This document shows positions 1 to 64,000 of a stretch of 64,000 bases of DNA, in pieces (the first letter of the stretch is position 1; the number at the start of each line of letters is the position of its first letter). The stretch covers positions 186,001-250,000 of the forward strand of contig NZ_JAAAKV010000005.1 of NCBI RefSeq assembly GCF_009905725.1, written 5' to 3'. Made by a program: the position numbers and the translations under genes. Origin of the DNA: Emticicia sp. CRIBPO (GTDB lineage Bacteria; Bacteroidota; Bacteroidia; Cytophagales; Spirosomataceae). The notes under the pieces are model-generated. The model did not search any database. It had not been told where the DNA came from and saw only the letters and a list, made by a program, of their open reading frames with translations.

Positions 1-246
1 AAATGTAAGACCAACGGCCTGTGTTGCGGTGCCGGCGGGGGACAGATGTTTAAAGAACCTGAAAAAGGTAAAAAAGATGTCAATATCCAACGGATCGAGG
101 ATGCTTTACAGACCGGGGCAGGGACTATTGCTGTAGCGTGTCCGTTTTGTATGGTCATGATGTCTGATGGCGTCAAAAATAAGGAAAAAGAACACGAAGT
201 AAAGGTTTATGACCTGGCCGAGTTGCTGCTGACTTCTATGAATTAA
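1..246 (+). CDS. (Fe-S)-binding CCG-domain protein, C-terminal part
   Basis: The frame is open from base 1, so only about 81 C-terminal residues are present. It starts with a cysteine-rich CCGAGGG motif and has a CPFC motif 37 residues after the paired cysteines. That spacing fits the CCG (DUF224) domain of heterodisulfide-reductase HdrB/LutA-like proteins, where the cysteines hold an iron-sulfur cluster for electron transfer. In many bacteria such proteins work with electron-transfer flavoproteins or respiratory dehydrogenases; the real partner lies outside the window. An internal ATG at 46 is not the true start because the cysteine motif lies upstream of it. A strong terminator follows. Family call is firm; substrate unknown. 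Confidence 0.85.
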   Translation, partial: KCKTNGLCCGAGGGQMFKEPEKGKKDVNIQRIEDALQTGAGTIAVACPFCMVMMSDGVKNKEKEHEVKVYDLAELLLTSMN

Positions 247-277
247 AGCGTATCGAATCGAGGATTTTTATAGCTAA

Positions 278-306
278 AGCACCCGGATCACCCGGGTGCT
301 TTTTCG
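278..306 (+). terminator. Rho-independent terminator
   Basis: A perfect 9-bp stem (278-286 with 292-300, GC-rich, 5-base loop) is followed by a T-rich run. It sits 32 bases after the iron-sulfur gene and should end that transcript. Confidence 0.85.
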
Positions 307-424
307 TTTTTTTACAATCTCAGCCGCCTTCTTTCCTCTAACTTTGTTTCATCAATAACGGAAGACCTTATGACGTCCGCCGCTATCTGATGGGTTTATT
401 TATCAAATTAAAAAAACAAACAAA

Positions 425-568
425 ATGGAAAGGCAAACAACATTCGACAAAGCAGCGTACAAGCCTTTGGTATTCAAATCGTACAAAATCCTTAAAAAAG
501 CAGTAAAATATATTTTTTACCTGGCCATTATTTATTTTGCTTACGAGGGTTTTATGGCCTGGGAATAA
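425..568 (+). CDS. 47-residue single-pass membrane peptide
   Basis: Short reading frame from ATG at 425 to TAA at 568, 47 residues. The N-terminal third is polar and basic, with Lys-rich stretches; residues about 29-40 form one hydrophobic segment rich in Ile, Tyr and Phe, ending in a short acidic tail (EGFMAWE). The layout suggests a small inner-membrane protein with its N-terminus inside. It lies between two same-strand genes, 119 bases after the terminator and 69 bases before the next start, with an A-rich stretch before the ATG as usual for Bacteroidota. No function recognised. Codon use looks protein-like, but coding is inferred, not proven. Confidence 0.6.
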   Translation: MERQTTFDKAAYKPLVFKSYKILKKAVKYIFYLAIIYFAYEGFMAWE

Positions 569-637
569 AATCAGCGGGGCTGGTTTGAATCATTTGATAA
601 GATCGGACGTTTTAAAATCTGAATATAAGCAAATATT

Positions 638-1132
638 ATGTATACAGATTTTGAAAATTTACATCCTGAGTCACGTGTCTGGATTTATCAGACCAACCGC
701 GAACTTACTGAAAGCGAGAAATCTGAAATTAACGGATACCTGACACAATCTGTAGAAACCTGGGCAGCTCATGGTGTTCCTTTGAAAGGTTCTTTCAAGA
801 TAGAATCAGACAGAATTGTGGTGGTGGCAGCAGATGAGTCCTTTAATAACCCGAGCGGTTGTTCGATCGATGCATCTACCCATTGGTTTAAAGACCTTGG
901 ACAGACACTCAACATTGATTTCTTTGATCGTTCACAGGCTTATCTTGAAGGAGAAGAGCTTAAGTTTTTCCCGGTTTTACAAGGGAAAAAATATGTGGAA
1001 AGCGGGGTAATTACAGCTGATACCATTCTGATCAATAATATGGTTACGGACCTGACCGCATACCATCAGAAAAGAAAGGTGAAAGCATCTGAGTCTCATC
1101 TCAAAAGATTTTTTGTCAATCAGACAGCATAA
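638..1132 (+). CDS. Conserved Bacteroidota protein of unknown function (often misnamed ABC transporter ATPase)
   Basis: 164-residue soluble protein beginning MYTDFENLHPESRVWIYQ. It resembles a family found across Bacteroidota that databases often label 'ABC transporter ATPase'. That label is not supported here: there is no Walker A (GxxGxGKS), no signature LSGGQ and no Walker B. Conserved-looking segments are the N-terminal RVWIYQ.NREL, a central DESFNNPSGCSIDAS with a single Cys, and a C-terminal basic stretch. No signal peptide or membrane segment, so probably cytoplasmic. It is followed at once by a terminator shared with the convergent prfB gene. Existence of the gene is secure; function is unknown. 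Confidence 0.85.
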   Translation: MYTDFENLHPESRVWIYQTNRELTESEKSEINGYLTQSVETWAAHGVPLKGSFKIESDRIVVVAADESFNNPSGCSIDASTHWFKDLGQTLNIDFFDRSQAYLEGEELKFFPVLQGKKYVESGVITADTILINNMVTDLTAYHQKRKVKASESHLKRFFVNQTA

Positions 1133-1160
1133 AAAAGCTCCCGGTTAAGGGAGCTTTTTT
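1133..1160. terminator. Bidirectional terminator between convergent genes
   Basis: Stem AGCTCCC (1136-1142) pairs with 1149-1155 around a 6-base loop and is flanked by A-run on the left and T-run on the right, so it can act for the plus-strand gene ending at 1132 and for prfB ending at 1164 on the minus strand. Confidence 0.85.
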
Positions 1161-1163
1161 GTT

Positions 1164-2241
1164 TTAATCCATCATCAGATAAGCCTTGATGAAGTCGTTG
1201 ATCTCTCCATCCATAACCGACTGAATATCTGAAGTTTCTTCCCCTGTTCTGGCATCTTTAACCAGTTTGTAAGGATGGAAGACATAATTCCTGATCTGCG
1301 AGCCCCATTCGATGTTTTTCTTGGAGGCCTCTATATCTGCACGGGCAGCATTTCTCTTTTCTACTTCAAGTTGGTACAGCCTTGATTTCAACATAGCCAT
1401 AGCATGCTCACGGTTTTTGAGCTGGCTTCTTTCAATCTGGCAAACGATCACAATTCCCGTAGGTTTGTGGGTAAGCTGAACCTTGGTTTCCACTTTGTTG
1501 ACGTTCTGTCCACCGGCACCACCTGACCTTGAGGTCTGGATTTCGATGTCGGCATCTTTTACTTCAATTTCGATCGAGTCATCCACCAATGGATACGCAT
1601 AAACCGAGGCAAAAGAAGTATGACGCCTGGCGTTGGAGTCAAACGGCGAAATACGCACAAGGCGGTGAACACCATTTTCAGATTTCAGATAGCCGTAAGC
1701 CATCGGACCGTCGATCTGCATTGAAGCGGATTTGATTCCGGCCCCGTCACCATCCTGCCAGTCGATCTGAGTCACTTTATAGCCTTGCTTCTGTGCCCAC
1801 ATCAGGTACATGCGGTAAAGCATGCTGGCCCAGTCCTGGCTTTCAGTTCCTCCTGCTCCGGAGTTGATTTCAATAATGGCAGAAAACTGATCTTCTTCAT
1901 TCGAAAGCATTTTCTTTAATTCCAGTGCTTCGATGATAGCCAGGGTCTTTTTGCCTTCTGCTTTCATTTCTTCTTCAGTAATTTCATCGAGCTGATAAAA
2001 TTCGTGAAGGGTTTCCAGGTCACTCATGGAGTTTTCGGCTTCTTCATAAGCCTCCGTCCAGTTTTTCATCACCTGAATGTCTTTAACCACTTTTTGGGCC
2101 AGTTCCGAATCATTCCAGAACTCTGGTTGTGCCTGCTGATTTTCTAGATCTCCGAGTTTTTCTTTTCTGCTATCGTAGTCAAAGATACCTCCTCAGTGCC
2201 GTCACTCTGGCTCTCAAATCTTTCAACGCTTCTGTTGTCAT
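1164..2241 (-). CDS. prfB: Peptide chain release factor 2 (programmed +1 frameshift)
   Basis: RF2 releases finished proteins at UGA and UAA codons. The main frame carries the anticodon-like tripeptide SPF and the catalytic GGAGGQ motif (GGQ near residues 243-245 of the full product), which identify RF2 rather than RF1. The first 20 codons lie in another frame: ATG at 2241, then an in-frame TGA at 2179-2181 directly after CTT. Skipping one base (T2181) restores the frame, giving 358 residues, the normal length. An AGGAGG sequence at 2188-2193 sits just upstream of the stop, as in the E. coli site. High RF2 terminates at the UGA; low RF2 permits the shift, so the gene regulates itself. No other broken feature is seen. 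Confidence 0.97.
2178..2193 (-). promoter_or_regulatory. prfB: prfB programmed +1 ribosomal frameshift site
   Basis: On the minus strand this reads AGGAGGTATCTTTGAC: an internal Shine-Dalgarno-like AGGAGG, a CTT slippery codon and an in-frame TGA. The layout is almost identical to the classical RF2 site. Peptidyl-tRNA-Leu slips from CUU to UUU, and translation resumes at GAC. Confidence 0.95.
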
Positions 2242-2375
2242 GATTTCCTTAAAATGTTAATAAATTGATTAATTTGAATATTCCGGAACAGGTTTTCAGG
2301 GGTATTCACAACGAAATTCTGTTTCAGAAGCCGCAAAGTTACGTAAAAAAGCCCGGAATTCTCTTTCAGTCTTCT

Positions 2376-3635
2376 TTATTCCTGCTGAGGGAATGTCCCG
2401 GTAAGCTTTTTAACCAGCCATGGAAGGGTAAGTCCCTGCCCGATGAGCGTAAATAATACGACTGCGACGGAGATAAAAATGATCTCGCTTCGCAGTGGAA
2501 AGGGATCTCCGTTGCTCAGTGTTTTCGGCAACCCGATGGCCACCGCCAGGGAAACGATGCCTCTCATGCCTGACCAGCTGATGATCAAACTGTTTTTTAC
2601 ATCCAGCAGCGTGTCTTCTGTGACGTATTTGTGATTTTTCTGAAATGCCCTCTGAAGCGTGTTTTTCTGCCAGAATACCCTGAACATCCTCAATATCAAA
2701 GCAATTACGGTGATGAGGAAAGCATAGGCGATATAAGCGGGAATCTGTGAGGCATGTATGCTTTTAAGGACGTAGGGGAATTCCAGTCCGATCAGGATAA
2801 AAATCAAGCCATTGAGTAAAAAGATGATGATGTCCCAGATGGTCTTGGACTGTTTTTTAAGGATTTCAGGGAAAATCTTCCGGCTGAAGCGGGAAATAGC
2901 CAGCCCCTGCATCACCACCGCAATCACCCCCGATACATTCATTTCCTCAGCCACCAGGTAGGTGATAAAAGGCATCAGCAGCATAAAACTGATGGTAATC
3001 AGGCTGTCTTTGTGCACACGCATTAATATAAATGCCAGGATTTTGCCCATCACAAAACCGACTAAAAAACCTCCGGCCATCAGGATGGCAAAATCGAGCG
3101 TCGCTTTCCAGAAAATAAAGGCGGAACCTGTTACGGCCGCCACGGCAAAACGGTAGGTTATCAGGGCGGAAGCGTCATTGATGAGACTTTCTCCTTCCAG
3201 GATCGTGGTTGTTTTATGCGAAAGGCCGAGTCCTTTGGTGATGCTCATCGCGGCTACCGCGTCGGTGGCAGAAAGAATGGCTCCAAGCACAAAAGCCAGT
3301 GGCCAGGTCATTCCCGGGATGGCATAATACGCGAAAACCGCAATGCCCGAAGCCGTCAGGAAAACCAGAGAGATGGCTAAAGTGCTGATGGTGTTCATAT
3401 GTGTCCTGAACTCCTTAAACGATATGTTGAAGGCCGCATCGTACAACAAAGGTGGGAGAAACAACAGGAAAATTACCTCCGGGTTTATTTCGATTTCCGG
3501 TATGGAAGGGATAAAGCCTATGGCGATACCTGCCACAATCAATAAAATGGGATAGGGCAGCTTGACTTTATGGGCAATCGATGAAAGCCCGATCATAACG
3601 GCCATGATAAATATTACAATACTATAGTTTTCCAT
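2376..3635 (-). CDS. Na+/H+ antiporter, CPA1/NhaP family
   Basis: 419-residue inner-membrane protein with about 12 hydrophobic segments. It should exchange Na+ (or K+) for H+ and serve pH and salt balance. Family marks are FLPPLLYDAAFN at about 59-70, an ATDAV motif at about 123-127 and ESLINDASAL with the ion-binding Asn-Asp pair at about 153-154. It is shorter than CPA1 members of 500+ residues because it lacks the long cytoplasmic tail; the frame ends soon after the last membrane segment. It starts 21 bases after the stop of the bestrophin gene on the same strand, so the two are probably co-transcribed. Ion selectivity cannot be read from sequence. Confidence 0.9.
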   Translation of the reverse strand: MENYSIVIFIMAVMIGLSSIAHKVKLPYPILLIVAGIAIGFIPSIPEIEINPEVIFLLFLPPLLYDAAFNISFKEFRTHMNTISTLAISLVFLTASGIAVFAYYAIPGMTWPLAFVLGAILSATDAVAAMSITKGLGLSHKTTTILEGESLINDASALITYRFAVAAVTGSAFIFWKATLDFAILMAGGFLVGFVMGKILAFILMRVHKDSLITISFMLLMPFITYLVAEEMNVSGVIAVVMQGLAISRFSRKIFPEILKKQSKTIWDIIIFLLNGLIFILIGLEFPYVLKSIHASQIPAYIAYAFLITVIALILRMFRVFWQKNTLQRAFQKNHKYVTEDTLLDVKNSLIISWSGMRGIVSLAVAIGLPKTLSNGDPFPLRSEIIFISVAVVLFTLIGQGLTLPWLVKKLTGTFPQQE

Positions 3636-3656
3636 TCTTTAATCTCTGAAAGTCAG

Positions 3657-4694
3657 TTACATTAAAACTCCTTTTTTTGCTTCGACTGCACCCGGAATGT
3701 CAGTTTTACCCATCATCTGGAGCAGATCGATTTCAATAGTGCGGCAAATGGAAAACATGGGAACATCGTTTTCCAGGCCTTCGAAAGGGTTTTCAGAATA
3801 ATCGCCGATAAGTTCCATGACCACAAATATCCATCCTGTCATGATACAGAAAGGTACGGATAACCAGATGCCCCACTCGCCAAGTTTGTCAAATTCTGAA
3901 ACCATACCAAAAGGCAGCATAAAGATAAAGATACAAACGAAAATAAAGCTCATGCTTCCATACTGACGGGGCAAAGGAAATTTCTTGATCCTTTCGGCAC
4001 GTCCCTGATGATCATAAAAATCGTTTAATATCTTTTGAAGCTCTATATGGGTCAGTTCGTTGAGCAGGCCTTTTTCATGAATGGCGGCCAGTTCCTGTGC
4101 CTGCTGATCAATAAGCCGGGTGGCTGGGTTTCTGAACTGTGTGAGGCCGGTGAATTCTTTTTCAGACAAATACTTCTTCAGGTGTGTTTCAGGGATGTCT
4201 TCATCAAAAGCCCCTTTTCCATATCTTTTTCTTCTTTTTTGGCCGACTTTCCCAAATTGTCCGCTCAGACTGGCGTGTTCCCATTGTGTGGTTACCAGCA
4301 GCTGTTCTCTGAGCTGGTAGGTCCAGGCGATGTGCCGGTTGATCAGTGACTCCTTCAATTGATCCAGTTCGGCTTCTGTCAGGTCTTGCGAAGAAGGGGT
4401 GGTTCTTATAAATGATCTTACGGTGCTTCCCCACGACCGGCTGCTGTTGATAATGGCTCCCCAGATCTTGCGGGCTTCCCAGAGGCGGTCATATGCCTGA
4501 TTGTTTTTAAAACCCACATAGAACGCCACAGAAGTACCGATAACCGAAAGCGGAAGCCATGGGATACTCAGCCATTTCCAGTCGGTAAAATAGTAGATGG
4601 AGGCCACCAGCAGAGCCCAGGCCGACAGCCATATCAGGTGACCGCCGGTGATGGCCATGATGTTTTTAAAGGAGAAGTTCTTCTGGACGAACAT
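3657..4694 (-). CDS. Bestrophin-family ion channel
   Basis: 345-residue membrane protein of the bestrophin (formerly UPF0187) family, homopentameric channels of the inner membrane that pass chloride or, in bacteria such as Klebsiella, sodium. Seen: N-terminal membrane segments (about 15-35 and 45-62), the family motif NNQAYDRLWEARKIWG, a second hydrophobic pair around 225-270, and the C-terminal FEGLENDVPMFSICRTIEIDL, typical of the family. It leads a likely two-gene operon with the antiporter downstream, suggesting a joint role in ion balance. A TATTTTTG element at 4730-4737 (minus strand) could be the -7 promoter box. Start ATG at 4694 has no alternative nearby. Confidence 0.9.
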   Translation of the reverse strand: MFVQKNFSFKNIMAITGGHLIWLSAWALLVASIYYFTDWKWLSIPWLPLSVIGTSVAFYVGFKNNQAYDRLWEARKIWGAIINSSRSWGSTVRSFIRTTPSSQDLTEAELDQLKESLINRHIAWTYQLREQLLVTTQWEHASLSGQFGKVGQKRRKRYGKGAFDEDIPETHLKKYLSEKEFTGLTQFRNPATRLIDQQAQELAAIHEKGLLNELTHIELQKILNDFYDHQGRAERIKKFPLPRQYGSMSFIFVCIFIFMLPFGMVSEFDKLGEWGIWLSVPFCIMTGWIFVVMELIGDYSENPFEGLENDVPMFSICRTIEIDLLQMMGKTDIPGAVEAKKGVLM

Positions 4695-4805
4695 GCAGGT
4701 ATTTATTAACGGGTCAACACTTTGAGAACCAAAAATATTAACCTAAAAATAAAATCTGCAGATTTTGACGGATTTATTTACAGAAATGCCATCCGGACTC
4801 AGTTT

Positions 4806-5216
4806 TTAATCTTCAAGCCGGATCATGCATTTAACATCCTTTTCATTATAATATAATTCCACACAATAACCCTGAGGGTCAATTCCCGGCTGCTCAAGCA
4901 ATTCCCGGAATGCCCTTCCGACACTCTGAACGTCTTTCATAAAGTCTTCAATGGTGAGGCTGATATACCTGCCCTTTTTGAGAACGAGGGTATCCAGTTG
5001 CAAAGAGGCCGCTTCACCGGGACTCAATTCTTCGGCCGCTGCCCTGTAAACAATGGAATAGCCGTTTTCCGGACGGGATACGCCATAGTATTTCCTGTCT
5101 GTTGAAAAGGGAACAAACGCGTGCAGGGCTTCATGTGCAGCCATGACCCCTTCAGGAAAGGAGCCGGCGGTCTTGTACATTATCGTAATGTCTTCTTCAA
5201 AATTTGTCGTTTCCAT
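4806..5216 (-). CDS. GyrI-like / AraC effector-binding-domain protein
   Basis: 136-residue soluble protein without a DNA-binding domain. The pattern (KTAGSFPEGVMAAHEALHAF, then KYYGVSRPENG..IVYRAAAEEL, then GRYISLTIEDF and a C-terminal YCVELYY..DVKCMIRLED) fits the GyrI-like effector-binding fold, which forms a pocket for small molecules in MerR/AraC regulators and also exists as a stand-alone protein. It is monocistronic, with possible promoter box TATCTTTG upstream at 5243-5250. The ligand is unknown, and the match is by pattern only. Confidence 0.65.
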   Translation of the reverse strand: METTNFEEDITIMYKTAGSFPEGVMAAHEALHAFVPFSTDRKYYGVSRPENGYSIVYRAAAEELSPGEAASLQLDTLVLKKGRYISLTIEDFMKDVQSVGRAFRELLEQPGIDPQGYCVELYYNEKDVKCMIRLED

Positions 5217-5242
5217 GGTTCTGAAAGGTTTGATTTATATTA

Positions 5243-5250
5243 CAAAGATA
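5243..5250 (-). promoter_or_regulatory. Possible -7 promoter box (TATCTTTG)
   Basis: TATCTTTG on the minus strand fits the Bacteroidota -7 consensus TAnnTTTG and lies 26 bases before the GyrI-like start codon. No clear TTTG -33 box is found about 20 bp upstream, so support is partial. Confidence 0.4.
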
Positions 5251-5330
5251 GACAACACCATACGGATTTAATGTGGTGTAAAACGACAATGTAAGGGGGT
5301 GATTGCGACTGATTTTTCTTCCATCATACA

Positions 5331-5729
5331 TCAGGACGGCCACCATTCCTGCATCCATTGCTCAGAAACCGCTTTGCCTTTCTCAAAATCGTCCGTTACA
5401 ACAATCAGCTGACGGTCATGATCACTGTATTGAACAAGAATGTTGACATCGGCATCTGCCAATCTCCTGCAAAACAAACCTAACTGTCCCGGTACATTCT
5501 GCCTGAGTTTCTGAACGATTATCTCATTGATTTTAACCACCTTTATTCCTGCCTTCGCCAGCAATTCTTTTGCCTTGTCCGGTTCTGAAACCAGGAAATG
5601 GGCGATGGAAACCTCCCCGTTCTGAAATACCCCGCCGCCTTCCAGGCTGACGTTGTTTTTACCCAGAATTTCACCCATCAACGCCAGTTGACCCGGTTTG
5701 TTTTCTAAAATGATTTCGAGATCTTTCAT
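5331..5729 (-). CDS. Tandem ACT-domain protein
   Basis: 132-residue protein made of two ACT domains. The first (about 1-65) begins with the ACT signature LEIILENKPGQLALMGEIL; the second (about 72-130) has LRQNVPGQLGLFCRRLADADVNI. ACT pairs bind amino acids and usually regulate enzymes, but here no catalytic domain is attached, so it may bind a ligand and act on a partner. It starts 7 bases after the ABM-domain gene, forming a two-gene operon divergent from an ArsR-family regulator. The ligand is unknown. Confidence 0.85.
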   Translation of the reverse strand: MKDLEIILENKPGQLALMGEILGKNNVSLEGGGVFQNGEVSIAHFLVSEPDKAKELLAKAGIKVVKINEIIVQKLRQNVPGQLGLFCRRLADADVNILVQYSDHDRQLIVVTDDFEKGKAVSEQWMQEWWPS

Positions 5730-5736
5730 CTGTTTT

Positions 5737-6084
5737 TTATTTATCGTGTAAGTTTTTACTGTCTGCAGGTGCTTCTGCCCTTTGATTCATGCCATAATCT
5801 CTGAGTACGTTTGCTACCCTCAGCCGGTAGTCGTCAAATACAGATTTACGGCCTGATGCCTGAGCTTGTCTGTGAAGTTCCAGGTTTCGCCATTGAATCA
5901 CACTTTCTTCATCTTTCCAGAAAGAAAGCGAAAGGACTTTTCCCGGGGTTGAAATACTCTCAAACCTTTCGATGGAGATAAAACCCTCTATTTTGCTTAA
6001 CTCAGGCCGTAGCCCCGCTGCAATGTCCAGGTATTCGTCCCATTTACCTTTAGCCGGGAAAGCTTCAAAAATTACTGCTATCAT
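5737..6084 (-). CDS. Antibiotic biosynthesis monooxygenase (ABM) domain protein
   Basis: 115-residue small protein starting MIAVIFEAFPAKGKWDEYLD, with the ABM pattern: a beta strand, a helix (LRPELSKIEGFISIERFES), then SFWKDEESVIQWRNLELHRQAQ. ABM proteins are dimeric ferredoxin-like folds that include heme-degrading and quinol monooxygenases as well as uncharacterised stress proteins. The ATG at 6084 is chosen because family members start at this strand; the frame also runs up to a TTG at 6108, which is less likely. It is first in an operon with the ACT gene and faces an ArsR regulator across 71 bases, which probably controls it. Confidence 0.82.
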   Translation of the reverse strand: MIAVIFEAFPAKGKWDEYLDIAAGLRPELSKIEGFISIERFESISTPGKVLSLSFWKDEESVIQWRNLELHRQAQASGRKSVFDDYRLRVANVLRDYGMNQRAEAPADSKNLHDK

Positions 6085-6155
6085 GATTTTTTGTTTTATG
6101 TTGAGCAAAATAAATGAATCGATTACATTTATATTTCATTTAACACTGAACTGTA

Positions 6156-6842
6156 ATGGGAGAAGATAAATTTATTGTTTTATCTGCCTTGATATGTGAA
6201 CCCGCAAGGGCAAAAATGCTCTGGAACCTGCTGGATGGCCGGGCTTACACAGCCGGAGAACTGGCCATAGCTGCCGATATCTCGCCAACTTCAGCAAGTA
6301 ATCACCTGGTGAAACTGCTGGAAGCAGATTTGTTAAAAGTAGAATCGCAGGGCAGACACCGGTATTTTTCATTTTCGAGACCTGAAGTAGCTTATGTCGT
6401 AGAGTCTCTGGCTAACCTCGCCAATCAGCAAGCGGATAAGATCAGGAGCAGAGAGGGAGCAGTTAAAACCGGCGTAAAATATTGCCGGAGCTGTTATGAT
6501 CACCTTGCCGGACAGGTAGGTGTGCAGATCACGGATGCATTTGAGTATAAAAACTGGATTATCAAAGACGGATCTTTTTATCTGGTTAATGAAGCAGGGT
6601 GGAAACATTTGAAGGACCTGAATATTTCCGAAAATGATCTGACCGGAAAAAGAAGGCCGGTAGCCAGACAATGCCTCGACTGGAGTGAAAGGCGTCCGCA
6701 TCTGGCCGGACAACTCGGAGCCCTGGTGTTGAACAGGATGCTGGAAAAGCAATGGTTCAGGAAAGTACAGTTTTCGAGAGAACTTATCCTGACAGACAAA
6801 GGCAGGCTGGGGCTTTACGACCTGCTGGACATCCGGATTTAG
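6156..6842 (+). CDS. ArsR-family winged-helix regulator
   Basis: 228-residue transcription regulator. Residues about 8-90 form the ArsR winged helix: LICEPARAKMLWNLLDGRAY, recognition region ISPTSASNHLVKLLEADLL, and wing VESQGRHRYFSF. The C-terminal half holds CRSCYDHLAGQVGV, a conserved Cys/His motif of this subgroup which may sense a metal or oxidant, plus a tail that may set dimerisation. It is divergent from the ABM/ACT operon (71-base gap), the usual layout for a local repressor. A TATATTTC box near 6130-6137 resembles the -7 element. The sensed signal is not known. Confidence 0.88.
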   Translation: MGEDKFIVLSALICEPARAKMLWNLLDGRAYTAGELAIAADISPTSASNHLVKLLEADLLKVESQGRHRYFSFSRPEVAYVVESLANLANQQADKIRSREGAVKTGVKYCRSCYDHLAGQVGVQITDAFEYKNWIIKDGSFYLVNEAGWKHLKDLNISENDLTGKRRPVARQCLDWSERRPHLAGQLGALVLNRMLEKQWFRKVQFSRELILTDKGRLGLYDLLDIRI

Positions 6843-7171
6843 AATTTACCGGGGCGGGAATAAAACCAAAATGATAACTTAAATCAAAGTTCCGTATATC
6901 TGCTTCTGTAAGATTATATATTGTGTCTTTTGACTTCCACTGGTCTATCATTTCTTTTGAAAGGAATGTCAATGCCACCTCTGTGCAACTGCGTAGTGAC
7001 CTGACCTATATCGCACGCTCATTCCGGTACGGATTTGCTGTACTCCCCCTGGCCGGATTCTTATACAAATGTGCATGCCCCTCCCCAAAAATAAATGTGC
7101 CAATTCATTGTAACCTTTTTAAAAATCAGAGGTATCCAGCTATATATTTTTACAATTGATACTATCTGAAA
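6843..7171. other. Intergenic region without a convincing gene
   Basis: 329 bases between the ArsR gene and the TonB receptor. Both strands have short open stretches (for example about 45 residues read on the minus strand from GTG near 6978), but no recognisable family, no good start context and no conserved motif. It should hold the receptor promoter; no clear TAnnTTTG pair could be placed. Confidence 0.5.
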
Positions 7172-9601
7172 ATGAAAAAGCTATTTACACTGTTCTTAAT
7201 CACAATTACTATTGATTTATCTGCCCAATCCATTTCCGGCATTGTCGTGGATGATAAAGGCGAAAAAGGTGAATTTCTCTCTGTTGTATTATTGAATGCT
7301 AAGGACTCAACATTAGCTAAAGGAGCAATTACCGATGTGCAAGGCAAATATGAACTGAAAGGTATGCCAGCCGGAAGTTATTTTATTTCGGTAACCGGCG
7401 TTGGTTTTACCAAAACCACCTCCTCAATTTTTGAATATAAGCTTGATAACCATGTCGTTGAGACTATTTCAATGAAGAGTTCCGATACCAATTTGAAAGG
7501 CATAACCGTCACTGCAACAAAACCGATGATTGAAGTGCAAGCCGACAAGCTGATTGTAAATGTCGAAGGAAGTATAAATTCGACAGGGCTTACCGCATTG
7601 GAATTATTGCAAAAATCGCCGGGAGTACAGGTGGACCAGGATGATAATGTAGTGATTGAAGGTAAACAAGGGGTTAGAATTTATATAGACGGCAAGCCGT
7701 CGCCACTCTCGGGCAGAGATTTGGCTTCTGTTCTGAAAAGTATGCAATCGTCTGATATTGAGGCGATAGAAATTATCACAAATCCATCGGCCAAGTATGA
7801 TGCTGCAGGTAATGTGGGCATTATTAATATTCGTCTCAAAAAAAATAAAAAGCTTGGAACAAACGGTAACATTAATTTAAATCCATATGCCGGAATGCTT
7901 ATGATTGAACCGTACCGCAAATTTGAGCCTAAAATTGACGTGTCGGGTAGCCTGAACTACCGTAATAAAAAATGGAATTTGTTTGGCAAATACGGGGCGG
8001 GGCAAGGTATTTACAATAACTTCAGACAAAATGATAAAATATTAAACGGTACTTCGTTCAATAATTCGATAAAAGGGGAGTTTCATAACAGATATCAAAA
8101 TTTTAAGGGGGGTGCAGATTATTCATTAGATGATAAAAATACCGTTGGTTTTGTGGTAAACGGTAGCTTCGGCAACTACAATTCTATTTCGAACAGTAAA
8201 ACCCTGATAGGAAAATCAACAGAGGCTGTTTTAGATTCAGCGATATTATCCTCTAATTCAAGTTCACCAGGTACAAGCTTAAACCTGAACTACAATTTAA
8301 ACTACAGATTTGCTGATACAAAAGAGCATGAACTGACTATAGATGCCGATTATGGCACTTATACGGGCAGATCAAATTTGTTCCAACCTAACACTTATAC
8401 GTTTGGTGATCCGGCGATGCAGCCAATTATCAGAAATTACCGGCAGTCAACCCCAACAGATATTACCATACTTTCATTTAAGGCTGACTACGAGCAGCCT
8501 TTTTATAAAGGTAAATTGGGCTATGGTGTAAAAGCATCGGACGTAAAATCAAACAATGTACTTGAAGCATACATTATTAAAGGTGATATCGAGGAACATG
8601 ATATTGACAAAAGCAATACTTTTACCTACTCTGAAAAAGTCTTTGCGGGCTATATCAACTACAACAAAACTTTTAATAAAAAATGGAGCTTGCAATCGGG
8701 TATTCGTGCCGAGCACACTATTTCGCATGGGAATCTGGTGAGTTATAAACAAAACGAGCTCGACAAAGTGGATAGGTCCTATTTGAATTTTTTCCCGAGT
8801 TTTGCTTTGACCAACAATTTTTCAAAAAATCTGTCTTTTAACTTAAACTATAGCCGCCGTATAAACAGGCCGAGTTATCAGGATTTAAACCCGTTTGAAT
8901 ACAGAATTGATGAGCTCACTTACTACAAGGGTAATGCATTTATAAAACCCCGCTATACCGATAGAATAAAACTGTCAAATACGTTTAAGTCAGTATTAAC
9001 CACTTCATTGTCATACTATTACACTTCGGATGATTATAATAATATTTCCAGGATAGATGGGAATAAAATATACAATACTCTCGAAAACTTTTCCAATTCC
9101 AAAGGCTTAAGCTTGAACGTTTCTTTAAATACATCCATCACAAAATGGTGGGAAATTAACTACAATTATTTTTACCAGCGAACTTCAATATTTGGCAAAT
9201 TCAAAGGAGAGGGTGATTATAATGTAGCCAATAGGAATTTTGGGTTTAACGGGTCAAACAATTTTAAGTTGAACAAGACTACCACTTTCGAAATATCAGG
9301 CTATTTCCGCTCCAAATTCAATTGGATTTATGTAAATAAAGCACAAGGACAGGTGGATATCGGATTGAAAAAGAACTTATTTAAAGATAAAGCCGATATA
9401 AAATTATCTATGAACGATATCTTCAATAATGTAGGCTTTAGTGCATTATTTGTTCACAACGACATTTATCAGAATATTACCGGGGTTTACGAAGCCCGCC
9501 GGTTTGGTATCAATTTTAACTATCGTTTCGGCAGCAATGAAATAAAAAGTGCCCGTGAGCACAAAGGAGGTGCTGAAGACGAATCGAGTAGGATAAAATA
9601 A
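7172..9601 (+). CDS. TonB-dependent receptor-like outer membrane beta-barrel protein
   Basis: 809-residue outer-membrane protein. It has a signal peptide ending in SAQ (about residue 19), a carboxypeptidase-regulatory-like (CNA-B type) domain at about 20-105 with VVDDKGEKGEFLSVVLLNAKDS, a plug-like region at about 105-220 (GITVTATKPMIEVQADKL, RIYIDGKPSPLSGRD) and a long C-terminal beta-barrel of alternating aromatic strands. This is the CarboxypepD_reg + OMP_b-brl_3 architecture. No SusD partner is next to it, so the substrate is open (peptide, siderophore, metal). It is visibly richer in A+T than its neighbours, hinting at transfer. A hairpin terminator follows. Confidence 0.9.
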   Translation: MKKLFTLFLITITIDLSAQSISGIVVDDKGEKGEFLSVVLLNAKDSTLAKGAITDVQGKYELKGMPAGSYFISVTGVGFTKTTSSIFEYKLDNHVVETISMKSSDTNLKGITVTATKPMIEVQADKLIVNVEGSINSTGLTALELLQKSPGVQVDQDDNVVIEGKQGVRIYIDGKPSPLSGRDLASVLKSMQSSDIEAIEIITNPSAKYDAAGNVGIINIRLKKNKKLGTNGNINLNPYAGMLMIEPYRKFEPKIDVSGSLNYRNKKWNLFGKYGAGQGIYNNFRQNDKILNGTSFNNSIKGEFHNRYQNFKGGADYSLDDKNTVGFVVNGSFGNYNSISNSKTLIGKSTEAVLDSAILSSNSSSPGTSLNLNYNLNYRFADTKEHELTIDADYGTYTGRSNLFQPNTYTFGDPAMQPIIRNYRQSTPTDITILSFKADYEQPFYKGKLGYGVKASDVKSNNVLEAYIIKGDIEEHDIDKSNTFTYSEKVFAGYINYNKTFNKKWSLQSGIRAEHTISHGNLVSYKQNELDKVDRSYLNFFPSFALTNNFSKNLSFNLNYSRRINRPSYQDLNPFEYRIDELTYYKGNAFIKPRYTDRIKLSNTFKSVLTTSLSYYYTSDDYNNISRIDGNKIYNTLENFSNSKGLSLNVSLNTSITKWWEINYNYFYQRTSIFGKFKGEGDYNVANRNFGFNGSNNFKLNKTTTFEISGYFRSKFNWIYVNKAQGQVDIGLKKNLFKDKADIKLSMNDIFNNVGFSALFVHNDIYQNITGVYEARRFGINFNYRFGSNEIKSAREHKGGAEDESSRIK

Positions 9602-9670
9602 GTAAAACTTTAGTACTTGCCTTGAAATAGTCATCCGGATTTTCAAATGATAAAAAAGGCATAAATCAGA

Positions 9671-9702
9671 TAGCAGTAACTTCATGGTTACTGCTATTTT
9701 TT
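9671..9702 (+). terminator. Rho-independent terminator after the TonB receptor
   Basis: A 10-bp stem (TAGCAGTAAC at 9671-9680 with 9687-9696, 6-base loop) is followed by a T-run. It serves the plus strand; the minus side lacks a comparable run. Confidence 0.8.
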
Positions 9703-9765
9703 GACAATATACTGCCGAAATTTTGTTGCAAGCTCAGATCTGTTTTACCTCGCACCGGGCCTCCA

Positions 9766-10740
9766 CTACTCAACCCACCCTGAACTCGCCGCAATAACCA
9801 GGTCTTTAAAAACCACCATTTCTATGGCCGGAAATTTCGCTGGCAGTCCGTTGGAATACTTCAGCCATTGTTGTGTTCCTGTCATTTTATAGACACCATC
9901 CCACTGACCGGCCAAGGTGGTGTTGTGACTCTGAATGACGTGAAAAGTGTATAATCCTTTAGGAAGACCTTCCTGGATGTTCTTCCAGGTTGCTCCTTTG
10001 TCGGCAGACACCATTAAATCGCCGTATACCATGGCATAAATGTTTTTGCCGATGCTGTTGATGTTATGCAATGCTTTACCCTGAAAGACAGGTTTCCAGC
10101 TATCTTCTTTTCCTGTGTTTTTAAAGATACCACGGGTGGTGCCGGTGTATATTTCACCATCAGGGGCAGTAATGCTGTTGATCTGTATTGACGGGTGCTC
10201 TTTAACCAGCTGCCATTTATTTTGCCGGAGTATATACAAACCTTCGTTGGTGCAGGCCCATACCTGGTTCTGAATAGCAACCAGCCTTCTGATAACCAGA
10301 TTTTGAAGGCCTTCATTAAGAGCTTTCCAGGATTTCCCTTGATCGGCAGAAACGAAAACACCGTCGTTTTGAGTTCCGGCCCATATTTTACCTTCATGCA
10401 ACAGCAGGTCATCCACATTTTGGCTGGTAGGGGGCGACATCGCTGTTTTTTGCCATGAATCAGACCTGAAATCATAAAAAAAGACATCATGTTGTTTGGT
10501 GGAAAGTGCCAGTAAGTCACCGTCAGTGGCAAGATCGGTAAGGAAAATTCCGTCTGGCAAACCTTTACTTTTGTTTTGCCAGAACGCCCCGTCATTGGCG
10601 GAAAAATAAACGATACTCCTGATTTTGCCTTGTCGTGCAGAGTTTGCTGCATTTTGATTTTCAGAGACCGCAGTGTCGTGATTACTGACTTTGTCGGCCT
10701 GCATAACGGAAAGCAACAAAAATGCGATAAAGATCTTCAT
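9766..10740 (-). CDS. Secreted BNR/Asp-box repeat beta-propeller protein
   Basis: 324 residues when started at ATG 10740, which gives a short hydrophobic signal peptide (MKIFIAFLLLSVM). The frame stays open upstream to about 11049, but that part overlaps the divergent gene at 10916 and has no family character. The body is built of beta-propeller repeats with Asp-box signatures: VSADQGKSWKALNEGL near the middle and VSADKGATWKNIQEGLP near the end, plus related GIFKNTGKEDSWKPV and GLYILRQNKWQLV. Such propellers occur in sialidase-like and Ycf48-like proteins, but no sialidase FRIP motif or catalytic residues are seen, so a binding role is likelier. Confidence 0.8.
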   Translation of the reverse strand: MKIFIAFLLLSVMQADKVSNHDTAVSENQNAANSARQGKIRSIVYFSANDGAFWQNKSKGLPDGIFLTDLATDGDLLALSTKQHDVFFYDFRSDSWQKTAMSPPTSQNVDDLLLHEGKIWAGTQNDGVFVSADQGKSWKALNEGLQNLVIRRLVAIQNQVWACTNEGLYILRQNKWQLVKEHPSIQINSITAPDGEIYTGTTRGIFKNTGKEDSWKPVFQGKALHNINSIGKNIYAMVYGDLMVSADKGATWKNIQEGLPKGLYTFHVIQSHNTTLAGQWDGVYKMTGTQQWLKYSNGLPAKFPAIEMVVFKDLVIAASSGWVE

Positions 10741-10889
10741 AATGGCTTTTTCTTTTTCACAAACATAAGACATCGGAGTTTTGCGGAAAGTAAAAAAGTG
10801 TAAAACGGCTATAAACTTTGTCAAAATAGCTTTTCGGGACGTCTGTGACGAATACAAACCTCCAAGTCTTCGAAAGCCGGCACTTTTTT

Positions 10890-10897
10890 TATATTTG
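10890..10897 (+). promoter_or_regulatory. -7 promoter box TATATTTG
   Basis: TATATTTG fits TAnnTTTG and lies 18 bases before the ATG of the YdeI-like gene. The -33 box is weak. Confidence 0.5.
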
Positions 10898-10915
10898 TAA
10901 ACAAAAACCTTAAAC

Positions 10916-11377
10916 ATGGAAACCTCAAAAATCACATTTACAACCATTTTGCTGACAGCCAAAAAGACGGCAACAGGCATTGAAGTGCCGGAAGAGGTGG
11001 TTGAACAATTGGCAGCCGGTAAAAAAACGGCCGTTAAAGTCACCATCAACGGTCACACTTACCGCAGCAGTATCGCCTCCATGGGAGGCGTCTACATGAT
11101 CGGGGTCAGTGCAGAAGTCCGTGAAAAAGCCGGGGTAAGTGGGGGAGATTCCCTGACTGTTGAGCTTGAACTGGACACGGAGGTTCGTGAAGTGGAACTG
11201 CCGGAAGACTTCAAAGCAGCCCTCGAACAAAACCCTCAGGCCAAAGCCTTTTATGAAAGTTTATCTTACAGCAACAAACGGCGGTATGTCGAACCCATCG
11301 GTCTGGCTAAAACCGAAGAAACCAGGGCCAGAAGGATTGAAAAGGCGGTTGCGGACCTGGCGGAGTATAAAAAGTGA
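10916..11377 (+). CDS. DUF1905 plus YdeI/OmpD-associated (OmdA) domain protein
   Basis: 153-residue cytoplasmic protein. Residues about 5-95 form a DUF1905 small beta barrel (ATGIEVPEEVVEQL, then GKKTAVKVTINGHTYRSS and GVYMIGVSAEVREKAGVSGG). Residues about 100-153 form the OmdA/YdeI helix region (LPEDFKAALEQNPQAKAFYE and SNKRRYVEPIGLAKTEETR). Members are linked to peptide or bacteriocin tolerance in some bacteria, but the mechanism is unknown. Monocistronic, with a -7 box just upstream. Confidence 0.85.
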   Translation: METSKITFTTILLTAKKTATGIEVPEEVVEQLAAGKKTAVKVTINGHTYRSSIASMGGVYMIGVSAEVREKAGVSGGDSLTVELELDTEVREVELPEDFKAALEQNPQAKAFYESLSYSNKRRYVEPIGLAKTEETRARRIEKAVADLAEYKK

Positions 11378-11517
11378 GGCTGTGTTGGAGAAAGGACAAC
11401 GGGAAAAGAAGACTTTGTGTCTCTTTATCGCTTGTTGAACAGGTTTTAAATGAGTAACTTACGATATCGTTTTAACTCCTCAGAGACCATTTTTTTAATC
11501 TCGTAAACCAATCAGCC

Positions 11518-11889
11518 ATGAAAATTATTTATTGGGTGTCTACTGCACTGTTGTCTGTGATCATGCTGGGCTCAGGCCTGACGAATTTAGTGATGACCGA
11601 CCTTTCTGTCCAGGGACTACACACCGAACTGGGTTATCCTACCTACATTATTCCTTTTATCGGTCTGGCCAAAGTTCTTGGCGTTGTGGCCATTCTCGTT
11701 CCGCGGTTTCCACGCCTCAGAGAATGGGCTTATGCCGGTTTGTTTTTTGACCTGGCCGGGGCGTTATACTCCGTTATTGCGAGCGGTGGAGGCATAGCCA
11801 AGTGGGGCATTAATGCCATCGCACTGCTCATTTTTGCGGTGTCTTATGTCTATTATCATAAGGTACATCAGCCGAAAGTTCAGAGCTGA
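11518..11889 (+). CDS. DoxX-like membrane protein
   Basis: 123-residue inner-membrane protein with four hydrophobic segments (about 4-24, 42-62, 68-88, 95-113). The pattern (IMLGSGLTNLV, GYPTYIIPFIGLAKVLGVVAIL, LREWAYAGLFFDLAGALYSVIA) fits the DoxX-like family, small quinone-interacting or accessory membrane proteins often found near HxlR regulators and NTF2-like proteins. Just downstream are fragments of exactly those two gene types, so this gene may be the survivor of a small locus. Exact function unknown. Confidence 0.82.
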   Translation: MKIIYWVSTALLSVIMLGSGLTNLVMTDLSVQGLHTELGYPTYIIPFIGLAKVLGVVAILVPRFPRLREWAYAGLFFDLAGALYSVIASGGGIAKWGINAIALLIFAVSYVYYHKVHQPKVQS

Positions 11890-11918
11890 GTGTAGTCACA
11901 CCATGGTTAAACAGACCA

Positions 11919-12071
11919 TCATCCGGTAATCCGCAGGGAAATGATTTCAGAATCCCTGATTTCAACATGATATTGCAGTTTCAGCGGACTGCCTTCAAAT
12001 GTACCCGAAACCATCGTTTTGAGGACTATTTTATTGCCTGATTGAATCAGCCCTAAGGGTTCGAGCTGTGT
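11919..12071 (-). pseudogene. Remnant of NTF2/SnoaL-like gene (C-terminal end only)
   Basis: On the minus strand an open stretch of about 50 codons ends at TGA 11919-11921 and reads LEPLGLIQSGNKIVLKTMV, then SGTFEGSPLKLQYHVEI and a final ISLRITG. This looks like the last half of a nuclear-transport-factor-2/SnoaL-like protein, where an SGxFxGSPxxLxY strand is typical. No start and no N-terminal half exist: the sequence runs straight into a fragment of an HxlR gene on the other strand. I infer a deletion that removed both 5' ends. Confidence 0.6.
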
Positions 12072-12248
12072 CTGAATGAACTGGAACGGCACGAACTGGT
12101 GTACAAGGTTGTCTATGCGGAAATACCATTAAGAGTAGAATACAAACTGACAGAAATAGGAAAAAGCCTGATCCCTGTCATTTCAAGTCTGGGTCAATGG
12201 GCCGATGAACATGAGGATCACTTAAGGGAAGTGATTATGAAAAGATAA
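12072..12248 (+). pseudogene. Remnant of HxlR-family regulator gene (C-terminal end only)
   Basis: The plus-strand frame from 12072 to TAA at 12246-12248 gives 58 residues: LNELERHELVYKVVYAEIPL, then RVEYKLTEIGKSLIPVISSL and GQWADEHEDH. It aligns well with the wing and C-terminal helix of the intact HxlR protein at 17709-18056 (LRELENDELIVRKVYHEVPP, KVEYNLSEIGMELIPF). The conserved N-terminal Cys and recognition helix are missing and there is no start codon. It abuts an NTF2-like fragment on the opposite strand, consistent with loss of the divergent promoter region. Confidence 0.75.
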
Positions 12249-12270
12249 CGACAGCGTCATTACCAGAAGG

Positions 12271-12708
12271 CTATTTTCCGACAGCCCACCCGTCAAATGG
12301 TTTCACCGTTGCGTAATTCGGAGAGCCGTTTTTGCCTGTTCCGGGGACTGTCGTGGTCAGAATGTTTCCGGGATCGGCAAGCAATTGTTCAATCATTTCC
12401 CGGGTAATTCCTCTTAAAGGCACTTTAAGACGGCCCGCATAAAAGGAGTCTCTCTGACCCGCATAAGTGCCGATGTCAACGTATACAAACCGCCCGCCCG
12501 CAGGCCCCTGAACCACAGGCCCTGCAAAGTCCGGAAGCCCCTCTTTATCGGTTTTTAAATGGATTGTAAATTCAAAACGCAAATTTTCGTTTACTGACCT
12601 CTGTTTCTGTAAGGTTTCATATACAGCTCCGCTGCCTTTCTGAATACCATAATCTACTCCGCGAGGCGGACTTTCCAAAGTTATTCTTAAGGTGATTTCC
12701 TGTTTCAT
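12271..12708 (-). CDS. DUF5990 family protein
   Basis: 145-residue soluble protein matching the pattern of DUF5990: ITLESPPRGVDYGIQKGSG near the start, ETLQKQRS, FEFTIHLKTDKEGLPDFAGP, VVQGPAGGRFVYVDIGTYAGQ and KVPLRGI. Function is unknown. No signal peptide. It starts one base after the stop of the upstream membrane protein, so translation of the two is probably coupled. Confidence 0.8.
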   Translation of the reverse strand: MKQEITLRITLESPPRGVDYGIQKGSGAVYETLQKQRSVNENLRFEFTIHLKTDKEGLPDFAGPVVQGPAGGRFVYVDIGTYAGQRDSFYAGRLKVPLRGITREMIEQLLADPGNILTTTVPGTGKNGSPNYATVKPFDGWAVGK

Positions 12709-12709
12709 C

Positions 12710-13201
12710 TTAATGTAATTTAGTGTAAACCATATAGGTATGCAAATTATGAAAAATCAGGAATAAAACAGAGAAGAGGGCAAAGAACACACGTCTGTAA
12801 GAAAAATGAAAATAAGACGAATCCCCGATGAGGGCTATGCCGCCTAACCAGAAAAGCGGGGTGTAAGCAGGGGCCATGAAGCCGAAGAGGCTTTGGCTCC
12901 ATTCACTATCAGGTAAAAACATGAGCATCAACCAGGAGCCGAAATAAATGACCAGGCCAAGAACATAGATGATCAATCCCTGCTTCTGAATCGGGCTTAC
13001 TATTTTAAGCGGCATAAACAGCATCAGGGCGAAAATCAGGACCCGGAAAATATTTTCACCATAAGTAATGTGAGAGGGGATGTCCGTCAGAAACGTTTCG
13101 GGTTGAAAAGCCTCGGGAAGTTTACCGGTCAGGGCTATATTCCAAATTAAAACCGGGATCACCAGCAGAAAGCAATTAAACAGGTATTTTTTCATTTTCA
13201 T
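12710..13201 (-). CDS. Small integral membrane protein, unknown
   Basis: 163 residues with about five hydrophobic segments (near 4-24, 48-66, 73-95, 105-122, 135-155). No recognised family. It lies 38 bases after the serine hydrolase gene and directly before DUF5990, so the three are likely one transcript. The start at 13201 could also be the second Met two codons later. Confidence 0.7.
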   Translation of the reverse strand: MKMKKYLFNCFLLVIPVLIWNIALTGKLPEAFQPETFLTDIPSHITYGENIFRVLIFALMLFMPLKIVSPIQKQGLIIYVLGLVIYFGSWLMLMFLPDSEWSQSLFGFMAPAYTPLFWLGGIALIGDSSYFHFSYRRVFFALFSVLFLIFHNLHTYMVYTKLH

Positions 13202-13239
13202 GGTTTATTAAGAGACCTCAATATACTCAAAAGAAAGCA

Positions 13240-14673
13240 CTAAGAAGCTTTTAACCTGTAAATTCTGGCAGCCACAATGATCACATTCAGAACCGCTACG
13301 ATGGACAACAAAATAACAATAGAAGGCATGGCCCAGAAAATCCTGTCCCAGCTCAGCACGCGGCCGGACATGGAAGTGCCGATCTGCGGAATAGACAAAA
13401 GAAGTATCATGGGCGTCAGCCTGAATATTAACCAGAGCCACGACAGGAATTTCGATCGGGAGGCATATTTCTTTTCCCATTGTTTTGTACGGGTGAGGCG
13501 TCTGCAGCTCATGAAGATAGCAAGTATGGCAATTACCGCTATCAGAACTTCATAAGCAATCGTAGGGAAAATGGAAATCTCAGGATTGTTGCCGTTTATG
13601 ATGTCAGTAATTCCGCGTGTGAATGAGCCGTAATCCTGGAAGGCACTCAGGCCGCTATTGAATAAAATGACAATACCATAATTTTTATTTTTCAAAATAA
13701 TCTGTTCTGCCTGGCTTGTCCATAAAATACCGTTGTGTCTTACCAGAGTACTGTCACCCGCAATCCAGCCCATGGCATAGGAGCCTCCCGGATAGGGGGT
13801 CTGCATGGCCTGAATACCCTGCGGACTTAAGACCTGATAGTTTTCAAATGTCCCTTTGTTCATATTGGCGATCAGCCAGTGGGCCATGTCAGTGGATGTA
13901 GAAACCATACCGGCCGATCCCTGGATAAACCAGTCAGGTTCTTTTTTCTTTAAGGGATAACCAAACAGAAAAACATGCCCCGGAGTATAATTCACCCCGG
14001 GAACATTATAAAAATCTTTAGTCCCGGAAACGCTTACGGTATTAGACATATTTAAGGGAATAAAGATATTTTTATCCAGATATACGGGAAATGACTCGCC
14101 GGAAACCACTTCTACCAATCTGGCCAGGACTTGATAATTGGGGTTGTGATAGTGGAATGCCTCACCCGGTTTGCTGACAAGTGTGACATTCTTCATCCTT
14201 TCAATGGCTGACTGAAGGGTACGCGGCTGATCATGAAAAGCAAGTTCGGAGAACGTGAGGTCAGAATAGCCACTGGTCTGGTTCAGTAGTTGTCTTACAG
14301 TTATTTTAGTGCCGTTTTCGCCTAATGAAGGAAGATAATCTGATATGGGCGAGTCGATTTTTATCTTTCCGGTTTCAACCAGCTGCATGACAGCCATGGC
14401 TGTGAAACTTTTGCTCAGAGACGCAATAGCGAAGGGAGTATCGGCATTAACGGGTTTATTATCCCCTGTTCTGCGATATCCTTTTGCAAAAATGGTTTTA
14501 CCTTGATGTACGATGGCAATCGAGAATCCGGGAATATTTCCCTTCTCTGATTTCTGCTGAAGGAATGCGTCAATTTTTTGCAACACCCTATCCTGCTGCC
14601 CAAGGGCGATGGTGAGATTGAGAAGGATTAAACAACCTATCAAAAAGAGCTTCTTCATTTTAGTTTTTATCAT
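13240..14673 (-). CDS. Class C beta-lactamase-like serine hydrolase with C-terminal membrane domain
   Basis: 477-residue serine hydrolase of the beta-lactamase/penicillin-binding-protein superfamily. Signal peptide about 1-25. Catalytic SxxK is S85-L-S-K88 in ASLSKSF; the YxN motif is Y-H-N in FHYHNPNYQ; the third motif is HNG in LVRHNGILW. The last 110 residues hold three to four hydrophobic helices, so the catalytic domain is probably displayed in the periplasm from the inner membrane. Such proteins are esterases, D-aminopeptidases or peptidases more often than true beta-lactamases. It heads a transcript with a membrane protein and DUF5990. Confidence 0.88.
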   Translation of the reverse strand: MIKTKMKKLFLIGCLILLNLTIALGQQDRVLQKIDAFLQQKSEKGNIPGFSIAIVHQGKTIFAKGYRRTGDNKPVNADTPFAIASLSKSFTAMAVMQLVETGKIKIDSPISDYLPSLGENGTKITVRQLLNQTSGYSDLTFSELAFHDQPRTLQSAIERMKNVTLVSKPGEAFHYHNPNYQVLARLVEVVSGESFPVYLDKNIFIPLNMSNTVSVSGTKDFYNVPGVNYTPGHVFLFGYPLKKKEPDWFIQGSAGMVSTSTDMAHWLIANMNKGTFENYQVLSPQGIQAMQTPYPGGSYAMGWIAGDSTLVRHNGILWTSQAEQIILKNKNYGIVILFNSGLSAFQDYGSFTRGITDIINGNNPEISIFPTIAYEVLIAVIAILAIFMSCRRLTRTKQWEKKYASRSKFLSWLWLIFRLTPMILLLSIPQIGTSMSGRVLSWDRIFWAMPSIVILLSIVAVLNVIIVAARIYRLKAS

Positions 14674-14731
14674 TTAAAATGCAAAGGTCACGGCAGGCAT
14701 CTGAAATTCCTGTATACCTATGTAAAGAAAT

Positions 14732-15307
14732 TCAGGGCTGCATTAATTTTTTCCTGATACGACTCAGCTGGGTCGGACTTATCCCGAGATACGAGGCAAT
14801 GTGTAGCTGAGCAATCTGGTTTTCAAGGTCCGGGTGCTGTTTTCTGAAATTCAGATATCGTTTATCTGCATTCTGCAGAACGATCTCAATTTCTTTTTTC
14901 TCATTGGATACAAAATAATTCTCAGCAAATTTTCTGGCCAGCCTCTCAAGGTCCGGGTGCTGATCATAAAGCCCGGTAAGCTCATCGTAATCTGCAGTCA
15001 ACAATTCACAGTCGGTCAGTGCCTGTTGTGAAAACAAACTCGGGCCTGCGGTAATGAGGGAAGAATAACTACCCGCTATCGATGGATGGATAAAGAATCG
15101 TTTGTTATATTCGGTACCCGCCTGATCTGTATAAAAAGCCCTGATAATGCCGCTTTTTACAAAAACCAATTCTTTTGTGTATTTTCCCTCTTGAATCAGA
15201 AAAGCTCCTTTCTTTATTTTTTTATCGCGAAATATAGCTTTTAATATGTTCCAGGTCTGTGGATAAACCGGATATATTGTGTCTAAGTATTCTTTTAGGT
15301 TTTCCAT
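14732..15307 (-). CDS. Crp/Fnr-family transcription regulator
   Basis: 191 residues from ATG at 15307 (the frame extends three codons further to a TTG, less likely). Residues about 20-130 form a cyclic-nucleotide-binding-like beta roll (KKGAFLIQEGKYTKELVFVK, SGIIRAFY); the C-terminal part holds the helix-turn-helix IAQLHIASYLGISPTQLSRIRK. No iron-sulfur cysteines and the cAMP phosphate-binding Arg region is poorly conserved, as usual in Bacteroidota members whose ligand is unknown. It is followed, 59 bases away, by the divergent-function serine hydrolase operon on the same strand, which it may regulate. Confidence 0.88.
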   Translation of the reverse strand: MENLKEYLDTIYPVYPQTWNILKAIFRDKKIKKGAFLIQEGKYTKELVFVKSGIIRAFYTDQAGTEYNKRFFIHPSIAGSYSSLITAGPSLFSQQALTDCELLTADYDELTGLYDQHPDLERLARKFAENYFVSNEKKEIEIVLQNADKRYLNFRKQHPDLENQIAQLHIASYLGISPTQLSRIRKKLMQP

Positions 15308-15527
15308 CGTAAACAACTTATAGTGAGCTCTTTTCTGAATATATTATGAATTTATTCGATTTTGCCGGACGGTTTTATTAAAACCGGGGTCTCTTTAAAG
15401 AAACGCTTGGTTAAAACGAATAAAAGTAGCTTGTTACAGCCAGAAATAGTGATTAAATCCAGTAATTCAGGATATATTCGTGCAGATTTGTTTCATTTAA
15501 TGAGCGGGATTCAATCCGTATGAAATA

Positions 15528-16292
15528 TCAATCCCGTAAAAAGACTAAAACATAATCATTGATTTCTTTCCTCTGCATTTCATTGGCATCGTCGTCCATT
15601 TCATTATGTTTGGTATTGCCCAGCTTGACGATTTTCATTTTGTATTTCTTCGTCTCTTCCGTATCGGGTAATACCCCCTCATCGGCAGGCTGGTCGCTTG
15701 AGCGGATCGAATAGACTTTTGTTTTACGGATACCTGACAAGGCCTTTCTGCGGTTGTCCAGGGTAATAATTTTATAAGCCAGGCCCGGATGTTCATGAGC
15801 GAATAATGCGGTCATGTCCCCGCCATTGGAATGACCGATCAGGGTCAGGTGTTTAAAATCCAGGTTGGGGTTTGATTTTTTGAGTTCATTCAATACGAAA
15901 AGAATGTTGGTTGAGCCGCGTTCCCAATTGGTTCTTCTCGTTATCTGCGGAATACCGGTCATGGGCAGGAGGCTGTCGGTGCTCAGTTCATGTTGTATAC
16001 TGGCTACGAAATAACCTTCAGAAGCGAGTTTTTCATTGAGATACGAATAAATAAGGTTATCTCCACCTTTGTTTTCTCCATAGCCATGACTGAAAATAAT
16101 GATTTGCTGATTCCTGATCTTTGTTTCGGGAATGTACAGAGCAACCGGCACTGAGCGGTTCCTGGCGGCGTCGGTCAGGTCCAGGTTTTGGATTTTTACT
16201 TTGAATCCCGTGCCGGCGGGTTGAGAACTGGCTGTCATCAGAAAAGCCCCTGAAAAAAGAAAGAGTATGGAAATGCAAAAAATCCTGTTCAT
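15528..16292 (-). CDS. Secreted alpha/beta hydrolase
   Basis: 254 residues with a signal peptide (hydrophobic 5-20, ending near SSQ). The nucleophile elbow is GHSNGG with Ser at about 155, and an oxyanion region IIFSHGYGENKGG lies at about 65-77. A late GNTKHNEM supplies a probable catalytic His. The pattern resembles platelet-activating-factor acetylhydrolase/dienelactone-hydrolase-like esterases. Monocistronic. Substrate unknown. Confidence 0.85.
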   Translation of the reverse strand: MNRIFCISILFLFSGAFLMTASSQPAGTGFKVKIQNLDLTDAARNRSVPVALYIPETKIRNQQIIIFSHGYGENKGGDNLIYSYLNEKLASEGYFVASIQHELSTDSLLPMTGIPQITRRTNWERGSTNILFVLNELKKSNPNLDFKHLTLIGHSNGGDMTALFAHEHPGLAYKIITLDNRRKALSGIRKTKVYSIRSSDQPADEGVLPDTEETKKYKMKIVKLGNTKHNEMDDDANEMQRKEINDYVLVFLRD

Positions 16293-16367
16293 GAATCTGA
16301 ATGTGTTTAGAAGTCAAATTTACATAAAAAACACGTCAAACAGGAGGGGTTTAAAGCCTTCTTTTTG

Positions 16368-17084
16368 TCAGATATCAAAAGTGACGATGAGGGGTTTATG
16401 ATCACTGTATTTTGTCCAGTCGGCGTAAGTGCCTATCTCCACATTCCGTAGCTTTTCTATGAAATCAATGGAAGCGAAGCAGTAATCCAGGTGATAGGGT
16501 TTGTCTTCGTGGCGATACATAAACTGGGTCATATGGGCTTCTTTGCCTTGTATCTGGTCATGAAACAGGTGATAGGTACTGAATATTTTCCGGGCTTCGA
16601 GTTTTTCCACGACATTGGAATGGTTGCCGGTCCTGCGGGGCCTGTCCCAGATGGTATTGCTGTTGAAATCGCCCGCCAGGATCGTTTTGCTTTCTGAAAG
16701 CATGGTGTCATAATACTGGATGGCCTTCCAGACCTGGGTGACGTAGGCTCCGTCTTTGTCCTGAGGATTGTTGGCCCAGACAGCAAAAAGGGTAAAGTCA
16801 AAAGAGCCGCCCGTAACGGACAAGGGCAGAATGTATCTGAAATCCGGATTATGTGTTTCTGATAAGCGGAATTTATAGGGTCCGTAGGAAAACACCCCGA
16901 TGCCTTTGTGCGGATTGGTGCCGTACCAGAAAATATCGGACGGAACGGGCGTTTCTTTCCCGAATTTGAGTTTGTCGGGATGCTCACACTCCGGAACCAC
17001 CAGGATATCGGGCTGACAGGCGAGAATGACATCCGCTTTCTTGCGGAATGCCATGTTGCAGTTCCAGGCGATGATTTTTAACAT
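16368..17084 (-). CDS. Endonuclease/exonuclease/phosphatase family protein
   Basis: 238 residues with the EEP fold (DNase I, exonuclease III, phosphodiesterases). Metal and catalytic marks: IIAWNCNMAFRKK at the start (Asn), VVPECEH (the metal-binding Glu), LAGDFNSNTIWD (Asp/Asn pair), and the C-terminal TKYSDHKPLIVTF with the catalytic Asp-His. No signal peptide, so cytoplasmic. It starts 4 bases after the upstream gene of the unknown 200-residue family, implying a shared transcript with it and perhaps with HxlR. Substrate unknown. Confidence 0.88.
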   Translation of the reverse strand: MLKIIAWNCNMAFRKKADVILACQPDILVVPECEHPDKLKFGKETPVPSDIFWYGTNPHKGIGVFSYGPYKFRLSETHNPDFRYILPLSVTGGSFDFTLFAVWANNPQDKDGAYVTQVWKAIQYYDTMLSESKTILAGDFNSNTIWDRPRRTGNHSNVVEKLEARKIFSTYHLFHDQIQGKEAHMTQFMYRHEDKPYHLDYCFASIDFIEKLRNVEIGTYADWTKYSDHKPLIVTFDI

Positions 17085-17088
17085 ATGC

Positions 17089-17691
17089 TCAGTCGTCCTT
17101 TTCTTTGATTCCGGTTTCCAGTTTATTAATGATCCGCACGATCATGCTTTCCAGCTCTTCTGTGGCCGGACTTTCCTTGAGCATACCGTTTAGATGCTCT
17201 TTCCAGAGATTGTAAAAATCATCCTGATGATATCTCACTTTTCCGAAATTACCCTTTTTGTCCACGTAGAGATAGTAAGCCTCTTCAAGGCCCCAGTCAT
17301 AACGGTAATGCCCGATAGACTTATAATTGTTATTAAGAAAGTCTATTTTGCTTTTCTGAATTTCGTCGAATTCAGGCCTGTCATTTCCCCATGAAAACCT
17401 GATGTAGTCAATAATGCCCAGGGAGCGGCAGAGATAGTATTTTTCTTTTTCCTGAAGTTTTTCCAAGAGATAAGAAACGGGCTCAATATTTAAGACAAAC
17501 TCTTCGGAATCACCGGTGACGGATCCGGTTTCACGGTAAAACCAAGTCAGACTTAAAGGAATGGGGAAGTCAAAATAAGGAGCTATGGCTTTCAGTTCTT
17601 TTTCAGAAGCCTGACCTGAGCAGGTCAGATGATAATATTCATCTTTGATATTATTGTTGAATTGCTGAATTCTTTCTTTGATGGAAATCAT
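17089..17691 (-). CDS. Unknown protein, SMI1/KNR4-like pattern, copy A
   Basis: 200 residues from ATG at 17691 (MISIKERIQQF), chosen because its paralogue at 19189-19812 starts the same way (MKSVKERVRQF); the open frame runs further upstream over the HxlR gene. Seen: IPLSLTWFYRETGSVTGDSE, then WGNDRPEFDEI and GHYRYDWGLEEAYYLYVDKK, shared with the paralogue. The 'IP.SL.WFYRE.G..TG' segment recalls the core of SMI1/KNR4 (SUKH) proteins, which include toxin immunity proteins, but the match is weak. Lies between HxlR (17-base gap) and the EEP enzyme (4-base gap). Function not known. Confidence 0.75.
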   Translation of the reverse strand: MISIKERIQQFNNNIKDEYYHLTCSGQASEKELKAIAPYFDFPIPLSLTWFYRETGSVTGDSEEFVLNIEPVSYLLEKLQEKEKYYLCRSLGIIDYIRFSWGNDRPEFDEIQKSKIDFLNNNYKSIGHYRYDWGLEEAYYLYVDKKGNFGKVRYHQDDFYNLWKEHLNGMLKESPATEELESMIVRIINKLETGIKEKDD

Positions 17692-17708
17692 ATGCAGTTT
17701 TGTTAAAA

Positions 17709-18056
17709 TTATACTGATTCCAGGGCTTTCTTCTGCTTTATCTGTTTGTCGCCCCAGGCTTTCAGGTGACAAATGAACGGAATCAGTTCCATGCCGATTT
17801 CAGACAGGTTGTATTCTACTTTGGGAGGTACCTCATGATACACTTTGCGGACAATCAGTTCGTCGTTTTCCAGTTCTCTCAAGGTTTGGGTGAGCATTTT
17901 GGTTGTAATGTCCGGTAAAGTCCTTTTCAGTTCACCGTACCGCAACACAGCGTCGGTGTGCAGGTGCCATAAAATCCGTCCTTTGTATTTTCCTCCTATC
18001 CTCCGGAAGGCGTAATCTACGGAACATGCAGGGGCATCTTTATTTTTTTTTGCCAT
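17709..18056 (-). CDS. HxlR-family winged-helix regulator
   Basis: 115 residues. HxlR features: a conserved N-terminal Cys in CSVDYAFRRIGGKYKGRILW (redox- or electrophile-sensing in several relatives), helix-turn-helix LRYGELKRTLPDITTKMLTQ, wing VYHEVPPKVEYNL and a dimer helix. It is divergent from the NAD(P)H quinone oxidoreductase-like gene (120-base gap), a classic HxlR arrangement in which the regulator represses the oxidoreductase until a quinone or aldehyde modifies the Cys. An imperfect palindrome TACAAaaTTGTA lies between them. Confidence 0.9.
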   Translation of the reverse strand: MAKKNKDAPACSVDYAFRRIGGKYKGRILWHLHTDAVLRYGELKRTLPDITTKMLTQTLRELENDELIVRKVYHEVPPKVEYNLSEIGMELIPFICHLKAWGDKQIKQKKALESV

Positions 18057-18111
18057 AATTGAAAATTTAAATAGCTGATAATCAACAATAGATTATTTTT
18101 AGTAGGTAAGA

Positions 18112-18123
18112 TACAAAATTGTA
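18112..18123. promoter_or_regulatory. Candidate HxlR operator
   Basis: Inverted repeat TACAA-AA-TTGTA between the divergent HxlR and oxidoreductase genes, immediately upstream of the oxidoreductase -33 box. Position fits a repressor site; assignment is inference. Confidence 0.4.
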
Positions 18124-18128
18124 CATAC

Positions 18129-18159
18129 TTGCCATAAAGATATATATAAAATAGCTTTG
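18129..18159 (+). promoter_or_regulatory. Bacteroidota-type promoter of the oxidoreductase
   Basis: TTG at 18129-18131 and TAGCTTTG at 18152-18159, separated by 20 bases, match the -33/-7 pattern. The -7 box ends 17 bases before the ATG at 18177. Confidence 0.6.
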
Positions 18160-18176
18160 CATCAAAAAACGAGAAT

Positions 18177-19121
18177 ATGAAAGCATACATTTTGAATGAA
18201 GCGGGTGGCGTCGACCATCTTAATCTGACAGAAATTGAGAAGCCCGTAATTAAAGAAAACGAAGTGCTGGTGAGCGTAAAAACTATCGCCATTAATCCCG
18301 TGGATGTAAAGTCAAGGGCCAGTGAAGGCACTCTGTCTTGGCTTTTGGCCCAGAAAAGACCCGTGATCCTGGGCTGGGACATTGCCGGGGAAGTGGTGGA
18401 AACGGGTGCCGGAACGTCCGCTTTCAACGTTGGCGACAAAGTATTCGGTATGGTCAATTTCCCGGGGCAGGGCAATGCATATGCAGAATATGTGGCTGTG
18501 CCTGCAGATCAGCTGGCGTTGATACCTCAAAATATCTCTTTTGAAGAGGCCGCAGGAGCAACTTTGGCGGCCCTTACGGCTTTGCAGTCACTGAGAGCAG
18601 GTAAAGTTAAGAAAGGAGACAAGGTCCTGATCCACGGAGCTTCCGGCGGGGTAGGGCATTATGCCGTTCAGCTGGCGAAATGGCTGGGTGCTTATGTGGT
18701 CGGGACATCGTCTGAAGGAAACAAGGATTTTGTTCTGGAACTGGGGGCAGATGAGCACGTGGATTATGCGGCGGCCCGGTTTGAATCGGCCGGAGATGAC
18801 TTTGATTTTATCCTGGACAGCAAAGCAGGCGAAACCCTCAGCAGGTCTTTAAAGATCACGAAAAAAGGAGGCACTGTGGTTTCAATTCCCTCTTCTAATC
18901 TGCCGGAAGGCGACCGCAAAGCGGCGGAGGAACTTGGAATTCACCTGATTCCGGTCCTGGTTTCATCCAGCGGTGAAGATATGAATGTTCTGGCAGGATT
19001 GCTGACTTCCGGTAAGCTGAAAACACACATCCACCAGGTCTTTAAATTTGAAGAGCTGAGAGACGCTCACACAAGCCTGGAGCTTGGAAAAATAAGAGGG
19101 AAAATTGTTATCGGATTATGA
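18177..19121 (+). CDS. Zinc-independent NADP-dependent oxidoreductase (quinone reductase type, MDR family)
   Basis: 314 residues. N-terminal GroES-like domain (about 1-125, NPVDVKSRASEG and WDIAGEVVETG) and Rossmann domain with the NADP motif HGASGGVGHYAVQLAKWLGA at about 151-170. The zinc-binding cysteines of alcohol dehydrogenases are absent, so this is a zinc-free medium-chain reductase/quinone oxidoreductase relative. It is divergent from an HxlR regulator that probably controls it, suggesting a role against quinones or reactive aldehydes. Ends before a strong bidirectional terminator. Confidence 0.9.
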   Translation: MKAYILNEAGGVDHLNLTEIEKPVIKENEVLVSVKTIAINPVDVKSRASEGTLSWLLAQKRPVILGWDIAGEVVETGAGTSAFNVGDKVFGMVNFPGQGNAYAEYVAVPADQLALIPQNISFEEAAGATLAALTALQSLRAGKVKKGDKVLIHGASGGVGHYAVQLAKWLGAYVVGTSSEGNKDFVLELGADEHVDYAAARFESAGDDFDFILDSKAGETLSRSLKITKKGGTVVSIPSSNLPEGDRKAAEELGIHLIPVLVSSSGEDMNVLAGLLTSGKLKTHIHQVFKFEELRDAHTSLELGKIRGKIVIGL

Positions 19122-19131
19122 CTTTAAAACA

Positions 19132-19164
19132 AAACAGGCGGTTGACTCAACCGCCTGTTTTACT
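19132..19164. terminator. Bidirectional terminator between convergent genes
   Basis: A perfect 13-bp stem (19132-19144 with 19148-19160, 3-base loop) flanked by A's and T's between the oxidoreductase and the minus-strand unknown gene. Confidence 0.85.
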
Positions 19165-19188
19165 TAATATCTTTTGATAAAGACCTCA

Positions 19189-19812
19189 CTAATCAAGGTC
19201 GGGTAAAACCAGTTTATCCCTGTTTTTAGCACCCGTTTCCAGTTTGTTGAGAATCCTGATGAGCATGTGTTCCAGGTCTTCGGAAGCGGGACTGGCAACG
19301 AGCATGTCGTTCAGGAATTCTGTCCAGACATTTTCAAACTCTTTCTCATGGTACCGCACTTCACCGAATTTCCCCGCTTTATCAAAATAGAGGATGTTGG
19401 CTTCAGTAAGGCCGCAGCTGAAACGGTAATGCCCAAAACAGCGGTAGTTTTCGTTGAGGTAAGCGATCTTTTCAGGGTCAAAACTTTCAAACTCCGGCCG
19501 GTCATTCCCCCACAAAAAGCGAAGATAATCTACAAAACCCAGTGAGTCGCACTTAAACCATTTATTGGGCTCATTGAGTTTTTTGAGCAGATAGGGGATG
19601 TTTTCAATATTCATAACGAACTCGTTGGAATTGCCGGTGATTCCCCCTATTTCGCGATAAAACCATCTTAAACTGATGGGGATTTTTGTTTTATAATATC
19701 CCTGAATCTTACTGATCATAACCTCAGAGGCGGGCTTGTCGAAAGTCAGATGATAATATTTGTCTTTTATGTGCAGGTTAAATTGTCTTACCCTTTCTTT
19801 GACGGACTTCAT
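19189..19812 (-). CDS. Unknown protein, SMI1/KNR4-like pattern, copy B
   Basis: 207 residues, paralogue of the gene at 17089-17691. Shared blocks: IPISLRWFYREIGGITGNS, WGNDRPEFESF, AYLNENYRCFGHYRFS and GKFGEVRYHEKE, and a C-terminal LNKLETG. No signal peptide. The two copies flank the HxlR/oxidoreductase pair on the same strand. A third, broken copy is at 22836-22958. SMI1/KNR4 resemblance is weak, and function is unknown. Confidence 0.78.
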   Translation of the reverse strand: MKSVKERVRQFNLHIKDKYYHLTFDKPASEVMISKIQGYYKTKIPISLRWFYREIGGITGNSNEFVMNIENIPYLLKKLNEPNKWFKCDSLGFVDYLRFLWGNDRPEFESFDPEKIAYLNENYRCFGHYRFSCGLTEANILYFDKAGKFGEVRYHEKEFENVWTEFLNDMLVASPASEDLEHMLIRILNKLETGAKNRDKLVLPDLD

Positions 19813-19889
19813 ATAACGGCGAATTTTCTGAAAAACTAATTTGGATATAAAGTTAACGAATGTAGGTAAGAGAAAGTGAATGTTGGGGG

Positions 19890-20765
19890 TTATTTATCTC
19901 TCAGTTTTTCTATATCAAGTGAAACGGAGTAAAGGTTTTCGATGAAGCGGCCTTCTCCTTTAGTTTGTCTGGCAAAGTACAGCCGCTTTTCTCCGGTATG
20001 ATAAAAAGGGCAGAATTCGGCTGCGATGGTGTTAATGGGTTGGCCCAGGTTCAGGGGAGCAGACCAGGTATCTCCCTTTTTAAAACTGATATATAAATCA
20101 ACTTCTCCGTGTCCTTCAGGGCGGTCTGAGAAATAGATCAGGTAATCTCCTTCAGGAGAAATGAACGGGTTGGATTCCCTGTTCCCGGTATTTACAGGAA
20201 GGCCTAAATTTCTTGGTGCCTGGTACGCCCCGTTGATTTTCTCAGAAATATAGATGTCTGATTTGCCCAAACCATCCTGGTTTTCCTTCATGAAATAGAT
20301 TTCGCCTTTCCGGGTCATTGAGGCGTAGGATTCGGAGTCATCTGTGTTGATGTTGTGGCCTAAATGAAACGGTGCTGACCAGCCTTTTTTTGATTTTTCT
20401 ACGGCCCAGATGTCAAAACCTTTTCTGTCTGGACGTCCGGGTACCGGCCTGGTGGATTGAAACAAGACCAGTTTTCCATCGGGACTAAATACGGGGTCAA
20501 TGTCTTTCCATTTGCCATCTGCTGAAGAAAATGTGGCTACGACAGGAGGCTGCCATTGTCCTTTTACTTTGACAGATTCCATAACAATCAGGGTGTCTCT
20601 TTTACCTTTTGATTTTACCCAGAGGGCTGTTTTGGAATCTGGTGAAACGGTCAGTCCGAACGTCCCGCCGTCTGCTGTTTCCCCGGGGCTAAAAAGTGTG
20701 GGTTCACTTTGTGCCGCAGAAATAAAGGGGGTAAAAATAAAAAGTAAAGGAAATAGTTTTTTCAT
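19890..20765 (-). CDS. Secreted PD40/TolB-like beta-propeller protein
   Basis: 291 residues with a signal peptide (MKKLFPLLFIFTPFISAAQ). It contains repeated PD40 units: FGLTVSPDSKTALWVK, DPVFSPDGKLVLFQSTRP, ESNPFISPEGDYLIYFSDRP, and EFCPFYHTGEKRLYFA. PD40 propellers bind partners or occur in OmpA-linked Bacteroidota surface proteins. It begins 31 bases after the membrane protein of the ECF sigma operon on the same strand, so it may be its last gene. Its 3' end is duplicated in decayed form at 22968-23017. Confidence 0.82.
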   Translation of the reverse strand: MKKLFPLLFIFTPFISAAQSEPTLFSPGETADGGTFGLTVSPDSKTALWVKSKGKRDTLIVMESVKVKGQWQPPVVATFSSADGKWKDIDPVFSPDGKLVLFQSTRPVPGRPDRKGFDIWAVEKSKKGWSAPFHLGHNINTDDSESYASMTRKGEIYFMKENQDGLGKSDIYISEKINGAYQAPRNLGLPVNTGNRESNPFISPEGDYLIYFSDRPEGHGEVDLYISFKKGDTWSAPLNLGQPINTIAAEFCPFYHTGEKRLYFARQTKGEGRFIENLYSVSLDIEKLRDK

Positions 20766-20796
20766 GTTTTCCGGCGATTAAATCTTCAAACGTATA

Positions 20797-21405
20797 TCAT
20801 TTTAAAGTATTGTTCTGAAGTGAAGCTATGATATTGCTGATTTTTGCAGCTTCCTGGCGGGCCTCTTTTCTCTTGATGTAAAAAGTATGATAAACCGCCC
20901 AAAGAATATAGGTGATCCAGACCCATTTGACATAACTGATGTATTCCGGGGAAAGATTCCGGTGCAGCACTCCGATGACAGGCCGCAGGTACAAATAAAC
21001 CCCTGTACTTAATATGATCACGTAGATCAGCTGGCCTTCGGTCAGTAAAAACTGGTTGATCCTGTTGTACTTTTTAATTCTTTGAAGCACTTTGAGGGCT
21101 GTGTCGGTCAACCTGATTCTACGCAGCTGCATGTACACGAAAAGTCTTGTAGAAGTATAGTAAAAGGAACAGCCCAGCAAAATATAAAACCCGGCTTGTG
21201 AAGTTTCTATTTTTTGTGAAGATACCAGGTGGATGTAAATAATGGCGATAGTGGTAGCAGCAAAAATCAGGATTTGTTTCATTTGCTTTTTTCTGAGCGT
21301 GGCGGCAAGGGTTCCTGCTTTTGTAAGCAATTCATTTGCCGGACTTAGCCGTGAAGCCTGTTTTTGCTTCCATAGGTTTTTGTATTGATCCAATTCAGAG
21401 TTCAT
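20797..21405 (-). CDS. Membrane protein of the ECF sigma operon, possible anti-sigma
   Basis: 202 residues; the first 40 are soluble and basic (LDQYKNLWKQKQASRL), followed by four hydrophobic segments (about 43-60, 70-88, 115-135, 160-178). Its start overlaps the end of the ECF sigma gene by 11 bases, the normal place for an anti-sigma factor. No zinc ZAS motif (HxxxCxxC) is seen, so the role is inferred from position only. Confidence 0.75.
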   Translation of the reverse strand: MNSELDQYKNLWKQKQASRLSPANELLTKAGTLAATLRKKQMKQILIFAATTIAIIYIHLVSSQKIETSQAGFYILLGCSFYYTSTRLFVYMQLRRIRLTDTALKVLQRIKKYNRINQFLLTEGQLIYVIILSTGVYLYLRPVIGVLHRNLSPEYISYVKWVWITYILWAVYHTFYIKRKEARQEAAKISNIIASLQNNTLK

Positions 21406-21874
21406 TTTTTAAAGTTCTTTTGATCCTGTGTACTTTGACGCCAACGCTGTTTTCACTGATGCCCATTACATCTCCGATTTCTTTGTAAGACATGTCCTCA
21501 AGTACCATGGAGATGATGGCCCGTTCTGTTTCCTGGAGTTTTTGAATGGCCCTGTAAAGGTTTTCTATGGATTCTTCTTTATTCGCATTTTCATCTTCCT
21601 GGTATGGAATATCTTTATCTATATATTCAAAACTTATTTTCCCAGACCTGTTTTTCCGCAGATAGAGCAGGCAGTTGTTGACGGCGATGCGGTAAATCCA
21701 GGTGCTGACGGACGATTCGTTTCTGAACGAACGTATGTTTTCCCAGACTCTAATGAAACAATCCTGGGTCAGATCAGAAGCAAGTTCCGGATTCCTGGCA
21801 TATCCGTAGCAAAGCCGGAAGATTTTGTCCTGGTATTCGGAATATAGCTGTTCAAATATTTCCTGTTCCTTCAT
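21395..21874 (-). CDS. ECF RNA polymerase sigma factor
   Basis: 159 residues with region 2 (about 10-80: YQDKIFRLCYGYARNPELAS, DLTQDCFIRVWENI) and region 4 (about 105-155: LQETERAIISMVLEDMSYKE, IGDVMGISENSVGVKVHRI). It directs RNA polymerase to a specific promoter set in response to an envelope or environmental signal. Its start overlaps the alpha/beta-hydrolase-like gene by 4 bases and its end overlaps the membrane protein gene, so the three are translationally coupled. Confidence 0.92.
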   Translation of the reverse strand: MKEQEIFEQLYSEYQDKIFRLCYGYARNPELASDLTQDCFIRVWENIRSFRNESSVSTWIYRIAVNNCLLYLRKNRSGKISFEYIDKDIPYQEDENANKEESIENLYRAIQKLQETERAIISMVLEDMSYKEIGDVMGISENSVGVKVHRIKRTLKNEL

Positions 21875-22737
21875 TTATTCTGGTTTAAAAACTCGTCGAG
21901 GCGGGCTGTGAACCAAACGGGCTGGTCTATCGCAATAAAATCCTTGGCTTCTTCTGTCACGGCATGGGTAACATTGGGTGTATGCTTGTACATTTTCTGA
22001 AGCGTTGCCTCTGATGCTGAAAGGGGCATTTTTTTGTAGGTCCTCGCAAAATACCAGGTGGAAAAAGCCAGTACAGGTATTTTATTCTCTTTCAGTTCAG
22101 GCAACAGGTTATCACTTAATTGTTCGCAAAGCGTTCCGGCCAGTGTCTGACGGTCGGAATTATTTTGCCATTCAACAAATTTATCAATGTAAGTTGTATT
22201 TATGAAATTCATGCCTGAGGCCATTTGTTTCTGGTAGTTTGAGAAGTTAAGGGAGTCGGTTTCAAGGGTTGTTTTTACAATGCTCTTTTTAATGATCTCC
22301 AGCTTTTCTGCCGTCATGGCACTGTCGAGGACCATGCCCAGATTGGGATAAAAATCTGAAACGACCACCCTGCTGACAACTGAAGGGTTTTGCAGGGCGA
22401 CTTTCATGGCGATATAGGCTCCGTAGTTCTGTCCCACGAGCGAGATATTTTTAAGTTTGTTTTCTTTGATAAAGCCGTTTAGGGCAGAGATATACTGTTC
22501 AGTGAAAGGGGCTTCAACCGGCTTCATTGTATCGAAGCCCGCGAAATCTACAAGATAACAGGTGTAATTCTTACTATAATGCTGGCTTATCTGCTCCCAC
22601 ATATCAGACGAACACCCGATGTGTGGAAGAAAGATCATGGGTCTTCCGGACCCGGTTTTTTTAACCTGAATGGCTTTTTGAGCGTGGGCAGTTAATGAGA
22701 ATAAGATAGATACAGTAACGATTTTGAGAGCTTTCAT
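21871..22737 (-). CDS. Secreted alpha/beta-hydrolase-fold protein lacking the nucleophile Ser
   Basis: 288 residues, signal peptide about 1-20 (SILFSLTAHAQ). The fold is clear: HG-like loop FLPHIGCSSDMWEQIS, then LVDFAGFD and an elbow-like LVGQNYGAYIA. The elbow reads G-Q-N-Y-G, with Asn at about 104 where Ser is expected in G-x-S-x-G; the DNA (GGA CAG AAC TAC GGA) is unambiguous. It may therefore be a non-catalytic sensor or binding protein. It is the first gene of the ECF sigma operon, overlapping the sigma start by 4 bases, consistent with a role in signal reception. Confidence 0.83.
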   Translation of the reverse strand: MKALKIVTVSILFSLTAHAQKAIQVKKTGSGRPMIFLPHIGCSSDMWEQISQHYSKNYTCYLVDFAGFDTMKPVEAPFTEQYISALNGFIKENKLKNISLVGQNYGAYIAMKVALQNPSVVSRVVVSDFYPNLGMVLDSAMTAEKLEIIKKSIVKTTLETDSLNFSNYQKQMASGMNFINTTYIDKFVEWQNNSDRQTLAGTLCEQLSDNLLPELKENKIPVLAFSTWYFARTYKKMPLSASEATLQKMYKHTPNVTHAVTEEAKDFIAIDQPVWFTARLDEFLNQNK

Positions 22738-22835
22738 GAGCTGAAGTTTTAAGTTTTCTCTTTAGATACAGAAAAGGCTCAAATCTTACAGGAATTTTGT
22801 TTTTTTGTTAAGTGTGTGGAAACTTAGTATTCATT

Positions 22836-22958
22836 ACTTCACCGAATTTTCCGGTTTTATCAAAATAGAGGATGTTGGCCTCCGTCAGGTCGCAGCTGAA
22901 ACGGTAATGTCCGAAACAGCGTTAGTTTTCGTTTAGGTAAGCGACCTTATCAGGAGAA
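22836..22958 (-). pseudogene. Decayed third copy of the 200-residue family (fragment)
   Basis: About 120 bases closely resemble 19358-19480 inside copy B, and read VAYLNEN, stop, RCFGHYRFS and EANILYFDKTGKFGEV on the minus strand. The stop (TAA for TAC at the Tyr codon) breaks the frame, and both ends of the gene are missing. It adjoins a fragment of the PD40 gene end, in the same order as at 19.2-19.95 kb. Confidence 0.8.
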
Positions 22959-22967
22959 TGTAGCGGG

Positions 22968-23017
22968 TTATTAATCTTTTCTATATCAGGCGAAACGGAA
23001 TACAGGTTTTCGATGAA
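22968..23017 (-). pseudogene. Decayed copy of the 3' end of the PD40 gene
   Basis: On the minus strand this reads FIENLYSVSPDIEKI, matching the end of the PD40 protein at 19890 (FIENLYSVSLDIEKL). The segment is joined directly to the copy-B-like fragment; the intervening 400 bases present at the parental locus are gone. This is a scar of a tandem duplication with later deletion. Confidence 0.75.
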
Positions 23018-23066
23018 TACACACTCACTTTTTTAGGTACAGAAAGCCATAAAATATTGCTTTTTA

Positions 23067-24935
23067 TCATGGGTAAAAGTGATTAGCGATCAATAAGGCT
23101 AACACATAACAGCAGGAAATGCAGACTGAGCCAAGGTATATTTTTAAGACTCTGCTCCCCAGGTGTTTCCATTTGATAAGGAGCAGATATAAAAAAACGA
23201 CCGAAAAAATAACAAAGATGTACTTGCCGCTATGCCACAAAAGCCTGGAATAAAACATGTCGCTGGCTTCACGCATGTGTTCAAAGAGGTCTGGGATGGT
23301 TATAAGAATGATTAAAAGTCCTGAAGTAGCGAAAGCGGGAGCTAATTTGAGTGGCAACTCTGACAAACGATTCTTCCTGAGGAGGAAAGTCAGCAGACAA
23401 ATACCGCCGAAGAAGTGCGTTGAGATTAATACAATAAAACTGAATATCAGGAAAATGAGCGGAAGCCATGCTTCTGCAGCAGTAATTTTGCTGAAATAAA
23501 GAGTACCATCGGCAATAGAAAGTTTGTTGTCTTCGTCTTTAAGAAAAACGATTTGTGAAGTTGCTGCGTTTTTATCCCTGTACCGTAAGCCCGAATGATC
23601 AGCAGCTTTCCAGATCATTGAACCTCTTAAAATAATGTCGACTTTTAAGGCATTTCCAGCAGGCCCGATATGAAAGGTATTTGTCAGACTTTCAAAAAAA
23701 CCTGAATAAAGCTGGCTGGGGTTGCTCAGTCTGTAATAACCCCGGTAGCGTTCTGCGATGGCTTTTTTGACCGGGATTTCAGCGGTGGTTTCGTGTTTTC
23801 TTTTGTTTCTCAGCAGAAAGTGACTGATAAGCTGGTCGGCATAATGAAAGAAAGATTCGTTGTGGGTATTGAGACTGAAGGCATAAGCAACCCCAGTTTC
23901 CCGGCTGTAAACAAACCTGGACAGATAGCCCCCGATGGCTCCGTTATGTCCTCTGAAAATATGCCCGTTTATATTAAAGCATTCATTACCATAAGCGTAA
24001 GTATTTTTTAATCCGGCTTTTGCGGAGAGATAATGATGTGGTGTTTCAGTATCATTCAGCATGTCTTTGGAAAGGAATTGTCCGTTTGGCGTTTCTCCAG
24101 TCAGAAAATATTTCAAAGCAAGGCTGTAGTCTCCGGCACTGGCGTTTAGAGCAGAGTAACCGGCGTTGAAAGGAGGTTGATGAGGAACAAGCCTGAACCG
24201 GTTGTTTTTCCATACATATCCTTTGCTGTAAAGGCCTGTCTTTCCGGGAGTTAAAAGCAGGTTTGCGTTTGACATTCCTAACGGAATAAATACTTTTTTC
24301 TTCAGATATTCATCAGAAGATACTCCGGAGACTTTTTCAATAACATAAGCCAGAATAGCATAGTTAACGTTAGAATAGCTGTGCCTTTCTCCCGGTTTCC
24401 ATCTTGAAACCATGAATTTCCGGAACACTTTAAGGGCTTCCAGAGGGTTTTTTTTCTTTCCCGAAAAATTGTATTCTTCAAAAGGAGATTTATCACTGAA
24501 GGCGGTGGTATGCTCCATTAAATCTCCTATGGTAACTGGATGAGTTTTTTCCCATTTGTTTTCAAACGGAATTTCAGGAGCAATTTCTCGTAATTTCGTA
24601 TTTACCGAGAGTTTTCTTTCTTTCACGAGTTGTGTAATGCCTAATGCAACAAAGATTTTCGTAACAGAGGCTTGCCTGAACAGGTGATTTTTTGTGACGG
24701 ATTCTTGTGACTCTATGTCAGCGAGCCCCAGCCCGCCTGTAAATAATACGGAGTCTCTGGTAACGATGGTCATCATCATGCCGGCTACATGTTGCTTTTC
24801 CATTTGAATACTTAGTTCTTTTGTGAGCTCTGTAATATTCTCCGGGAGGCGTTGTGCAGAAAGATCTGAACCGGAAAATAAGGTGTAAAGCATAAATAAG
24901 GCAAGGGCCGGGATTTTCATTTTTTGGAAGTCCAT
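23067..24935 (-). CDS. Class C beta-lactamase-like serine hydrolase with C-terminal membrane domain
   Basis: 622 residues. Signal peptide near the start (start ATG at 24935; a second ATG at 24920 beginning MKIPALALF is equally possible). Catalytic SxxK is S90-V-T-K93 in RQASVTKIF; YxN is Y-S-N in HSYSNVNYA; HxG is HNG in FRGHNGAIGGY. After a linker of about 100 residues with beta-rich character, four hydrophobic helices close the protein (about 490-620). The layout matches the 13240-14673 gene, but with an added middle domain. Probably a periplasmic peptidase or esterase held in the inner membrane. Monocistronic. Confidence 0.88.
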   Translation of the reverse strand: MDFQKMKIPALALFMLYTLFSGSDLSAQRLPENITELTKELSIQMEKQHVAGMMMTIVTRDSVLFTGGLGLADIESQESVTKNHLFRQASVTKIFVALGITQLVKERKLSVNTKLREIAPEIPFENKWEKTHPVTIGDLMEHTTAFSDKSPFEEYNFSGKKKNPLEALKVFRKFMVSRWKPGERHSYSNVNYAILAYVIEKVSGVSSDEYLKKKVFIPLGMSNANLLLTPGKTGLYSKGYVWKNNRFRLVPHQPPFNAGYSALNASAGDYSLALKYFLTGETPNGQFLSKDMLNDTETPHHYLSAKAGLKNTYAYGNECFNINGHIFRGHNGAIGGYLSRFVYSRETGVAYAFSLNTHNESFFHYADQLISHFLLRNKRKHETTAEIPVKKAIAERYRGYYRLSNPSQLYSGFFESLTNTFHIGPAGNALKVDIILRGSMIWKAADHSGLRYRDKNAATSQIVFLKDEDNKLSIADGTLYFSKITAAEAWLPLIFLIFSFIVLISTHFFGGICLLTFLLRKNRLSELPLKLAPAFATSGLLIILITIPDLFEHMREASDMFYSRLLWHSGKYIFVIFSVVFLYLLLIKWKHLGSRVLKIYLGSVCISCCYVLALLIANHFYP

Positions 24936-25023
24936 ATACTCAATGATTAAAGTTTGATATTATGGCTCAAAATTGAAAACCAGATCGGAACAAAGCGTTC
25001 CGTTATATCCAAGTGAACATATT

Positions 25024-26112
25024 TTATCTTTGAGATTTTACGTAATCGGTAGGAGATAAGCCCGTGTGCTTCTTAAAGGTGATGTTAAATGTTGTTTTGG
25101 AATTAAAACCCGATTGAAATGCGATACCCAGGATATTCAGATGATTGAATTTCTCTGACAATAAAAGGCTTTTAGCTTCTTCAATCCTGTATTTGTTGAT
25201 GAATGAGAAAAAATTTTCATTGTAGGCATGGTTGATAAGGAACGACAGGTCGTGAATAGAAGTATTCATTTCCGAAGCCAGGACAGGCAGAGTCAGGTCA
25301 TTTTCTAAGTATATCCTGGTTTCTTTCATTAATTTTTCCAGTCTATTTTTCAGCAGCAGAATCTCATCATCTGACAGTCTTTTTTGTTTTGTGGTTTTGG
25401 GATGTATTATTTTTTCTACTTCCTCCAGCTGTGCAGAATTAAAAGCATATACCTCCCGCTGACCTAAAGAAAAATAGGCCAGGAAGTATACACTTGCCAG
25501 GTAAATGAAAGGGGTAAAGTTATATAAAGGCTTAAAATTGAAGAAAGCAAGATTGAGCCAGATCAGTACAACGACAACGAGGACGACCAGGAAGTTTTTT
25601 AACCAGGAAAGGTCCTGGTATTCCGTCGAAGAGACAATTTCCCGGAGATTTTGGCTGTGTTTTTTTAATCTGACAAAGCATAAGATAATATAAATGACGG
25701 TTTGAAGAGGCAACGATCCTTTGATGACCAGGAAGGCGAACGTCGTAAATGGACCGGGGCTGAGTTTCGGCTCACAGAGATTCAGCGAAAAGAACAATAA
25801 GAAAGGTAAGAAGTGCCACAGGTACCGGTAATGGAATTGTTTGACAGCGGAAGTATAAAAAACAACACTCAGAAAAAGGGCGGGGGCTGATAAAAAGCGA
25901 CTTGCTTCAACAGAACTTAATCCAAACCTGTATTTTTCCTGAAGGTTTACGGTATGAATGAAAATTTCCAGCATAGCACAACCCAGTGTCGCCACAAATA
26001 TTCCAAGCCATTTGCTGGCCAGGAGGTTTTTTTTCTGTGGATGACTAAACAGGACAAATGAAAGGAGAAAGGCTCCTCCGGTCGTCAGGCCTATCAGCAA
26101 TGGGTTATTCAC
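25024..26112 (-). CDS. Membrane-embedded AraC-family regulator
   Basis: 362 residues. The first 225 hold about seven hydrophobic segments; the last 100 form an AraC helix-turn-helix domain (VLASEMNTSIHDLSFLINHA, LNILGIAFQSGFNSKTTFNI, GLSPTDYV). This 7TM-AraC type is common in Bacteroidota and probably binds DNA while anchored in the inner membrane. Its start overlaps the DinB gene stop by 4 bases (ATGA), so the two are translated together. The signal is unknown. A second such regulator lies at 58999-60117. Confidence 0.88.
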   Translation of the reverse strand: MNNPLLIGLTTGGAFLLSFVLFSHPQKKNLLASKWLGIFVATLGCAMLEIFIHTVNLQEKYRFGLSSVEASRFLSAPALFLSVVFYTSAVKQFHYRYLWHFLPFLLFFSLNLCEPKLSPGPFTTFAFLVIKGSLPLQTVIYIILCFVRLKKHSQNLREIVSSTEYQDLSWLKNFLVVLVVVVLIWLNLAFFNFKPLYNFTPFIYLASVYFLAYFSLGQREVYAFNSAQLEEVEKIIHPKTTKQKRLSDDEILLLKNRLEKLMKETRIYLENDLTLPVLASEMNTSIHDLSFLINHAYNENFFSFINKYRIEEAKSLLLSEKFNHLNILGIAFQSGFNSKTTFNITFKKHTGLSPTDYVKSQR

Positions 26113-26594
26113 AGTTGGTTTTTTATAATTGGCAGTTTATTTTCATTCAAAAAGGACTTCATTTTGTCAGGCATGGGATAGTAGCCATTCTGACGCAAGA
26201 ATAATATGATTTCACCTAAATGAAAAGACAAATGAACTGTAAGTTCCTGCACTGTTTTTAGTTTGAACTCAATGTCTTGGGTTTCAATAGTCCAGCCAGA
26301 TATCTCTGTTTTAACCTGGTGGTTCAGTTGGTGAAAACGAGCAATGCCGTCATCAAGAAGGGCCTGATCATCGATGTTCTTGTCTTTCAACCAGGTATCT
26401 GTTTCTCCAATATCTGCAGTATTAACGCCTTGTAACTTTTCCAATTGACAGGCTTGCCAGATGATCAGGTGATTCAGGATTTGCCAGACACTTTTCGGAG
26501 AATTGAAATTCGTCAAACTAGCCTGATTAATGTCAAGGTTGTCAAACACTTTAAAGGTATCAAAAGAATCAGCGTAGATTTTATTAATATTCAT
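26109..26594 (-). CDS. DinB-family protein
   Basis: 161 residues with the four-helix DinB/YfiT-like layout: VWQILNHLIIWQACQLEKL (first metal-ligand His region), a central helix around GIARFHQLNHQVK, and a third His in LTVHLSFHLGEIILFLRQ. These metalloproteins include thiol-dependent transferases. Overlaps the start of the AraC regulator by 4 bases, so the two form an operon. Confidence 0.82.
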   Translation of the reverse strand: MNINKIYADSFDTFKVFDNLDINQASLTNFNSPKSVWQILNHLIIWQACQLEKLQGVNTADIGETDTWLKDKNIDDQALLDDGIARFHQLNHQVKTEISGWTIETQDIEFKLKTVQELTVHLSFHLGEIILFLRQNGYYPMPDKMKSFLNENKLPIIKNQL

Positions 26595-26670
26595 TGGATT
26601 TTGGAGTAAATAACTGATTAAAAGCGATAGATATTACTCTCAAAAATAGATAAAAACTTTCGTATGCCTT

Positions 26671-27396
26671 TTAAAAGCTTCTTTTCTTTAATTCTTTTAT
26701 AGCGTCATTATAATCAGACAAAGAAACCCTTGCAGATTTTGTAACATTCAGGTACAGGATAAGCAACCCGAGGGTTTTGTCATTGCCAATGGTTGGCGTG
26801 ATGTTTTTGCCATTGCTGAAATAAGAGACGGATTCGGCTGTTCCGACAAAGGTGTAGCGTTCTTTGAGAAACGTGGTGGCGTTCGGAATCAGGGTGTTGT
26901 CGTTTTTCAGTAAAATCGCTGCATTATCCATTTTCCCGTTTTTCATGGTATAAATAATGGCCCTGATGTTGGCATTTTCGCCTTTGAAATGAAGCCCGTC
27001 GCCATCTTCTTCTACCAAGGTCCTGGTTTCCTTTGATTTGATGGCTGTGCTGGTCAGTCCGAATTCAAGAACAGGCTCTTTACAAAGGGTAATGTAAGGT
27101 TTAATGGTAACTTCGGCACTCACTTTGGATTTCCCGCTGGAGCCTGTAATGGTGGTGATTCCGATTTTTTTACCTTTGAATAAGCCCGACGCATCCACCG
27201 TGCCCACTGCCGGATTAGAAGAATTCCAGCTGAAATTGGCCGCATTCTGCCTGACATTGGCCTGTGATACTTCAAACTGGTGTGTTTGGTTGTAGTAAAG
27301 CTGCAATTCAGGTTTATTGATTTCGTAAGGGGTTACGTTGTCGCCGCATGCCCATATAATCAGCCCGAAGGCCATGGCCGGTAGTATTTTTTTCAT
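26671..27396 (-). CDS. Lipoprotein with bacterial Ig-like (BIG2-type) domain
   Basis: 241 residues; signal peptide with lipobox IIWAC (Cys about 17), so probably lipid-anchored. Residues about 28-95 resemble a BIG2 domain (LQLYYNQTHQFEVSQANVRQ, WNSSNPAVGTVDASGLFKGK, KIGITTITGSSG). The rest is beta-rich and unrecognised. Monocistronic. Confidence 0.75.
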   Translation of the reverse strand: MKKILPAMAFGLIIWACGDNVTPYEINKPELQLYYNQTHQFEVSQANVRQNAANFSWNSSNPAVGTVDASGLFKGKKIGITTITGSSGKSKVSAEVTIKPYITLCKEPVLEFGLTSTAIKSKETRTLVEEDGDGLHFKGENANIRAIIYTMKNGKMDNAAILLKNDNTLIPNATTFLKERYTFVGTAESVSYFSNGKNITPTIGNDKTLGLLILYLNVTKSARVSLSDYNDAIKELKKRSF

Positions 27397-27490
27397 CTCA
27401 ATATTAGTTAGTTACGGCAATTGAGATGCAAAAATCATGCCTTCGGATAGAGTAGGTAATATTAAATTTGGAGGGAGGAAATGGTATTCA

Positions 27491-27522
27491 TTGAAGCTAT
27501 GGTTTAGAAAACATAGCTTCAA
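27491..27522. repeat. Inverted repeat, probable terminator-like hairpin
   Basis: Perfect 11-bp stem (27491-27501 with 27512-27522, 10-base loop) located 17 bases after the SHOCT gene stop. There is no clear U-run on either side, so terminator function is inferred from position. Confidence 0.55.
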
Positions 27523-27538
27523 CTTATTGTGGTACGCT

Positions 27539-28147
27539 TTATATCCTGGATAATACTTCTGCTTTCTTGGCTTCAAACTCCTGCTGGGTGATCAGACCGC
27601 TGTCGAATAGGCTTTTCAGCTTTTGCAGGGCTGTCACCATCGGATCCTCGGGAGCCGTGGGGGCATGTGTTTCCTGTACCTGTTTTTCGGCGGCTACCGA
27701 TATATTGCTGGCTTCCGCACGTTTGGTTTCCAGTTCAAGCTGCCGTTTGATTTCCTGCTGCAGCTGTTCCTGCTCCTGGGCATAGGCATAAAGTTTACGG
27801 GCCTGTGTTTTGGGCAGATAGTCAATCTGGTTTTCGAGTCCTTTGGTTGTTCTAAGGTAAAACTCTGCCCCGAGAATGCCTTCCTTCACATGACATTGCA
27901 AAACGTCTTTCCAGTAATAATCCTGAAATTCCATAGACAAGCCGAGATTTTTAGGGCGGCAAAAGATGACTCGCTTGTTGGTTAAGGCAATGGCATCCGG
28001 AGACAGGTTAACGGCAGGTTTTTTCTGAACAGCTATGTATTCTATTTCTTCGCTGCTCATGAGCACACCGTTAAGCTTAGACACGATTTTTTCAATGGCT
28101 TTCGGGTCTTGTTCTTCGTTTAAAAATCTTTTAAGATTGTCGATCAT
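27539..28147 (-). CDS. PH-like plus SHOCT domain protein
   Basis: 202 residues. Residues about 30-115 resemble a bacterial pleckstrin-homology (bPH/YokE-like) domain (GVLMSSEEIEYIAVQKKP, AIALTNKRVIFCRP, EFYLRTTKGLENQIDYLP). Then a Glu/Gln-rich coiled coil (about 118-145) and a C-terminal SHOCT motif (MVTALQKLKSLFDSGLITQQ, EFEAKKAEVL). No signal peptide. SHOCT domains mediate oligomer contacts; the role is unknown. Confidence 0.8.
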   Translation of the reverse strand: MIDNLKRFLNEEQDPKAIEKIVSKLNGVLMSSEEIEYIAVQKKPAVNLSPDAIALTNKRVIFCRPKNLGLSMEFQDYYWKDVLQCHVKEGILGAEFYLRTTKGLENQIDYLPKTQARKLYAYAQEQEQLQQEIKRQLELETKRAEASNISVAAEKQVQETHAPTAPEDPMVTALQKLKSLFDSGLITQQEFEAKKAEVLSRI

Positions 28148-28331
28148 TTTGATGGCTTGAAATAAGGGTGATGAAAATCGGATATGCGAATGAAAAACAC
28201 CTGCACATTCTCAAAAATAGCTAAAACCTTGTATACTATAAAGTTAAAAGGTGTTTTTTAAGACGATTGACGGAAATTGAAAATTCTGCTTATCTTAGAA
28301 CGGTAAAAACTGGAATCAAGAGATAAAAGTC

Positions 28332-30602
28332 ATGCATAAATTTATAACCAGCATTGTTTTTTCAGGATGTATCCTGATGGGCTGCGGCGTTACGGCCCAG
28401 GTAAAGCCACAGCATAACCTGCAGTTTTCAGAGCTAAGTAAAAAATGGGATGAGGCTGTTCCGCTTGGTAATGGTATGCTCGGAGCACTGATCTGGGAGA
28501 AGGCCGGGCGGCTGAGACTTTCGCTGGACCGGGCCGATCTTTGGGATGAAAGAAAAGCAATGGACATCACTAAGTTCAATTTTAAGTGGGTGGAGGAGCA
28601 GGTCCTCAAAAAGAACTACCAGGACGTTCAGAAGCTGGGCGACTGGCCTTATGACAACATTCCCTACCCGACCAAACTACCCGCCGCGGCCCTGGAGTTT
28701 GACATCGCGGCTTTCGGCAAAGTCATCTCGAACGAACTGGACATAAAAACAGCATTGAATACCGTGAAATTTGAAAGCGGAATTACTTTCAGGTCTTATA
28801 TTCATGCTTCACAACCACAGGGATTTTTCAGTTTTGAGAATGTTTCTTCCGCTCAGCTGATCAGTTCAATGGCTCCGAAGCTTTCAGTTCATAATTACAG
28901 CAACGGAAAAAAGGCTGAGAATGATAACAGCCATGCCGGAGAAGGCCTTCAGAAACTGGGGTACATCCAGGGACAAGTTGTTTCTTCCCCTAATTCAATA
29001 AGGTATAAGCAGCCCACCTATGATGGAAGATATTATGAAGTGCTGGTCAGCTGGAAGGAATTCCCGGGCAATAAGCTGATAGGAAGCTGGACGATTTCGA
29101 ACAACCAGCCGGCAGTATTGCCTGCTTTGATAACTACTGCCAAAGAGCCTACACAATGGGATTCGCACGTGAAATGGTGGTCGGAATTCTGGTCTAAGTC
29201 GTCTGTCAGTTTACCGGATGCAGTCATTGAAAAACAATATTACCTTGAATTATATAAACTTGGATGTGTGTCGCGAAAAGGTACTCCGGCGATTACACTT
29301 CAAGCCGTCTGGACGGCTGATAACGGCAGCCTGCCTCCGTGGAAAGGAGATTTTCATAATGATCTGAACACACAGTTGAGTTACTGGCCCGCTTACACCG
29401 GGAATCACCTGGATGAGGCGGCTACTTTTACGGATTGGCTGTGGAAAATCAAAGCGAAGAACCACGAGTATACCAAAGCCTATTTTGGGGTGGAGGGTTT
29501 GAACGTTCCGGGGGTAGTTACTTTAAACGGCGACCCGATGGGAGGGTGGATACAATATTCGCTTTCGCCGACAGTGAGTGCCTGGTGTGCACAGCATTTT
29601 TACTGGCAGTGGAAATATTCGCTGGATGCGGATTTCCTTAAAAACAGGGCTTATGTTTATATTCATGATGCGGCTACTTACCTCGAAAACATCACGCGGC
29701 TTAAAGACGGGGTAAGAAGCCTGCCGCTGAGTTCGAGTCCAGAATATAACGACAACAGCATTGACGCCTGGTTTTTGAAATGGAGCAATTTTGATCTTTC
29801 TCTTGCGAAATTCCTGTTTAATGCTGCTGCTGAAGTGGCGGAGGCATCAGGAAAGCCAGGCGAGACAAAACACTGGCAGGAAATACTATCCCAGCTTCCG
29901 GATTACGAGGTGAATGAGACAGGGTTTACGATAGCCCCAGGTCAGAATCTGAATGAATCGCACCGGCATTTTTCGCAGTATATGGCCATTTATCCGCTTG
30001 CATTGCTGGATGTAAACAAGCCACAGGACAAAACCGTCATCGAAAACTCCCTGAAAAGGATAGAAGAAAAAGGGACCAGGGCCTGGTGCGGGTATTCTTT
30101 CAGCTGGATGGCATCTATGTATGCCAGGGCCTACCAGGCAGACAATGCAGTGAAGCAACTGAGTATATTCGCCACTAATTTTTGCTCGCCTAATAGTTTC
30201 CACCTGAACGGAGACCAGAAAGGCGGACAATACTCCGGATTTACCTACAGGCCGTTTACATTGGAAGGTAATTTTGCTTTTGCACAGGGGGTTCATGAAT
30301 TGCTTCTTCAGAGCCGAAGCGGGTATGTGGAGGTGTTTCCTGCTGTGCCTGACAGCTGGAACAATGTTTCGTTCAATACGCTCAGGGCAGAAGGAGGTTT
30401 TGTGATTTCCGGAACTAAGGAAAACGGGAACTTTAAGACCATTAAGATAAAAGCTGAAAGAAAAGGGCTTTTGAAAATCAAAATACCCTTTTCTGACTTT
30501 GCCCTGTCTGATGCCATGAAAAAGTACCAGGTCAGAGACGGTATTGTGGAAATCGAAATGAACGGACAGGAGCAGATAACGATACTGAACAAAAAACGGT
30601 GA
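28332..30602 (+). CDS. Glycoside hydrolase family 95-like protein
   Basis: 756 residues, signal peptide about 1-22 with a Cys at the lipobox region (GCGVTAQ). The N-terminal motif WDEAVPLGNGMLGALIWEKA is typical of GH95. A central block (WKGDFHNDLNTQLSYWPAY) matches the catalytic region of GH95 alpha-fucosidases, where Asn residues act with a Glu and an Asp. The C-terminal strands form an accessory beta domain. Family members are alpha-L-fucosidases or alpha-galactosidases. No SusCD pair or other glycosidase adjoins it. It is convergent to the VOC gene, their stops abutting at 30602/30603. Confidence 0.85.
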   Translation: MHKFITSIVFSGCILMGCGVTAQVKPQHNLQFSELSKKWDEAVPLGNGMLGALIWEKAGRLRLSLDRADLWDERKAMDITKFNFKWVEEQVLKKNYQDVQKLGDWPYDNIPYPTKLPAAALEFDIAAFGKVISNELDIKTALNTVKFESGITFRSYIHASQPQGFFSFENVSSAQLISSMAPKLSVHNYSNGKKAENDNSHAGEGLQKLGYIQGQVVSSPNSIRYKQPTYDGRYYEVLVSWKEFPGNKLIGSWTISNNQPAVLPALITTAKEPTQWDSHVKWWSEFWSKSSVSLPDAVIEKQYYLELYKLGCVSRKGTPAITLQAVWTADNGSLPPWKGDFHNDLNTQLSYWPAYTGNHLDEAATFTDWLWKIKAKNHEYTKAYFGVEGLNVPGVVTLNGDPMGGWIQYSLSPTVSAWCAQHFYWQWKYSLDADFLKNRAYVYIHDAATYLENITRLKDGVRSLPLSSSPEYNDNSIDAWFLKWSNFDLSLAKFLFNAAAEVAEASGKPGETKHWQEILSQLPDYEVNETGFTIAPGQNLNESHRHFSQYMAIYPLALLDVNKPQDKTVIENSLKRIEEKGTRAWCGYSFSWMASMYARAYQADNAVKQLSIFATNFCSPNSFHLNGDQKGGQYSGFTYRPFTLEGNFAFAQGVHELLLQSRSGYVEVFPAVPDSWNNVSFNTLRAEGGFVISGTKENGNFKTIKIKAERKGLLKIKIPFSDFALSDAMKKYQVRDGIVEIEMNGQEQITILNKKR

Positions 30603-31019
30603 TCAGTTTTCTGCATGCAGCCCGATACGGTTGCCTTCGGAATCGAGAATGACGGCTATAAAACCGGCGTTCATTTGTGTTTTGGGGACCATAGTTTTTC
30701 CTCCGGCCTGTTCCGCTTTGTCGAGTACCGTCTGGATATCAGGACTGGCGTTGATATAGATCAGGGTCCCTTCTTTTGAGGGTTTGGATTTATCAGACCT
30801 GCTTAGCACGCCGGTTACCCGGCCTGAAGTGGCCTGAATGACATCAGGGTTGTAAGGAAAGAAGGTAAGTTCTTCGTCCGTTTCAGGAAAAGCCCTTGTG
30901 GCCATTTGAATATCAAGGATAAATTCATAAAATTTCCTGGCTCTTTCTGTATCCAGTACCGGAATTTCAAACCAGGTAAGGATGTTGGTCTCGGCATCGA
31001 TCTTTTTTAACTTTTGCAT
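30603..31019 (-). CDS. VOC/glyoxalase-like protein
   Basis: 138 residues with two beta-alpha-beta-beta-beta modules: TWFEIPVLDTERARKFYEF at the start and IYINASPDIQTVLDKAEQAG, GFIAVILDSEGNRIGLHAEN at the end, as in the vicinal-oxygen-chelate superfamily (glyoxalase, dioxygenase, drug resistance). Metal ligands are not conserved enough to name a reaction. Follows the Crp/Fnr gene by 59 bases on the same strand. Confidence 0.87.
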   Translation of the reverse strand: MQKLKKIDAETNILTWFEIPVLDTERARKFYEFILDIQMATRAFPETDEELTFFPYNPDVIQATSGRVTGVLSRSDKSKPSKEGTLIYINASPDIQTVLDKAEQAGGKTMVPKTQMNAGFIAVILDSEGNRIGLHAEN

Positions 31020-31078
31020 GATGTTTTATTTTTTATGCAAAGTTCGGGAGTAAATTTTGCCTGCACCTGTGACAATTC

Positions 31079-31660
31079 TCACAAAATGCGGGTCCGTTCT
31101 TTCCGGATCCTGCTGAGTGTTTCCCTGGCTACCCCCAGGAATGAAGACAGTTGGGAAAGAGAAACCCTTTGCAGCATTGGAGGGTAATTTTTCTCCAGAT
31201 ACTCCAGCCGCTCTTTGGCCGAAAACAAGTGGAAAAGCTTCGAAAACTCCTCCTGCCTGGAAGCGAACAGGCGGATACAATTTTTACCCAGGGTATCAAT
31301 CTCCGGGGACTGCGTGGAAGCTTCAATCAGTTTTTCTTTATCAAAAATGATTACTGTGAGTGGTTCACAAGCGATGATGTTGTAGTCGGATTTTTGTCCG
31401 CTACCGAAACTATGGAGATTGGTCGCGATCTCATTTTCGAAGAAGAACGCTGTATTTTTTATGTTTCCGTCTACCTCGTAAAAACTTTTACAGAAACCCT
31501 TGTCTATGAAAAACAGCGATTGGCAAACCTGGCCTTCCTTCAGCAGGTATTCTCCTTTTTTAAACTGCTTTTTTGTCAATGCCGGCAGAAGAGCCTCCCA
31601 GCTGGTTTCAGAAAAACTGTTTAAAGAATAGATGTATTTGAGGAGGTTTTCCATTTTCAA
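31079..31660 (-). CDS. Crp/Fnr-family transcription regulator
   Basis: 193 residues. Beta-roll sensor (about 20-125, KKGEYLLKEGQVCQSLFFID, NTAFFFENEIATNLHSF) and a C-terminal winged helix (VSLSQLSSFLGVARETLSRI). No iron-sulfur cysteines; ligand unknown, as usual for Bacteroidota members. Probably co-transcribed with the VOC protein downstream and likely its regulator. Confidence 0.9.
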   Translation of the reverse strand: MKMENLLKYIYSLNSFSETSWEALLPALTKKQFKKGEYLLKEGQVCQSLFFIDKGFCKSFYEVDGNIKNTAFFFENEIATNLHSFGSGQKSDYNIIACEPLTVIIFDKEKLIEASTQSPEIDTLGKNCIRLFASRQEEFSKLFHLFSAKERLEYLEKNYPPMLQRVSLSQLSSFLGVARETLSRIRKERTRIL

Positions 31661-31721
31661 ACGCCTGCTTTTTTCATTTCAACTTTGGGTTCAGAAGCAA
31701 AGAAAAAAAATGATATTAAGC

Positions 31722-32570
31722 TTATTTCAGACTATCAAATTCTATAAAATCATATTCAGGAGAACTTTCGAGTAGTTGCCTCAGCACTGCGGCATGGCCA
31801 TTGCCGAAAATAACCAGAATTCTGTCTTTGGGACTTTCGGTGATTTGCTGAAGTTTTCTGAATATCCTGAGATTCCTGTTGTACCACCAGATAGAAAGAA
31901 TATCAGCCCCTCTTTGATCGTCAAGCTTGAAATCACCGATGAGGTAGGCACCGTAATTCAGTCGATGTGATTCTCTTGAGTTGGCTGTTTTGAGGTGTTT
32001 CAGCAAATTGGTTTTAGCAGGCTGTTTGTTTTCATAGTCAAACCATTTGGTAAATATCTCCTGGTATTTATCAGTGCTTTGAAAATCAAAATCTGTGAAC
32101 AGTTTTTGAAAATAGGCGGAATCAAGTTTTACGAGCTCGTTGTCGAAAGATTCGGCGTCGATGCTGTAAATAGTGTCCATTTTCATTTCATGGGCGATTC
32201 GCATACCCAACTGATATCGTTCATCTCTTTTTTCTCTCAATTCCCCCGCCTTGTATTTTCTGAGTTTTTCCCCGGCTTTCCATTCGGGAGATGCTTCGAT
32301 GGCGATCTTGGTGGGCATGAATTTTTTAATGTAGTTAACGAGTTCTGTCACTTCTGATTTTTTGGGTTCTGTCAAAACATCCACTTTGTCCTTATCCAGG
32401 GTTTTGCTTACGTCCAGGTTAGGATAGTCAAAATGGAAGGTTCCCACGATCATTACTTTGGCCCTTTCTTTAGGGAAAAAGGAGGAGGGTGAAGGCCTGT
32501 CGTCTTTAGATTGTCCGGAAACGCAAAGGGTGTTAAGGAAGGTCAGAATAAGTAAAATGGCTTTTTTCAT
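31722..32570 (-). CDS. DUF5694 family secreted protein
   Basis: 282 residues with a signal peptide (about 1-20, TLCVSGQ). The motif VMIVGTFHFDYPNLDVSKT, then TKIAIEASPEWK and a late RILVIFGNGHAAVLRQLL fit DUF5694, a family recalling TraB/Tiki-like folds with GTFH and GHA blocks. Enzymatic function unproven. Monocistronic. Confidence 0.82.
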   Translation of the reverse strand: MKKAILLILTFLNTLCVSGQSKDDRPSPSSFFPKERAKVMIVGTFHFDYPNLDVSKTLDKDKVDVLTEPKKSEVTELVNYIKKFMPTKIAIEASPEWKAGEKLRKYKAGELREKRDERYQLGMRIAHEMKMDTIYSIDAESFDNELVKLDSAYFQKLFTDFDFQSTDKYQEIFTKWFDYENKQPAKTNLLKHLKTANSRESHRLNYGAYLIGDFKLDDQRGADILSIWWYNRNLRIFRKLQQITESPKDRILVIFGNGHAAVLRQLLESSPEYDFIEFDSLK

Positions 32571-32701
32571 TTGTATTAGCTTTTATTATCCAAAAGTAAT
32601 CAAAATGAAGAACAAGCTAAGCCGGATCAAAAAATAAAAGCTGTGGTATTTAATAAGAAATGTAAAGACTTTAACTACCGGGCATTGATATATCCCTTAA
32701 A

Positions 32702-32730
32702 CAAAAAAAGATCCACCATACCGGTGAATC
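32702..32730 (-). terminator. Terminator of the DJ-1 operon
   Basis: On the minus strand an 8-bp stem (32710-32717 with 32723-32730, one mismatch/wobble) is followed by a T-run (A7 on the plus strand, 32703-32709). It lies 33 bases after the DJ-1 stop. Confidence 0.75.
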
Positions 32731-32762
32731 CTTTCCTATTATTTATTAGTCAAAAACCTGAA

Positions 32763-33536
32763 TTACTTTGGGGGGATCACCAGGCCCTGGCCGGGCACCC
32801 ACTTGTCGTATTCCATATAAAATGCTACCTGTTTAGCCATTTCTTTGCTGTGAAGTTTTTCGACGAGGTGTAATGCCCCGTCAATCCCGGCTGAAATCCC
32901 TGCAGTAGTAATTATTTTTCCGTTATCAACATACCGGGCATCAGACAATACCTTGGCTGTCGGAACAGCTTTTTTCAGGCTTTCGATGCTTTCGTGAAAA
33001 GTGGTTACCGTCAGATTGTCCAGTAAACCCGCCTTGCCGAAAATAAACGCCCCTGTACAAACTGAAAAGTAGTACTGAGTGGTCTTTTCGCGTGCTTTTA
33101 TCCAGGAAACGACCTCCGGATCATTGGATGCATTGCCGGAATTTCCTCCGAACACGGCTAAGATATCATACTCAGGGGCATCAGTGATGTCATAATCCGG
33201 GATGATTTTTAAAATGCCCTGTGATTTAATAGGTGTTCTGGTTTTGGAAACGGTAAAGATCTTCGCTCCTGAATAAGAAAAGACTTCCATCGGCCCGGCA
33301 AAGTCCAGAACCTCCACACCATCCTGCAGGTAGAAGCAAATGGTCATGGGTTTTTTATTTACCGCTGATTTTTTGATGAGGGTCATGTTACAATGGGGGC
33401 AAACACCCTCTTTCTCAAAAGTGAGTTTGTCGCAGGCGTTGTTACATGGCGGACAAACATAAATTTCTCCTTCTTCTTTCTGGGCCAGGCCAGGGAGAGA
33501 GATGAGGACAAGACAACATAAAAGGTACTTTTTCAT
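32763..33536 (-). CDS. Secreted DJ-1/PfpI protein with N-terminal metal-binding domain
   Basis: 257 residues. Signal peptide about 1-18, then a small four-cysteine module (YVCPPCNNACDKLTF, GVCPHCNM), like heavy-metal-binding domains, then a DJ-1/PfpI domain (about 65-245) with the nucleophile Cys in YFSVCTGAFIFGKAG. The fusion of an exported metal module to a DJ-1 fold is unusual. Last gene of the SRPBCC/PEP-mutase/GlxA operon; gap of 64 bases to GlxA. Possible protease/chaperone or hydratase activity is unknown. Confidence 0.82.
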   Translation of the reverse strand: MKKYLLCCLVLISLPGLAQKEEGEIYVCPPCNNACDKLTFEKEGVCPHCNMTLIKKSAVNKKPMTICFYLQDGVEVLDFAGPMEVFSYSGAKIFTVSKTRTPIKSQGILKIIPDYDITDAPEYDILAVFGGNSGNASNDPEVVSWIKAREKTTQYYFSVCTGAFIFGKAGLLDNLTVTTFHESIESLKKAVPTAKVLSDARYVDNGKIITTAGISAGIDGALHLVEKLHSKEMAKQVAFYMEYDKWVPGQGLVIPPK

Positions 33537-33600
33537 TCTTTGTTTTTCTTACAAAACTAACAGGGGAATAAATGACGCAAAAGGACATTTATAGTCGGAA

Positions 33601-34542
33601 TCAGGACAAATTACGAAGCTCTTTGGGTAGCTGCCCTTTGTGCTTTTTAAGCAGGCTGATCAGCTGATTGGTATTCCTGAAGCCACACTGCTGAGCTACT
33701 GAAGCTACCTTTTCATTTTGTTTGAGCAACTGAGAAGCTTTTTCCACCCTCAGGTTTTCAATGTATTCACCGATTGTAATCCCCGTTTTGGATTTGAATA
33801 GCCTGGTCAGATTACGCGGGCTCATGTTCACTTTTTCGGAAAGGTCTTCTATTGTGATTTTGGTGTGGAGATGATGAATGATCCAGTCCTGTACCTCATG
33901 CACCTGGTAATTGATGTGTTGCCGGAACTGCACAAAAACACTTTCCTGCGTATCTGCACTGTCTCTGCGGATGTAAACGACCAGTTCTTTGGCGAGTTTA
34001 TATGCAAAATTAGCCCCATGCCTTTCCTCCATAAGGAATAGTGCGAGGTCGATGCCCGTGGTGATGCCTGCCGAGGTAAAAATGTGACCGCTTTTAACGA
34101 AAAGACGGTTTTTCTGGACTTTCAAAGCCGGGAAATACTTTGGCAGGGCATCCAGGTATTTCCAGTGGGTGGTGCATTCGCGGCCATCCAGAATACCTGC
34201 TTTTGCCAGGGCATAAATACCGGTACAAACTGTGCAGATGGTGATTTGATTCTTATCAGCTTCATGAAGCCATTCAAAAAACACAGGGTCGAAACGGTGA
34301 TTCATGTCAATACTGAAGCCCGGAATAAAAAGAATGTCACCGGGCTGAAGTATGATGTCATAAAAAGGTGTGAGTTTCTGAGAGAAAAGCCCGGAGGAAA
34401 ACCGTTTTTCACTTTCGTCGGAAACATAAATGATTTGATAGGGAATGCCGTATTCACCCGACTCATAAAAGACCTGGAGAGGGCCGGCGAGGTCCAGGAT
34501 ATGGACGTCGTTTGAAAGATAGAAAATGACCCTGTTGCTCAC
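33601..34542 (-). CDS. GlxA-family AraC regulator with DJ-1/PfpI domain
   Basis: 313 residues: an N-terminal DJ-1/PfpI-like domain (about 5-180, FYLSNDVHILDLAGPLQVFY, VCTGIYALAKAGILDGRECT) and a C-terminal AraC double helix-turn-helix (about 210-313, IEDLSEKVNMSPRNLTRLFK, ASVAQQCGFRNTNQLISLLK). This is the GlxA type, which responds to amino-acid or glycine-betaine-like signals in other bacteria. Follows the PEP-mutase gene by 14 bases and precedes the other DJ-1 gene. Confidence 0.9.
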   Translation of the reverse strand: MSNRVIFYLSNDVHILDLAGPLQVFYESGEYGIPYQIIYVSDESEKRFSSGLFSQKLTPFYDIILQPGDILFIPGFSIDMNHRFDPVFFEWLHEADKNQITICTVCTGIYALAKAGILDGRECTTHWKYLDALPKYFPALKVQKNRLFVKSGHIFTSAGITTGIDLALFLMEERHGANFAYKLAKELVVYIRRDSADTQESVFVQFRQHINYQVHEVQDWIIHHLHTKITIEDLSEKVNMSPRNLTRLFKSKTGITIGEYIENLRVEKASQLLKQNEKVASVAQQCGFRNTNQLISLLKKHKGQLPKELRNLS

Positions 34543-34556
34543 TTTTAAGATAGAGA

Positions 34557-35408
34557 TCAGTAATTTTTGTTGACCAGGTTTCTTACATATTCCGTTGTCA
34601 CGTCGTTTTCGGTGATGACCGATAATCCGTTGTTTTCCCTGAGCTGCAAAGCCAGGTTTTTCATGGATTGTATAGCCACTTTCAGGAAAGAAGGCCCGAG
34701 ACTTACCCTGGCTACGCCCATTTCCTGGAGTTCGTTGAGTTCAGGAATGCCTTTGAAGGCAAGTACATTGAGGGGCATACCGAGGTTTGATACCAGTTTA
34801 CTGATGTGTACGGCATCTGTTATCAAAACAGGAAAGAAACAATCTCCCCCCGCTTCTTTGTAGGCCAGTCCGCGTTTTAAGGCTTCTTCATATTTTGCTT
34901 CGGGAGTTTCAAAAATCTTCCCGTTTAGATAGACGTCGGTGCGGGCATTGATAAAAAGAGGGACGTTCATTTCTGCCGCCACTTTTTTAACGAGCCTGAT
35001 CCTCCGGCATTGAATTTCGACAGGGTAAAGGCTTTTATTTTGTTTGTCGGTGTCTTCCAGATTGATGCCTACAACACCGGTTTCGATCACTGCCCGGATG
35101 TTTTCAGCCAGCCGTTCATCGGTTTCTGCATAACCACTTTCTATATCGGCAGTTACCGGGATATCAACACTTCCGGCGATTTTCTTCAGGATTTTCAATA
35201 AATCACCGAAGGGGATGTTCTCGCCGTCGTCGTATCCATTCGTAAAGGCAATGGAGGCACTGGCCGTAGCAATGGCAGGATAACCCAGACTTTCAAGCAA
35301 TTCTGCTCCCAGCGGTTCCCAGATATTGGGCAGTACCAGCAGTTTGCCCGAATGATGAAGTTTAAAAAGGTCTTCTGCTTTTTCTTTTTGTGTTTTGGTG
35401 TTGACCAT
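34557..35408 (-). CDS. Isocitrate lyase/PEP mutase family protein
   Basis: 283 residues with a TIM-barrel fold: LGYPAIATASASIAFTNGYD, VTADIESGYAE (the metal-binding DxE), GVVGINLEDTD and NARTDVYLNGK. These features fit the PEP mutase/isocitrate lyase superfamily (carboxyphosphonoenolpyruvate phosphonomutase-like), which cleaves or forms C-C or C-P bonds. The substrate is not defined. Second gene of a four-gene operon after SRPBCC (23-base gap). Confidence 0.88.
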   Translation of the reverse strand: MVNTKTQKEKAEDLFKLHHSGKLLVLPNIWEPLGAELLESLGYPAIATASASIAFTNGYDDGENIPFGDLLKILKKIAGSVDIPVTADIESGYAETDERLAENIRAVIETGVVGINLEDTDKQNKSLYPVEIQCRRIRLVKKVAAEMNVPLFINARTDVYLNGKIFETPEAKYEEALKRGLAYKEAGGDCFFPVLITDAVHISKLVSNLGMPLNVLAFKGIPELNELQEMGVARVSLGPSFLKVAIQSMKNLALQLRENNGLSVITENDVTTEYVRNLVNKNY

Positions 35409-35431
35409 GGCTCCGTTATTAAAAGATAAAA

Positions 35432-35890
35432 TTATTTGCCGCCTGCAAACTTGTCACCGATGAGGTTTAGTCTCAGGCCATGTTCGAGCCAGGCTTTCAG
35501 GCCATCCAGTACTGTGGTGAAACCGCCGGTGTTGTCTATGATGACACTGATGAGTTCTTCGCCTTCCTGTTTAAAACCATAACTTCTGATGATCACATAA
35601 GTAGTATCATCTTTCCTGTCGTTGAACTCAAATTCAACCGTGGTAGCCGGATCACCCCATTCTATCCTGATCAGCTGATTATCTACAATTTCTTTAACAG
35701 AAACCGGGGCGGAGGCTCCGTACATTTCCCATTCCCAGGTGACAGACTGCCCTGCGGTCAGCGAACCGCTGGATTTGGTAAACCAGAAATTGGTCGTAAC
35801 GGAAGGGTCAATGAAGGCATTGAAAACTTCGCTGGCTGGTTTTCTGATGAGCATCTGGCAGGTGATGACCGGACCCGTAATGTTTGTCAT
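35432..35890 (-). CDS. SRPBCC (START/AHSA1-like) protein
   Basis: 152 residues with the SRPBCC pattern: VITCQMLIRKPASEVFNAFI, DPSVTTNFWFTKSSGSL, VTWEWEMYG and FTTVLDGLKAWLEHGL. A hydrophobic-pocket fold related to Aha1 and polyketide cyclases. First gene of the operon with PEP-mutase, GlxA and DJ-1. Ligand unknown. Confidence 0.88.
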   Translation of the reverse strand: MTNITGPVITCQMLIRKPASEVFNAFIDPSVTTNFWFTKSSGSLTAGQSVTWEWEMYGASAPVSVKEIVDNQLIRIEWGDPATTVEFEFNDRKDDTTYVIIRSYGFKQEGEELISVIIDNTGGFTTVLDGLKAWLEHGLRLNLIGDKFAGGK

Positions 35891-36062
35891 GTTAAGGTAA
35901 GTTTGAATTTTATGCTGAAATTAATACGAAATGCGTACTGAAACAAACAGAGTTTTCCGACCAGGCATCTGAGCGATTGAAATATGAGGCGGAGCATCTT
36001 TACTGCCTGTTTTTTGCTTAATTTGCATAAACAAACTCTAAACTATATTTAAGCCGCTTATT

Positions 36063-37799
36063 ATGAAAATCAGGCAATACGTTTTACTTCTCAGTTTCTC
36101 ATTTATTCTTGCTTTTACGTCTCATGGACAGGTTACGCCTTTTGAAAAAGATACCGACCAGACGGCTACCTACGCTGAAACGATAGCGTTTTACCAGGGA
36201 CTTGCGAAAAAATACCCGCAATGGTTTAAACTTACGGCTACTGGAGATACCGATGCAGGAGTTCCGTTGCATGTAGGTGTGTTGTCATTTGATAACACCT
36301 TCAGTCCGGAACTGGCCCGGCAGAAGAAAAAGCTGGTGTTTTTTGTTAACAATGCCATCCACCCGGGCGAACCGGAAGGCGTGGATGCGACGATGATGCT
36401 GATCCGGGATTTCCTGATCAGGCCTGAGAAACGGGATATCCTGAAAAATACAGTACTTGTTTTTATTCCTTTTTATAACATCGACGGCGGATGGAACAGG
36501 GGACGTATCAGCCGGATCAATCAGAACGGGCCGGCGGCCTATGGTTTCAGAGGAAATGCAAAAAACCTGGACCTGAACAGGGATTTTATCAAGGCAGACA
36601 GTAAAAATGCCCGGACATTCAACCAGGTGTATGCCCGGTGGCTGCCGCATATTTTTATGGATAATCATACGTCTAACGGAGCAGATTACCAATACACCAT
36701 GACGCTCATTGCCACGCAGAAAGATAAACTCAACCAACATTTGTCGGAATATCTGCAAACCACCCTGATGCCGAAACTGAAGACTGAAATGAAATTCAGG
36801 ACCTGGGACCTCAGTCCCTATGTCAATTTTGAAGAGAAAGTGGAGGGCGGTTTAATGGCCTTCCCGGATTTACCGAGATACTCTTCGGGGTATGCTGCTT
36901 TGCATAATGCCATTGGTTTTATTCCTGAAACCCACATGCTGAAGCCTTTCCCGATGCGGGTAAGGGCCACCTATGACCTTATGGAAAGTATGCTGAAAAT
37001 AACCAACGCTGATCACCAGAAAATATTGGAGGCTTATGCTAAGGCAGTGAAGGACGTGGAGACAAAAACACAGTTTGATCTCAGTTGGAAACTGGATATG
37101 TCCAGAAAAGACAGTATCTCTTTCAAAGGATTTGAGTCTGGGTATAAACCGAGTGAAGTCAGCGGACTGCCCCGTTTGTATTACGACCGCAGTAAGCCTT
37201 ATGAACGGATTATTCCTTATTATCCTCATTATATAGCGACCCAAAGCATTACCAAACCAAAATATTATGTGGTTCCGAAAGCGTATGAAGCTGTGATCGA
37301 AAGATTGCAATGGAATGGAGTGAAGATGACACCTCTGGCTAAAGACACCTTGCTGGAAGCTGAGTATTATATTATTGCCGATTATAAATCGAGCCCGACG
37401 CCTTACGAAGGACACCATCTGAACAGGGATGTAAAACTGGAGGTAAAGTCATTCAAAAGGAAATATTACAAAGGAGATTTTCTGATTCCGACCAGTCAAC
37501 CGGCAGCCCGTTATATCATTGAAACACTGGAGCCACAGGCACCGGACTCGTTTTTTGCCTGGAATTTCTTTGACGGGGTATTGAACCAGAAAGAGTATTT
37601 TTCGGCTTATGTGTTTGAAGACGCTGCTGCAGAACTCCTGAAAAAGAACCCGGAGCTGAAGAAAAAACTGGAAGAAAAAAGAGCAGCTGAGCCCGCTTTC
37701 GCGGCTTCCGCTTCAGCCCAGCTTGATTTTGTATACAGAAATTCGGAGTACTATGAGCCTTCTCACAAGTTATATCCTGTGGCCAGAATTATGAAGTGA
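36063..37799 (+). CDS. Secreted M14-family zinc carboxypeptidase
   Basis: 578 residues, signal peptide about 1-23. The zinc site is H100-P-G-E103 in NNAIHPGEPEG, and the third ligand His lies in FMDNHTSNGADYQY; NLDLNRDF supplies the conserved Arg region. A late Glu in GFIPETHML may be the general base. Residues after about 340 form an extra beta-rich domain typical of Bacteroidota M14 proteins. It cleaves C-terminal residues or cell-wall peptides in the periplasm. Ends in a hairpin shared with the convergent hydrolase. Confidence 0.88.
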   Translation: MKIRQYVLLLSFSFILAFTSHGQVTPFEKDTDQTATYAETIAFYQGLAKKYPQWFKLTATGDTDAGVPLHVGVLSFDNTFSPELARQKKKLVFFVNNAIHPGEPEGVDATMMLIRDFLIRPEKRDILKNTVLVFIPFYNIDGGWNRGRISRINQNGPAAYGFRGNAKNLDLNRDFIKADSKNARTFNQVYARWLPHIFMDNHTSNGADYQYTMTLIATQKDKLNQHLSEYLQTTLMPKLKTEMKFRTWDLSPYVNFEEKVEGGLMAFPDLPRYSSGYAALHNAIGFIPETHMLKPFPMRVRATYDLMESMLKITNADHQKILEAYAKAVKDVETKTQFDLSWKLDMSRKDSISFKGFESGYKPSEVSGLPRLYYDRSKPYERIIPYYPHYIATQSITKPKYYVVPKAYEAVIERLQWNGVKMTPLAKDTLLEAEYYIIADYKSSPTPYEGHHLNRDVKLEVKSFKRKYYKGDFLIPTSQPAARYIIETLEPQAPDSFFAWNFFDGVLNQKEYFSAYVFEDAAAELLKKNPELKKKLEEKRAAEPAFAASASAQLDFVYRNSEYYEPSHKLYPVARIMK

Positions 37800-37823
37800 G
37801 TTATCCGAAGATAACTCACTTCA
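37792..37823. terminator. Perfect hairpin holding both stop codons of convergent genes
   Basis: A 14-bp perfect inverted repeat (37792-37805 with 37810-37823, loop CGAA) includes the TGA of the M14 gene (37797-37799) and the stop of the minus-strand hydrolase (37816-37818). No U-run follows, so it may be an mRNA end-protecting hairpin or a Rho-dependent stop. Confidence 0.65.
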
Positions 37824-38754
37824 TCTTAAGCCATCCGGCAACGCCGTCCAGGAAGACTTCCTGCTGATCAACAAAAAAGTAATGAGAGGCTTTGTCTACA
37901 TACCGGAGGTTATTCGGTCCTAACAAGGTTTGGAGCTTATTGATTTGAGTAGCTGAAAAAATGGCGTCCTGTTTGCCGTAAAGGGCATATATTTTTACAT
38001 TCTTTTGTTTCAATGATTTCAATTCGGGACTGACCTCCGTGTTTTTCCGCGGTTCGTTCTGATAGAAAAGAGCCGGAGCATTTTTATTCCGGACGTCGTT
38101 TTTATAAAAGGCACTTGCATAGTAATCAGCCCATCTCTTTTTTGCATCTGCTGTAGGGTCTGCCACTTTAAAGAACCCGTTTTCAGAACCCTGGTCGAAG
38201 CAGGCTTTCCGGTATTCTGCAGTATTTTTATCCATGGCTCTTATTTCGGCCACTTTTTTTAGTCTTTCAGCATCTCCTTTCTCTGTATAAATTTTTGTAA
38301 CAGAATCCAGGATGTGGTCATAGGTTTCCTGTTGAGAAATCAGGGCACTGGTCAGGATCAGGGCATTGATTTTATCAGGATACCTGGCAGCAAACTGAGT
38401 TGCTACGAGTCCTCCGAAGCTGAAACCGATCAGACCGGCTTTTTTGAGACCATATTGTTTGTAAATGCCGTTCAAATCATGAAACGCTTCCTGGTAAGTG
38501 ATTTTTGCATCGGGATCCGGAGAACGGCCTTCGCCACGCCTGTCGTACAGGACGACGTAAAGTCCTTTGTCAGCCAGTTGCTGAGCGGCAGTGGCTTCAA
38601 ACATGATGGCGTTTCCGCTGGGTCCTCCATGAATAAAAATGACTGCGGGATGGTTTTTATTTCCAAAGGCCTTGGAATAAAGGGTTTGTGAAGAGGTGTT
38701 TAAAAAAGAAACGGATAAAAAACCTGTCAAAAGTAAGCGGAGAACAAAACGCAT
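37816..38754 (-). CDS. Secreted alpha/beta hydrolase, proline-iminopeptidase-like
   Basis: 312 residues with a signal peptide. HGGPSGNAIMF is the oxyanion loop as in proline iminopeptidases, YDRRGEGRSPD follows, and the nucleophile elbow is GFSFGG with Ser about 112. A late His lies in KASHYFFVD. Probably a peptidase or esterase. Its 3' end is in a hairpin shared with the M14 gene. Confidence 0.85.
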   Translation of the reverse strand: MRFVLRLLLTGFLSVSFLNTSSQTLYSKAFGNKNHPAVIFIHGGPSGNAIMFEATAAQQLADKGLYVVLYDRRGEGRSPDPDAKITYQEAFHDLNGIYKQYGLKKAGLIGFSFGGLVATQFAARYPDKINALILTSALISQQETYDHILDSVTKIYTEKGDAERLKKVAEIRAMDKNTAEYRKACFDQGSENGFFKVADPTADAKKRWADYYASAFYKNDVRNKNAPALFYQNEPRKNTEVSPELKSLKQKNVKIYALYGKQDAIFSATQINKLQTLLGPNNLRYVDKASHYFFVDQQEVFLDGVAGWLKMK

Positions 38755-38843
38755 GGGTTGATGATTTATAAATGGTGGTGAAGACGATACTATCTGCCGT
38801 TACAAAAGTATAATACAAAGAGTGTTTTTCATGTGACTGTGTA

Positions 38844-38874
38844 TAAAAAAGCCACAGAACAGAATCCTGCGGCT
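38844..38874 (-). terminator. Terminator of the surface-protein operon
   Basis: On the minus strand an 8-bp stem with one G-U pair (38850-38857 with 38867-38874, loop of 9) is followed by a T-run. It lies 30 bases after the beta-helix gene stop. Confidence 0.78.
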
Positions 38875-38903
38875 TTCAATGCAATCATACATTTACTAAA
38901 CTT

Positions 38904-40451
38904 TCAATTTCCACCGGTACCTTTTGTACCCAGGGGCAAGACCACCGGAGGCACGGAAAGAGAAGTGCCATTATTCGACTGATCAGCCCCGATGTCGGTA
39001 TTTCCGCTTCTGGGCCCTCCGTCATAATCTTTTTCGAGTAAACTGCCCAGGGCTTTGCCTTTGCCGATACAAGGACTGTCGCCTGACAGGTGGTGCTGGC
39101 TGTTTAACCTGGGGTCTGCGTTCGTACTGGTGCCGTCCATTTTTGACTTTGTTTTCCAGTTCGCAAAACCGTCAAACTCCTCATAGTCATCTTCATTTTT
39201 ATCAATCCGGAAAGTCATACTGCCGTTGCGGTAATAGAAATTGTTCCCGATTTCATTGTTGCCGTCCGGAGCAATTCTCAAACGGGCCATATTCCCTTGT
39301 GCGGAGCCAGCCTGGATAAAAATATTGTTAGACACCTTCAGGTCTTTGCATTTGGGATGTTTGTCGCCTGCGGGAGCACCATATATTTCTCCCCTTGAAA
39401 TCATCAGAGCGGAGCTGCCGTCGTCGCTGGCGGCATTGACAATGGTGTTGTTATACACCTGGGCTCCTATCGCTGCATACAGCCCGATACCTTCCCGTTT
39501 TACATTCACGACGATATTATTACGAATAATGATGTTGATGCTTTCATAATAGTTGGGATTCGTAGTGGTATTGAACCACTCGGCGTCCGTGTCAAGATAT
39601 CCGGCCACCAGTCCGCCTTCGCCACAGTTCATGATCAGGTTTTGCTCAAAAACACAATCCTTCGCTCCGCCTTTGGCATACAAGGCATTGGTGGCGATAT
39701 CGTGAAAGTAGCAGTTTCTGACGATCATCTTGTCTGCGTTGACATTGTCAATTCCTTCTGCATTCTGAGCTTCTTTGTTCGCAATACCCACACCTGATCT
39801 GTAGATCTCGCAATTGAGTATCTGGATGTCTTTGCATCCCGGTGTTATCTTGATACAGTCTCGACCGGTGTCATGGATTTTACAATTCATGATTTTTACG
39901 TTGGAGATGCCTTTTCTGTCAGCAAAAGGCACACTTCTGTCATCGTCCCAGTTACTTTCCAGTTTAATGCCGTAGTAATATCCGCCGATGATTTCGAGGT
40001 TTTCGAGGGTGATGTTGGAAGTTCCCGGTTCACGAAACCACAGACAGCTGGAAACGTCCTCCACATCAGTCCCGGCTTTGATGACGGCCCATTCTCCCGG
40101 ATAAGAATGCATATAAATGTTCGAAGTCCTGAATTTGATTTCTTTACTTTCATAGGTGCCGCCTCTTAAAATGATCTCGATGCTTTTAGCCGGATCGGCA
40201 TTATTGGCGGCTGCCTGTATGGTTTTGAAAGGTTTGCTTTCGCTGCCATCATTGGTGTCGCTGCCTGAGGGCGAGACGTATACTTTTCCGCTTAGCGTGC
40301 CTCCGGTTCCTTCTCCATCACAATCGGGTGGGGCTTCGGGGCAGCCACAGGCGGTCGGGTCGTCCGAACATTCTTCAGATTCCACCTCATTTTTCTGGCA
40401 GGATGAAAAGGTCATCCATAAAATGAACAAAAAGTATGATAGGTTTTTCAT
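38904..40451 (-). CDS. Right-handed beta-helix lipoprotein (choice-of-anchor-Q-like)
   Basis: 515 residues. Lipobox SSC at about 16-18 indicates a lipid anchor. A Cys-rich stretch follows, then a right-handed parallel beta-helix from about 70 to 480: KTIQAAANNADPAKSIEIIL, NIKIMNCKIHDTGRDCIKI-like repeats, NLIMNCGEGGLVAGYL. The end (DIGADQSNN) matches the choice-of-anchor Q C-terminus. Such folds bind or cut polysaccharides, but no lyase residues are certain. Last gene of the eight-gene set; 2 bases after the previous gene. Confidence 0.83.
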   Translation of the reverse strand: MKNLSYFLFILWMTFSSCQKNEVESEECSDDPTACGCPEAPPDCDGEGTGGTLSGKVYVSPSGSDTNDGSESKPFKTIQAAANNADPAKSIEIILRGGTYESKEIKFRTSNIYMHSYPGEWAVIKAGTDVEDVSSCLWFREPGTSNITLENLEIIGGYYYGIKLESNWDDDRSVPFADRKGISNVKIMNCKIHDTGRDCIKITPGCKDIQILNCEIYRSGVGIANKEAQNAEGIDNVNADKMIVRNCYFHDIATNALYAKGGAKDCVFEQNLIMNCGEGGLVAGYLDTDAEWFNTTTNPNYYESINIIIRNNIVVNVKREGIGLYAAIGAQVYNNTIVNAASDDGSSALMISRGEIYGAPAGDKHPKCKDLKVSNNIFIQAGSAQGNMARLRIAPDGNNEIGNNFYYRNGSMTFRIDKNEDDYEEFDGFANWKTKSKMDGTSTNADPRLNSQHHLSGDSPCIGKGKALGSLLEKDYDGGPRSGNTDIGADQSNNGTSLSVPPVVLPLGTKGTGGN

Positions 40452-40453
40452 GG

Positions 40454-41128
40454 CTATTGTTGTCTGAGATAAGTGTATGCTTCTTCTACCCGTGTTGGTT
40501 TTGTGAACAGGTCTTTTGCGTAAACCATATTCCCGATCATCAGTTTTTCGGTAATAAAGACACCAAAAAACGTTGCTTTAAAGGAGGCTCCGAAATGCCC
40601 GTCAACTCCGTTAACGACAGATCCGTTCAACTGGTAAGTGATGCTTCCGCCATCTGTCACGCCGTTACCCTGGTTTTTCCGGAACTGGAGAGACTTCGCC
40701 TGTTTGGAAAAGGTCAGGTCCCACTGCTTTTCATTCAGCCATTTTGAATCGTCGAGGTCTTTGGGAGTTGAAGCAGCCTTGTCCAGTTGTTTGATGGTCC
40801 AGTGGTCATGGTTGATGTTGCTGACTTCTTTAAGCTGATTGCCGTTAAAGGTCAGGTGGGTTTTGATGCCGTTCGAAGTGAAGGTGATGATAATACCTCC
40901 CTGTTCGGCCACTTCCCATTTGCCGATGTATTTTCCGGAAATATCCTCCCAGACAAAATTATTCTGGTCATCAAGGCTCAGGGCAAACACCCTGTTGACG
41001 GTTTCAGCTTTGTAAGTGATTTTGCCTCCCCATACCGTATTTTTGTAAGAGGCTGCGGGGTCATCGTCTTTCTGTGCACATCCTGCCAGAAAATACAGCA
41101 GGCTGAGCAGGATAAAATAAGTTCTCAT
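40454..41128 (-). CDS. Lipoprotein, lipocalin-like beta-rich, unknown
   Basis: 224 residues. Lipobox LAGC (Cys about 17), then an acidic linker and beta-strand-rich body with WGGKITYKAETVNRVFALSL and a KIGKWEVAEQGG-like turn, where repeated Trp-containing strands recall lipocalin-like domains. Function unknown. Its start overlaps the upstream gene end by 4 bases, so translation is coupled. Confidence 0.75.
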   Translation of the reverse strand: MRTYFILLSLLYFLAGCAQKDDDPAASYKNTVWGGKITYKAETVNRVFALSLDDQNNFVWEDISGKYIGKWEVAEQGGIIITFTSNGIKTHLTFNGNQLKEVSNINHDHWTIKQLDKAASTPKDLDDSKWLNEKQWDLTFSKQAKSLQFRKNQGNGVTDGGSITYQLNGSVVNGVDGHFGASFKATFFGVFITEKLMIGNMVYAKDLFTKPTRVEEAYTYLRQQ

Positions 41129-41736
41129 TTTGTTTTTCTTTTTAACGTTAATTGTACTTTTTTATCATGCCTCGGGTCAAGACTGTCGTAGTGGCTGTAT
41201 CCGGAGGCCGTGTTGTAACCAAAACTGAGTGTGATCGTCAGAACATCGCCCTCCCAATGTCCCGCCGAACCTCCAAGCAGTGTGAAATTTGGCAGAATCC
41301 TCTTTTTTTCATCTTCGGGTCTGAAATGAAAACTGAAATCATGGAAATCTTCTTTGCTTACGGATCCGTAGATTTCGTAGTTTTCCTGTCCGAGTCGGCT
41401 GATGACAGTCGCATTTCCGTCAAAACCCCTTTTATCTTTTGAACGGATGCCCTTGCGGTTTTTCCATTTTCTGCCTGCCTTTTTCTCCCGTTCTTCTTTG
41501 CTTACGGGTTCATAGATTTCCAGACGGATGGTTTTGGATATATTGTCCGGGTCTTTAAAAGAGCCTTCCCAGGTATCTACCAGCAGAGGGGCGTTTTCAT
41601 CATCGTTGTATGCCCACGGTCTGTCTCTAAGGTCAGACCAGTAGCTGTAGGCGTATTGGCATTTGTAAATTCCCCAGCTGATGCCGATTCCTATCACCAG
41701 GAATAGCAGACATCCTTTTGCTTTTTTAGCATCCAT
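41125..41736 (-). CDS. Membrane-anchored unknown protein of the surface operon
   Basis: 203 residues. An N-terminal hydrophobic helix (about 9-23) anchors it; the rest is a beta-rich extracytoplasmic domain (WEGSFKDPDNISKTIRLEIY, DGNATVISRLGQENYEIYG, GHWEGDVLTITLSFGY). No family recognised. It lies 10 bases after the beta-trefoil-like gene and overlaps the next by 4. Confidence 0.75.
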   Translation of the reverse strand: MDAKKAKGCLLFLVIGIGISWGIYKCQYAYSYWSDLRDRPWAYNDDENAPLLVDTWEGSFKDPDNISKTIRLEIYEPVSKEEREKKAGRKWKNRKGIRSKDKRGFDGNATVISRLGQENYEIYGSVSKEDFHDFSFHFRPEDEKKRILPNFTLLGGSAGHWEGDVLTITLSFGYNTASGYSHYDSLDPRHDKKVQLTLKRKTK

Positions 41737-41746
41737 GAGATAGTAT

Positions 41747-42253
41747 TTAAGGTTTTTCGAGTACCCATATGGAATCCCAGTAGTTTGGGTCCATTATCCC
41801 GATGCTTAGGGTCGAACTTCTGCCGTAACACGTGTAACAGCTCACCAGGTATGAGGAGGGGTTGGCTACTGACTGGATGTGATAGCGGTCTGAGCCTTCG
41901 CTGATGGGCACAAAGGTGAAAAGGTCGGCATCTGAACTTGAAAATGCAGTGGCCATAATATAAGTATATATGGATCCGGTCGTACTGAGATACATATCGA
42001 TGTTTTCTTTGGCGACAACGTAGTACTGGCCGGGTTTCGGACCTGAAAGCACCTTCATCACAGTCGAATTGCCTCTGCCGATGTCAAAAGCGGGCCTATT
42101 AGCATCATCCGTAAAAGCCAGGTATTGCTTGCTTTCCACGTTTTTTAGTTTCCAGTCACCGGCAAGCGGATGAGCAGGTTCATTGTTTTTCTTCCCGCAG
42201 GCAATAACCATGACGGAGAGAAAGAATACGGTGATTTTCAGCAGCTTTTTCAT
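41747..42253 (-). CDS. Beta-trefoil-like lipoprotein, unknown
   Basis: 168 residues, lipobox VIAC at about 16-19. WKLKNVESKQYLAFTDD, YYVVAKENIDMYLSTTG and YHIQSVANPSSYLV form three similar blocks that end near a Trp or Tyr, as in a beta-trefoil (ricin/fascin-like) fold, which commonly binds sugar or proteins. Inference by pattern only. Its start overlaps the preceding gene by 4 bases. Confidence 0.7.
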   Translation of the reverse strand: MKKLLKITVFFLSVMVIACGKKNNEPAHPLAGDWKLKNVESKQYLAFTDDANRPAFDIGRGNSTVMKVLSGPKPGQYYVVAKENIDMYLSTTGSIYTYIMATAFSSSDADLFTFVPISEGSDRYHIQSVANPSSYLVSCYTCYGRSSTLSIGIMDPNYWDSIWVLEKP

Positions 42254-42714
42254 AGTTTTTGAAATTCCTGGTAGAGTATGTTCTTTTTATAATTGCTGAT
42301 TTTTGTAGCATCTACTTTTGTGGTCAGCAGTGTGCCGGCACCGGATTTTGAGGAGGTTTCTATCTCAAACACCAGATCACCATTTTGTCCCACGGCCTGT
42401 GAAAGCTCCCTGGCCCAATCTCCTGAAATAATCAGTTTATTACCATTGACTTTCCACCGGCCCAGTTGTACGGGAGACTTGCCGTCGGTTGCGGAGAATT
42501 TGCCGTCTCCGAAAAATTCCCAGATAACCAGCATGCCTTTGGCCTTTATTTCAACCCTGGGCTGAAGCTGGGTGCCGTCCTGTTTGGTAATGTTGTACCC
42601 GCTGCGGATCATCTGCCATTTGCCTGCCAGATTCTGAGCGTTTGAAAGGGTAGCAGATCCCATCAAAATAATTACTGCAACAGATATTGTTTTTAGGATA
42701 TTAGCATGTCTCAT
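42250..42714 (-). CDS. Secreted lipocalin-like protein, unknown
   Basis: 154 residues from ATG at 42714 (MRHANILKTISVAV), chosen over the longer frame to 42744 because it follows the upstream stop by 4 bases and gives a signal peptide ending in SNAQN. Body: AGKWQMIRSGYNITKQDGTQ, VIWEFFGDGKFSAT, QLGRWKVNGNKLIISGDWAR, which is the lipocalin-like DUF4488/DUF5004-like strand order. Similar in layout to the 42719-43246 product. No Cys lipobox. Confidence 0.75.
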   Translation of the reverse strand: MRHANILKTISVAVIILMGSATLSNAQNLAGKWQMIRSGYNITKQDGTQLQPRVEIKAKGMLVIWEFFGDGKFSATDGKSPVQLGRWKVNGNKLIISGDWARELSQAVGQNGDLVFEIETSSKSGAGTLLTTKVDATKISNYKKNILYQEFQKL

Positions 42715-42718
42715 TTCT

Positions 42719-43246
42719 TTATTGTTTAATATACTGATACTCAATTATTGTATTTAGCTTATCATCTGTGAAGTCCTTGCTTTGTATTAAGGCAATAAAA
42801 TAGAGCTTCCCTCCATCTTCTCCCTGGGTAATGATATATTCGAGCTTTTCTTTTCCAAAAACCTGTGCAATCTCTTTGGTCCAGGATCCGGTTAGCGTAA
42901 GTATCCCTTCATCGATATAATTTGCCGTTGATTTTTGTACTTTCAATGACCAGTTTCCGGTTTGCCTGTTCCCTTTATTGTCGTGGGAAGTAAACCCGCC
43001 ATTTTTCTCAAATTCCCAAACGACATCAATCGTACGATCTTTAGCGTAGTTAGAGCTGTTTTTATATGTGCCGTTTGATTGCTCCTGACGCGTCGTTATC
43101 CGGTCTAACTTCCATGTGCCCAGCATCAACTTATAGGTATCTCCTTCCGCTTTCGGATCATCGTTTTCAGAACTGCAACCTGCTCCGCAGTTGATCAGTA
43201 CAACTGCTGCCAGTACCATTGTTTTCAGAATTGTGTACGTTTTCAT
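42719..43246 (-). CDS. Lipocalin-like lipoprotein, unknown
   Basis: 175 residues with lipobox region CGAGC (about 20-24). Body LMLGTWKLDRITTRQEQSNG, VVWEFEKNGGFTSHDNKGNR, TGNWSLKV and TLTGSWTKEIAQVFG resembles the lipocalin-like protein encoded downstream, so the two are probable duplicates. A short satellite repeat lies just upstream. No known ligand. Confidence 0.77.
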   Translation of the reverse strand: MKTYTILKTMVLAAVVLINCGAGCSSENDDPKAEGDTYKLMLGTWKLDRITTRQEQSNGTYKNSSNYAKDRTIDVVWEFEKNGGFTSHDNKGNRQTGNWSLKVQKSTANYIDEGILTLTGSWTKEIAQVFGKEKLEYIITQGEDGGKLYFIALIQSKDFTDDKLNTIIEYQYIKQ

Positions 43247-43259
43247 AAATGTTTAATTT

Positions 43260-43305
43260 TGAATGATAGAATGATGAATGATAGAATGAGTGAATGATGA
43301 ATGAC
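43260..43305. repeat. Short degenerate GAATGATA/TGAATGA satellite
   Basis: About 46 bases of nearly repeated GAATGATAGAATGATGAATG units, 14 bases before the lipocalin-like gene start and after the peptidase gene. Low-complexity array; could slip and alter spacing or promoter. Confidence 0.75.
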
Positions 43306-43367
43306 TGGGAGGGATGAATTGACCGGACCAATTCCTTTTTCCATCCTCCTTTTTCCTTTCTACAGAA

Positions 43368-44765
43368 CTACAATGTTATTTTAGAACCGAAACCTGTGTC
43401 CGAAGGGTTGTTATGCTTTCCGTCGCCGTCGTCATCGTAAAGGGAAGTGCTCTTCTGGCTGGGTTTTTCCTTGTTGTAAATCTCTTCGGCGACTTTTGCT
43501 CCTTTGAATATTTCGTTCATCTGCATCAGGCCGTCCTTATTGAGATCGAAGAGGTAAGGAGGGATGGTAGATAAGGTGATCGGGTACAGAAAATGAGTCA
43601 GGTAAGCATCCAAGTCATAGGAACTTCTGCCCCAGCTGTATTCATATTCAGTCGTAGCTGAAATCAACACCCGGTTCGGGCCTCTCATGTCATGGATAAA
43701 TCCACCGGAGAAACATTGAAGGAACAGCCCTTTTAAAACCACAAAGGGCAGGGAATTTATCTTTTTGGCAAAATCGTCGTCGCTGAGAGTCTGTGACTGG
43801 TTGTAATAACTCAGCACTTCATCGAAATCAGTTGATGCCCCTGTCGGCTCATCGTTGTTGAGGTCTGCATTGGCTCCGTAATTTACTTTTTCAACACTGT
43901 GATACCCACCGCCATGGTTCGTGGTCATCACGAATAACTCTGCTTTCTGACCGGCCATGATTTTCTTCAGGTAATTTATGGCATCGTCGAAACCTGAAGG
44001 ATTGGCAGCGTAGTTTACAGGTATCTGCGGGTATATTCTCGGAACTGTTATGATGGAGCTTGGAATCAGGGTTTCCGGTTTGCCGTCCTTGTAAACCACT
44101 ACGATGTTTTCATCTGCATATCCTTGTCTGAGGAGGAGGTTGTACATCACTTGAATGTTATTGTAATAGTGGGTGTATGCCCCCACAGCATCAATTCCGC
44201 CGCTATAAAGCAAGGCAAATTTGGTCCTGTCTTTGGGCAAGGCCCTGACGACGGCCAGGTCCAGGTATTCGGATGTGGCAATCTGCATTTTCTGGGCTGA
44301 CAGAGCCAGCGGCATGGTGTTCAGCACGATGGTGGCCAGGTGCTTCTCGCCGATCAGTTTGGAAGCCGCCATGATCGATTCCCCGGCAACATTTTTAGCC
44401 TGGAACATGGAGAGCTTTCCTGTGGCCTTTATCTTCTGTCCGTTCATTTCTCCCAGTTTGGCAAACTGGTTAAAGGACGAAGCTCCGGAAGTGGTTTGGA
44501 CGAGAATGTAATTCTTCTGGTCCAGAAAGGTATTCAGACTGGCGAAGTTGCTGTCATTGACAATCTTGAAAACATTTTCGCTGACCTGGATAAGATAGCC
44601 TTCAACGGTAATTTCCTGCCCGATCTTGCTTTTCCAGTCGTCCGATTTAATGTTGGAAAAATCTTCAAACTCGGGTTCAATGGATTCGTTTTCGGATGTC
44701 TGGCAAGAAAATACCATGACAGCCAGAAGAAAGGTGATCAATATATTTTTCATGGGGTTTTTCAT
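43368..44765 (-). CDS. Legumain/caspase-fold (C13-like) cysteine peptidase lipoprotein with EF-hand
   Basis: 465 residues. Lipobox VFSC with Cys about 21. Residues about 43-140 look like an OB-type domain (WKSKIGQEITVEGYLI). From about 180, FALLYSGGIDAVGAYTHYYN, then VMTTNHGGGYH (catalytic His about 284) and LFLQCFSGGFI (catalytic Cys about 351), the His/Cys arrangement of the clan CD caspase/legumain fold. A 12-residue EF-hand loop D407-E418 (DLNKDGLMQMNE) follows, and a DDDGDG stretch near the end, suggesting Ca2+ dependence. Second gene of the surface operon, 12 bases after the SGNH-like gene. Confidence 0.82.
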   Translation of the reverse strand: MKNPMKNILITFLLAVMVFSCQTSENESIEPEFEDFSNIKSDDWKSKIGQEITVEGYLIQVSENVFKIVNDSNFASLNTFLDQKNYILVQTTSGASSFNQFAKLGEMNGQKIKATGKLSMFQAKNVAGESIMAASKLIGEKHLATIVLNTMPLALSAQKMQIATSEYLDLAVVRALPKDRTKFALLYSGGIDAVGAYTHYYNNIQVMYNLLLRQGYADENIVVVYKDGKPETLIPSSIITVPRIYPQIPVNYAANPSGFDDAINYLKKIMAGQKAELFVMTTNHGGGYHSVEKVNYGANADLNNDEPTGASTDFDEVLSYYNQSQTLSDDDFAKKINSLPFVVLKGLFLQCFSGGFIHDMRGPNRVLISATTEYEYSWGRSSYDLDAYLTHFLYPITLSTIPPYLFDLNKDGLMQMNEIFKGAKVAEEIYNKEKPSQKSTSLYDDDGDGKHNNPSDTGFGSKITL

Positions 44766-44777
44766 TTTAGATTTTAG

Positions 44778-45620
44778 TTATTTACCGGCATTGTAAATGC
44801 TCATTAAGAAAGCTTTGCTGATCCTGGTTGCTGCTGCTTCACACAGATGACCCTGGCCCTCGGGGGCGTCAACACCCTGATTTTTACTCGGGCAGCTTGA
44901 AGTAGACCTGTTTTCGCTGCAGAGTGTCCATACACTACCTAATTTGCAGGCCCCGTTGTTGGATTCTATTTCTTCCAGTTCGAAAATCACGTCTTTATCC
45001 TTGAAATTGTCTTTCATCCATTGAGCCATCTTCATTTTGGCGGCATTGCCTTCGTCTTTGGTGACAATGGTGATCAGGGGAGGGGTGACGTGCACAAACC
45101 GGACTCCGGAAATCTGACTGCGGAGGTCGTCGATCATATTTTTGTAAGCAGTCTTGACCTGCTCAAGGTTTCCGTCATTGATGTCTGCATAACCGAATTT
45201 GAAAATGGCGATTTGCACGGCAGATTTGTGGGCCAGGGCGTTGTTTTTAAACTCCTGTATCTTTTCGATGGGATTGCCGTTGGAGGCACTGAAGACATTT
45301 CCGGATAAACCATTGGGTTTTTCGTTCATGTCAAAATACTCAAACCGGAAACCGTTGTTGGCAGAGCCGTCTTCAAGGTCACCGCCTACAGACTGGTGCA
45401 TGAATATGGCATTCCAGCCTTTGATCTTGTTTTTCTCAGAGGACGATAAATTGTCCCAGGCACTGATTCCTGAGAGGCCGACCACGCCCGGCTGGCCTTT
45501 ACCTAAAGCGGATGTTCCCGGTTCTTCGCCCGGATCGGTATCATCAGGGTCCGGGTCGTTTCCTGACGATGAGCAGGCAATGGAGCCGATGATTAATGCG
45601 ATAAAAAGAAAATGTTTCAT
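44778..45620 (-). CDS. SGNH-hydrolase-like lipoprotein
   Basis: 280 residues from ATG at 45620, giving lipobox IACSSS; a frame upstream to 45647 lacks a signal peptide. A long acidic Asp/Pro linker follows. IFMHQSVGGDLEDG, IAIFKFGYADINDG, RFVHVTPPLITIV and the terminal GHLCEAAATRI fit an SGNH-like alpha/beta fold with possible catalytic Ser and His; a full motif set is not sure. First gene of the surface operon. Confidence 0.75.
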   Translation of the reverse strand: MKHFLFIALIIGSIACSSSGNDPDPDDTDPGEEPGTSALGKGQPGVVGLSGISAWDNLSSSEKNKIKGWNAIFMHQSVGGDLEDGSANNGFRFEYFDMNEKPNGLSGNVFSASNGNPIEKIQEFKNNALAHKSAVQIAIFKFGYADINDGNLEQVKTAYKNMIDDLRSQISGVRFVHVTPPLITIVTKDEGNAAKMKMAQWMKDNFKDKDVIFELEEIESNNGACKLGSVWTLCSENRSTSSCPSKNQGVDAPEGQGHLCEAAATRISKAFLMSIYNAGK

Positions 45621-45914
45621 GAGTGCGTTTTTATTTATGAGAATCAAATCTATCTAATCACCCAAACCGGCGAAACGGTTAATCGACCAATGACATTTTA
45701 AATCGACAGGCAGCAGGTTTTGTGTTTCTGAAGTGTGGCGGAATACCGTTAAATAGAATATTTTCATTTTTTGAATCTGCTTCTTTGAAAAGAAGACCTG
45801 AATGTCTAACTTGTACAGAAAGCAGATTAAAAGCGAAAAAACACTGGTTTTAAGCTCTGTTTAAAAGCTATTTCTATTCAATGAAAAGCCACCTGGCAGA
45901 CTCTGAAATCTGAT

Positions 45915-46628
45915 ATGACAACGCCATCCGGATATACCTGCATCATTGTTGATGACAATGAGATTGATCGCCTGACCGCCTTGGTGTTTGCCAAAAAATA
46001 CCCGTTTTTAGATATTATAGGTGTGTTTTCTTCTGCCACCGAAGCCCTGGCTGCTCTTAAGGATGTTGAAGTGGATGTGCTGATCAGCGACATTGATATG
46101 CCTGAACTCAGCGGGTTGGAGTTCCGGTCCAGGATGATGAAAATCCCTGTTTGCATCTTTATTACGGCCTATGTTGATTATGCTGCCGATAGTTTTGACA
46201 TGGAAGCCCTCGACTTCCTGGTGAAACCCTTTAAGGCGGAGCGGTTTGAGCAATGTATGAACCGTGTGCAGCACTATATGGAGTTAAGGCATAAAGCCCG
46301 GCTGTTTGAATACAGCCTGGGGAGTGACAATACGGTCTTTATCAAAGACGGACATGAAAAAATCAAACTCAACCTTCATGACATTGTTTACCTGGAAGCA
46401 TTAAAGGATTATACCCGGATTATCACGACTTCAAAAAAATACAGCGTGTTGTCGTCTATCGGGCAGTTGCTGCATGAAACGGCGTTCAGTTCCTTTTTAA
46501 GGATTCACCGGAGTTATGCAGTGCAGCCTCATTTTATTGACAAGGTCACCTCTCAGCAGGTTTTTGTTCAGCATTATTCTCTTCCAGTGGGTCGCAGTTA
46601 CAAAGACGCGGTTCTGAACTTGAAATGA
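45915..46628 (+). CDS. LytTR-family response regulator
   Basis: 237 residues. Receiver domain (about 8-120): CIIVDDNEID acidic pocket, phospho-acceptor Asp about 59 in LISDIDMP, and Lys in LVKPFKAERF. C-terminal LytTR DNA-binding domain (about 140-237): HDIVYLEALKDYTRIIT, SSFLRIHRSYAVQPHFIDKV, LPVGRSYKDAVL. Overlaps the histidine kinase start by 4 bases. Divergent from the surface operon, so possibly its regulator. Confidence 0.92.
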   Translation: MTTPSGYTCIIVDDNEIDRLTALVFAKKYPFLDIIGVFSSATEALAALKDVEVDVLISDIDMPELSGLEFRSRMMKIPVCIFITAYVDYAADSFDMEALDFLVKPFKAERFEQCMNRVQHYMELRHKARLFEYSLGSDNTVFIKDGHEKIKLNLHDIVYLEALKDYTRIITTSKKYSVLSSIGQLLHETAFSSFLRIHRSYAVQPHFIDKVTSQQVFVQHYSLPVGRSYKDAVLNLK

Positions 46629-48646
46629 AAAAGTTAAGCATCATATTTTTACTCCTCGGCTGCTGCTATCCTGTTTCGGGGCAGAAAGCAGGTCAGGCTT
46701 TGATCGACTCTCTCTTGTCTGAAATTCCCAGGGCAAAAAATGATACGGTTAAGGTCAGGCTGCATAAGCGTGTGGCAGATGAATATTTTTTTATAGATGT
46801 CAGCAAAGCGATGGAGTATAGCAAAACCGGGCTGAAACTGGCCACAGCCATGAAGTGGGAGAGGGGTATCGGCGTATTTATCACCTACATCGCCCAGGCA
46901 TACAGTGGCATGGGAGTGTATGATTCCTGCATGCATTATTATAAAAAAGGCTATGTCATTCAGAAGAAGGCAGATGATAAGGCCAATATGACTTCGACAT
47001 TAAACAACATGGGTGCTGCAGAGCAGAATCTTAATTCTAATTTTACAAAGGCAGTTGAATATTACCTTGCAGCCCTGAAAATGGCGGAGCAGACCGACGA
47101 CAAATACATGATGGGAAATACCCTTGCCAATATTTCCAATGTATACATCGCACAGAAAAACCCGAAGAAATCCCTGGAGTATGCATTCCGGGCCCTGGCC
47201 ATAAGGCGGAAACTGGTCAGTTCCGGAGCCGTTAATGCGGACAGGGAAGTGGGGCGGTCTATGAGTAATATCGGGAATATTTACGTAGACCTGAAGGATA
47301 CGCTTAATGCCGGCAAATATTTCAGAAAGGCTCTGCCGTTATTGCTGAAAACAGAAGATAAGGACGCCCTCGCCAACTTATACACTTATATGTCGCTGAT
47401 TTATCCCAGGGATTCACCACAGAAAATCAGTTATGCTCTGAAGGCCGAACAAATGTGGGACGAGGTGAATCCTATGCATTCTGATGCGATTAACAACCTG
47501 GGAAATATCGGGGTGATTTACCTCGACAAAGTAAGAGAGGGGTCGCCTTCGTTGGGAATATCTTTAAGAAATGAATACCTCAGCAAATCAGAAAAGTATT
47601 TAAGAAAGGCCATTTTTCTGAGTAATCAGAAAGGAGAAGTAGGAGCTGAATCTTATTTCAAGGGGCCTTTGGCCGAACTTCAGGCCATCAGGGGAGATTA
47701 TAAAAATGCATATCTTAATTTCAGGGATTATCAGAATGTCCAGGACTCTTTGTATTCCCAGGAAAACAAAAATAACATTGCCGGGCTGGAGGGAAAGCGG
47801 GAAATAGAATTGCGGGATAAGCAGATTGAGATCAATCAACTTGAACTGGATGCCCAGAAACGGCAGCGGATTGGGCTACTGATTGGTTTGGGGCTGATTG
47901 TCGCCATTGTGGGTTTGCTGTACTGGCAAAACCAGACGAGAAAAAGGGCTAATATACAGTTGCTCCGTCTCAATTCAGAGCTGGATGAAGCCAATAAAAT
48001 CAAGGCCCGTTTTTTTGCGATTTTAAGTCATGACCTGCGTAGCCCGGTGGCTAACCTGGTTAATTTCCTGCATTTACAAAAAGAAGCTCCGGACTTATTA
48101 TCTGCCGAGGCCGTAGTTTCTCATCAGAAGAGAATCACTGAATCAGCTGAAAACCTGCTTGAAAACATGGAGTCGATGCTGCTCTGGAGCAAGAGCCAGA
48201 TGCAACATTTTAAGCCGCAATCCCGGGAGATTGAAGTGGATAGCTTATTCGGGTACATTCAGAAGTTTTTTGTGAGCGAAACAAGGATAAGTTTCAGTTT
48301 TGAGAACCCCGGCTCTCTGAAAGTAGTAACCGACGAGGATTATCTGAAAACCATCATGCAAAACCTGACCAATAATGCGGTGAAAGCTTTAGCTGCCACG
48401 CCCGATCCGCAGATCCGCTGGGAAGCCACAAAGAAAGGGAGTCAGGTAATACTGGCCATCATTGATAACGGCCCCGGAACTTCTGCCGGGCAGCTGAACG
48501 CCCTGTTCAGTGAAGAGGCAGAAATCGGTATCAAATCAGGACTGGGGTTGCATGTAGTCCGTGACCTCGCCAAAGCCATTGCCTGTAAAATTTCTGTTCA
48601 GCCTAATTCTGGGAGAGGGATGGAATTTCGGTTGGTGTTTGGGTGA
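46625..48646 (+). CDS. TPR sensor histidine kinase
   Basis: 673 residues: signal peptide, about six TPR units (about 25-380) in the periplasm, a membrane helix (about 416-434), HisKA with H469 in FFAILSHDLRSPVANL, and HATPase (N box TIMQNLTNNAVKAL, DNGPGTS, G box SGLGLHVVRDLAKA). The partner is a LytTR regulator, yet the kinase has the HisKA type rather than the LytS type (His_kinase). Overlaps the RR by 4 bases. Confidence 0.92.
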   Translation: MKKLSIIFLLLGCCYPVSGQKAGQALIDSLLSEIPRAKNDTVKVRLHKRVADEYFFIDVSKAMEYSKTGLKLATAMKWERGIGVFITYIAQAYSGMGVYDSCMHYYKKGYVIQKKADDKANMTSTLNNMGAAEQNLNSNFTKAVEYYLAALKMAEQTDDKYMMGNTLANISNVYIAQKNPKKSLEYAFRALAIRRKLVSSGAVNADREVGRSMSNIGNIYVDLKDTLNAGKYFRKALPLLLKTEDKDALANLYTYMSLIYPRDSPQKISYALKAEQMWDEVNPMHSDAINNLGNIGVIYLDKVREGSPSLGISLRNEYLSKSEKYLRKAIFLSNQKGEVGAESYFKGPLAELQAIRGDYKNAYLNFRDYQNVQDSLYSQENKNNIAGLEGKREIELRDKQIEINQLELDAQKRQRIGLLIGLGLIVAIVGLLYWQNQTRKRANIQLLRLNSELDEANKIKARFFAILSHDLRSPVANLVNFLHLQKEAPDLLSAEAVVSHQKRITESAENLLENMESMLLWSKSQMQHFKPQSREIEVDSLFGYIQKFFVSETRISFSFENPGSLKVVTDEDYLKTIMQNLTNNAVKALAATPDPQIRWEATKKGSQVILAIIDNGPGTSAGQLNALFSEEAEIGIKSGLGLHVVRDLAKAIACKISVQPNSGRGMEFRLVFG

Positions 48647-48655
48647 GGGGTTCTT

Positions 48656-49108
48656 TTAATCAAATCCTAACTCGCGAAGATGTATCTTACTGATATTGGG
48701 AGATCTTTTCATCATTTCCACCACGATATTGAAATCTTCCTGGGTTATCTGTCCTACAACAATAACAGGATTGTGCTTCACCTGATTCAGGACTTCGGAA
48801 AAACTATGCTGGTTTAGTTTTGAACAATCGACATAACTGTCGTAACTAAGAAAACTATAGTTGTTTTTCCTGATAAGATGCTGTAAATCGCTTAGTACGG
48901 GACTTCTCATTATTATCCCGTTTAAGTTGGAGTTAATATAAAACGAAGCGAGTAATATTCCTTCGTTTATTTTTCCAAGCACGATGTAATATTTTATTTT
49001 GGGTGGATTGGTGTCTTTTACAAACGCTTTAATAACACAACCAGGGATAAGCAATTTTTGAGCGAGTGACAGACTTTGATCCTCCGGGAGAAGGTCACCT
49101 AAGTTCAT
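48656..49108 (-). CDS. Partner of Panacea antitoxin, putative toxin
   Basis: 150 residues, no recognised family. Its start directly abuts the stop of the Panacea gene (49108/49109), as expected for a toxin following its antitoxin. The N-terminal half is beta-rich (LIPGCVIKAFVKDTNPPKIK, YYIVLGKINEGILLASFYIN), with YVDCSKL in the middle, which could be a small barrel like MazF/PemK; I do not see their catalytic residues. No signal peptide. Confidence 0.65.
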   Translation of the reverse strand: MNLGDLLPEDQSLSLAQKLLIPGCVIKAFVKDTNPPKIKYYIVLGKINEGILLASFYINSNLNGIIMRSPVLSDLQHLIRKNNYSFLSYDSYVDCSKLNQHSFSEVLNQVKHNPVIVVGQITQEDFNIVVEMMKRSPNISKIHLRELGFD

Positions 49109-49657
49109 TTAAGCAAAGAGTATAGATTTATGTTCTAAATGATCAACAATATAATCGAGCATTTCCTGGTCAGCCCCTTCAGCCCTCGCCATATCGAGGA
49201 TGTTGATTTCATCGTTTTCGTTGGCATTGTTCCAGGCCAGGTCGTGTGATTTATGAGAAAGCTGAGCAAAATTCAGACGATTATTCTCCCTGATGGAGAT
49301 ATCCAGGCACTCAATATCAGATTGAGTAAGGTAGTCAAGTTCAGCGTTATGTCTGGCCCTGATATTATGATTTCCTATTAATTCAAAAGCTGAAGCGAAT
49401 CCCTTAGGTAGTTTCTGAAAGGTTTCGTCATCTCTGAAAGCCTTAAATATATCATAGATTTTTGAAGGTACCGGGCCATTTTTCATAGCAATATATCTTT
49501 CTTCAATAATCATGTTGCCGAAACGGGCAAGATGTTTTTTTTCGGCAAAGTATAAGATTTTGAATATTTTCAAAAAGCCAGACTCTCCTATACTATTGCT
49601 TATATAGAGAAGAGCGTTTTTCGCTTTGTCAAAATCAAAATGGTTATTCTCTGTCAT
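49109..49657 (-). CDS. Panacea (SocA-like, DUF4065) antitoxin
   Basis: 182 residues. The Panacea signature is clear: KNALLYISNSIGESGFLKIF, KILYFAEKKHLARFGN, RYIAMKNGPVPSKIYDIFKA. Panacea proteins neutralise many unrelated toxins in PanAT modules. It is the first gene of a two-gene unit with an unrecognised small partner. Confidence 0.87.
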   Translation of the reverse strand: MTENNHFDFDKAKNALLYISNSIGESGFLKIFKILYFAEKKHLARFGNMIIEERYIAMKNGPVPSKIYDIFKAFRDDETFQKLPKGFASAFELIGNHNIRARHNAELDYLTQSDIECLDISIRENNRLNFAQLSHKSHDLAWNNANENDEINILDMARAEGADQEMLDYIVDHLEHKSILFA

Positions 49658-49822
49658 AAATGGAAGGTAATTATTGGCTTGTCAAAAGACTGTAAGCAAG
49701 TGTTTATGGATTATTCATTACAAATATACTTCAAATACTACGTAAAAGTATCATAAATAGTTTTTGATCATATTGAAATTCCTGATTTGCTAAAATTATT
49801 AACAAGCCGCAATCATCCGGTT

Positions 49823-50194
49823 TTATTTAACTTTTTTCTCCAGGCTCTTCTTTATTCTGTACTTTACAATCCTTGTGATCAGGTCCAATGGCATAGGTTT
49901 GTTCAGCGGAAACTGGATGGCACCTTTTCCTGAAGTCTTGTAAGCCGCAAAATCCTGCTCGAATTCAGGCTCGTTATTAGGCACAGGGTAAACCCCGACA
50001 TGCTTTTTATACCCCGCAAAATAAACGATGAAGCTTCCGCTGTATTTAAAAGCAGGCATAGCATAGCTGATTCCTTCCTCGATGGACGGGTCTGCTGATA
50101 ACATGGTTTTTCTTACCAGATTAAGGATCTCCCTGGTTTCCTCAGGAAATCCGGATATGTATTCATCAATACTTTCAGGTTTATTCTCGGCCAT
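49823..50194 (-). CDS. DUF1801 family protein
   Basis: 123 residues. SIDEYISGFPEETREILNLV, ISYAMPAFKYSG and KHVGVYPVPN match DUF1801 (YdhG/iron-chaperone-like fold). Ends a four-gene operon, 3 bases after the nitrilase. Function unknown. Confidence 0.85.
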   Translation of the reverse strand: MAENKPESIDEYISGFPEETREILNLVRKTMLSADPSIEEGISYAMPAFKYSGSFIVYFAGYKKHVGVYPVPNNEPEFEQDFAAYKTSGKGAIQFPLNKPMPLDLITRIVKYRIKKSLEKKVK

Positions 50195-50197
50195 AAC

Positions 50198-50926
50198 TTA
50201 TATTGTTTTTTGAATGAGTTCCTGCGTTTCTGTATCAAAGATAAGAAGACCTTCCTCTGCACTACTTAATTGTCCTGCCAATTCCCCGTTTTTGTGCCAT
50301 ACAGCTGATTTTCCTGCCCCGATGAAGTTGTCGGAAGGACCGATACTGTTTGACATCAGGGTGATCATAGAATAACTTTCAGCTATCTGAGATAAACTTT
50401 TTTCTGCTTTTTCGACACCGTCTGCTGTTTTGGCAACGCTGGTGAGGTACACATCAGCACCGTTTTTAAAGGCGTTTTCCGAATGTTCGGGCACCGATAA
50501 TTCGTAACAGATGACCAGGGCAATTTTTGTATCCCTGATGTTCAGATGAACGGACTTTTCTCCGGGCACAAAATAGGGGAGTTCATCAGCATGTAAATAC
50601 TGCTTCGCATAAACCAGTCTGTCTTGATCCGGCTGAAAAATAATCATCCCGATCCTGATACCTCCAGAACTTTTTACGGGCATACCAACGCAGACGGTGA
50701 CCTGATTTTTATCACTTATTTCCTGGAAAACCCGCAGCCGGGCATCATCAACATCTGAGGCCAGTTTACCGGCTAGTTCAGGTTCATAACCCGTTAATGA
50801 GAGTTCAGGAAAAACGATAAGGTCGGCACGAAAAGCAATAGCCAACTCAATAAACCTAAGATGATTTTCAATATTTTTCAGAATATCACCTTTTAAAGAC
50901 CTGGTTTGAGCTACACAAATTTTCAT
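50198..50926 (-). CDS. Carbon-nitrogen hydrolase (nitrilase superfamily)
   Basis: 242 residues with Glu-Lys-Cys triad: E41 in LIVFPELSLTGYEPE, K108 in YAKQYLHADELPYF, and C140 in IALVICYELSVPEH. Family includes amidases and nitrilases. Shorter than most but complete. In an operon with a protein of unknown function (9-base gap) and DUF1801 (3-base gap). Confidence 0.9.
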   Translation of the reverse strand: MKICVAQTRSLKGDILKNIENHLRFIELAIAFRADLIVFPELSLTGYEPELAGKLASDVDDARLRVFQEISDKNQVTVCVGMPVKSSGGIRIGMIIFQPDQDRLVYAKQYLHADELPYFVPGEKSVHLNIRDTKIALVICYELSVPEHSENAFKNGADVYLTSVAKTADGVEKAEKSLSQIAESYSMITLMSNSIGPSDNFIGAGKSAVWHKNGELAGQLSSAEEGLLIFDTETQELIQKTI

Positions 50927-50935
50927 TTTTTTAGA

Positions 50936-51562
50936 TCAGACTTCCGAATAATACAGCACTTCCAGGAATTTTTTGGAAGGGTCTGTTTCTCCTTCTTCGG
51001 TAAATATCTCTTTTATTACTCCGGCAGCTTTGATGGCTTTTTCAGGAAGTTTTTCCTCACTCCTGGAATGGGCTATCAGGAAAGCATCAGAACCCGCTTC
51101 ATCCCGGATTTCGTAAATATCATATTCATCAGTGATGGGTACCGGCATCATTACAGGGACTTTGTTAACCAGAATTGAAATAAGTACAAAACCGGATAAG
51201 GCTGATCTGGCATCGGTCAGCCGGGGTATTCCCGTTATAATAGCATTCGAGGACATTCCGGCTCCGGCTACCGCCTCTGAAGGGGTAAACTTGCCTGATT
51301 TGTATTTTTGCCAGGCGGATTGCAGGGAGGAGTCCATTTTTTCCAGGATTACATCAATTTCCTTCTGACCCAGATCTGAAATGGAGAGGTCAAGGAAAAG
51401 AATGCTCTTCTGGCGGTCAACAACAACTCCGGCGACTTTACCTACTTCAGCAAGACTGATGACTTCATCATCTCCGCTGGTAAACAAATTATAAAATCTT
51501 CCGCCGTTGTCAAGGGCTTTCAAAGCTTCTGTGACACTTTTATAGGTCCCGGTTTTCTTCAT
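50936..51562 (-). CDS. Unknown protein, no recognised family
   Basis: 208 residues, no signal peptide. Alpha/beta-looking, with MKKTGTYKSVTEALKALDNG and GVVVDRQKSILFLDLSISDL, a Gly/Ala-rich GAGMSSNAIITGIPRL. Middle gene of a tight operon with 9-base gaps on each side. Confidence 0.72.
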   Translation of the reverse strand: MKKTGTYKSVTEALKALDNGGRFYNLFTSGDDEVISLAEVGKVAGVVVDRQKSILFLDLSISDLGQKEIDVILEKMDSSLQSAWQKYKSGKFTPSEAVAGAGMSSNAIITGIPRLTDARSALSGFVLISILVNKVPVMMPVPITDEYDIYEIRDEAGSDAFLIAHSRSEEKLPEKAIKAAGVIKEIFTEEGETDPSKKFLEVLYYSEV

Positions 51563-51571
51563 AAATCTTTT

Positions 51572-52408
51572 CTATGGTAATTCTACGTCAGTTAATTTAA
51601 ATGGCAGTTTTTTGACAGAACCGGGGGTTTCAACATTCAGCACCAGCTTAGAGCCCGGTGTCGGGGCCTCGTCAAAAATAAACGTAACCAGTTCATTGGA
51701 CTGTGCCCTGCCGTTCCAGCTTATCCGTTTACCGCCGGCATCTTCAAAAAACAAATCCACCAGTTTTGAACGGTCTCCGTCAATATAAAAAGTCATCTGA
51801 TTCGGGTCGTCAAACATGCTTGAGAGGCTCTCAAGTGCCCCCAGCAGACTTTCTGCCAATTTACGCGATACTTCCGGCATTTTTTTAAGTTCCTCCTCTT
51901 TTTTTAGTTTTTGCTCTTCCTGGTATTTCAGAAGCGACTCTTTAGTTAAATAAATCAGCTGAAAGCCTGAGATTCTGGGTGTCAGGTTAACGTTTGTTTT
52001 TTTCTCATAATTGGCGATTTTGATGACGGAACCGTCGGCTTCTGTCGGAGTATAAAAACTCAGCTCTCCTGCAATTTCCTTGATTACGGTGGCCTTTCTG
52101 GCAGGAATTTTCGTTTCGATCTTCACCTTCGCATCTTCATCTATGGCCTCGTATTTGAAATCATCTTTATCCGGTTTCAGCAGATTCAGGCCCTGGTCGT
52201 CCGTGACCTTGCTCAGTGCTGAGATCTTTGCAAACTTATGTTTTCTTACCTCATCACCTGAAATTTTCAGTTCAATTTCGCACCTGTTCATAAATGAGCC
52301 ATCAGAAGTGGAGCGGGATTCGTCGATTTTGCTGATAGATACTTTCTGGGCAAAAACAGAAGTAAAAGCAAAAACAGACAGGGGCAGCAATAACAGTTTA
52401 TTTTGCAT
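51572..52408 (-). CDS. Secreted protein of unknown family
   Basis: 278 residues, signal peptide about 1-20 (VFAFTSVFAQ). Body beta-rich with a coiled coil (KYQEEQKLKKEEELKKMPEV). First gene of the nitrilase operon. No known family recognised. Confidence 0.75.
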   Translation of the reverse strand: MQNKLLLLPLSVFAFTSVFAQKVSISKIDESRSTSDGSFMNRCEIELKISGDEVRKHKFAKISALSKVTDDQGLNLLKPDKDDFKYEAIDEDAKVKIETKIPARKATVIKEIAGELSFYTPTEADGSVIKIANYEKKTNVNLTPRISGFQLIYLTKESLLKYQEEQKLKKEEELKKMPEVSRKLAESLLGALESLSSMFDDPNQMTFYIDGDRSKLVDLFFEDAGGKRISWNGRAQSNELVTFIFDEAPTPGSKLVLNVETPGSVKKLPFKLTDVELP

Positions 52409-52551
52409 AGCTATGGTAGTTTAAATGTTGCAGACCATTCAAATGTAGGCAAAATAAAAAGCACCAAAAAGCTGATTATGAATATTTTATATAACGGTCA
52501 AATGTCGGTTTATTCGGTTGTGTTACCAGGCTCTTAAAAACTGACTTCTCT

Positions 52552-53745
52552 CTAAAAAGCCTTCTGCAATTCCTTTACCAGACCATCCAAGGTCTTATAG
52601 TCAATCCATCTTATGACCATCACGATTTCATGCTCCGGATCGACATATATGATGTTGGCTCCGTTGCCGACATGCATAAAAGCTGTGGCAGGAGCGGAGG
52701 GTAATAATTTTTTATCTGTATTGAGAAACCAGTTCATAAATCCGTAATCAGGCTTGGCCGGAGTAGGGGTCAGGGCTTGTTTTACCCAGTTTTCACTGAT
52801 AAGTTGTTTACCGTTCCATCTACCTCTGTGCAGGTTGAGTAAACCGAAACGGGCCATATCATAGGCATTGATCAACATACCTCCTCCCCAGTGACCACCC
52901 CCGCTGACACTCTGCACGGCTTGTCCGTCCAGCACGATCCAGGCATTGCGATAACCCGTCCATCTCCATGTGCCGGATGCTCCGATCGGGTCCATGATTT
53001 TTTGTTTGAGGACCTGTGGCAACGGTTTACGCCAGATATTGGTTGCAGCCAACGCCAGGGCATTGACCCGGACGTCGTTGTACTCATACACACTCCCGCT
53101 TTTTTTTCTTTCCCTCGTTTTCCAGTCGACTCTTGAGCTGTCCGGGCGATCGGCCCATTCAGGCTTTCCCCATAAGGTTCCTTCCCAGTCGCTGGTCTGG
53201 CGTAACAGGTCATTCCAGGTGATGGTTTTGTTATGGGGAGTGCCAAAGAGGTCGATGAGTTGTGACGGCCCTTTCCCTTCCTGCGGATCATACACTTCAG
53301 TAGCAGGAATGTAAGGATAAACTACGTCATGTACACTTTTGATAAGGCCGCTGTCTATCGCGACGCCCACCACCGTGCTGAGGAAACTCTTCGTTACGCT
53401 GTGGGTCATGTCGCACCTCAATGGCTCTCCCCAGCTCGATACAATATATCCTTTATGAATGATGATCCCCGTAGGCTCGCCTCTGTCAGGCATTGGGCCG
53501 ACGATATGTCCGAAAGGTTCCCTGCCAAAACTAGTGGCCTGATCGTCTTTCAATATCCTGGAGTTTTTAGACTCATGAGCTATTGCATAAGCCCTGACTG
53601 CCTCAATGCCCTCAGATTTTAGCCCGAGTTCCCCCGGCGTTTTTTGTTGCCAGTTTGTTGGGGAGGGGAAATAACTTTTAGGTTTTGCTTTTTGAGCATA
53701 TAGAAAAGAACAGCTCAGCAGAAAGAACAGTAAGGTGTTTTTCAT
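52552..53745 (-). CDS. Secreted beta-lactamase-like serine hydrolase
   Basis: 397 residues, signal peptide about 1-17. SxxK is S116-V-T-K119 in THSVTKSFLST; YxN is Y-N-D variant Y-E-Y-N-D in VYEYNDVRVN; third motif in SGGGHWGGGM. No membrane tail, unlike the other two in this window. Probable peptidase or esterase. Monocistronic. Confidence 0.86.
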   Translation of the reverse strand: MKNTLLFFLLSCSFLYAQKAKPKSYFPSPTNWQQKTPGELGLKSEGIEAVRAYAIAHESKNSRILKDDQATSFGREPFGHIVGPMPDRGEPTGIIIHKGYIVSSWGEPLRCDMTHSVTKSFLSTVVGVAIDSGLIKSVHDVVYPYIPATEVYDPQEGKGPSQLIDLFGTPHNKTITWNDLLRQTSDWEGTLWGKPEWADRPDSSRVDWKTRERKKSGSVYEYNDVRVNALALAATNIWRKPLPQVLKQKIMDPIGASGTWRWTGYRNAWIVLDGQAVQSVSGGGHWGGGMLINAYDMARFGLLNLHRGRWNGKQLISENWVKQALTPTPAKPDYGFMNWFLNTDKKLLPSAPATAFMHVGNGANIIYVDPEHEIVMVIRWIDYKTLDGLVKELQKAF

Positions 53746-53931
53746 GAATTGTTTTGATGAAATATGAAGCTAACCAGGCTTGTTTACCAGCTTTTGGCAA
53801 ATTGGGAAAAGCTGCAAAGTTCATTATAAAAAGTAAGTCTCTTTATAATGAACCATATTGCAAATTACACCAAATTAATATTCAGGCTTCCGATTCTGTC
53901 AAAAACATTTTATTCAGAGAAAAGGGAGCGA

Positions 53932-55596
53932 TTATTTCGTATTTGCCAGCTTCAAAGCGTAGTTTAACTGAACATCTTTGTTCAGAATGACGTCTTCAAT
54001 GGATGGCAGAACTATATAGTCAGGAATGGTTCCCCGGTCCTTGTATTTTGCTTTTTTTACATCATTTACATATTTAAACTGAGGTATCGTGACCTCAATT
54101 TGACTATTGTTCAGGGTAATTGTGACGCTTTTTCCGGAGGTATTACCGTAATACCCCCCACCCGTTTCTTCACCGATAAATTTCCCGCGGTTCTGGCTTC
54201 TGGCTATTGAACAAAAATCAGCGGTGGTAGAAAAACTGACACCATTGATCAGGAACAGGATATTTCCTGTAAAGTTATTTTTTTGTGGTTGCTGAAAACC
54301 CAGAAGCGGATTTTCCTGAAGTGTTACGGCAGAAGTGACGGACGACTTGGAAGCGAAATATTTGAAAGGTTTACCGGTCAGATAAGAATAAAGCAAGGCT
54401 CCATAATCGTCAGCCCCTCCTCCGTTGTTTCTTACATCAATGATTAAAGTGCTGATTTTCCTGGTATTGATTTCTTTGAATGAGGTTTCAAGAAATTCTC
54501 TGAAATTTAACTGTGCTGCATTGATTCTGTTATCGTCAAAGGATTTCACCGTAAGCAGTGCCACATTATTCTGAAGAAAATCAAGCTGCAGAGGTTTTGT
54601 AACCGCCGGTTTATTCCTGAAATCACATTCAATATCTTTCACTGATTTACCTGCCAGATTAATAGTGCCCGTTTCACCATTTTTGTTTTTAAATTCAACC
54701 CGGAACGAATGCTTGTCACCGAAAATCCAGTGATACAATATTGGGAATGCTCCGTCATTAAGCTGACTCCTTTTTTTCGTTTCAATGGTCCCGTCTGAAG
54801 GCAGGTATCTGAAAAGCTCGCTTTGTATGTCTGCAACCGATTGGCCGTCAATAGTTAGAATTTCTGCCTGAGCGGGCAGTTCCTGCCCACAAAGCACATA
54901 CGCCTTGTTTTCAATGAAATAAAGAAAAAGAGAGAACACTTTGATGTTGTCGCTGTAGTAACTTCCGAGGAGACGCGGAACATTGCTTCGGGTATGCCCG
55001 TCCTGCAGGGCACTGATCACAGATAAGACTGTTTTTCCAAACTCTATCGGAGACACCGGATGGTCCAAAGCCGCGAAATACCTGTCGAATATGGCGTCCA
55101 TTTCTTTTTTGCTCTTATAGCGATACAATCCGGCATGCTCTTTTTCTAATGCCACTCGGAAGGTTGTAAAATCCTGCTTAAGTTTTTCAGGTGACAGGAG
55201 GTCGGTTAAAATAAGTTTTTTTTCAGGTTCTTTAACAGGTTTAATATTGGATATTCTGGTATAGCAGCTATCCCTGTTGTTCAATAAAATGATGAAGTCA
55301 TAAGTAGCCTGAGGGGCCACTTTAACAGAAATGGAATCAATATCTGTATAAAAAACGATGGTTTTTTCGTGTCGCGGTTCTAAGGTCTGGTAAACATCCG
55401 GCCTGATTTCCGGAGAAATGTTCCAGATGCCTTTCTGATATACAGACCCGTCTTTAATGCTTACTTTATTTGAGTTTGCCCTTATTACTGCAAGCTTTTG
55501 CTGAGCCAGGATGACCTGACAAAAGAATAAGCTAACGAAGAAAAAAGCAATGAACTTCCTGCCCCATAAGGTGGTGGGGAATTGACCTGGTTTCAT
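53932..55596 (-). CDS. S41 family peptidase
   Basis: 554 residues, signal or anchor region about 12-31. C-terminal peptidase domain (about 320-545) with VALLTVKSFDDNRINAAQ, IDVRNNGGGADDYG, and INGVSFSTTADFCSIARSQN holding the likely catalytic Ser. No clear PDZ domain. Last gene of the sigma/anti-sigma operon, 25 bases after DUF6249. May be involved in envelope stress proteolysis. Confidence 0.86.
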   Translation of the reverse strand: MKPGQFPTTLWGRKFIAFFFVSLFFCQVILAQQKLAVIRANSNKVSIKDGSVYQKGIWNISPEIRPDVYQTLEPRHEKTIVFYTDIDSISVKVAPQATYDFIILLNNRDSCYTRISNIKPVKEPEKKLILTDLLSPEKLKQDFTTFRVALEKEHAGLYRYKSKKEMDAIFDRYFAALDHPVSPIEFGKTVLSVISALQDGHTRSNVPRLLGSYYSDNIKVFSLFLYFIENKAYVLCGQELPAQAEILTIDGQSVADIQSELFRYLPSDGTIETKKRSQLNDGAFPILYHWIFGDKHSFRVEFKNKNGETGTINLAGKSVKDIECDFRNKPAVTKPLQLDFLQNNVALLTVKSFDDNRINAAQLNFREFLETSFKEINTRKISTLIIDVRNNGGGADDYGALLYSYLTGKPFKYFASKSSVTSAVTLQENPLLGFQQPQKNNFTGNILFLINGVSFSTTADFCSIARSQNRGKFIGEETGGGYYGNTSGKSVTITLNNSQIEVTIPQFKYVNDVKKAKYKDRGTIPDYIVLPSIEDVILNKDVQLNYALKLANTK

Positions 55597-55621
55597 ATTG
55601 ATTGATGTTTTAAATCAGCGG

Positions 55622-56044
55622 TTACTTTTCTGATTGTTTGAGGAAAAAGAAGTAGCCTAAAAAACTGGCTGCTATCGAAAAAGCCATGATGGCCAGAGAA
55701 TGGATGCCAATGGGAAGCGTGTAATTAATAATGGCGAGACCTGTGCCCAGACCCATCAGAATGGCAAACCATTTAATGTTTAAATTTCTGTCTTCTTTTG
55801 GGTTTGTTTTTAAAACAGAAGATACGATTTCATCAGGAACGCCTTTTTCAAGGATCTTGTCTTTGAGCTTATGGTCCATGGTACGCTTCATAATGGCCAG
55901 GATGAATATCATGACCAGGCCTAAAGTAAAAATGGAGGCACAGACATTAAAAATTTCCTTGGTGTATTCTGGGTACCTGTTGTCCTGTGCATTGACAAAA
56001 AGAGGGAATATCATTCCGGCAAGCAAACAAATGATCTTTTTCAT
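55622..56044 (-). CDS. DUF6249-like membrane protein
   Basis: 140 residues with a signal peptide or first helix (about 4-19) and three further hydrophobic segments (about 35-50, 90-107, 114-133). Contains KLKDKILEKGVPDEIVSSVL, typical of the DUF6249 family often linked to ECF operons. Lies between anti-sigma (61 bases) and S41 peptidase (25 bases). Confidence 0.7.
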   Translation of the reverse strand: MKKIICLLAGMIFPLFVNAQDNRYPEYTKEIFNVCASIFTLGLVMIFILAIMKRTMDHKLKDKILEKGVPDEIVSSVLKTNPKEDRNLNIKWFAILMGLGTGLAIINYTLPIGIHSLAIMAFSIAASFLGYFFFLKQSEK

Positions 56045-56105
56045 TTTTTATCTTATTATTTATACGTGATTAGACAGGCTAATCTGTTTTATGTTGCAAT
56101 GATTA

Positions 56106-56546
56106 CTAAAAATTTAAAGCTTTTACCCTGGCCCGGTATTGCCTGCACATATCGGCGGATAAGAAGCCGAAAAGCCCGAGAACGGAAATAATGATCAGGC
56201 CGATGGACAGGGGTTTGATCGTAGTGAAAAGATTTAGCAGTTGATTTCCTCCGAAATACAGCAGGGCAGATACTGAAAAAATGACTGAGAAAACTAAAAA
56301 CCGGGAAGCCGTTTTTTCACGAGCGACTTCAGACTGCGGCAGTTGTTCCATCACAATACCGGCAAGATCGAAATCAAAAACAGGCTTTTCCTGTTGGCTG
56401 AACTCTTTAAATAAAAAGGTGTAGTGTTCGGCTTGTGACCTGCATGTTTCACAGGAATGCATATGTGAGATCAGTCCTGAGTCACAATCTTCCTTTTGGA
56501 AAACATATTGTTGAATTTCAATATCATTAAGATGTTCTTTTCTCAT
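56106..56546 (-). CDS. Zinc-type anti-sigma factor
   Basis: 146 residues. The N-terminal ZAS motif H28-x3-C32-x2-C35 in SHMHSCETCRSQ binds zinc and clamps the sigma factor. A membrane region follows (about 80-140, two helices). Overlaps the sigma gene by 4 bases. Confidence 0.85.
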   Translation of the reverse strand: MRKEHLNDIEIQQYVFQKEDCDSGLISHMHSCETCRSQAEHYTFLFKEFSQQEKPVFDFDLAGIVMEQLPQSEVAREKTASRFLVFSVIFSVSALLYFGGNQLLNLFTTIKPLSIGLIIISVLGLFGFLSADMCRQYRARVKALNF

Positions 56547-57145
56547 AAAGCGTCTTTTTTATAAGTGAGCAACAAGTTATCCCTGAGTGTTTTCCTCGCC
56601 CGGAACAGATAACTTTTTACGGTTCCTTCCGGAAGTTGTGTTATTTCGGCAATCTCGGTGTAGTTCAGTTCTTCATGATGATAAAGGCTGATCAGGGTTT
56701 TATAGACAGGAGGAAGTTTATCTATTTCGGTCCCCAGTATGCCCGACAGCTCCTTTTTATAAAAGAGTATTTCTGTTTCATTATTAAAAATATCAGGTTG
56801 GCTGATCAGTTTCTCCAATATTTCTTCATGGGATTGGCCGCTACCCGGGTCCGGGAGCAGCAATTTTCTCTTTTCAAGGTAATTAAGACAGGTATGATAG
56901 GCTATTTGTGCAATCCAGGTAGAAAGTTTTGCCTGAAATCTGAAATTTCCAAGTTTTTGGAACACCTTCAGATAAATATCCTGTGCGATATCCTTCCTGT
57001 CTTCTTTATTGGCAATCATTTTGAAGACAATCTGTGCCACCAATCCTTCAGTGTTCTTCATGATTGATCTGAAAGCTTTGGTGTCACCACTCAAAACCTT
57101 ATCAACCAGAAATCGGTCAGCCGGATTGTTTACTTTGTATTCCAC
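56543..57145 (-). CDS. ECF RNA polymerase sigma factor
   Basis: 200 residues. Region 2 (GLVAQIVFKMIANKEDRKDI, AQDIYLKVFQKLGNF, STWIAQIAYHTCLNYL) and region 4 (LPPVYKTLISLYHHEELNYT, EIAEITQLPEGTVKSYLFRA). Overlaps the anti-sigma gene by 4 bases and leads an operon ending in an S41 peptidase. Confidence 0.92.
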   Translation of the reverse strand: MEYKVNNPADRFLVDKVLSGDTKAFRSIMKNTEGLVAQIVFKMIANKEDRKDIAQDIYLKVFQKLGNFRFQAKLSTWIAQIAYHTCLNYLEKRKLLLPDPGSGQSHEEILEKLISQPDIFNNETEILFYKKELSGILGTEIDKLPPVYKTLISLYHHEELNYTEIAEITQLPEGTVKSYLFRARKTLRDNLLLTYKKDAL

Positions 57146-57259
57146 TTCAGGATTAGACAGAACAAGCCAGAAAATGTTGCAAGAAAAATCAATCCCTGGC
57201 CTGAAGACTTATTCAGGTTCAGGAAAGTATCATAATTTTATCTGACCGGCAGATATTTT

Positions 57260-57604
57260 TCAGGTGTAATGAGCAAACATCCTGTTTACTTTGCCCTCTT
57301 CGTTAAAGAACATGACTTCTACAGATCTCTTGTCCATGACGGATTTATAATACAAGGCAACCGAGCCAACACCCTCTGTCACATCAAGTAACTCAAAATG
57401 AAGATCGGGTAACCTCTTCATGGCTTTTTTCCAGTAAGCGGCCACAGCCTCTTTGCCTTTTAATGTACTGGTTTCTCCGCCAGTTGCCATTTTAATCATT
57501 GGCGTAGTCACTTCGATGTCATCGGAGTAATGACTTAAGATGTCCTCCATATCATGGGAGTTCCAGGAGGCCACCCATTCTTCTGCAAATTTTTTAGCGT
57601 CCAT
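57260..57604 (-). CDS. NTF2/SnoaL-like protein
   Basis: 114 residues. FAEEWVASWNSHDMEDILSH, YSDDIEVTTPMIKMA, GKEAVAAYWKKAMKRLPDLH fit the SnoaL-like/NTF2 fold, small pocket proteins or isomerases. Function unknown. Monocistronic. Confidence 0.87.
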   Translation of the reverse strand: MDAKKFAEEWVASWNSHDMEDILSHYSDDIEVTTPMIKMATGGETSTLKGKEAVAAYWKKAMKRLPDLHFELLDVTEGVGSVALYYKSVMDKRSVEVMFFNEEGKVNRMFAHYT

Positions 57605-57776
57605 ATTTGTGGTTTTGTTTTTAGCAAATGTATTAAATTACTCTAGATACAGTGAGAGTTCCGCGGTTTTTTATAGCGGGGTTTAACCGTTGGATAAATT
57701 GTTGAGACAAGATAAAAAGAATTGGATTCTAAATCATTAAATTGAATCCGTTAATTAACCCCTGAAAACCAACCTG

Positions 57777-58688
57777 ATGAAAGGCATAGGAAAAACTCCC
57801 TTGATAAAACTGGAACGTATGTCCGAACCTGGTTCGGCTGAGATTTACGTCAAATGTGAAAATGCTAACCGGACAGGCAGTATGAAGGACAGGATGGCTT
57901 TGTCGATGATACAGGGAGCTGAAGAGAGAGGGGAGCTGCAACCCGGCGGCACGGTGGTGGAATATACCGGAGGATCAACAGGAAGTTCATTAGCCATGAT
58001 TTGTGCCATAAAAGGCTATAAAGCTCACTTCGTTTCTTCAGATGCGTTTTCAGAAGAAAAACTCAAGACCATGCGGGCGTTTGGTGCTGAACTCGAGATT
58101 TTGCCCGGCGATGGGGGAAAAATAACCGCAGAGCTGTTTACAAGAATGATCGGAAGAGCAAAAGAGCTGAGCTTTCAACCCAACACTTTCTGGACCGATC
58201 AGTTTAATAATATTGATAACCGTCAGGCCTATCATGCCATGGCCCGTGAAATCATGGACCTATTGGGTGATACCATTGATGAGTTTATTACAGGGGTAGG
58301 AACCGGGGCAAGTTTTTCGGGCAACGCCGAAGTGTTTAAACAGAAAATACCGGGTATCCGTTGTATAGCTGTCGAACCGCTTCATGTGCGTGCACTTTCG
58401 GGCGGAGATATTTCCGGGAAGCACAAGCTGGAAGGTATAGGTTCGGGGTTTGTTCCATCTATTTGCAGGATGGATCTGGCAGATGAGGTTATGGCTGTTT
58501 CTGATGAAGACGCCTATGAAACGGCGAGGAAACTGGCAAAACTCGAGGGTATTTTCGGAGGAGTGACTTCCGGGGCAAACGTCTGGGCGGCAATTCAAAG
58601 AGCGAGAGTTCTTGGGCCAGGCAAAAAAATCGTCACGATCATTGTGGATTCAGGACTCAAATACCTGAAAGGAGATTTATACCGTTGA
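57777..58688 (+). CDS. Cysteine-synthase-like PLP enzyme
   Basis: 303 residues. PLP Lys about 37 in NRTGSMKDRMAL, substrate loop TGGSTGSSLAM, phosphate loop GVGTGASFSG and KLEGIGSGFVP. It belongs to the cysteine synthase/cystathionine beta-synthase fold, but the loop is TGGSTG instead of TSGNTG, so the substrate may differ from O-acetylserine. An inverted-repeat hairpin follows. Monocistronic. Confidence 0.88.
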   Translation: MKGIGKTPLIKLERMSEPGSAEIYVKCENANRTGSMKDRMALSMIQGAEERGELQPGGTVVEYTGGSTGSSLAMICAIKGYKAHFVSSDAFSEEKLKTMRAFGAELEILPGDGGKITAELFTRMIGRAKELSFQPNTFWTDQFNNIDNRQAYHAMAREIMDLLGDTIDEFITGVGTGASFSGNAEVFKQKIPGIRCIAVEPLHVRALSGGDISGKHKLEGIGSGFVPSICRMDLADEVMAVSDEDAYETARKLAKLEGIFGGVTSGANVWAAIQRARVLGPGKKIVTIIVDSGLKYLKGDLYR

Positions 58689-58708
58689 GTTAAGAATCAG
58701 ATACAAAC

Positions 58709-58736
58709 GGTGACAAATCCATAAGCATTTGTCACC
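58709..58736. repeat. Hairpin after the cysteine-synthase-like gene
   Basis: Perfect 10-bp stem (58709-58718 with 58727-58736, 8-base loop), 20 bases after the stop. No U-run, so possible terminator without a clear tail. Confidence 0.55.
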
Positions 58737-58998
58737 AGATTATACCCGCCAAATGGTTAAGGTGACGTCGTTGGCCTGTTCCACCATAACAATTCAGTTT
58801 TAAAAGCTGCGAGAATTTAGGGGTTGGTACTTTTATAGTATATTTCACTCAATAGCATAGTAAATCTTTCAAGATGTGTATCAGGCCGGTTTTCCATCAG
58901 GAAACGGCCCCTCATAACATTACCTGCAAAGATGATTATTGCAAATTTAGAATGGGTCTGAAATCATTTGGAATGAGTCCGGAAATACACTCTCAGAT
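58737..58998. other. Intergenic region, no gene seen
   Basis: About 260 bases between the hairpin and the AraC gene end. Only short shadow frames; nothing recognisable. Confidence 0.5.
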
Positions 58999-60117
58999 TC
59001 ATTTTACATTTTCGGACTGTTTTTCGGAAGGCTCATCGCTTTTAAATGAGCCCGGAGATTTGCCCATGTGTTGTTTAAAAACAGCAAAGAAAGTTGCTTT
59101 TGAATTGAATCCGGCTTCAGTAGCGATACCCAGCATATTGAGATGGTCGTAGGCCGTGTCTTTCAGCAGCCTTTTGGCTTCCTCTACCCGGTAGGTATTG
59201 ATAAAAACATTGAAATTCGTGTGAGCGTTTTTGTTTATGAGATTTGAGATTTCATTGCGTGTAAATCCCGTCTGTGCAGCCAGCGAATTCAGCGTGAGCT
59301 GCGGGTCTTTGTAAAGTTCTTTCTTTATGATTATTTCTGCCAGGTCGGAAAAACGGGTATCCTCCTGACTGTTTTTTGGGTCGTTTCCGGCCTCTTCAAC
59401 GTTATCATCAAAGCTGATGTTGGCCTGCCCAAGTCCGGAAATCCCCACCCAATAGATAAAGATTACGTTTACGGACGAGAAAATGCCATGTAAATAATGG
59501 TTGCTGAATTTCTCAGCCGCCAATGCAGGGATCATGCAAAGCAGATGATAGAAGATAATGAAAAGGGCCACCCATTTTACCCACCTGAGCCGGCTTTGAT
59601 GCAGGTTGGAAAAATTGCCCATTATCCTTTTCTGATGTCTGAATATCAGGCTAAGGGAGAGTGAGGCATAAAAGACAGAGAAAAAGATGGCCGTAAGATG
59701 ATACATCCAGTAATATTTTTCATCATAGACAGACCAGTCCTGTAAAGAAGGATAAAAGAAGGACAGGATAAATAAAGTACTCCAGCCAAGAAATTCAAGG
59801 GTTGCGGGTATCAGGGTTTTCCATTCTTTTGATAAATGAAAGGGGCCGATCAGGCTTTTTACATAAAAATAGAAAACGACGGCATTCAGGGCGTAAAACC
59901 TGAACGGCAGGAAGTAGAGTGACGGGTAGTATTCATTAACCGAAATGTGTGAGAAAACGGAAAGAATAAGCTCGGCTGAATAAGTCAGCAGGAAAAGGCC
60001 TAAATAAACCGTGGGTCTGGATTTTTTGTTTTTCGCAATGAGGATAATTCCGAGTGTAGCACCTTGTACAAAAGCCAGGAAATCAATAAAACTGATCAGG
60101 TTATAGTTAATCTTCAT
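58999..60117 (-). CDS. Membrane-embedded AraC-family regulator
   Basis: 372 residues, about seven hydrophobic segments (about 5-235), then AraC HTH (LTLNSLAAQTGFTRNEISNL, LNMLGIATEAGFNSKATFFA, GKSPGSF). Same build as 25024-26112, with a Glu/Ser-rich tail. Monocistronic; target unknown. Confidence 0.88.
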   Translation of the reverse strand: MKINYNLISFIDFLAFVQGATLGIILIAKNKKSRPTVYLGLFLLTYSAELILSVFSHISVNEYYPSLYFLPFRFYALNAVVFYFYVKSLIGPFHLSKEWKTLIPATLEFLGWSTLFILSFFYPSLQDWSVYDEKYYWMYHLTAIFFSVFYASLSLSLIFRHQKRIMGNFSNLHQSRLRWVKWVALFIIFYHLLCMIPALAAEKFSNHYLHGIFSSVNVIFIYWVGISGLGQANISFDDNVEEAGNDPKNSQEDTRFSDLAEIIIKKELYKDPQLTLNSLAAQTGFTRNEISNLINKNAHTNFNVFINTYRVEEAKRLLKDTAYDHLNMLGIATEAGFNSKATFFAVFKQHMGKSPGSFKSDEPSEKQSENVK

Positions 60118-60654
60118 GGGGATATTTTGGGTTTTAGAGTGGCGGGTATAGGAGAATAACCGGATGACAAACGTTGTCTCCTGACCGTTTTTTTAGTTAA
60201 ATTTCACATCTTAATTATCGCTAAAAAAAACTGAATCTCAAATTATTTTTATTAAATATTAAGAAAATATAATTTCGAAATGTATTGCAACCGATTGTTA
60301 TTAAGTATTTTACACAATGTAACCGGAGTTGATAAAATTTAGTAAGAACTTAAAATGATAAAATTCAGCACGAAGACTACTGTTTTGAGGCACTTATGAG
60401 GGGGCAGGTTGAAAATCGTGCCGGGTATTCAAAAGTCCATGCTTTGAATGCTGAGTATATCCACTTGTTTTGTATCTTTAATCAACGGATTGCCCGATGC
60501 ATACAGCTTGGTTTAAATTTTGTAAAGGGAGTGATTAGAGGCGTTTTTCCGGTTTAGCGTGATATTTCCTGTGGGTTTAGAGTTGGAGATTTGCCATTTA
60601 AAGAAGGTCGTTTCAGTAAAAATTATAAAGTATTTTTAGATTTATTAATCAACC
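60118..60654. other. AT-rich 537-base intergenic region
   Basis: Divergent promoters of the AraC gene and the putative glycosidase must lie here. Long A/T tracts at about 60190-60360. A TATCTTTA at about 60473 resembles the -7 box. No gene or ncRNA could be identified. Confidence 0.5.
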
Positions 60655-61572
60655 ATGAGAATTCCCGGATTAAGCATTTTAAATACCAGTGTTCTGCTGA
60701 CATTCCTGTTCAGTTCGGCCCACTCCGACCCGAAGGCGGTGCCGGGTTATCACTACACCGGAGCCTGGCAACCCAGCCGCATCAGTGCGGGGGAGGGGAT
60801 AACTGAACTGGATGTCAAGATCGGCAAATTTCTCAATCTGCCGAAGGAGCAGCTGGCCCGTGTCATTTTTAATGTTAACAGTAAGTTTCCCGGTTCTGAA
60901 CCCTGGGCTTTCTGGGCCGTAGGCGACATGACAGGTTTAACTCCGGCTCATCAGGGCTTGACAGACGAACAGCATGAAGCGTACCTGACTTTCATGGACA
61001 AGCAGGGTGTCAGGGTATTTCTTGAGATTTTTCCCTTTAAAGAAAAGAACACAGATGTGTTGAAGGAAATTGATCACTGGCTGGGTAAGTTCAGACACCA
61101 TCCGTCTGTTGCCGGTTTCGGTATTGACCTGGAATACTACCGGAAAGCTTCTGACGCTGATGCCCAAGCTTGGGATGAAAGAATAAAATCACACAACTCC
61201 GGATATCGTATGTTCCTGAGGCATTACAATGCTGATTTTATGCCGCCGACCTATCGCGGAAAAGGAGATCTGATCTTTGTCGACTTTGCTTCAGAGGCTA
61301 CTGTAGAAGACCTGAGTAAAGGGTTCGCTGCCTGGGCTAACCGCTTTGCTCCGGCAGCCTGTGCATTTCAGATCGGCTACCCGGCAGATGAAGACGGCAT
61401 GAATGGCAGTAAAGAAATGGGCTGGTGGAAGCTGAAAGACCCTGTCAGGGACTGGGGCAATATGATCCTGTCTCAGATCAATAACCCCGGTCAGGAGCTT
61501 GGATTGATATGGGTGACGGCCAGGTCCGGGAAACCATATCATAAGAATTGGGACTTGACCAGGAAGTTTTAA
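60655..61572 (+). CDS. Secreted TIM-barrel-like protein, possible glycosidase
   Basis: 305 residues with a signal peptide (about 1-24). VFLEIFPFKEKNTDVLKEID, VAGFGIDLEYYRKAS and LIFVDFASEAT suggest a TIM barrel; the acidic IDLEYY resembles the catalytic strand of GH18/GH25-type folds, but no family match is sure. It ends 3 bases before the PepSY gene, so they form an operon. Confidence 0.7.
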   Translation: MRIPGLSILNTSVLLTFLFSSAHSDPKAVPGYHYTGAWQPSRISAGEGITELDVKIGKFLNLPKEQLARVIFNVNSKFPGSEPWAFWAVGDMTGLTPAHQGLTDEQHEAYLTFMDKQGVRVFLEIFPFKEKNTDVLKEIDHWLGKFRHHPSVAGFGIDLEYYRKASDADAQAWDERIKSHNSGYRMFLRHYNADFMPPTYRGKGDLIFVDFASEATVEDLSKGFAAWANRFAPAACAFQIGYPADEDGMNGSKEMGWWKLKDPVRDWGNMILSQINNPGQELGLIWVTARSGKPYHKNWDLTRKF

Positions 61573-61575
61573 GGT

Positions 61576-62667
61576 ATGAAAAGGGTAGTCATATATCGTC
61601 GCTTGTTCAGTATCCACAAATGGCTTGGGTTGGTCACCGGCTTCTTCTTACTTCTGATCGGTTTGAGCGGCTCCGTGTTGGTCTTTAAAGAAGAACTGGA
61701 ATCGGCTATTTACAGTGATTACACCAAGGTAAATCCCAAGGGAAAGATGATGTCTCTCGACAGCATTTATAAAATGATTACAGATAAATATCCTCACCTG
61801 GATGGTCTGGCCTGGGTAAACCCGGCGGCACCTCCCACCCATTCTTATCAGTTCAGGCTTTATCTCAATGACGAGCGGCTTTCTTCCTACGATCTCGGGA
61901 CCATAAACATCGATCAGTACACAGGAAAGATCATTCGCTCAGGTCGCAGCGACGACCTGGAGGTGGGTTGGATCGAATGGATTTACCAGTTTCATTTTTC
62001 CCTTCATCTCGGCACTCCGGGAGCTGCACTGACGGCTGTTTTCGGCCTGGCGATGCTGACTTCTATCCTGACCGGGATCATGGTTTACCGGAAATTCATC
62101 TGGAAGGTTCTGTTATTTAAAGTACGGATCAGAACACATAACTGGCGGATATTTTCTTCGCAGCTTCACCGTGTGGTGGGGGTGTGGTCTTTGCTGTTTA
62201 ACATCCTGATATTTTTTACGGGTTTCTGGATGAACTTATTTGCTTTTGAACCTGAGAGCTGGAAAAAGGAGACGTTACCAACCCCTCAGAATACACTTCT
62301 GAAAATTTCTCCGGAGCATATGTATCATGAAGCCCTGAGCAAGTTGCCCGGCCTTGTCCCGGCGTATGTTTATCTGCCTACGCAGCCAGACAAAAAATTC
62401 AGTGTAAGAGGCCGCTTCAAAGACCAGAATTCACTGTTCGCAGAAGGAAACAGTATTACGATGGACCCTCAAACCGGAGAAGTATCAGCAGTAACCCGTT
62501 TTGAAGACCTGCCGTTTTGGGATAAAGCGGAAGCCCTGGTATTCCCGCTTCATATCGGCAATTACGGAGGAGTGCCCGTGAGGATTCTTTATGTGATCAT
62601 TGGTTTAACTCCCGGCCTGCTGGGCATTACGGGGTTTTTAATGTGGCGGCGTAGAAAAACCAGATGA
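61576..62667 (+). CDS. PepSY-associated TM helix protein
   Basis: 363 residues with four membrane helices (about 16-40, 150-172, 205-225, 335-357). KWLGLVTGFFLLLIGLSGSV is the PepSY_TM signature; two PepSY regions lie in the periplasm. Relatives include ferric reductase-like and siderophore-linked proteins. Follows the putative glycosidase by 3 bases. Confidence 0.87.
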   Translation: MKRVVIYRRLFSIHKWLGLVTGFFLLLIGLSGSVLVFKEELESAIYSDYTKVNPKGKMMSLDSIYKMITDKYPHLDGLAWVNPAAPPTHSYQFRLYLNDERLSSYDLGTINIDQYTGKIIRSGRSDDLEVGWIEWIYQFHFSLHLGTPGAALTAVFGLAMLTSILTGIMVYRKFIWKVLLFKVRIRTHNWRIFSSQLHRVVGVWSLLFNILIFFTGFWMNLFAFEPESWKKETLPTPQNTLLKISPEHMYHEALSKLPGLVPAYVYLPTQPDKKFSVRGRFKDQNSLFAEGNSITMDPQTGEVSAVTRFEDLPFWDKAEALVFPLHIGNYGGVPVRILYVIIGLTPGLLGITGFLMWRRRKTR

Positions 62668-62731
62668 TTTTTCTTGATATTCAAGTGTAGTCTCTTGAAT
62701 ATCAATTATTTTTAATACAAGCTACCATGTA

Positions 62732-62762
62732 TTGCATAGTAAATTGTAAATGCCTATATTTG
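62732..62762 (+). promoter_or_regulatory. Bacteroidota-type promoter
   Basis: TTG (62732-62734), 20-base spacer, TATATTTG (62755-62762), 30 bases before the ATG at 62793. Confidence 0.6.
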
Positions 62763-62792
62763 TATATGTTCAACATAAAATAATCAATACAA

Positions 62793-63218
62793 ATGAAAAA
62801 GCTTCATTTACTTTCAGCCATGTTATTAACTACGGCAATCAGTTATGGTCAATGTGACCAGGCTGTGGTTTTGAAATCTTCCAAAACAGAGTACCTCAAT
62901 GGCAGCGGTGTTGTGGAACGCTCAGTGGATGAATACAGCACAGTTGAGATCACCAAAACACAGGTGTTTATCTCGCCAGGCAGCGGAGATGCGATGAACG
63001 GAACGATTAAATCTGTTTCCAGCTGTCAGTGGACTACACCCTACCAGGAAGGCAAATCAGTAATAAAGGCAGACTTTACTAACCCTGAGGGAGGAATCAT
63101 GCATGCTACGATGACCATCGAAGGCATAGGTGGAAAGCTTGGATTTACCATGGAAGTTGAAGAAATCCCGAACATGAAAATCAGGATCAGCCTGGTGTCT
63201 TTTACGGAAAAGAAATAG
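62793..63218 (+). CDS. Small secreted protein, unknown
   Basis: 141 residues with signal peptide MKKLHLLSAMLLTTAISYG. Beta-rich body, two cysteines (about 21 and 75) that may pair. No recognised family. It has its own promoter and terminator, so single transcript. Confidence 0.75.
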   Translation: MKKLHLLSAMLLTTAISYGQCDQAVVLKSSKTEYLNGSGVVERSVDEYSTVEITKTQVFISPGSGDAMNGTIKSVSSCQWTTPYQEGKSVIKADFTNPEGGIMHATMTIEGIGGKLGFTMEVEEIPNMKIRISLVSFTEKK

Positions 63219-63250
63219 CTTTGTACTGAGTCAATTAATATAGCACTGAA

Positions 63251-63277
63251 AAGCCATCTGAGAAGGTGGCTTTTTTT
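63251..63277 (+). terminator. Rho-independent terminator
   Basis: 8-bp stem with one G-U pair (63251-63258 with 63265-63272) and a T7 run, 33 bases after the secreted protein stop. Confidence 0.82.
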
Positions 63278-63324
63278 GAAGTCTTCAAAAATGTTTGAGT
63301 TTTTATAGAAACGAGCTACCTGAA

Positions 63325-63528
63325 TTACTGCCCTAGTCTTTTTCCTATATGTCCTATCTGCTCTGCAGTTAAGTTGTCTGAGGTGATGTCACCGGTTTTG
63401 CTGTCAATATAAAAATCGGGCTCAATATCCGGATACATTTCTTTTGCAATCCCGTCGATTTTTTTAATCAGTAGTCCTTCTACCTTGGAATGGGGTTTCT
63501 TGGACATTTTCCCGATACATGACGTCAT
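63325..63528 (-). CDS. Small protein of 67 residues, uncertain
   Basis: Minus-strand frame of 67 residues, possibly starting at a second ATG (MSKKPHSK, 63507). Lys-rich start, then LLIKKIDGIAKEMYPDIEPD, IDSKTGDITSDNLTAEQIGH, which looks like a real protein pattern rather than noise, but no family is known. Confidence 0.5.
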   Translation of the reverse strand: MTSCIGKMSKKPHSKVEGLLIKKIDGIAKEMYPDIEPDFYIDSKTGDITSDNLTAEQIGHIGKRLGQ

Positions 63529-63847
63529 AGTTTGTGTTAGTTTAAAGGTGTTTCAATTTAAGGAAAAGATCGTATAATAATGAAAAGAAAATTAAAGAGC
63601 GGACTAGTTTTTAATGTCTGAATCTTTAAGTCTTCATTCAAATAGCTTACGTTATCAAATAGAAAAAGGTTGCTAAGCATGTTTTGTTTCCGGCCGGAGC
63701 AACGTAGGTTAGACTCAAATCTTTGATCAGGGTTTATTGGTAAAGAAAATAAGCGTCATTTTTTTACTGAAATTTTCTATAAATGGCTGATTATAGCCTG
63801 TTCATCTCTTCAAAATTAACATATAAAGAAAAAAATCACGCAATCGC

Positions 63848-63879
63848 TTTGAAATACAAAGTACTTTTATTTAACTTTG
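63848..63879 (+). promoter_or_regulatory. Bacteroidota-type promoter of the edge gene
   Basis: TTTG (63848-63851), 20-base spacer, TAACTTTG (63872-63879): a full match to TTTG-N19-21-TAnnTTTG, 53 bases before the ATG at 63933. Confidence 0.7.
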
Positions 63880-63897
63880 TTGTACAAAGTACTTTTA
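63855..63897. promoter_or_regulatory. Twin palindromic operators overlapping a promoter
   Basis: The 15-base sequence TACAAAGTACTTTTA occurs twice (63855-63869, 63883-63897), 28 bases apart. Each holds the perfect palindrome AAAGTACTTT (63858-63867, 63886-63895). An inverted repeat ACTTTGT/ACAAAGT (63874-63880, 63884-63890) overlaps the second site. One copy lies in the promoter spacer and the other just after the -7 box, which is a typical repressor layout. Confidence 0.7.
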
Positions 63898-63932
63898 GTG
63901 AACCGGTTGAATATCACTGACTTACGGGTACT

Positions 63933-64000
63933 ATGAAAAAGCTATTTTTTTATAACATTATGATATGGAAAGATCGGTGGGTTATAAGCCGGATGGTCGC
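63933..64000 (+). CDS. Start of a gene running off the window
   Basis: ATG at 63933, open to the window edge (22 codons, beginning MKKLFFYNIMIWKDRW). Preceded by a strong promoter with twin palindromes. Product cannot be named. Confidence 0.45.
   Translation, partial: MKKLFFYNIMIWKDRWVISRMV

Follow-up and report, generated by a model that had tools for sequence, protein, structure and literature searches.

One open reading frame of Emticicia sp. CRIBPO raises the question of whether a cysteine peptidase dyad, an OB-like region and an EF-hand loop united in a single lipoprotein constitute a new type of enzyme, or a known one that has been modestly rebuilt. The frame is genuine, encodes 465 amino acids and occupies positions 43368-44765 (-) of a 64,000-nucleotide stretch of contig NZ_JAAAKV010000005.1, the whole of which is referred to here as the window. 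The initial annotation, made from the letters alone, had suggested calcium-triggered activity outside the cell and had proposed a family search and a structure prediction as checks. Full-length orthologues, 56-58% identical to the window protein, are present in a Cytophagia MAG (REAB01000123.1, G153) and a Bacteroidetes MAG (JAIFLU010000013.1), and these three proteins form the basis for most of the comparisons below. The features of the locus are collected in Table 1.

Table 1. Coordinates in the window of the features of the C13-like lipoprotein and of its gene neighbours.
Feature	Coordinates	Strand	Residues	Basis
Signal peptide, lipoprotein type (predicted)	44706..44753	(-)	5-20	Read from translation; Met5 the probable start
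Cys21, presumed lipidated	44703..44705	(-)	21	Invariant in 3/3 orthologues
OB-like N-terminal region	44265..44639	(-)	about 43-167	Low-confidence model and fold search
Caspase/haemoglobinase-fold domain (predicted), assigned to family C13	43368..44231	(-)	179-465	PF01650, model, hhalign
Catalytic His284 (TNHGGG)	43914..43916	(-)	284	Invariant in 10/10 aligned relatives
Catalytic Cys351 (FLQCFSGG)	43713..43715	(-)	351	Invariant in 10/10 aligned relatives
EF-hand-like calcium-type loop	43512..43547	(-)	407-418	PS00018-type match; recurrent position
Second acidic loop (DDDGDG)	43419..43436	(-)	444-449	Invariant in 3 orthologues
GDSL/SGNH-like lipoprotein, first gene of presumed operon	44778..45647	(-)		Conserved partner
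Six genes downstream, chiefly small and secreted or lipoprotein-like (lipocalin-like, ricin-B-like, beta-helix)	38904..43246	(-)		Gene calls, Pfam
Divergent LytTR response regulator	45915..46628	(+)		PF00072, PF04397; 67% in L029
Divergent TPR histidine kinase	46625..48646	(+)		TPR and HATPase_c; 54% in L029

Met5 of the frame is aligned with the ATG starts of both orthologues, and translation probably begins there, at position 44753. The lipobox described earlier is represented by a lipobox-like ...VFSC motif ending in Cys21, a residue that is kept in all three proteins and whose lipidation is a prediction, while LPAM_1 matches one orthologue alone (E 0.03, below cut-off). Judged from these N-terminal features, the protein is probably lipid-anchored and of an exported type.

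The family search returned Peptidase_C13 (PF01650) over residues 197-391 of the window protein, with a score of 26.0 bits (cut-off 22.8), and at E 1 none of the Pfam families for C14 (PF00656), clostripain (C11) or gingipain (C25). Both orthologues fall under the PF01650 cut-off, with 15.0 and 18.0 bits. PF01650 is found at E 0.05 or better in all 10 members of alignment A4, and PF00656 is absent from every one of them at that threshold. A PF01650 match alone was rejected as proof of membership in C13, since the C14 proteins of the phylum match this model as well (8/8; best E 3.7e-10, compared with 2.2e-21 for PF00656). Because PF01650 does not separate C13 from C14, and because the orthologues lie below its cut-off, the family assignment was tested further by profile comparison. 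In hhalign, the profile of the three orthologues matched a C13-like set of six phylum proteins, from which the window subfamily had been left out, at 99.1% (E 4e-19), in a match that covers the first helix and the dyad as well as the EF loop and the residues following it. The corresponding value for eight C14 proteins, all of which match PF00656, was 7.9% (E 0.004). Against the PDB, a ten-row alignment reached plant legumain at E 7e-13, a match to which the rows beyond the three orthologues contribute; the three-orthologue profile retrieved no legumain at E 10, and its matches were EF-hand proteins alone, at E 0.1 and above.

AlphaFold2 modelling of the full-length protein, from an alignment that included C13 relatives, gave a mean pLDDT of 62, with values of 82-97 in several core blocks before Cys351, 78 for residues 351-370 and 33-70 in later blocks. 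A Foldseek search with this model placed legumains first (E 1.1e-8) and gave 89 matches with E values of 0.001 or lower. VIA-align superposed it on human legumain with a Z of 19.9 over 217 residues (rmsd 2.6), a score shared by plant metacaspase-4 and the GPI transamidase subunit. The initial annotation had let its clan CD peptidase domain stand or fall with a caspase fold; a caspase fold is what the prediction produced, along with a strong match to legumain. Taken together, the profiles and the fold model support the assignment of the domain to peptidase family C13, the legumain family of clan CD.

The dyad read earlier from the NHGG and QCFSGG motifs corresponds to His284 and Cys351, both of which are invariant in all 10 aligned relatives. 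The specificity pocket is less conservative. In legumain, according to the available excerpt of PMC4357240, the specificity residues are Arg44, His45, Ser216 and Asp231. In the three orthologues, the Arg44/His45 columns of the alignment are occupied by His-Tyr once and Trp-Tyr twice, and three C13-like proteins of the phylum (L009, L016 and L013) retain a legumain-like Asn-x-Arg-His. Ser377 of the window protein aligns with Ser216; Asp386, which all three orthologues share, may be the counterpart of Asp231, a pairing guessed by eye. Two residues before the catalytic Cys, Leu349 stands in place of the Glu of the plant legumains shown. Because the Arg44/His45 pair has been lost from the pocket columns, the window protein should belong to C13 without being an asparaginyl endopeptidase, and the remaining pocket residues suggest that it may prefer basic or small residues at P1.

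The loss of the S1 residues of legumain could also be taken further, to a protein that has kept the fold without useful catalysis and acts as a pseudo-peptidase or a binding protein, much as in a related group of the phylum whose motif has no Cys at all (SASGPF types). This is quite unlikely, since His284, Cys351 and their NHGG/QCFSGG surroundings are unchanged across the window protein and its two orthologues despite identities of only 56-58%, and a working peptidase remains the preferred reading. The Cys-less proteins themselves (L051, L053 and L055-L062) are caspase-fold-like and keep the HG motif, with SASGPF or a similar string replacing the catalytic Cys; most carry an EF-like loop and often a DDNGDG-like loop. 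Four of them were scanned with Pfam, giving C25 in one (E 0.013), C13 in one (E 0.008) and no match in two. By their motifs, they look like pseudo-peptidases.

The EF-hand loop with exact spacing that had been reported is likewise present. The segment DLNKDGLMQMNEI (residues 407-419) fits PROSITE PS00018, the pattern for the 12-residue DxDxDG...E loop of EF-hands, and begins 56 residues after Cys351. At least 90% of the rows in the ten-row alignment keep its D407, G412 and E418. A predicted helix at 416-433, the last long one, leaves the loop, and the preceding helix ends at 397, with none directly before it; pLDDT in this region of the AlphaFold2 model is about 55-69. No Pfam EF-hand model matches the window protein at E 1 (EF-hand_6 reaches E 0.76 in one orthologue), and a 39-residue segment containing the loop is similar to the EF-hands of KChIP at E 0.1 when the three-orthologue profile is compared with the PDB. 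A chance origin was rejected on two counts, namely that shuffling the window protein 20000 times yields a PS00018-type match in only 58 cases and that the loop recurs at this position in relatives. For the second acidic loop, DDDGDG, to which the initial annotation did not refer, a string of the DxDxDG type appears in 672 of 20000 shuffles, and L053, L059, L060 and other distant relatives have DDNGDG-like strings beyond their EF loop.

The recurrence of the EF loop was counted in two sets of phylum proteins, both of which include several near-duplicate loci. The first comprises 21 non-window loci found with PF01650 and thus selected without the loop-containing profile A5. Among the 19 that were parsed, the same 12-residue loop lies 62-93 residues after the Cys in 8 (shuffled mean 0.03, maximum 1 in 1000 rounds) and is absent from 11; the other two, L027 and L028, have a Cys motif that reads CLSG, and both have a matching loop by eye. 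The carriers are divided between C13-like (L007, L008, L009 and L016, the first two being the same proteins as L037 and L038) and C14-like proteins (L012, L014, L015 and L023). In the larger set, which is biased because the search profile A5 itself contains the loop, and for which the pattern was used without its last hydrophobic position, 21 of 41 proteins have the loop 45-93 residues downstream of the Cys motif or of the Cys-less string that replaces it. Removal of the window protein and its two orthologues leaves 18 of 38, against a shuffled mean of 0.07 and a maximum of 2 in 1000 rounds, and a count with the full 13-position pattern gave 16 of 40. EF-hand motifs have also been published for 7 archaeal caspase homologues (PMC6426788, excerpt). 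As read from these sequences, the EF-type loop is a built-in, recurrent feature of bacterial clan CD domains and not an added module. The view that the order of dyad and EF loop is foreign to known families has therefore to be given up: the domain is assigned to C13, and the loop recurs in C13-like and C14-like proteins alike.

Both acidic loops are probably structural calcium sites built into the domain, with the binding itself predicted; a single EF loop within the C-terminal half of the fold fits structural calcium better than it fits a trigger. The calcium-triggered protease first envisaged, in which the EF loop would switch the enzyme on outside the cell and autoprocessing would perhaps free it from its lipid anchor, draws on the match of the loop to the EF-hand pattern, on Cys21, which makes export likely, and on the clan members clostripain, metacaspases and gingipain, which require or contain calcium (PMC4357240, excerpt). 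The same excerpt, however, describes the calcium sites of the metacaspase TbMCA2 and gingipain as not structurally shared, which leaves no known common clan calcium switch to point to. Moreover, relatives built on very different architectures carry the loop as well, and a single unpaired loop inside the fold, with another acidic loop adjacent, suggests structural ions. A calcium trigger is considered unlikely.

The claim of an OB-like region fared less evenly. A model of residues 25-170 alone, built from 3 sequences, has a mean pLDDT of 57, yet 49 of the best 50 rows of its 707 Foldseek matches are proteins with known OB domains (AspRS/AsnRS/LysRS, SSB, RPA, CST and OBody), the odd row being 4hsp, a DUF3299 protein. 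Only 2 of the 707 reach E 0.001 (best 9.7e-4), and the best Z of 8.3, over 94 residues, is near the 7-8 that is typical of the tool where there is no clear match. At the sequence level, the best match in the PDB has an E of 0.63, and among 195 genomes of the family the window and G153 alone score better than E 0.01, followed by 12 weaker matches (E 0.013-0.044), of which 3 contain stops; in the PDB and the genomes searched, the region was found in the three orthologues only. OB identity is favoured by this low-confidence model but not settled: the fold matches lean towards the earlier description, and the pLDDT and the near-background Z do not.

The combination of OB-like region and C13 lipoprotein was found in three genomes. 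A one-off fusion was rejected, as both orthologues preserve the complete architecture at the identities given above. A widespread family was not supported either, since 222 genomes of the family yielded the window and 1 other full-length match, together with two short N-terminal matches in proteins read by eye as rhodanese/thioredoxin. In 390 genomes of the order the window was the only full-length match (one further short match has stops), and 395 genomes of the phylum added to the window only a distant C13-like protein and a short N-terminal match. The contig scans rest on few peptide patterns and may miss members; a single-protein query returned 0 loci, and a two-row query returned two, one of which is the G153 contig. 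Close relatives of the C13 domain (E below 1e-60) occur in 10 of the 395 sampled phylum genomes, 8 of which supplied rows to the profile.

The minus-strand genes from 45647 down to 38904 are close-packed, with one gap of 121 bp (43247-43367), and from this spacing and common strand the GDSL/SGNH-like gene, the C13 gene and the six downstream genes are presumed to form an operon. Homologues of the GDSL/SGNH-like protein lie near both orthologues, whose loci are L029 in the Cytophagia MAG and L031 in the Bacteroidetes MAG (68%, 287 aa, in L029; 66%, 246 aa, in L031), directly upstream in L029 and with two genes between in L031. Its match to PF13472 is weak (E 0.13 in the window, 0.011 in L029, none listed for L031). 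Across the three genomes this lipoprotein, at 66-68%, is better conserved than the C13 protein. For two of the downstream genes, 41125 and 42250, L029 contains clear homologues (51% and 40%). The LytTR/TPR-kinase pair is divergent in two genomes, and the L031 contig ends before that side. Elsewhere in the window, 49109-49657 (-) encodes a Panacea/SocA-like antitoxin domain (PF13274, E 1.6e-23) and adjoins an unassigned 150-aa gene at 48656-49108, possibly as a toxin-antitoxin pair. Chitinophaga pinensis is described as having a metacaspase fused to a GDSL-like lipase (PMC3501461, excerpt), which offers a loose parallel to the neighbouring C13 and GDSL/SGNH-like genes.

The conserved hydrolase-like partner gene, the probable membrane anchoring and the presence of peptide ligases and GPI transamidase, both of family C13, among the top structural matches would also suit a transpeptidase or transamidase, comparable to the peptide ligases of plants, by which exported proteins or lipids become linked to a partner. 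Likeness of fold, however, says nothing on function, and hydrolysis is the commoner activity in clan CD, such that this reading appears distinctly improbable. A more elaborate scheme is less probable still: here a lipid-anchored C13 enzyme with a remodelled, acidic S1 pocket, an OB-like substrate recruiter and calcium-held specificity loops would cut or transfer exported proteins at the envelope together with its GDSL/SGNH-like partner, in the manner of GPI transamidase.

Instead, the evidence points, with a fair measure of confidence, to a lipid-anchored, exported C13 cysteine endopeptidase that is not Asn-specific and in which calcium is structural rather than triggering. In such an enzyme the His284/Cys351 dyad, set in a caspase/haemoglobinase fold, would cut peptide bonds. 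The EF-like loop, which leads into the last long helix, and the DDDGDG loop would probably hold calcium constitutively, and calcium at both would lend stability to that half of the fold from which the specificity loops are built. The S1 pocket appears remodelled, with Arg44/His45 lost and Ser377 kept, and could admit a basic or small P1 residue. The OB-like region probably binds a partner or a substrate; likely substrates are the co-encoded exported proteins or proteins met at the envelope, and the divergent LytTR/TPR-kinase pair may exert control. What is uncommon at this locus is the joining of an OB-like region to a C13 lipoprotein inside a known family. The EF loop itself is recurrent and, because it belongs to the wider domain, the finding is less strange than it first looked. 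No dedicated paper on bacterial members of the legumain family was among the matches listed in the open full-text literature. If the proposal is true, a small, calcium-held C13 member with an altered pocket would be a convenient test of how the family shifted its P1 preference.

Among known systems, legumain (vacuolar processing enzyme) shares with the window protein the C13 family, the fold (Z 19.9), the positions of the His-Gly and Cys-x-Ser-Gly dyad motifs and the Ser at position 216. Legumain differs in its Arg44/His45, where the window subfamily reads His-Tyr or Trp-Tyr, and in having a C-terminal activation peptide and LSAM prodomain, whereas the window protein lacks these and ends 47 residues past the EF loop. 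It adds, for its part, the OB-like N-terminal region, the lipobox-like motif, two calcium-type loops and Leu349 for Glu. The GPI transamidase subunit (GPI8/PIG-K, C13) shares the fold (8imy_K; Z 19.9, rmsd 3.1, 224 residues) and a membrane-tethered peptidase domain, the tether being predicted in the window protein, which in contrast has a calcium-type loop, an OB-like region and a bacterial lipoprotein type, and no known complex partners. Closer to hand, the C13-like proteins of the phylum (L009, L013, L036, L037 and L038) share the dyad and the profile match. A strict EF-like loop follows the Cys in L009, L036, L037 and L038 but not in L013, and a PQY stretch near the C-terminus is common to L013 and the window protein; unlike the latter, none of the five was seen to have an OB-like region. 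L036 (G873; ORF from 5790 (+), open frame 2579 aa) is very long and has an N-terminal C13-like domain with dyad and EF-like loop. L037 (G644; ORF from 534 (+), 1040 aa) is C13-like and ends in a sorting domain for type IX secretion (PF18962), so that some bacterial C13 proteins are probably secreted. Finally, the bacterial C14 caspase-like proteins and orthocaspases share the clan, and several have an EF-like loop of the form DxNxDxxVTxxEL at a similar place, but they match PF00656 better than PF01650 and give the window subfamily a profile match of 7.9%.
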